Below are positions 1 to 20,409 of a stretch of 20,409 bases of DNA, one piece after another. The stretch spans positions 1 through 20,409 of the IMG/VR virus record IMGVR_UViG_3300043420_000087, one strand, 5' to 3'. Position numbers and translations under genes: made by a program. Source of the DNA: a virus. The notes below the pieces were generated by a model. It was not told where the DNA came from and did not search any database. It saw only the letters and a program-made list of their open reading frames with translations. How positions within the stretch are numbered: the first letter of the stretch is position 1; each line of letters begins with the position of its first letter.

Positions 1-233
1 CCACCGACTACGGAAGCACCTACACCTACACCTTCCTCTTTGAACATGACGATGGAACAGACACCACCGTCTACAGAGCAAGAAGCATGATGCTGCAGGA
101 TGTTGTCACAGACTTCGCTGCATTCCTACACGATGACCGTGTTGGTTTTAAAAATGATATTACCTTCGTACTGCATGACGGTACAGGTAACGATATGGTA
201 ATCAAATGCAAAGCCAAGACCATCACTGGATAG
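1..233 (+). CDS. C-terminal fragment of an unrecognised phage protein
   Basis: An open frame enters from the left edge (codons from base 3) and ends at TAG 231-233, giving the last 76 residues of a protein whose start lies outside the window. The fragment is rich in Asp, Thr and aromatic residues with alternating hydrophobic positions (for example ITFVLHDGTGNDMVIKCKAK near the end), which suggests a beta-rich fold. I do not recognise a family. It overlaps the next gene by 28 bases, the same dense packing as the rest of this arm. That this is coding is inferred from the uninterrupted frame up to the edge and the overlap; function is unknown. Confidence 0.6.
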   Translation, partial: TDYGSTYTYTFLFEHDDGTDTTVYRARSMMLQDVVTDFAAFLHDDRVGFKNDITFVLHDGTGNDMVIKCKAKTITG

Positions 234-880
234 GTTTAACACCTGATCCTGATATGTACTATGGATTCCTGTATATCATTACCAATAACATCACTGGTAA
301 GAAGTACATTGGACGAAAGTTCTACCATACATATCGCAAGCGCAAGAAACTAAAAGAGTCTAACTGGCGTAAATACACAGGTTCTTGCAAGCCACTCAAT
401 GAAGATATCAAAACCCTTGGAAAAGAGAACTTCACATTTGAGATATTCAAGCAGTACCTTACAAGAGGTAATGTCGTTTACTACGAATGTAACTATCAGC
501 ATAAGTTCGATGTACTTACAGCACGTGATGAAGAAGGTGAGAGACTATGGTACAACGGTAACATCGGTGCCATTAAGTTTATCCCACCTGAGGAGCATTC
601 TTCAGAAACAATTGCTAAGTTACAGAAACCTAACACTTCTAAGCATAACGCTAACATAGCAGCAGCTAGGAAAGGAATACAGTTTACCGAAGAGCATAAG
701 AGTAATATCTCTAAGTCTCATCAAGGTAAGCCAGCATTAAACAGAGGCGCACACTACGAAGCTAAGGAGCGTGGAGATGAGTTCTACACCTCACGTCCAT
801 GTAAGTATGGACATAACGGATTACGTTATACTAGCACAAGACAGTGTGTTGAATGCCATAAAATGAGGAACAAGAAGTGA
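206..880 (+). CDS. GIY-YIG homing-type endonuclease with NUMOD3-like repeats and a zinc finger
   Basis: The protein has 224 residues. The GIY-YIG nuclease core is visible near the N-terminus: G20-F-L-Y-I-I-T-N, then K33-Y-I-G36-R, followed by a basic helix. A middle segment (about 130-180) contains two Ser/Lys-rich helical motifs of the NUMOD3 type (HSSETIAKLQ; TEEHKSNISKSHQGKP), a DNA-binding element common in phage homing nucleases. The C-terminus has a Cys/His cluster, C199-x3-H203 and C214-x2-C217, probably zinc-binding. Such free-standing nucleases cut DNA at a specific site and spread by repair-driven copying. The start at 206 has a weak ribosome site and overlaps the upstream gene; ATG 257, directly before YYGFLYI, is a possible alternative. 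The downstream gene starts inside its last codons (GTGA overlap). Confidence 0.88.
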   Translation: MQSQDHHWIGLTPDPDMYYGFLYIITNNITGKKYIGRKFYHTYRKRKKLKESNWRKYTGSCKPLNEDIKTLGKENFTFEIFKQYLTRGNVVYYECNYQHKFDVLTARDEEGERLWYNGNIGAIKFIPPEEHSSETIAKLQKPNTSKHNANIAAARKGIQFTEEHKSNISKSHQGKPALNRGAHYEAKERGDEFYTSRPCKYGHNGLRYTSTRQCVECHKMRNKK

Positions 881-1641
881 CTAAACATATGGTCATTCCG
901 GACACGCAAGTGAAGCCTAATGGTACGGTTGAGCATCTGCGCTGGGCTGGATTATATGCTGCTGAAAAGAAACCAGATGTCATCATACACCTAGGCGATC
1001 ACTGGGACATGCCGTCCCTATCTGTCTACGATGTAGGCAAGAAATCCTTTGAAGGTAGACGCTACGCTGATGACATTCAAGCAGGTATCAATGGGATGAA
1101 AGCATTCCTGCGACCTATCATTGATGAGCAATGCAGACTACGTGATAACAAGAAGAAGCAGTGGCGACCACGCATGGTGTTCCTGCTAGGAAATCACGAA
1201 CAACGCATTGAACGTGCCGTTGAATCTGACGCTAAGCTGGAGGGATTGATTGGATACCATGACCTTAAACTTGTTGAGTTTGGATGGGAAGTTCATGACT
1301 TTCTTGCACCTGTGGTTATTGATGGGATCTGTTATAGCCACTACTTTACTTCTGGAGTTATGGGCAGACCCGTAAGCAGTGCAAAGTTAATGCTGCAGAA
1401 GAAGATGATGTCGTGTGTCATGGGACATGTACAGGATAGAGAGATAGCATATGCACGTAAGGCCAATGGCGATCATGTCACTGGTTTATTTGCTGGTATC
1501 TTCTATCAACATGCTGAAGACTACCTAACACATCAAACTAATGGAAGCTGGGCAGGTGTCTGGATGTTCCATGATGTTAACAATGGATCATTTAATGAAC
1601 AACCTATAAGCATTCAAGCATTGAGGAACAAGTATGAATAA
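877..1641 (+). CDS. Calcineurin-like metallophosphatase (phage type)
   Basis: This 254-residue protein carries the metallophosphoesterase motifs in order: D9-T-Q11, G40-D41-H-W-D44, G105-N106-H107-E108, H155, and G183-H184-V-Q186. In the canonical family the first and last motifs are DxH and GHxH; here both second histidines are Gln, which would change one metal site. The family hydrolyses phosphomono- or diesters (nucleotides, nucleic acid ends, phosphoproteins); the substrate of this phage branch is not known to me. The GTG start at 877 is favoured because GAGGAA lies six bases upstream and the start overlaps the endonuclease stop as GTGA; ATG 889 is an alternative. It neighbours DUF3310 and MazG-like genes, which suggests a nucleotide-metabolism block (inference). 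Confidence 0.88.
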   Translation: MTKHMVIPDTQVKPNGTVEHLRWAGLYAAEKKPDVIIHLGDHWDMPSLSVYDVGKKSFEGRRYADDIQAGINGMKAFLRPIIDEQCRLRDNKKKQWRPRMVFLLGNHEQRIERAVESDAKLEGLIGYHDLKLVEFGWEVHDFLAPVVIDGICYSHYFTSGVMGRPVSSAKLMLQKKMMSCVMGHVQDREIAYARKANGDHVTGLFAGIFYQHAEDYLTHQTNGSWAGVWMFHDVNNGSFNEQPISIQALRNKYE

Positions 1642-1936
1642 CTACTTTGAAGAAAACCACATGGCTAACCCTGATACATACATGGATGGAGAGTGGGATT
1701 CACTAGAGAAAGATCCTTCATTCTTCCCTGACCGTCATCAGATTGGTGGTGAGCACTACACTAGCAAGGCTATTCAACCTTGGGAGTACATGGAAAACAT
1801 CATGACCGAGGAGCAATTCACTGGCTACCTCTGGGGCAATGTGATAAAGTACATGAGTCGCTGGCAGGACAAAGGAGGCAGGCAGGATTTAGAAAAGGCG
1901 TACCATTACCTTGCTAAAATGCTGGATCATGTATGA
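1634..1936 (+). CDS. DUF3310-type protein
   Basis: This 100-residue protein contains the signature of the small phage family DUF3310: G-G-E-H-Y in the first half (about residues 38-42), followed by IQPWEYM, then KYMSRWQDKGGRQDLEKA (about 72-89). Members are common in phages of many hosts and are sometimes labelled nucleotide kinase without direct proof; the basic, helical second half could bind a phosphate compound (inference). Start ATG 1634 is preceded by TGAGGAAC at good spacing and overlaps the phosphatase gene by 8 bases; ATG 1661 is a weaker internal choice. The stop overlaps the next start by 4 bases (ATGA), so the genes are probably translationally coupled. Confidence 0.85.
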   Translation: MNNYFEENHMANPDTYMDGEWDSLEKDPSFFPDRHQIGGEHYTSKAIQPWEYMENIMTEEQFTGYLWGNVIKYMSRWQDKGGRQDLEKAYHYLAKMLDHV

Positions 1937-2139
1937 CATTCACTGAACTGTGTGAAAGACTGAAGCAGATTGAGGAGACCATACTCCTTGAACTGCTTGA
2001 TATTAACAGTGGTCAGATCGTAGACCGCTTTGAAGATGTTGTCGAAGAGAAGCGTGACTATCTTGAAGACGACCTAGAACTTGACGATGTATTTAGTGAC
2101 GATGCTATGTACGAATCGGATGAAGAAGATGAGCTATAA
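1933..2139 (+). CDS. Small acidic hypothetical protein
   Basis: The 68-residue protein starts with ATG overlapping the preceding stop (ATGA). Residues 1-30 look like an amphipathic helix (TFTELCERLKQIEETILLEL). The C-terminal half is extremely acidic, with runs such as YLEDDLELDDVF and a final EEDEL. Highly acidic small phage proteins often mimic DNA or bind a host enzyme, but there is nothing specific here. I do not recognise a named family. Its place between DUF3310 and MazG-like genes and the tight overlap support that it is real. Confidence 0.72.
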   Translation: MTFTELCERLKQIEETILLELLDINSGQIVDRFEDVVEEKRDYLEDDLELDDVFSDDAMYESDEEDEL

Positions 2140-2140
2140 C

Positions 2141-2437
2141 ATGGAAACATTAATTCTAAACTGGGCACGTGACCGTAACATCCTACGCAACGGTACGATT
2201 GAAGGGCAGATGCTGAAGCTGCACGAAGAAGTAGCTGAACTAGAAGAGGCTATTGCTAAGAAAGACATCAAGGAGATTGCTGATGCTATCGGTGACATCC
2301 AAGTTGTCCTAACAATCCTAGCCTACCTTAACAACATGTCAGCATACAACTGTCTTGTTGAAGCGTATGGTGTTATTGCCAAGCGTACAGGTAAGATGGT
2401 AGATGGCGTGTTTCAGAAGGATGAGCACTGTGATTAA
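2141..2437 (+). CDS. MazG-like nucleotide pyrophosphohydrolase
   Basis: The 98-residue protein is all-alpha and shows the MazG metal-binding pattern: E-E-V-A-E-L-E-E near residues 24-31, then E-I-A-D-A-I-G-D about 15 residues later (EExxE...ExxD). The family hydrolyses nucleoside triphosphates to monophosphate and pyrophosphate; phage members have been proposed to cleanse nucleotide pools or lower the alarmone ppGpp during infection. The open frame extends upstream to a TTG at 2081 but that region is the coding region of the acidic protein in another frame. ATG 2141, one base after the preceding stop, fits family length; ATG 2129 is the alternative, and both have only weak ribosome sites. Confidence 0.83.
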   Translation: METLILNWARDRNILRNGTIEGQMLKLHEEVAELEEAIAKKDIKEIADAIGDIQVVLTILAYLNNMSAYNCLVEAYGVIAKRTGKMVDGVFQKDEHCD

Positions 2438-2936
2438 TCTACTGCATGATCTATTCACTTACCGTGATGGTAACTTATGGTGGAAGATTACACGTAGAGG
2501 ATTGCAGCATAACCGCCCAGTCGGGACACTGAATAAAGGCTACAAGTGGATCAAGTCTGATCTACTACCTAATCAGTTAGGAGTACATCGTGCAGTATGG
2601 ATGCTACATAACGGTGAGATTCCTGAAGGTAAGGTTATAGATCACATCAACGGTAATCCTCTTGACAACCGCATTGAGAATCTACGCTTAGCTACACCTA
2701 GTCAAAACTCTATAAATGCTAGAGGCAAGAAGGGAAAACAATCTGGGCTGCCTAAGAATATATACGTTGACTGGGAGTACGATGGCATTACTAAGTACCG
2801 TTTACAAACAGTTGTTAATGGTGTAGTGTACAGGGTAGGTAACATAGATACTATTGAAGATGCTCTTAATATGGTGACTAAGTTTAGAACAAAGTATCAT
2901 AAAGAGTTCGTGAAAGACAGCGATGAACAACAGTAA
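2430..2936 (+). CDS. HNH homing-type endonuclease with C-terminal AP2-like domain
   Basis: Counting from GTG 2430 the protein has 168 residues. Residues 1-45 are a small N-terminal module (YRDGNLWWK). The HNH nuclease follows: H53-R-A-V-W, V69-I-D-H72-I-N-G-N, then L78-D-N80-R and N84-L-R. From about residue 107 an AP2-type DNA-binding segment is visible (GLPKNIYVDWEYDGITKYR, then a VNGVVYRVG strand pair and a helix). This HNH-AP2 layout is typical of free-standing phage homing endonucleases. GTG 2430 has AGAAGGA eight bases upstream, whereas ATG 2421 has that site abutting it; I prefer the GTG. The gene overlaps the MazG-like gene by 8 bases and the next gene by 14. Confidence 0.86.
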   Translation: MINLLHDLFTYRDGNLWWKITRRGLQHNRPVGTLNKGYKWIKSDLLPNQLGVHRAVWMLHNGEIPEGKVIDHINGNPLDNRIENLRLATPSQNSINARGKKGKQSGLPKNIYVDWEYDGITKYRLQTVVNGVVYRVGNIDTIEDALNMVTKFRTKYHKEFVKDSDEQQ

Positions 2937-3087
2937 GTGTAGGCACTGTGGCTATGAGGGCAGTATGATTCTGCTCTCTTCCATTGATAAGCGGATGTGT
3001 CCTGACTGCAAGAAGTACAGTAAGTGGAAGTTAAAGCCTAATCAGGCGAGTATTCTTTGTGAGGGTAAGACTGGTGGAACTGAGTAA
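2923..3087 (+). CDS. Small zinc-ribbon protein
   Basis: A 54-residue frame runs from ATG 2923 to TAA 3085-3087. It has two CxxC pairs, C6-R-H-C9 and C26-P-D-C29, in a compact layout (CRHCGYEGSM... RMCPDCKKYSKWKLKPNQ), which is a classic zinc ribbon. After the second pair it is basic. Proteins of this shape in phages are usually small nucleic-acid-binding or transcription-related factors, but no specific role can be named. It overlaps the 3' end of the HNH gene by 14 bases, and the following gene starts inside its end. Both overlaps, plus the paired cysteines, argue that it is a real gene despite its length. Confidence 0.78.
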   Translation: MNNSKCRHCGYEGSMILLSSIDKRMCPDCKKYSKWKLKPNQASILCEGKTGGTE

Positions 3088-3244
3088 AGACGAACTAACT
3101 GAAATATTCTTGTGCCTAGAAGAGGCTAACAGTAGTAACATTCAACTAATGGGTGCTATTGCCAATGAGCTTGAACGTCTTGAGTTATTAGAAGTAGACT
3201 TCGACGAAGACGATGGCTGTGCAGGCGGAGCTTGTAAGCTTTAG
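3074..3244 (+). CDS. Small acidic hypothetical protein
   Basis: From GTG 3074 the product has 56 residues. Residues 1-40 form a likely amphipathic helix pair (LSKDELTEIFLCLEEANSS) followed by an acidic stretch (EVDFDEDDG) and a C-terminal cysteine pair in GCAGGACKL. GTG 3074 is chosen because GAGGG (3061-3065) stands eight bases upstream; GTG 3059 in the same frame lacks a clear ribosome site. The gene overlaps the zinc-ribbon gene by 14 bases and is the last of this overlapping run before the gap. I recognise no family. Confidence 0.65.
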   Translation: MELSKDELTEIFLCLEEANSSNIQLMGAIANELERLELLEVDFDEDDGCAGGACKL

Positions 3245-3274
3245 TATACAAACAACCTACTTTGTTAATCATAT

Positions 3275-3303
3275 TTAACACAATTTGAGAGACAAGCTAT
3301 AGT
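3275..3303 (+). promoter_or_regulatory. Sigma70-type promoter in the left-arm gap
   Basis: A -35 box TTAACA (3275-3280; five of six consensus bases) is followed after exactly 17 bases by a -10 box TATAGT (3298-3303; five of six). Transcription would begin near 3310. It lies in the only sizeable gap (3245-3378) of the + strand block and points at the five small genes 3379-4317. The rest of the gap is described in the next two entries. Confidence 0.6.
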
Positions 3304-3312
3304 GACACTATA
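3298..3312. promoter_or_regulatory. Perfect palindrome over the -10 box; also an SP6/K11-like promoter core
   Basis: TATAGTG-A-CACTATA is a perfect inverted repeat with 7-bp arms and one central base. It covers the whole -10 box, so a dimeric regulator binding here would block the promoter. Read on the + strand, GTGACACTATA (3302-3312) equals the core of the SP6 promoter, but the base at the usual start is T rather than G. Read on the - strand, the same palindrome gives TGTCACTATAG, with the expected start G, as in T7-type promoters. Which reading matters cannot be decided here. Confidence 0.5.
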
Positions 3313-3351
3313 TCTGCTCATTATGGCACAATATGGTACATAGTGAGCAGA
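3313..3351 (+). other. 13-bp leader hairpin directly after the promoter
   Basis: TCTGCTCATTATG (3313-3325) pairs with CATAGTGAGCAGA (3339-3351): twelve Watson-Crick pairs and one G-U wobble around a 13-base loop. No U-rich run follows, so it is not a normal intrinsic terminator. It would sit at or near the 5' end of the mRNA, 15 bases before the ribosome site of the next gene, so an mRNA-stability or RNase III-type processing element is the likeliest role (inference). Confidence 0.6.
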
Positions 3352-3378
3352 ATATTGCACACTACAGAAGGAAGAGCG

Positions 3379-3576
3379 ATGACATTTGAAGAATGGTGGG
3401 AGGCTGACATAGCCACACGAAAAGAAGATATTAGATCACGGTATAGTAAAGCTGAAGCCGCATACGAAGCAGGAATACAAGAAGGCATAGACCGTATGTA
3501 CCGATTGTACGATATCTGTCCTGAATGCACGTTGTCAAATGGTCAACACAAGATAGACTGTGGGAGAGGGCGATGA
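3379..3576 (+). CDS. Small hypothetical protein with C-terminal Cys/His cluster
   Basis: The 65-residue product starts at ATG 3379, which has a strong ribosome site (AGAAGGA, 3367-3373). An in-frame GTG at 3343 lies inside the leader hairpin and is rejected. The protein begins with an acidic, Trp-containing helix (MTFEEWWEADIATRKEDI), continues with an Ala/Glu-rich helix (AYEAGIQEGIDRMYRLY), and ends with CPEC-x7-H-x3-C, which could bind zinc. It is the first gene after the promoter. I do not recognise a named family. Confidence 0.78.
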   Translation: MTFEEWWEADIATRKEDIRSRYSKAEAAYEAGIQEGIDRMYRLYDICPECTLSNGQHKIDCGRGR

Positions 3577-3755
3577 GAGTTGTAGACGAAGTAGAACACG
3601 AAGACGGGTCAGCTACTTACACCTTCGACATGACAGAATCAGAACGTAGAATCTGTACTGAGCAAGGCATCCTATGGATGATTGTTGCAGGAGCTACTGG
3701 TGTCACGCCTGAGTCTATCATGAAGCAGTGGATTGAAGAACGTGAGACGAAGTAA
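3573..3755 (+). CDS. Small hypothetical protein
   Basis: The 60-residue product starts at ATG 3573, overlapping the preceding stop as ATGA, with GGGAGAGGG just upstream as ribosome site; the frame is open further upstream but without such a signal. It has an N-terminal beta-like part (MRVVDEVEHEDGSATYTFDM), then a helical second half (ERRICTEQGILWMIVAGATG and ESIMKQWIEERE). There is no recognisable motif. The product could be a small helix-turn-helix-like fold, but that is only suggested by the helix pattern. Confidence 0.72.
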   Translation: MRVVDEVEHEDGSATYTFDMTESERRICTEQGILWMIVAGATGVTPESIMKQWIEERETK

Positions 3756-3930
3756 GCTGTACTGGAAGCTACGTGCTGGCGGTTCATTCAAACCCATTAG
3801 GTATCAGACAGTATATCTTGTCACTAGATTCCACACTAAGAACATACGTAGACCAATGAGTTCATACCCTAGCAATCGCTGGGGTTATGGATACTGGATT
3901 AACAAGCACAAGAGGAAGAACAATGGCTGA
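3742..3930 (+). CDS. Small basic hypothetical protein
   Basis: The 62-residue product is strongly basic and rich in aromatic residues (RRSKLYWKLRAGGSFKP; WGYGYWINKHKRKN), a composition typical of small nucleic-acid- or ribosome-binding phage proteins, though no fold can be named. The start is uncertain: GTG 3742 overlaps the upstream gene by 14 bases, and TTG 3733 is in the same frame; neither has a convincing ribosome site. The stop overlaps the next start by 8 bases. The reading frame fills what would otherwise be a gap in a fully overlapping block, which supports it. Confidence 0.52.
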   Translation: MRRSKLYWKLRAGGSFKPIRYQTVYLVTRFHTKNIRRPMSSYPSNRWGYGYWINKHKRKNNG

Positions 3931-4141
3931 GTACAGTAGCTTTGATGTAGTAGTAACCGAACTGTACGGTGCTATGGAAGGTAGCAGTGAAGAGTTTCTT
4001 GAAGCACTTAAGGATGTGGTAGATCCTGCTGATCTGATTGCTCTGATGTCAGAGTACACCATCTTCATGCAGACATCACTGATGTTAATTACGGACAGTC
4101 TAATCACAGCACGTCCGATGAACAAGGAGGGATTACATTGA
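3923..4141 (+). CDS. Small acidic hypothetical protein
   Basis: The 72-residue product starts at ATG 3923, preceded by GAGGAAG at good spacing; an earlier in-frame ATG at 3887 lies within the basic gene and lacks a ribosome site. The product is acidic and helical (ELYGAMEGSSEEFLEALKDV, DPADLIALMSEY, then a hydrophobic Met/Leu/Ile helix). It has no membrane segment long enough to be certain and no known motif. It ends in TTGA, overlapping the next start by 4 bases. Confidence 0.7.
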   Translation: MAEYSSFDVVVTELYGAMEGSSEEFLEALKDVVDPADLIALMSEYTIFMQTSLMLITDSLITARPMNKEGLH

Positions 4142-4317
4142 TTCAATTTACACAAGAAGCAGTAGTAATTATTCTTGCTGTGTTTGCCGGTGCGCTGTGG
4201 TACACATGGGAGAAGGCAGCTAAGCTAGGATATGAAGCAGGATACGGTGACGCTTGCTATGACGTTGCTCATGGAAACATCACCGTATCTCTTAACCCGC
4301 CTAGTGAGATGGATTAG
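4138..4317 (+). CDS. Small single-pass membrane protein, TTG start
   Basis: A 59-residue frame runs from TTG 4138 to TAG 4315-4317. AAGGAGG (4124-4130), the strongest ribosome site on this arm, lies seven bases upstream of the TTG, and the start overlaps the previous stop as TTGA. Residues 5-24 are hydrophobic (TQEAVVIILAVFAGALWYTW), predicting one membrane span; the rest is soluble with a GYEAGYGDACYD segment. It is the last gene of the + strand block. Its stop codon overlaps the stop of the opposing 1164-residue virion gene by 4 bases. Function unknown. Confidence 0.72.
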   Translation: MIQFTQEAVVIILAVFAGALWYTWEKAAKLGYEAGYGDACYDVAHGNITVSLNPPSEMD

Positions 4318-4327
4318 TTTTCATCTC
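4306..4327. other. Hairpin at the convergence point of the two arms
   Basis: GAGATGGA (4306-4313) pairs with TTTCATCTC's last eight bases (4320-4327), six Watson-Crick pairs plus a G-U wobble and an A-T pair, around a 6-base loop that contains both stop codons. No U-run follows on either strand. It may slow converging polymerases or protect 3' ends, but a standard terminator is not supported. Confidence 0.4.
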
Positions 4328-7300
4328 CTCCCAGCCAGAAGTTATCTAGGATTTGCTTGGTTGATTTGATCGAAGGTACTTCATTGATTACCTTAGACCA
4401 GTCAGCCTGCTCATCCTTAGTTAACTGCTTCACTGTCTGCCCTGCTGCATCTACTAATGGTGCTGCCGGTGTAGCCATATTCTGAAGCGCACCCATTATA
4501 TCACCTCTCGCTAAGTAACGATCAGTAACATACTGGTTCATACCAAACACACCAAGTACAGACCACATAGCGCGATCAGTCAGACCCTCTACTGACATAT
4601 CAACATCTCTTCCGCGCAACCAATCCTTAACAATACCAACAGGTACACCTGCTGCAGCTAGGAAACTTGCTAATAAGAAAGCGTTCTTAGTAGCTGTGCC
4701 AACGTTACCCTTCGCAGCTTCCTGAACAATGTCCCTACGTACCAAGTCAATCTGTTTCAATGTGAAAGACTTAAGCATGTACAGCACACGTCCGTTAGGA
4801 GCATCAAGGTATTTCTGTGGCATCTCCAGTAGAGAGATCGGTTGAACATCAGACAGTTCATTGAATGCTAAGAACTTAGTGTTCTCTGTCTTGTTACCCA
4901 TCTTCAGGTCAGTGATCACACTATCAATATCATCACCGAATATGCCCTGCCAACGCTCACGGAACTTAGCCTCACCTGCTTTTGTTTTAACTAGCTTCTG
5001 ATTTTTCTTGATAGCTGCCGTCATCAACGTAGACTTACCAATGTTATCAACTGCTCGGAAACCAGTAGCAGTAAACAGTTTGTTCAATGCTTTAGATGTT
5101 AAGCGTTCGTTCTGTAACTCATGTGCAATAGTATGTTCAATACCCATCTCCATTGCAGTGTAGTCACGTTTACCAAACAATGAACCAATTGTCTCAGCAA
5201 TACCATTACGGTATAGAGATACACCAATATCCCCTAGCTGAGTCAATGCTGAGATAGGGTTACCTATAGTACCCATGTATCCTAAGTCACGTCCAGTTGA
5301 GAAGAACTTATTAGGCGCTTGCTCACCTTGAGTAAAACGAGAACGTAGCATTGAGTGTAGCTGACGCTGCTGCTGCGGTGTGAGGTTACCTGTTGCTGCA
5401 ATCTTAGCAATCAAGTGACCAATAGATTTCTCTGTGTCCACAGCACCAGTAGAAGTTTTACTTACACCAGTACGCCCAAAGAACTTCGCTTTCTCAATAG
5501 CATTGCGTGAGTTCTGAATGTAGTATGATAGCGATGTAGCTGGATCATCATAGTACTTCAACAACTCAGGATCAGTGATACGACTAATAGTACGCTGCTT
5601 AGCGTTAGGCATAATCGCAGTGTCACCCTTACGGAATACACCACGGATAACTTGATCTAGGATATCAGTTCTAATATCTTCTGGTATCTTGTTTACGTTA
5701 TCAATGCCATTCTTCTTAGCATAAACGTTAAGAGCCTCATCAAATAGACCAGCCTTCTGCTTACCTAAGTGCTCAAGCAATCCATCGAGATCCTTCACAC
5801 GACGAGGGAAGTAGTTAGGGATGTAGTGGAAGTCAATACCCAAGTCTTTAAACTCATCCTTGAACTCTTCCAATACTTTCTTAACTTCATAGAACTCTTT
5901 ACGCATCTCAGGTGGTAGCATCTTCATAACCGCAGCATGTTCACCATTGAATAACTTCATGGCAACATCTTCACGCATGTGTGTCGGAATGCGCTGGCTA
6001 AGGTGTTTCAAGAATGGTTCAATACGTGCTATGTGCTCTCCATTCTTAGTGCTGATGTTGAACTCAAGTCTACGAGCACGGCCAAGAATATCCTGACTGA
6101 TGTTACCTAGACGTGTAGACACTGAACCAAAGAATTGATCCAAGCCTTCAGCAAATTTACCTTGTTTACCTGAGGCTGCCTGTGCGCCCTGTGGTGGGAC
6201 GTTAGTTGCACCCTGTGGGGTAGCACCACCTGCAGGAGGAACGTTGCCTGTGCCTCCAAAGCGAGCCTGCTGCGCCTGATTGTATGCCTGTTGCTGAGCA
6301 GCTTGAGCTTGTTGCTGTGCTTTCTGCTGTGCTTCATACTCCTGACGGTTAACAGCCTTCTGTCTTATACCGCCTACACTCTCAACAGTACCTGCTGCAT
6401 TGCGTGGAGTATTAACATTTCTACGTAACTGCTGTGGGATCTGAAGATCAAGCGGTGCTGCAGCTTCTGGAGCTGGTTCAGGCTGACGAGGTGGAATCTG
6501 TGGTGCTTCGTTCATGACTGGCTTATCTAGTTTAGCTGCTGCTTCAGCCATACGCTGATCAACAACATCAGACTTACCATGATACTTAAGCTGAACGTAT
6601 TCCTTCACTGCAGACTCACGTTCTGCTGCACGCTTCTGGATTGTCTGGAGTGTTTCCAAATCCTGCTTAGCACGTAGACGTTCTTCACGTACCTGAGTAC
6701 CAGTACGCCCGCCTGTACCTGTCTTGCGCTTACCAGCAACAAGTTCTTCTAGCTGTTTCTGCCAGTAGTTTACCTTTGCTTTAAGACTCTTGATCTGGTT
6801 GGCATACTCTTCAGGTTTTTTAGGAGCAATGATACTTTTCATTGTAGTCTCAAGTTCTTTCAAACGATCAGACTTTAATCCTGTACCAATCTCAGCAAGA
6901 GCTTTGTTGTACTCATCCATACGTGCTGCGTTAGCTTCGTCAATGACATCACGCATGTTCATGTTGTCTGTTAGACGACGCTGTTCCGCAAGGTTTGCAG
7001 CAAAGTCTTTCTCAACCTGAGCACCAAACTCTGCATCTTTACGAGCAGCTTCAGCAATATCACCTTGCTTCTTGATAGCTTCTACTTCAGCCTGCTTAGC
7101 TAGATCAGCCTCAGCAGCCGCAGCATTCTCTGAACTCTTACGAGCCATCTGAGCTTCACGAGACTCAAGAGGGATAGCCTCATCAACCATCTGCTCAAGT
7201 TCAAGGCGCTGTTCTGGAGTAGCTTGTTCCCATTTAGACAAGAACTCTGCTTCAGTCTTAGCACCCAGCATTGTCATAAGTTTACCGACAGCACCACCAA

Positions 7301-7808
7301 GACCAACACCAAGACCACCAGCAGTCATGGCATTACGAATACGATCATCACCTAGCTGTTCATATACTGGCTGAGATGCACCGATTGCAGTACCAATAGC
7401 ACCAAACTCTAGTGCTGTACGTAGCACAGGGGATTGAACTGCTTTGAATGGTAGAGTGATAGCCTTGATTGCAGTTGCTGGAATAAACTCAGCCACAGCG
7501 CCAGCAAGGTATGCAGCTTGAGCACCTAAATCACCTTCACGGATCATACGATCACGCATTTCTTGTGACTGATCTTGCTCAATTATTCCTGCAGCCTCAG
7601 CTAAGCCACGTCCAGTATCAGTAAAACCTTTAGCAAACTGTAAGCGTCTGTTCATAGCAGACATTGGAATAACTTCACCACCTAAGCCAATGATAGCTTG
7701 GTTGATTGCTTCTTGATCTCCAGAGTCATAGAGATCCTTGCGAACCTCTATTCCATCTGGGAACACATCTTCTAATCCTGCAGGCGCAGGTATCTTAACG
7801 TATTCCAT
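4314..7808 (-). CDS. Large internal virion / ejection-type protein (1164 residues)
   Basis: The gene starts at ATG 7808 with GAGGTAAT as ribosome site. Layout: residues about 91-120 and 161-185 are Gly/Ala-rich hydrophobic segments able to enter a membrane; about 190-290 and 330-410 are charged coiled coils; about 434-450 is proline-rich; 486-550 is a Gln/Ala then Gly/Pro-rich linker (QAQAAQQQAYNQAQQA). From about 555 a large helical domain follows, with FHYIPNYFPRRV near 660 and a further hydrophobic segment about 1040-1062 before the end. It is the last gene of the virion block, after two smaller probable ejection proteins. Large, helical, membrane-seeking proteins in this place are usually carried in the capsid and injected with DNA. 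The function is inferred from layout and position; I recognise no catalytic motif. Confidence 0.7.
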   Translation of the reverse strand: MEYVKIPAPAGLEDVFPDGIEVRKDLYDSGDQEAINQAIIGLGGEVIPMSAMNRRLQFAKGFTDTGRGLAEAAGIIEQDQSQEMRDRMIREGDLGAQAAYLAGAVAEFIPATAIKAITLPFKAVQSPVLRTALEFGAIGTAIGASQPVYEQLGDDRIRNAMTAGGLGVGLGGAVGKLMTMLGAKTEAEFLSKWEQATPEQRLELEQMVDEAIPLESREAQMARKSSENAAAAEADLAKQAEVEAIKKQGDIAEAARKDAEFGAQVEKDFAANLAEQRRLTDNMNMRDVIDEANAARMDEYNKALAEIGTGLKSDRLKELETTMKSIIAPKKPEEYANQIKSLKAKVNYWQKQLEELVAGKRKTGTGGRTGTQVREERLRAKQDLETLQTIQKRAAERESAVKEYVQLKYHGKSDVVDQRMAEAAAKLDKPVMNEAPQIPPRQPEPAPEAAAPLDLQIPQQLRRNVNTPRNAAGTVESVGGIRQKAVNRQEYEAQQKAQQQAQAAQQQAYNQAQQARFGGTGNVPPAGGATPQGATNVPPQGAQAASGKQGKFAEGLDQFFGSVSTRLGNISQDILGRARRLEFNISTKNGEHIARIEPFLKHLSQRIPTHMREDVAMKLFNGEHAAVMKMLPPEMRKEFYEVKKVLEEFKDEFKDLGIDFHYIPNYFPRRVKDLDGLLEHLGKQKAGLFDEALNVYAKKNGIDNVNKIPEDIRTDILDQVIRGVFRKGDTAIMPNAKQRTISRITDPELLKYYDDPATSLSYYIQNSRNAIEKAKFFGRTGVSKTSTGAVDTEKSIGHLIAKIAATGNLTPQQQRQLHSMLRSRFTQGEQAPNKFFSTGRDLGYMGTIGNPISALTQLGDIGVSLYRNGIAETIGSLFGKRDYTAMEMGIEHTIAHELQNERLTSKALNKLFTATGFRAVDNIGKSTLMTAAIKKNQKLVKTKAGEAKFRERWQGIFGDDIDSVITDLKMGNKTENTKFLAFNELSDVQPISLLEMPQKYLDAPNGRVLYMLKSFTLKQIDLVRRDIVQEAAKGNVGTATKNAFLLASFLAAAGVPVGIVKDWLRGRDVDMSVEGLTDRAMWSVLGVFGMNQYVTDRYLARGDIMGALQNMATPAAPLVDAAGQTVKQLTKDEQADWSKVINEVPSIKSTKQILDNFWLGGDEN

Positions 7809-7823
7809 TATTACCTCGGTCGG

Positions 7824-8582
7824 TTAAAAGTTGTTCCACCAGTTACGTAAGCCTTGAATCATAGGCATATCTAACACAGGTTTGTTTTTAGAGTTTACCA
7901 TAACGTTAGTGTCAAGCGTTACTTCTTTACCTGTCATTGGATCTGTTACAACTTTCTTCTGGCCTGCTGGCATACGTACTGCAGGATTATCTGCAATAGC
8001 ACCACCAGCATCAGCATTACCTTCCATAGGAGGATTCTCAGGTAACCATTTCTGAGACGCTGCATCCCAAGTCTGATCCCAAGATACTGTCTGCATCTCT
8101 TTCTTGTAACCAACAATCTTAGTTTTCTTAGTATCCCATATAGGAACAGACACTGGTATTGTAGTTGTACGTCTACGGATGTCACCCTTAGCTTTCTTCT
8201 CAGCACGATCAGCATCAGCATTCTGTTGGTTGATAACGCCTTGACGTTTCTCAAGAACCTGAATAGCCTGCTTAGTCATGCCCATATCATTCAATGCCAT
8301 AGCAAACTGATTTAAATCTTCTGGAGCATTCCAGTCAATAACACTAGCCATCTCCTGAATTTTTTTAGCCTGAGCTTCTTGAGGAGTTGTCATGCCAAAC
8401 ATGCCTGCCGCACCTTCAGCCATCAAGTTACCAACGTTACTACCTGCTGCAGCTACCTGCCCTAACAACTGATTCATGCTACCACCCATCTGAGAAGTAG
8501 CTTGGTATTGTTTTAAAATGTCATCAATGCGAGACTGACGAATAGCGTTAGGATCTTGGAACATTCCTGTAATATCTGCCAT
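7824..8582 (-). CDS. Probable virion/ejection protein (252 residues)
   Basis: The product starts MADITGMFQDPNAIRQ and has helical, Gln/Ala/Gly/Met-rich N-terminal regions (ATSQMGGSMNQLLGQVAAAG, NVGNLMAEGAAGMFGM) of moderate hydrophobicity, then a charged helix, then a beta-like segment (TTIPVSVPIWDTKKTKIVGY) and a C-terminal part ending in GLRNWWNNF. No named family is recognised. It sits between two proteins that look like internal/ejection proteins, with a 15-base gap to the large 1164-residue gene and 10 to the previous one, which is typical of a set of co-packaged proteins. Virion role is inferred from place and composition. Confidence 0.62.
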   Translation of the reverse strand: MADITGMFQDPNAIRQSRIDDILKQYQATSQMGGSMNQLLGQVAAAGSNVGNLMAEGAAGMFGMTTPQEAQAKKIQEMASVIDWNAPEDLNQFAMALNDMGMTKQAIQVLEKRQGVINQQNADADRAEKKAKGDIRRRTTTIPVSVPIWDTKKTKIVGYKKEMQTVSWDQTWDAASQKWLPENPPMEGNADAGGAIADNPAVRMPAGQKKVVTDPMTGKEVTLDTNVMVNSKNKPVLDMPMIQGLRNWWNNF

Positions 8583-8592
8583 GATCTACTCC

Positions 8593-9369
8593 TTATGCTG
8601 TAGGCTTATTGTACTTGAGGAGGTTAGCACCAAGGCTACCAAACATATTAGCACTGTTCATGCCTGCTGCTAAGTTAGCCTGAGCTGCGCCCATACCACC
8701 AGCTAGTAGAGCATTAGCTTGGTTAGAACCTGCTGAGCTACCGTAGCCACCGAATGTACCACCAAGTTCTAGTGGAGTTAGACCCATCTGTTCAATACCC
8801 ATACCAGTCTGGAACAATCCAGTACCACGTGCAATAGCCTGATCAAGTTCAGTCTGTGCCTGTGTACGAGCCTGCTGAGCAAGAGCCTGATCAGCCTGTG
8901 AACGTGCTTGGTTAAGACCAAAGACATCTGGCTGTACCATGCCAGTACCTGCGCCAGCACCTTCACCTGCAAGACGCATACCTAGACGACCAGAACCAAA
9001 CAAGTCTTGCTGCATCTGTAGATTCTCAGCCTGACGCTGAGGAGCCATCATGCCCTGAATCTCATTGTAGTACTGTTGTGCATTAGCTGATGTGTCCATA
9101 GACTGAGGCAGTGCCTGAGCACCCATCCCCATCATCTGGTCACGCCATGCTTCCAGCGCAGGGTCAAGAATGTAGCCTGCTGTCTGTGTCTCAGGGTTAA
9201 AGTATGAGCTACCAAAGCCTGTTGTTACACTGTATGGTTTAAATGCTGCTGCATCTGCTGCAATCTTAGCAGCTTCTAATTGTGCTGCTGCTGCATCTGA
9301 AGCTGCTGAGCGAGCCTGTGAACTACCTAGCAGTCCAAGACCACCTGCAATCAATCCTGTCCAATCCAT
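8593..9369 (-). CDS. Probable internal virion / DNA-ejection protein (258 residues)
   Basis: The N-terminus is a Gly/Leu-rich hydrophobic stretch (MDWTGLIAGGLGLLGSSQA) followed by an Ala-rich helix (residues about 20-42). The middle is Gln/Met/Ala-rich and helical, and the C-terminal third alternates Gly/Ala/Asn/Met-rich segments (NALLAGGMGAAQANLAAGMN). A hydrophobic glycine-rich head followed by Ala/Gln helices is the usual look of podovirus ejection proteins that leave the capsid ahead of the genome. The start ATG shares a base with the preceding stop (TAATG), so it is translationally coupled to the glycine-rich fibre gene. The assignment is by composition and place. Confidence 0.68.
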   Translation of the reverse strand: MDWTGLIAGGLGLLGSSQARSAASDAAAAQLEAAKIAADAAAFKPYSVTTGFGSSYFNPETQTAGYILDPALEAWRDQMMGMGAQALPQSMDTSANAQQYYNEIQGMMAPQRQAENLQMQQDLFGSGRLGMRLAGEGAGAGTGMVQPDVFGLNQARSQADQALAQQARTQAQTELDQAIARGTGLFQTGMGIEQMGLTPLELGGTFGGYGSSAGSNQANALLAGGMGAAQANLAAGMNSANMFGSLGANLLKYNKPTA

Positions 9370-10298
9370 TAGTAAAACTCCTCTACAACAATAATTCCAT
9401 CACTACCTGCGCCACCAGTACCTGCTGATGAACCGTTACCAGAAGCACCACCGCCTCCAGATCCATAACATAAAGCATCATGTCCATTCACAATACTAGA
9501 TCCACCGTTGGCACCACCGCCACCGCCACCCCAGATAGATCCACCACCTGAAGAGCCAGCAGGTTCTCTGTATGCTCCTGAGCCACCGCCCATGCCACCT
9601 GATATGTTGTATGTACCGTTAGAACCTATTCCAGCAGCCCCGCCACTAGCAGCACCACCTGTAGCAGAACAATGAGCACCAAATGAAGAGTCACCGCCAG
9701 CTACACCAGCTGCACCACCTGTCCCTACTGTAACAGTCTCAGATGTTATAGAAGTTACATCAATAAATTTAATAGCTGTACCGCCAGCAGAACCACCAGC
9801 ACCTTGTGAATCAGATGATTGACCACCCCCGCCACCAGCTGTAACAATTACTTTAATTGTCTTACAACCAGAAGGTTTTGTCCATGTTCCGTCAGCAGTA
9901 AATACTTGTGTTGTAGGTGGCATTGCAATAGATGACGCAGCAATCCATGTAAAACCAGTAGCACCATCAGAAGTTAATACCTGACCTGACGTACCAGTAC
10001 CTAAACCATTTAAATGATCTTCATCAATAACATCAGCAGTATCAGTTAGACGATCTGCAATTGCTGTTTCAACATAAGCTGTTGTAGCAATCTGAGTAGT
10101 AGACGTACCATCTGTAGCTGTAGGAGCTGTAGGTGTACCACTCAATGCAGGAGAATCTAGGTTTGCTTTAGATACGATGGCAGTTTCAATTGCTGCCAAC
10201 TCATCATCAATCTCTGTACCTTTAACAATCTTTGCAGCATTACCGCTAGGTAACGTATCCTTTGATGCAAAGTCAGTCAATTTCGTATAATTTGCCAT
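9369..10298 (-). CDS. Glycine-rich tail fibre / receptor-binding protein
   Basis: The product has 309 residues. Residues 1-45 form a probable particle-attachment part (KLTDFASKDTLPSGNAAKI, then a short helix). Residues about 48-85 hold a motif common in tail fibres (SPALSGTPTAPTATDG, TTQIATTAYV). Near 130-152 is a beta segment (FTADGTWTKPSGCKTIKVIV) that often precedes glycine-rich fibre tips. Residues about 153-300 are almost half glycine, with many GGGG runs, as in adhesin tips built of packed polyglycine-II helices; such tips bind the host receptor. It ends in a short strand (GIIVVEEFY). It lies between the tail hub gene and ejection genes, and overlaps the next gene by one base. Confidence 0.83.
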   Translation of the reverse strand: MANYTKLTDFASKDTLPSGNAAKIVKGTEIDDELAAIETAIVSKANLDSPALSGTPTAPTATDGTSTTQIATTAYVETAIADRLTDTADVIDEDHLNGLGTGTSGQVLTSDGATGFTWIAASSIAMPPTTQVFTADGTWTKPSGCKTIKVIVTAGGGGGQSSDSQGAGGSAGGTAIKFIDVTSITSETVTVGTGGAAGVAGGDSSFGAHCSATGGAASGGAAGIGSNGTYNISGGMGGGSGAYREPAGSSGGGSIWGGGGGGANGGSSIVNGHDALCYGSGGGGASGNGSSAGTGGAGSDGIIVVEEFY

Positions 10299-10300
10299 AT

Positions 10301-12469
10301 CTAGTATGTCCTACCTTGTTTAACGTAGATGTCGAGTTTCTGAATAGATAACTCAGCACCTTCAATTGTTGCTTCAAATCCTACCTGTACTACGTTACCT
10401 GATCCACCTATAGGAGCACGTACCGTGTCAGACAATGTACCTACTGTATATTCAGCAGATGTATTGTACTCAGCTACACCATACTCAGCATTAGCTCGTG
10501 TCTCAATCGACAGAGGGAATGACTGATAAGCATCACTGTAATCATATCCTGCTTTAAGTACAAAGTCTTGACCACTACCACCAATCAATGTAATACCAAG
10601 ACGCTTCAAGTATTTAACTGCTGTTGAATTATCAAAGTCAAAGTAGTTGGTGTAGTATTTGATGGTGTAGCTATCACCGTTGTCAGTATATCCGTAGTAG
10701 CGACACAAGCCTTCACCGTTAGTGAAGTATAAGCCTTCATCTACAGACATCATGTTGCTGTGTATCTGCTTATCCCATAAGGTGACACGTGCTGAGCCAT
10801 CCTGTAGAGGACCACGCATATCAATACAGTACATACGCTGATACTCTGGAAGTAGCAATAAATAGAATGCTTCTTCTGGAGAGTAGACAGACTTGATTGT
10901 ATCCTTATTGTGCTGAGATACTTCACGTACCAAGTCATCACGGACGTTCTTAGTGATGTCACGCATCGGTAGAGACTTCTCTTGAATAACACGACCAAGA
11001 GAGCGTACACCTTCAGCAGATAAGAATAGAATGTCAGTACCGGTGTTCTGTACACTGTCACGTGCAATACAGCCAACACCAGAGATAACCTCGACTAAAC
11101 GTAGGTCAGCAGGGTCAAGTGTTTCACCTGAAGTCTTGTCACCATAGATAATGATGTTACGCTCACAGAAGATAATTAAGTTACCGTTCTGTGCACCTAG
11201 TGCTGTAATCCTATCGTTACCATTAACCAGTACAGATGAAATGTCTACGCTACCTGCAGTACCTAAGCCAAATGCAGTACCATCAAGTAGGTTAGACCAC
11301 CATACAGTTGTTTTATTATCTTCTGTATCTGCAACCCATAATCTACCGTAAGCAGATAAAACAGTGTTCCCTTGTGGTGGAGAACCTTTATCCCATGTAG
11401 CGGTAATAGTTCCTGTAGCATTAACTGTAGGCGCAGTATCTAATGTAAAGTAATACGAATTAGCATCAATTACAGTTATGGTAAACGTACCATTATATTC
11501 TGATTGAGAAGCACCACTAAACACCACTTCTGTACCATCTGCAAGTCTATGTGAGATGTGCGACACTGTAATCTTATCAACACTAACTGTCGTTGTTCCT
11601 GTAGCGTCTTGCGTAGGAATACTAGACATTTCGTAATAGTATTCATCATTAGACGTTACATGAATAATAAACGTACCGTTGTAACCTGCTTCATTAGCAC
11701 CATTAATTACAACTTCATCGCCTGTTTTAAAGCCATGAGCAGTATGCTGTACAAATGCTATTTTAGAATTAGCTAGTACTGTACCTGTAGCATCCTGTGA
11801 AGGAGAACTACTCATTGTGTACTCGTATGTATTATCGTCTAATACAGTTATGGTAAAAGTACCATTATATTCAGTTTCATTAGCACCGCTAATTACAACT
11901 TCATCTCCAGTAGCTAATCTGTGATTAAGATGTGTAATAGTAGCAACAGTACCTGAATGTGTAGCAGCAATAACACTAGTATTAAGTAATGTGACACTCC
12001 ACGTATTAAGCATTGTAACAGTAGCACTATTTGTTGCAGAAGTTACGTCCGTAATAATAGGAGGAGCTGAAGGTTGAAAGTAAACAGGCTCATAGCCACG
12101 TTGAAATAAATATGCAGCATCGTTTAGTGTAGCTGCTTGCCAGTTGCCGGTAGTGACTGTGTTAGCACCAGTGTATGTAACAGACTGCAATGTAGCAGAT
12201 CCATCGTAGATGTAGAAGCCAGTGTCGTTCCAACAACCAAAGTATTCTGTACCGTTGATGTCTAGGAAGCGGTGTGCACCTTGTAAATTAGACACACTAT
12301 CTGCCACTACCTGCCATCCTTTACGTGCGCCAAGACGACCAAACTTGTCTATGACGCAGTTATCAGCTTGTAGTGCAAAGCCTGCTGCCAAGGTTACGGA
12401 ACTCTCTTGAGTGTTTAGTCCGTAAAAGCCCGGAGCTGCAATGCTTGCACTCTGCAAAGGTTTAGTCAT
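10301..12469 (-). CDS. Tail hub/tube-type structural protein with three tandem beta repeats
   Basis: The 722-residue protein begins with a segment I associate with podovirus tail tube/stabilisation proteins (APGFYGLNTQESS, then NCVIDKFGRLGARKGW). Residues about 173-354 hold three copies of a 62-residue beta repeat (separate entry). The rest resembles a beta-propeller-like body: repeated short strands, with GRLWVADTEDNKTTVWWS and FLSAEGVRSLGR motifs, and a C-terminal beta domain ending in KLDIYVKQGR. It directly follows the adaptor gene (TAATG one-base overlap) and precedes the fibre, matching the order adaptor, tail tube/hub, fibre, ejection proteins. The family name is a judgement from pattern and context; the precise homologue (P22 gp10-like or T7 gp12-like) is not decided. 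Confidence 0.75.
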   Translation of the reverse strand: MTKPLQSASIAAPGFYGLNTQESSVTLAAGFALQADNCVIDKFGRLGARKGWQVVADSVSNLQGAHRFLDINGTEYFGCWNDTGFYIYDGSATLQSVTYTGANTVTTGNWQAATLNDAAYLFQRGYEPVYFQPSAPPIITDVTSATNSATVTMLNTWSVTLLNTSVIAATHSGTVATITHLNHRLATGDEVVISGANETEYNGTFTITVLDDNTYEYTMSSSPSQDATGTVLANSKIAFVQHTAHGFKTGDEVVINGANEAGYNGTFIIHVTSNDEYYYEMSSIPTQDATGTTTVSVDKITVSHISHRLADGTEVVFSGASQSEYNGTFTITVIDANSYYFTLDTAPTVNATGTITATWDKGSPPQGNTVLSAYGRLWVADTEDNKTTVWWSNLLDGTAFGLGTAGSVDISSVLVNGNDRITALGAQNGNLIIFCERNIIIYGDKTSGETLDPADLRLVEVISGVGCIARDSVQNTGTDILFLSAEGVRSLGRVIQEKSLPMRDITKNVRDDLVREVSQHNKDTIKSVYSPEEAFYLLLLPEYQRMYCIDMRGPLQDGSARVTLWDKQIHSNMMSVDEGLYFTNGEGLCRYYGYTDNGDSYTIKYYTNYFDFDNSTAVKYLKRLGITLIGGSGQDFVLKAGYDYSDAYQSFPLSIETRANAEYGVAEYNTSAEYTVGTLSDTVRAPIGGSGNVVQVGFEATIEGAELSIQKLDIYVKQGRTY
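11408..11953 (-). repeat. Three tandem copies of a 186-bp (62-residue) beta-repeat
   Basis: Within the tail protein, residues about 183-230, 245-292 and 307-354 share the pattern H-(R/G)-(L/F)-x-(T/D)-G-x-E-V-V-(I/F)-(S/N)-G-A-(N/S), then E-Y-N-G-T-F or G-Y-N-G-T-F, two Val-rich strands, Y-x-Y/F and D/N-A-T-G-T. The spacing is exactly 62 residues in both intervals. The copies have diverged at the DNA level, so the duplication is old. Small Ig-like or similar beta modules of this type are surface decorations. Confidence 0.85.
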
Positions 12470-13116
12470 TATACTTCCTGCCAGATTAAGTTCTCAGGAT
12501 TCTTACCAGCATCCATTGCAATATAATCATTCAATGAACGCTGTGCTGTAGCATATGCTGACGATGCTCCAACACCACCGTCTTCACCACGCTCTTCAAT
12601 AGCCTTAGCATATGCAAGCATAAGGATAGGACGTGTAGGTAGTAGTGTTACATCGCTGTCAGCAGTTAAGTCAGGCTGACGATGAATGATATTAAAGCGT
12701 AGTGTATATACTCCATTAGGTATTGGGTATACATCTACAATTGCTTCACCGTCTTCAGTAGTTCCGTTAAAACTGTAGTAATAAGGATCTGCGGTAGTAA
12801 CAGGATCATGCATAAACCATTGATTCATTTCTGCTTCACTAGCACGACGCATAACAACATTAGTTGTGTCGTTTAAAGCATCAATCAATTCAACGGTTTG
12901 ATCTGTACCAGACAAGATGTAAGAGAAAGCATTAGCAGAAGTTGTAGCAGTAATTGTATTCTTGATAGAACTCCAATCCCAAGCGTTTTCTACTTCGTCC
13001 TTAGCATCATTAATAATTGTTGCTATGAGTTTAGAGTAAGAGTTTTCGTTAATGGTTGATACTTCACGCTCTCTAAGACGTTTAAGTATGTTATTAACCA
13101 TTTGAAGATATGTCAT
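12469..13116 (-). CDS. Head-tail adaptor / tail-tube-A-like protein
   Basis: The product has 215 residues. It opens with two helices (TYLQMVNNILKRLREREV; SKLIATIINDAKDEVENAWDW) followed by alternating strands and a C-terminal helical part (LPTRPILMLAYAKAIEERGE, ATAQRSLNDYIAM). A helix ending in NAWDW before a beta part is the layout of adaptor proteins that form the ring below the portal in podoviruses (P22 gp4 / T7 gp11 type). Its stop overlaps the start of the tail hub gene (TAATG). TAAGGA lies upstream of the ATG, and a good sigma70-like promoter lies in the 62-base gap before it. Family assignment is from layout and context. Confidence 0.7.
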   Translation of the reverse strand: MTYLQMVNNILKRLREREVSTINENSYSKLIATIINDAKDEVENAWDWSSIKNTITATTSANAFSYILSGTDQTVELIDALNDTTNVVMRRASEAEMNQWFMHDPVTTADPYYYSFNGTTEDGEAIVDVYPIPNGVYTLRFNIIHRQPDLTADSDVTLLPTRPILMLAYAKAIEERGEDGGVGASSAYATAQRSLNDYIAMDAGKNPENLIWQEV

Positions 13117-13141
13117 TTTGTTTGTCCTTACTACGTAGATG

Positions 13142-13170
13142 AGGGTAGCATATTTTTAATCAAATGTCAA
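13142..13170 (-). promoter_or_regulatory. Sigma70-type extended -10 promoter before the adaptor gene
   Basis: On the - strand, TTGACA (13170-13165, perfect -35 box), a 17-base spacer, and TACCCT (13147-13142) with TGC immediately before it (extended -10 TGn). The spacer is AT-rich. Transcription would begin near 13135 and read the adaptor, tail, fibre and ejection genes. The -10 hexamer itself matches only three of six consensus bases, which the TGn element could compensate. Confidence 0.6.
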
Positions 13171-13178
13171 GTATTATT

Positions 13179-14207
13179 TTACCAGCTATTCCAGTCATTT
13201 CCGTCTGAAGTTATTGCTGGAGCAGAGAAGTCTGTACCACTCCATGACCAATCCCCACTATCATTGTACGAACCGCTTGTAGTCACTCCAGAGCCAGTGT
13301 CTTGAATATAATTAGATTGAGCTACTGGTGGTAGGTTAGATAGGTAACTATCAATTGCTGCATTTCCAGCACCTGACAACATTCCTTGTCGAGCAGCATC
13401 CTGCCATAAAGCATTGCTTAATGTAGAAGAAGCTATCGCACGTGGATTATTAACAGACGGTGCAGGTGTTGCTGTTGCATTGTAAGCACCAATGACATTA
13501 GTATTAGCAGTGTAACGTGAAGGGTCAAAAGGCTGACCTATATACTGAGAGAACATGCTATTTACAATAGATGGCTGCCCTGTTACAAGACTACCTCCTC
13601 CACTAATAGGTGTCCAGTTATTATCTTCTGGATTATATTCATATCCTTTAGGTGCTGCTTCACGATCTGCGCCAAAGAACTCTTTAGTTTTGTCCCAGAA
13701 TCCACGATCCATAGAACCAGTAACTACATCACCGTCTTTCCCACCTAAGTAATCAAAGAAACCCTGTGCTTTAGTTGCTTCGTTCTGAGCATTACGAACA
13801 TAGCCTTCAATCTGATTATCAGTAAGAAGTACATTGCCTAAGCCAAACGGAATCAATGCACGAAGCATTGCAGCTTTTTCTGGATTGTCTAGTAGATCAC
13901 GCATACCTTTGTAGCGTTCTTCAGCAGAAACCTGCGGCATTTCCTCAGTAGTATCTCCACCGCCTACACGAACACATGCTCCATTTTGCAGTGTAAATCC
14001 TGCAGGGCATGACTGAGTTACTGTGCCTAATACAGGGTCTGTCTCAGTGATAGGCGCAGGAGGAGTGTCTAGCATACCACCACCACCTAATACACCTGTA
14101 GCACGCTGTGCTGCAAGACGTTGCATGTAATCAGCTAGTGTTTCTGTTGGTTGTCTGTATAGATCACTGCCATATGTGTAACCTGTATACTGCATTGGAT
14201 CAGCCAT
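13179..14207 (-). CDS. Hypothetical virion-like protein (342 residues)
   Basis: The product is Gly/Ser/Thr/Asn-rich and mostly of low complexity. Near residue 65 it has CPAGFTLQNGACV, a small two-cysteine motif seen in secreted or surface proteins. Residues about 95-140 form helices (ERYKGMRDLLDNPEKAAMLR, NQIEGYVRNAQNEATKAQGF), and the C-terminus is Ser/Gly/Trp-rich (GDWSWSG; ends NDWNSW). It overlaps the upstream membrane-protein gene by one base (TAATG) and ends just before the promoter gap. Composition suggests a virion-associated or surface protein, but no family is recognised. Confidence 0.62.
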   Translation of the reverse strand: MADPMQYTGYTYGSDLYRQPTETLADYMQRLAAQRATGVLGGGGMLDTPPAPITETDPVLGTVTQSCPAGFTLQNGACVRVGGGDTTEEMPQVSAEERYKGMRDLLDNPEKAAMLRALIPFGLGNVLLTDNQIEGYVRNAQNEATKAQGFFDYLGGKDGDVVTGSMDRGFWDKTKEFFGADREAAPKGYEYNPEDNNWTPISGGGSLVTGQPSIVNSMFSQYIGQPFDPSRYTANTNVIGAYNATATPAPSVNNPRAIASSTLSNALWQDAARQGMLSGAGNAAIDSYLSNLPPVAQSNYIQDTGSGVTTSGSYNDSGDWSWSGTDFSAPAITSDGNDWNSW

Positions 14208-14602
14208 TATTCTTTACCTTCTTTCTCTTCCTCAAAGATGTCACGGTCAGTCTTCATGACAGTGTTACCTTTATTAATGAGGACATTATCCTTAGTGATA
14301 TCTAGTGTGTATGGATCAGACTCAGCAGACTTAACACGTAACAGGTCAAGCATTTCTTTAGCTACAGAAGTCATAGGATCTTCCTTCTCAGCACCAGACT
14401 GACTCATCATTATATCTAATACAGTCTTACCGATCAATGTAGAGATAGATGATACTACTGCTACAAGTCCAGCATCTACATTAGGAATCATGATCGTGTA
14501 AATTACTGTACCCAATGCAGCCAAGGCTACCATTGAGTTGAGAAAATAAACCACCAGACTATTGCGAAGTTGTGGCTCTTCTAAGTTAACTTTATTATTC
14601 AT
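14207..14602 (-). CDS. Two-span membrane protein, holin-like
   Basis: The 131-residue product has two hydrophobic segments, about residues 14-38 (SLVVYFLNSMVALAALGTVI) and 43-64 (AGLVAVVSSISTLIGKTVLD), then a soluble, highly charged C-terminal half ending in FEEEKEGKE. Two spans with a charged tail fit a holin or another small inner-membrane phage protein. It overlaps the Endonuclease VII-type gene by 8 bases upstream and the next gene by one base. Placement in a run of small membrane proteins supports a lysis-related role (inference); no family is recognised with certainty. Confidence 0.6.
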   Translation of the reverse strand: MNNKVNLEEPQLRNSLVVYFLNSMVALAALGTVIYTIMIPNVDAGLVAVVSSISTLIGKTVLDIMMSQSGAEKEDPMTSVAKEMLDLLRVKSAESDPYTLDITKDNVLINKGNTVMKTDRDIFEEEKEGKE

Positions 14603-15104
14603 AACTTACACCTTCATTAATTAAATATTGGATAGCTTTATACATAACGTCTATATCATCGTTATAGCTACCTAAGGCAGTATTACAGTTACCACATAAC
14701 AAACCCCTAACTTTACCTGAGGAGTGACAGTGATCTACACACAATCCTTTAGCAAACTCATCAGAATGTCGATTACAAATAGCACATTTACCTTCTTGTT
14801 GACTATACATTTCGTTATAATCGTCTAAAGCAATTCCGTATGCTTTCTGTAATGTTTGATTCTTTATATGTTTCTGATACTCTTTAAACTTAGCCCCACC
14901 TTTTCTAAATGGTTTCTGTCTTTCACTGCTAATCCTAGAAGAACATTGTTTACATTTGTTTGCTCTGCCGTACTTACCATTAGGATGCGCTTCAAACAAC
15001 TCTAAAGATTCTTCATCATGAGCTTCCATTCCACAATGATTGCATTTCCTGAAAGGCGCAGAATTACAGCTGTCTTTGAGCTGGTTGTCTGATCCACCTT
15101 TCAT
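14595..15104 (-). CDS. Endonuclease VII-type HNH endonuclease
   Basis: The product has 169 residues. The C-terminal half is the recombination endonuclease VII fold: C107-x2-C110, then D124-H125-C126-H127, then R133-G-L-L-C137-x2-C140-N141, where the cysteines bind zinc and DHxH/N form the beta-beta-alpha metal active site. The N-terminal part adds C21-x2-C24 and C51-x2-C54, a second zinc-binding unit, and a basic helical linker (KPFRKGGAKFKEYQKHIKN). The true endonuclease VII resolves branched DNA in packaging, but many small proteins of this type are free-standing homing nucleases. Here it interrupts a run of small membrane genes, overlapping its neighbours by 4 and 8 bases, which favours a mobile origin. 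Confidence 0.87.
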   Translation of the reverse strand: MKGGSDNQLKDSCNSAPFRKCNHCGMEAHDEESLELFEAHPNGKYGRANKCKQCSSRISSERQKPFRKGGAKFKEYQKHIKNQTLQKAYGIALDDYNEMYSQQEGKCAICNRHSDEFAKGLCVDHCHSSGKVRGLLCGNCNTALGSYNDDIDVMYKAIQYLINEGVSYE

Positions 15105-15337
15105 TTAAACCACCCTTCTTTCTTGTCAATTACTATAGGGCAATCTTTCTGCACTTCTACTACTTTAGTAGTTTCGATTACACTAGGCACGTCAATTAAT
15201 TTAGTTACTTCTATTACTTGTGGAATAACAGGAATAGGTTGATAGTAGAACTGATAGGCTATACCGCCAGCAAAACAAACAAGCAGCATACCCACGTAGA
15301 GCATACCGCCTAAGAACTTCTTCTCTTGATCTTGCAT
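15101..15337 (-). CDS. Single-pass membrane protein in the lysis-like cluster
   Basis: The 78-residue product has one hydrophobic segment (about residues 9-28, GGMLYVGMLLVCFAGGIAYQ) near a short charged N-terminus, then a Pro/Val/Ile-rich extended part with repeated E-V-T-K / E-T-T-K / E-V-Q-K units and a single cysteine. This layout (N-terminal anchor, extended outer part) could fit a spanin-like or signal-anchor protein, but no lipobox or coiled coil is evident. It overlaps the nuclease gene by 4 bases and is one base from the preceding gene. Confidence 0.6.
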   Translation of the reverse strand: MQDQEKKFLGGMLYVGMLLVCFAGGIAYQFYYQPIPVIPQVIEVTKLIDVPSVIETTKVVEVQKDCPIVIDKKEGWFK

Positions 15338-15338
15338 T

Positions 15339-15770
15339 CTATTTTCCTGCTATGCTTGCACCAAAGTAGGCACCAATGATTGCTTGGAAGCTAGGGATTA
15401 TAACAGGCAGTACAACACTACCCTCTAGCTGTACCCATTGCTGTTTAATCTGTGTCGTGTCAATCAACCCAAACAAATAGCTACCACCAGTCTGTATTTC
15501 TTGTAATACATTCACTGGCTGCGCTATAGGGGCTAACGCTAACATGACAATCACTGCTGTAATGGACAAGGCTATAACACGACGGGTAAAGGCAAAGTAA
15601 CTATTAGACGAAGCAACTTCATTAACCTTGTCTATAGCTCCTTGACGTGCAGCAAAGGCTTGGAACATTTCCTTACGCTCTTCAGCCTTGTTCTGCATAC
15701 CCATGCTTAATAGCTTGACGACAGCACCAAAGATGCCACCGCCAACTAGAGGGAGTATTTCAGTAAGCAT
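15339..15770 (-). CDS. Multi-span membrane protein, holin-like
   Basis: The 143-residue product has three hydrophobic regions: about 3-24 (TEILPLVGGGIFGAVVKLLS), 64-88 (RRVIALSITAVIVMLALAPI) and 120-141 (VLPVIIPSFQAIIGAYFGAS). Between the first two is a charged helix (NKAEERKEMFQAFAARQGAI). Three spans and this size fit a class I holin-type membrane protein or a conserved small phage membrane protein of marine podoviruses. It starts with a TAATG one-base overlap with the XhlA-like gene, so the two are probably translated together. Holin function is inferred from topology and neighbours only. Confidence 0.62.
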   Translation of the reverse strand: MLTEILPLVGGGIFGAVVKLLSMGMQNKAEERKEMFQAFAARQGAIDKVNEVASSNSYFAFTRRVIALSITAVIVMLALAPIAQPVNVLQEIQTGGSYLFGLIDTTQIKQQWVQLEGSVVLPVIIPSFQAIIGAYFGASIAGK

Positions 15771-16021
15771 TATTTATCCTGCTTGCCTTCAATTTTGCTT
15801 TCAATGTGATCTAGCTTTTCAAAGATACGAAGCATAATATTATTAAACTCTTCCTTCTTTACGTACTCGCCAGCCACCAGCACTTCAATGCGGCTAACCT
15901 TGTCAGCTAATTCTTTATCAGAATTCTGCAAGTCTTTAACAGCATCCCATACAGACTTCATGACAAAACCAAGAAGAGCACCAAAGCTACCTAAGATCCA
16001 GTTGATGACCGACTGATCCAT
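15770..16021 (-). CDS. XhlA-like membrane-anchored coiled-coil protein
   Basis: The 83-residue product has a hydrophobic N-terminus (residues about 6-25, INWILGSFGALLGFVMKSVW) followed by a long coiled coil with regular heptads (VKDLQNSDKELADKVSRIEV, then LRIFEKLDHIESKIEG). This is the shape of haemolysin XhlA-type proteins that accompany holins in phage lysis modules, although family membership was not tested. GAGGA upstream serves as ribosome site and ATG shares one base with the stop of a 28-codon upstream frame. Confidence 0.66.
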   Translation of the reverse strand: MDQSVINWILGSFGALLGFVMKSVWDAVKDLQNSDKELADKVSRIEVLVAGEYVKKEEFNNIMLRIFEKLDHIESKIEGKQDK

Positions 16022-16107
16022 TATTCATCCTCATAGATGTATTCGATGATGAGAAAGGCGCAGTATATAGCCACGCCCCATGCGGCTAACTCAGCTATAT
16101 TTACCAA
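16021..16107 (-). CDS. 28-residue membrane peptide (previously easy to miss)
   Basis: An open frame on the - strand runs from TTG 16107 to TAA 16023-16021, encoding 28 residues with a central hydrophobic stretch (IAELAAWGVAIYCAFLIIEY) and acidic ends (final EYIYEDE). It would be a one-span peptide. Support: it fills an otherwise empty 79-base gap and its stop shares one base with the next start (TAATG), the same coupling seen at four other junctions of this block. Against it: no clear ribosome site before TTG, which overlaps the stop of the preceding gene; GTG 16074 is a shorter alternative. Confidence 0.45.
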   Translation of the reverse strand: MVNIAELAAWGVAIYCAFLIIEYIYEDE

Positions 16108-16394
16108 GGTAAGCCAGATACTAGAGGTGGGTTAGCTAGTTCATCTAGTTTAGCCTGAACAGCCGCCTCAACCTCTTCCTTGTTTAGCTTCTCGTAAACC
16201 CAAGGCCATACAATCTCAGGAGTTAGATTAGCGAATGGAATGATCTCTTCACCTTCTTCCTGCTGGAACGATACAGTACCATACGAAGATGCTGTGTTAG
16301 TGCCGTCATCACCTGTAACACGCCAGTGAACGATGCAGATATAATCCTCTGGTGATCTCTCAAGATTGGCTATATTCCAGTTAAATGTTGCCAT
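16101..16394 (-). CDS. Conserved small phage protein (97 residues)
   Basis: The product begins ATFNWNIANLERS and continues with strands containing VHWRVTGDDG and SYGTVSF, an acidic loop (EEGEEIIPF), then LTPEIVWPWVYEKLNKEEVE and a C-terminal LVSGLPW. I recognise this pattern (N-terminal F-N-W, V-H-W-R, Y-G, terminal SGLPW) from small proteins beside tail-fibre genes of many marine phages; the function is unknown. It is two bases from the previous gene. Likely virion-associated or a chaperone-type accessory, but this is only suggested by place. Confidence 0.75.
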   Translation of the reverse strand: MATFNWNIANLERSPEDYICIVHWRVTGDDGTNTASSYGTVSFQQEEGEEIIPFANLTPEIVWPWVYEKLNKEEVEAAVQAKLDELANPPLVSGLPW

Positions 16395-16396
16395 GA

Positions 16397-16663
16397 TTAT
16401 TCTCCTAACTCCTGTTCAGCCATCTTAGCTGCGTAAGCGTCTTTAACTTCCTGTGTGAACACCGATGTAGCCAATGCAGCTACCTGTGCAGGCTCATTAG
16501 CCAAGTCAGCATCTGGTGCTAGTACGTAGCGGCTATAACCTTTAGAGCCAATCATTACACCGTCTTCTTCAATCCATGTAGCGTTACGCACCTGAATCAT
16601 TGGGATAGTGTCTGCGTTGACTATCTCGATTTTGTCTGTTGCTGTTTTCTTTAATAGTGTCAT
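16397..16663 (-). CDS. Small phage protein beside the tail fibre (88 residues)
   Basis: The product (MTLLKKTATDKIEIVNADTI then beta strands and a C-terminal acidic helix FTQEVKDAYAAKMAEQELGE) is a small alpha/beta protein. I know similar unnamed proteins next to fibre genes in marine phages, but no function. AAGGAA stands upstream of ATG 16663, and the gene follows the tail fibre after 48 bases that include a small hairpin. It pairs with the next 97-residue gene. Confidence 0.7.
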   Translation of the reverse strand: MTLLKKTATDKIEIVNADTIPMIQVRNATWIEEDGVMIGSKGYSRYVLAPDADLANEPAQVAALATSVFTQEVKDAYAAKMAEQELGE

Positions 16664-16684
16664 TGTGTTTTCCTTGTTTGTCTG

Positions 16685-16704
16685 TCTAATCAGTCCAGAT
16701 TAGA
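16685..16704 (-). other. Small hairpin between tail fibre and the next gene
   Basis: TCTAATC (16685-16691) and GATTAGA (16698-16704) form a perfect 7-bp stem with a 6-base loop in the 48-base gap after the fibre stop. No U-run follows, so a processing or mRNA 3'-end function is more likely than termination. Confidence 0.35.
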
Positions 16705-16711
16705 TAATTAG

Positions 16712-19588
16712 TTAAGCTGCTCGGTAGGCTATTGAAATATGTAAGTTATCGTTTGCTGCAAGTGTTGAGCAATCAACGTAGATTCGAGCAACACTTGCAT
16801 TTTCAAGAGTAATATAAGGTAATGTAGTGTGTACGCCACCATCGCTAAAGTATACTGCACCCCCTGTCCTTCCAGCACCATCAGTTGAGTTAGCGGTAAC
16901 AAAAGGTAGGTTAATCTCTAACACATTACCGACAGGAGAACTAACTGCACTTACCTGAAGTACTCCCGTTACCGTAACTAGCTTCCCGATTTTTGTGTAC
17001 GACAAAGTATCAAACGTACTGCTTAAGGTAACAGTGCCGCTTGTATCTGGTGTTGCAGTAGCTGCGTAATTACCATCTTCATAATCATCCAAGTGATTAG
17101 CCGCACCTGTACCGCCTAAGTAGACACCGCCTGATAGGTAGAGATTTCTAAACCTGCGAGTGCTTCCAGCAACTGTACCTAAGTCAATAGCCGCATCCCT
17201 ATCAGTGCCTGTTGAGGTATTCCACGGTGTTATAGCATCTGCACCGCCACCAAAACTAATGCCTACGTCAGAGGAGCCAATGGTTAAGTTTGTGCTTGAG
17301 TTACCAATACTCCCCACAGCGGAGCCGTCTTTGTAGAAGCCAAAGATTGACCCATCTGAAGTAAGCCTATTTGCAAACATTGGCTGAATAGAAGAAGTAG
17401 CACCAATAACACCGTTTGACTCTATTTGTGCGCCAGCGATTGTGTAGCTAGCACTCGTCTTACCCACCAGCAAGTTACCGCTGGAGTCTATGCGCATGGC
17501 TTCAGTGGCATTAGTACTGAATGCCATATGCTCTGTGCCATGACTGTAGAAAATACGGCCACCGAAGTCTGTAACCCCATCTGTAGGGCTGAAGTCAATC
17601 AGAGAAGCCCCTGTAGAAGTTCCGAAAACCTCTACTGCGCCTGTAGATGCAGACGCACCTAGTGAAACACCAACTTCAGTTGAATAGCTTGTATTGTTTT
17701 GAGTTGCTACAAATAAACCACCTGTAGGACTACTCGTACCAATACCTACGTTACCAGAGGAGTCGAAAGTTGTGGTAGCTGTGCCGTTAGTTCTAAACTC
17801 TATGGATTTTCCAGAAAGCCTCAAATCTTCCCATGAAGATGTGTCTCTATCATACGCTTGAATATAGGCTTTCTCAGTGGACGAGTCGAAAACAAGTTCT
17901 AAGTTTGTACCAGAACTAGGAAAAGCTCCAAAGGCTCTTCCTACGGCAACACCTCCAGCAACACCAAGCTTAGCACTAGGACTGCTAGTACCAATCCCCA
18001 AACGCTCATCAGCAGCCTTCCACACTAGTTTTGGCGTTGTGCCTGTGTCTTCGTAGAAGGAGATGTCTCCATCATTTGATAATCTTAGTCGTTCACCATA
18101 AGTTCCGTTATTACGTGTTGTAAACACAAGATCAGCACTGCTTAGATTACCATCAGCCTGAACTGCATCAATAGCTGCCCCACCTGTAGTAGTCCCGTTC
18201 CATCCAGTAACATCAAAACGAATGCCTACTACTTGACCAGACGTATTTTCTGTATTTTTACGTGACAGAATTAAATCAGCAGAAGGGGTTGTAGAACTAT
18301 AAGTTGAACCGTCCACACGATTAATGCTTGTGTCAGCAGTACCATCAACCGTCAGCCCATCCATTGTAGCTGTGCCAGTTACGTCAATGCCTGTAGAGGT
18401 GGTGGATAGTTTCTCAGAGTTGTCGTAAAACAGTTTAGTGTTAGAGTTAGGCACGGCTACTAGCATATTCTCGCCAGCGCCTGATTGCATACGAATAGCG
18501 TTACCACCAGTTATAAGCAATAAATCACCTGTACCAGCATCTGTAACATAGCTATTACTACCATCATGGTAAATCTGCAAATCACCAGAGCCACCAAATT
18601 GTAGTTTCTTGTTATCATCAAACTGCATCACCCCGCCTTCAATAGAGGCCATTGATGCACCGTTGTTTAAGAATACAAGAGATCCATTAACATCTAGGTT
18701 GTTGGTGTAACCTACGCTGTACAACTCTACGTTAGTGACTCCAGAACCAAAGATAGCTTTGTCACCGTCACCAAACAATACATCGTTACCATTAGTAGAT
18801 AGATCGCCACCTAGTTGTGGGGTAGTGTCGCCTACTAAGTCAGGAGCTAACGCATCCCAAGACGTGCCATTCCAAATGTAAGCCTGAGTGTCAGTAGTAT
18901 TGTAGTACCAATCACCTGTAGTAATAGCATTACCATTACCATCAGTAGTAGGAGCAGAAGCATGACTACCAACATATACACCTTGCATTGCATTGAGTGC
19001 TGCTTCAGCATTATTAGCATACTCAGCTGCTTCAAGAGCAGAGGCTGCTGCGGCATCAGCAGAGTTAGATGCTGCTGTTGCATAAGTACTTACTGTAGAT
19101 GCTGCTTCACTAGCTTCAATAGCTGCTGCGGTAGCACTTGCTGCTGCTTCGTCTGCTTTAGTAATAGCAGTATCACGGTAGCCTTTAGCTACATCACGTG
19201 CTGTTTCAGCAGATACTTGAGCTGCTATTGCAGCCTGAGAAGAACTGTACGCAGTATTACCATAAGTTACTGCTGTATCTTTAGCACTCTCTGCTGCTGT
19301 CTCAGCAGCTTCAGCAGCCGCCTGAGCAGTCTCTGCTGCTGTCTTAGCTGTTACTGCTGCGTCTTTAGACTGGCTTGCTGTAGTTGCAGATGAGGCTGCA
19401 TTGGTAGCTGATGTAGCAGCATTAGTTGCTTGTGTTGTTGCTGTACTTGCTGAGGTTGATGCACTTGACGCAGATGAGCTTGCGCTAGATGCAGAAGAAG
19501 CCGCTTGTGCGGCCAGTGTGGTTACTTCATCGACTGTTGCTTGATCTGTGGTATCAGTAGTACCACCAGCACCGCGGTAGATGGACAT
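16712..19588 (-). CDS. Long tail fibre protein (958 residues)
   Basis: The start ATG 19588 has GGGAG as ribosome site. Residues about 25-200 are an Ala/Ser/Thr-rich helical segment with repeated A-x-x-A patterns, as in trimeric coiled-coil fibre shafts. Around 223-246 lies a beta module (GDWYYNTTDTQAYIWNGTSW), then T-P-Q-L-G-G-D-L near 256, LQIYHDGSNSYV-type repeats, and two copies of G-I-G-T-S-S-P near 529 and 613, all common in long tail fibres. From about 833 a C-terminal beta domain (YEDGNYAATATPDTSGTVTL) probably forms the tip. No intramolecular chaperone (peptidase S74-like) tail is visible. It follows the capsid gene after 110 bases and is probably the host-recognition fibre. Confidence 0.87.
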   Translation of the reverse strand: MSIYRGAGGTTDTTDQATVDEVTTLAAQAASSASSASSSASSASTSASTATTQATNAATSATNAASSATTASQSKDAAVTAKTAAETAQAAAEAAETAAESAKDTAVTYGNTAYSSSQAAIAAQVSAETARDVAKGYRDTAITKADEAAASATAAAIEASEAASTVSTYATAASNSADAAAASALEAAEYANNAEAALNAMQGVYVGSHASAPTTDGNGNAITTGDWYYNTTDTQAYIWNGTSWDALAPDLVGDTTPQLGGDLSTNGNDVLFGDGDKAIFGSGVTNVELYSVGYTNNLDVNGSLVFLNNGASMASIEGGVMQFDDNKKLQFGGSGDLQIYHDGSNSYVTDAGTGDLLLITGGNAIRMQSGAGENMLVAVPNSNTKLFYDNSEKLSTTSTGIDVTGTATMDGLTVDGTADTSINRVDGSTYSSTTPSADLILSRKNTENTSGQVVGIRFDVTGWNGTTTGGAAIDAVQADGNLSSADLVFTTRNNGTYGERLRLSNDGDISFYEDTGTTPKLVWKAADERLGIGTSSPSAKLGVAGGVAVGRAFGAFPSSGTNLELVFDSSTEKAYIQAYDRDTSSWEDLRLSGKSIEFRTNGTATTTFDSSGNVGIGTSSPTGGLFVATQNNTSYSTEVGVSLGASASTGAVEVFGTSTGASLIDFSPTDGVTDFGGRIFYSHGTEHMAFSTNATEAMRIDSSGNLLVGKTSASYTIAGAQIESNGVIGATSSIQPMFANRLTSDGSIFGFYKDGSAVGSIGNSSTNLTIGSSDVGISFGGGADAITPWNTSTGTDRDAAIDLGTVAGSTRRFRNLYLSGGVYLGGTGAANHLDDYEDGNYAATATPDTSGTVTLSSTFDTLSYTKIGKLVTVTGVLQVSAVSSPVGNVLEINLPFVTANSTDGAGRTGGAVYFSDGGVHTTLPYITLENASVARIYVDCSTLAANDNLHISIAYRAA

Positions 19589-19633
19589 ATATTAACTCCC
19601 ATGAGTGTTCTTTGCGATGGACTTTATATAGAA

Positions 19634-19644
19634 GGGCAAAGCCC
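19634..19644 (-). other. Short GC hairpin before the tail fibre
   Basis: GGGC-AAA-GCCC (read GGGC-TTT-GCCC on the - strand) forms a 4-bp stem with a 3-base loop, followed by TTCTATATA on the - strand. It lies between the terminator-like hairpin and the fibre ribosome site. Too short to call on its own; it could add to termination or mRNA folding. Confidence 0.25.
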
Positions 19645-19647
19645 ATT

Positions 19648-19681
19648 GAAAAGAAAGAGGAAAGCAGGGGATTACTCCCCC
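19648..19681 (-). terminator. Terminator-like hairpin after the major capsid gene
   Basis: On the - strand GGGGGA-GTAA-TCCCCT makes a 6-bp stem (five Watson-Crick pairs and one G-U) closed by a GNRA-type tetraloop, followed by GCTTTCCTCTTTCTTTT, a pyrimidine-rich run. It starts 18 bases after the capsid stop and precedes the fibre gene. This resembles the position of the T7 late terminator behind the capsid gene. The U-run is interrupted by C, so partial read-through is likely. Confidence 0.55.
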
Positions 19682-19698
19682 ACTCTCCAGTTAACTAC

Positions 19699-20409
19699 TT
19701 ACGCAGTTGGTAGAGCGATGATGATACCAGCTTCTGAACGAACAGTCTCAACACCGTAGATAGTGTCAGAAGTGAACAGAGTTGATAGGTATTCCTGCTT
19801 GTACTGAGTCTGTGAACGAACACCCTGCTGTTCAGCAAGAACAAGAGCGTCTTTGTGCATTAGGACAGCAGCTTTAACTTCACCACCAGCAGAGTTTTCT
19901 GCAGCAGTTTCAAGCACTGGACAGTTAGTAGAAACTACAACTGGGATACCGTAAAGAGTACCGATAGTGCCTTTCATTACACCCATGCCGTCACGGAAGT
20001 CAGTAGACATGTAACGGTCAATGCCACGGATAGTGTTAACTGCAGATGGTGGAACAACAAATACACGACCGTCCATAGGAACGTCAGCATCGTCAAGAAC
20101 CTGAATACCATCACGTAGAGCAAGGTCAGTGAACTTGTCAGTGTCAGCAACAGTGTCAACTGCGTAAGCAGCAAGACCGTTAGCACCGTCAACGTAGTAC
20201 TTAGTGAATGATGCAACAGCTTCAGCAAATAGGTCAGTATCAACCTGTTTAGCTAGAGCGTAGCCAGCATCATCAGTGTAGAACTTACGTAGAGACGCAA
20301 GAGCCTGCACTTCAGTGATGTCTTCGATTAGACGAGAGTACTCGTAGTGTTTGTTGATAGAGATAACAACTTCAGATTCAGTAGCTGCCTGTAGAGTTAC
20401 CTGAGTAGA
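19699..20409 (-). CDS. Major capsid protein, C-terminal 236 residues (cut by window edge)
   Basis: The frame is open from the right edge of the window down to the stop at 19699; an internal GTG at 20310 is not the start, since coding signal continues upstream (SINKHYEYSRLIEDITEVQA). The visible part has the pattern of podovirus major capsid proteins with the HK97 fold: FYTDDAGYALAKQVDTDLFA, then P-M-D-G-R-V-F-V-V-P-P, IDRYMSTDFRDG, LYGIPVVVSTNCP, and near the end HKDALVLAEQQGVRSQTQYK and EYLSTLFTSDTIYGVETVR. It forms the icosahedral shell. A terminator-like hairpin follows, fitting a highly expressed gene. The start lies outside the window. Confidence 0.9.
   Translation of the reverse strand, partial: STQVTLQAATESEVVISINKHYEYSRLIEDITEVQALASLRKFYTDDAGYALAKQVDTDLFAEAVASFTKYYVDGANGLAAYAVDTVADTDKFTDLALRDGIQVLDDADVPMDGRVFVVPPSAVNTIRGIDRYMSTDFRDGMGVMKGTIGTLYGIPVVVSTNCPVLETAAENSAGGEVKAAVLMHKDALVLAEQQGVRSQTQYKQEYLSTLFTSDTIYGVETVRSEAGIIIALPTA

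Follow-up and report, generated by a model that had tools for sequence, protein, structure and literature searches.

The window, i.e. the whole 20.4-kb stretch of a virus record that was analysed (20,409 nucleotides), encodes on its minus strand (10301..12469) a 722-aa tail hub/nozzle protein with three tandem copies of a 62-residue beta module. By modelling, these modules are barrels of the E1_FCCH type, and they belong to a cassette that close relatives may carry or lack, that varies in copy number, and that is exchanged between virus lineages. I propose, with a probability of roughly 0.55, that this optional cassette sits in a loop of the nozzle propeller, forms distal tail-tip surface, contacts the cell, and takes part in positioning or triggering the nozzle.

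The repeat array and its fold

The three copies occupy aa 173-234, 235-296, and 297-358 of the ORF (module 1, 11768..11953; module 2, 11582..11767; module 3, 11396..11581; all on the minus strand), as delimited by self-alignment and by a module HMM. An ungapped self-alignment at a lag of 62 residues scored 300 (BLOSUM62), compared to at most 26 at the remaining lags between 50 and 79 and to a top score of 50 in residue shuffles (n=200, lags 30-199), which rules out a chance repeat and corroborates the three copies with exact 62-residue spacing reported in a preliminary description of this DNA. That description had located the repeat correctly, but its span of 11408-11953 ended four codons short of module 3. 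Likewise, the shared EYNGTF / DATGT pattern that it named does recur, with YNGTF starting at aa 201, 263, and 325 and thus at a spacing of exactly 62, but not in identical form: the second copy reads GYNGTF, and DATGT at aa 226 and 288 is replaced by NATGT at aa 350 in the third. The repeat is visible in the DNA too, as 69-nt copies with spacings of 186 and 186 and 65% and 77% identity to the reference copy. An HMM built from 12 modules of four phages recovered three modules from the six-frame translated window at 102-113 bits each, and the only other match with E <1 was a single one of 7.1 bits (E 0.078) in a neighbouring gene.

The insert is larger than three modules. The window protein measures 722 aa and module-less relatives (L006-L009) 507 aa, i.e. 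a difference of ~215 aa, because a leading two-stranded segment at about aa 146-172 accompanies the modules. This strand pair (11954..12034, minus strand; predicted strands E6-18 and E20-32 of the array model) is found with 3- and 4-module arrays, and the whole insert without counterpart in module-less relatives covers approximately aa 143-357 (11399..12043, minus strand).

Searching Pfam with the protein gave a match to E1_FCCH (PF16190) at aa 172-218, with 34.6 bits against a cut-off of 29.5; among the relatives, L091 reached 45.9 bits while the single module of L110 stayed below the cut-off at 17.4 bits. The Pfam endosialidase barrel (PF12195) scored 16.7 bits, below its cut-off of 35, and 26.4 bits in L091. 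When modelled separately (aa 141-365, 29-row alignment), the array was predicted with a pLDDT of 93.7 and a pTM of 0.82. Foldseek found no match of this model to the PDB at E <=0.001, with E1 enzymes and endosialidase ranking first at an E of only 0.003. In VIA, the array aligned best with the E1 FCCH domain of UBA6 (7pvn_A; Z 10.4, 2.1 Å, 75 residues), followed by the K1F endosialidase barrel (3gvk_A; Z 9.2, 1.7 Å, 74 residues) and the phi92 endosialidase (4hiz_C; Z 9.1, 27% identity), and all rows other than FCCH and endosialidase had Z <=7.4. In a sequence search, the array profile reached E 0.001 with the phi92 endosialidase (4hiz), compared to only E 0.46 with an E1 enzyme. With regard to an Ig-like fold as in the SU10 nozzle domains, the best rows among the listed families were FCCH and endosialidase barrels. 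The structure prediction recommended in the preliminary description has returned E1_FCCH-type beta barrels.

The modules resemble the E1_FCCH domain of ubiquitin-activating enzymes in both the sequence model and the fold, but here they occur as tandem copies in a virion protein and outside any E1 enzyme context: adenylation and catalytic cysteine domains of E1 were not found in the hub protein by Pfam, and it is not counted as an E1 enzyme. They share with the endosialidase beta-barrels of K1F and phi92 a similar fold (Z 9.1-9.2) and a location within a propeller protein, unlike which they fall below the cut-off of PF12195. Since YNGTF of module 1 falls inside the stretch matched by E1_FCCH, this pattern is taken to mark the fold rather than a sugar site. 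The 75 residues aligned with E1 span model residues 5..221 and so extend across the array from its first strand to its last. From this range, both array ends appear to lie in one barrel and hence close together, which is what insertion into a loop requires.

The host protein and the insertion site

The full-length protein was modelled with AlphaFold2 on a 24-row family alignment at a mean pLDDT of 71, with propeller blocks mostly at 72-93, the module part at 52-69, and both ends lower. The top Foldseek rows for this model were the podophage nozzles of A4, SU10, and T7. VIA matched it to Pa223 (Z 25.8, 427 residues, 4.3 Å), P22 gp10 (Z 24.6, 426 of 471 residues, 4.6 Å), SU10 (Z 24.1), and crAss001 (Z 23.8), compared to Z <=21.8 over fewer than 300 residues for unrelated propellers in the same list. 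Identity to these distant nozzle homologues was only 10-14%, and the family profile also found the A4 nozzle by sequence (E 5e-4). Searching the PDB with the whole protein using phmmer gave no relevant match (best E 0.31), Pfam gave no family above cut-off besides E1_FCCH, and six annotated phage records matched the protein at 21-26% identity (Slicky01, HTVC115P, CRP-3, CRP-738, and two Rhizobium phages). The 722-aa protein is, by its predicted fold, a podophage tail hub/nozzle whose propeller and platform are matched over most of the chain. Together with the module-less relatives, this agrees with the earlier assignment of the repeats to an insertion within a tail tube/hub protein. The PHROG label 'amidase / lysis' (phrog_5107) was rejected as an annotation slip, as the fold is that of a nozzle and no amidase domain was found; annotations copied from phrog_5107 'amidase' are probably wrong.

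In the sense of transcription, the hub gene is preceded by a probable head-tail adaptor gene (12469..13116, minus strand), which is assigned from its position; its PHROG match is phrog_10775 'tail protein' instead of an adaptor model by name, and CRP-3 has a 229-aa gene in the corresponding place between its coat and hub genes. The hub gene is followed by a tail-fibre-like gene with a glycine-rich C-terminal domain (9369..10298, minus strand; Pfam/PHROG search).

Eight strands (64-141) precede the insert in the full model, and four groups of four strands plus one poorly formed group, consisting of two long strands only (480-490), follow it (367-611). Taking the two-strand group as a blade yields seven blades and puts the insert after blade 2 and before blade 3. 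A position inside a propeller loop between blades 2 and 3 is the most likely one by this count, in which assigning strand 52-56 to the propeller could shift the insert. The conserved segment aa 1-140 (12050..12469, minus strand; model and 24-row alignment) would then comprise the N-terminal platform strands and the first two blades, and aa 359-722 (10304..11395, minus strand; model and alignment) the remaining blades and the C-terminal platform domain. The preliminary description had placed the insert ahead of the propeller body, which is at odds with the model, where the propeller already includes eight N-terminal strands.

Other nozzles carry distal domains at what may be the same position. 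The SU10 nozzle has four Ig-like domains, crAss001 has its domain IG1 between blades 2 and 3 according to PMC10172136, and in T7 the barrel at the tip of the nozzle is reached from a blade 3 loop according to PMC6702177. The inserts of the SU10 and crAss001 nozzles are located beneath the propeller or at the tip of the tail. In SU10, the stretch from residue ~110-130 to 372 has matches among Ig-bearing tail proteins from other phages, so that its insert would start after an N-terminal length similar to the 142 aa found here. Aligning the hub family with the SU10, P22, and T7 nozzles by hhalign gave no significant match, and the site is placed by strand count. This slot is probably one already known to take up distal nozzle domains, and the earlier remark that such repeats are unusual for this type of protein was too strong, as beta domains at the site are on record.

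Each of these nozzles resembles the hub protein only in part. The SU10 nozzle (Kuravirus; PDB 7z4b, 7z47) shares the propeller-plus-platform architecture but has Ig-like domains in place of FCCH barrels. P22 gp10 and the Pa223 tail hub share a core fold of ~427 residues, and their chains of 471 and 512 residues resemble the module-less relatives but are too short for a 215-aa insert. As far as the consulted portions of the sources go, the crAss001 muzzle protein gp44 is a seven-bladed propeller, but with an Ig-like domain and a large 'crass' domain, and the T7 gp12 nozzle combines a seven-bladed propeller with a distal tip beta-barrel reached via the blade 3 loop, but has a single tip barrel and a helix replacing one strand, and no resemblance to FCCH is noted for it there.

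Copy number and exchange among relatives

Relatives were collected in four virus-contig scans, two of which kept the best 80 of 155 and the best 80 of 249 relatives, respectively. The 141 complete hub ORFs represented 96 distinct sequences, and removing the window itself (L001) left 95. Among these distinct complete ORFs from the matches listed, 84 had no module, four had one, six had three, and one had four, in a census that is biased toward carriers because modules or module-bearing proteins served as queries in three scans. Incomplete hub ORFs (14 rows) were kept outside the census; three modules were seen in L005, L165, and L088/L223 (one contig), and at least one in L093. L035 was left out for lack of an intact hub frame. 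No two-module hub was found among the carriers, a weak negative given the few independent lineages. The suggestion in the preliminary description that copy number may vary was borne out by counting (0, 1, 3, or 4 modules), and it was not the case that all homologues keep exactly three copies at the same place, as 84 of 95 had none. A conserved three-copy integral fold element is thus ruled out by variable copy number and by close relatives without the insert, such as L172 next to L163. Since 84 of the 95 listed relatives lack the cassette, a nozzle can evidently function without it.

In L086 and L097, the best Pfam E1_FCCH stretch was C-terminal (aa 712-769 and 612-674, with whole-protein E of 1e-18 and 2e-13), which on sequence evidence is a second insertion site. 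L027 (4349-6343), L029, and L043 carry a different insert of >100 aa after the N-terminal segment (~aa 57), and L031 and L043 a C-terminal insert without a match to the module HMM. An FCCH identity of the N-terminal insert, considered by eye, was discarded, as the module HMM found no match in any of the three and Pfam none in L027.

Comparing L163 (four modules) with L172 (none) gave 884 bp versus 32 bp at the hub, between DNA flanks of 90.7% (1257 bases) and 87.6% (1259 bases) identity, and with differing sequence further downstream. L163 and L169 (none) have both downstream genes in common at 84.5% DNA identity over 2.4 kb. The fibre-like region downstream of the hub also differs between L163 (5079-6191) and L172 (2557-3652), while L163 and L169 show no such difference. 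At least seven changes between presence and absence were counted in a tree built from the cores of 68 representatives (quick method, some forks unresolved), and the nearest rows to the window by path, by the same quick method, were the module-less L008, L006, and L009.

Modules and cores of the eight three-module hubs have different histories. L002 shares 92% aa identity with L004 in the core but 72% in modules 1-2; with the window, it shares 71% in the core and 89% in modules 1-2. In AU tests, the core tree was rejected for modules 1-2 (p 0.0001) but the module 3 tree was not (p 0.19), both module trees were rejected for the core (p 0.0004, 0.006), and both the core and modules 1-2 trees were rejected for module 3 (p 0.008, 0.015). 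This conflict between module and core trees indicates exchange of the cassette or of its parts, and going by these alignments the cassette recombines, whole or in parts, between virus lineages. For 17 of 18 modules from six lineages, the nearest relative stood at the same position in another lineage. With sequence classes thus tied to module position, the tripling predates these phages.

The module also occurs outside the close hub family. Of 70 module ORFs without both core parts, 58 were scanned; the others were L093 (partial hub), L155 (a fragment), and ten that resemble scanned ORFs by length and score. Pfam assigned 25 of the 58 to Baseplate_J and six to DUF3383, and PHROG labelled 25 as baseplate wedge, 15 as phrog_5107, six as tail sheath, and one as internal virion protein, the 15 phrog_5107 ORFs being more distant hub-like proteins. 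The FCCH module thus serves as an interchangeable component in virion proteins of different kinds. Many ORFs of 435-460 aa (among L096-L161) had one module at about residues 140-220, which, together with Baseplate_J matches (L106; 25 of the 58 scanned, counted separately), suggests a favoured site there too.

Only four of 50,697 annotated phage records matched the array at E 0.001, one of them named tail spike, and a viral structure library held some uncultured-phage proteins already named for FCCH/endosialidase-barrel domains. Domain shuffling in phage tail proteins is generally established, as stated in the part of PMC10684548 consulted, in whose main text neither 'FCCH' nor 'nozzle' was found. 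In titles and abstract openings of the literature on FCCH/PF16190 and nozzle insertions, FCCH modules in phage nozzles were not found. While distal beta domains at the nozzle site are already known, what is new here, going by these titles and abstract openings, is the barrel type along with on/off polymorphism and exchange within a phage group.

Proposed role and its alternatives

In the proposed mechanism, the three FCCH-type barrels, joined by shared long strands, would make up the tail tip's outer, distal surface, contact the cell surface, and help to position or trigger the nozzle. Cell contact would modulate attachment or nozzle opening, while the propeller would continue to gate the DNA. 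Gain, loss, resizing, and exchange by recombination would leave this propeller undisturbed because the cassette is self-contained and its ends appear to meet in one barrel. Exposure on the tail surface is plausible by analogy with the SU10 and crAss001 nozzles, whose inserts are apparently at the same place, and the swapping of inserts suggests that they tune the encounter between tail tip and host cell.

A glycan-binding array, in which three or four lectin-like barrels per subunit would give a hexamer avidity for surface polysaccharide, is a possible but tentative alternative. The profile match to the phi92 endosialidase speaks for it, as does the fit of module 1 to K1F endosialidase residues 425-506 (1.7 Å over 74 residues), but PF12195 stays far below its cut-off (16.7 bits versus 35), and E1 FCCH domains, which are not known to be lectins, fit equally well. 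The H, Y-N-G, and T/F positions moreover recur in the 58 module ORFs including sheath and baseplate proteins, in a scan that itself searched such strings. Exchange of the cassette between lineages would suit a glycan array. In K1F, polysialic acid is bound at three sites, of which the barrel is one; its loops, S460 among them, make it a hotspot of host discrimination, but it largely tolerates mutation (PMC12632334). By this analogy, sugar binding by the modules is possible. A mechanical spacer that makes the nozzle tip longer or stiffer or holds adjacent subunits together, without a specific ligand, is a more doubtful reading. SU10 nozzle domains wrap around and stabilise the tail, the predicted module order is well defined (pTM 0.82), and the copies differ by position, with 17 of 18 modules nearest to the same position in another lineage; however, close relatives lack the cassette, and lineage swapping with a phylogeny different from the core fits an outward-facing array better than a subunit-facing interface.

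It is unlikely that a ring-closed set of FCCH barrels makes the nozzle itself the receptor sensor, that is, an adhesin within the DNA gate whose ligand contact opens the channel. Carriers with one, three, or four modules and none with two would follow from such a closed topology, an idea drawn from VIA alignments in which 75 aligned residues are spread over ranges like 5..221. A role in docking a short tail fibre or spike, with site and fibre being replaced as a unit, has still less going for it: domain 4 of the SU10 nozzle touches both the short fibre and its dock loop, a fibre-like gene directly follows the hub, and L172 and L163 differ in their downstream genes too, but the fibre need not change with the array, since L163 and L169 share both downstream genes at 84.5% DNA identity. 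Least probable is a neutral or selfish domain, i.e. a barrel that folds on its own and spreads because virion proteins tolerate it in their loops. This would explain its patchy presence and its occurrence across unrelated virion proteins, but the three module classes stay distinct over lineages with cores only 61-74% identical; open frames are no argument against it, because the census picked intact ORFs.

For the favoured role of the cassette as a cell-contacting part of the tail tip, the same nozzle with and without the cassette, at ~88-91% identity of the hub flanks, makes a role in adsorption testable in isolation, while distal nozzle domains are usually compared only between very distant short-tailed phages. 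The FCCH barrel also adds a second domain type to an insertion site previously described with Ig-like domains.

Elsewhere in the window, the minus-strand gene block ends with a 1164-aa ORF (4314-7808) that had no Pfam or PHROG match at E 0.1. An Endonuclease VII gene (14595-15104; PF02945, E 3e-25) lies among the virion genes, between capsid and hub, and the plus strand at 206-2936 has genes with matches to families that bear the labels NAD synthetase / homing endonuclease, metallo-phosphoesterase, nucleotide kinase, and HNH endonuclease.
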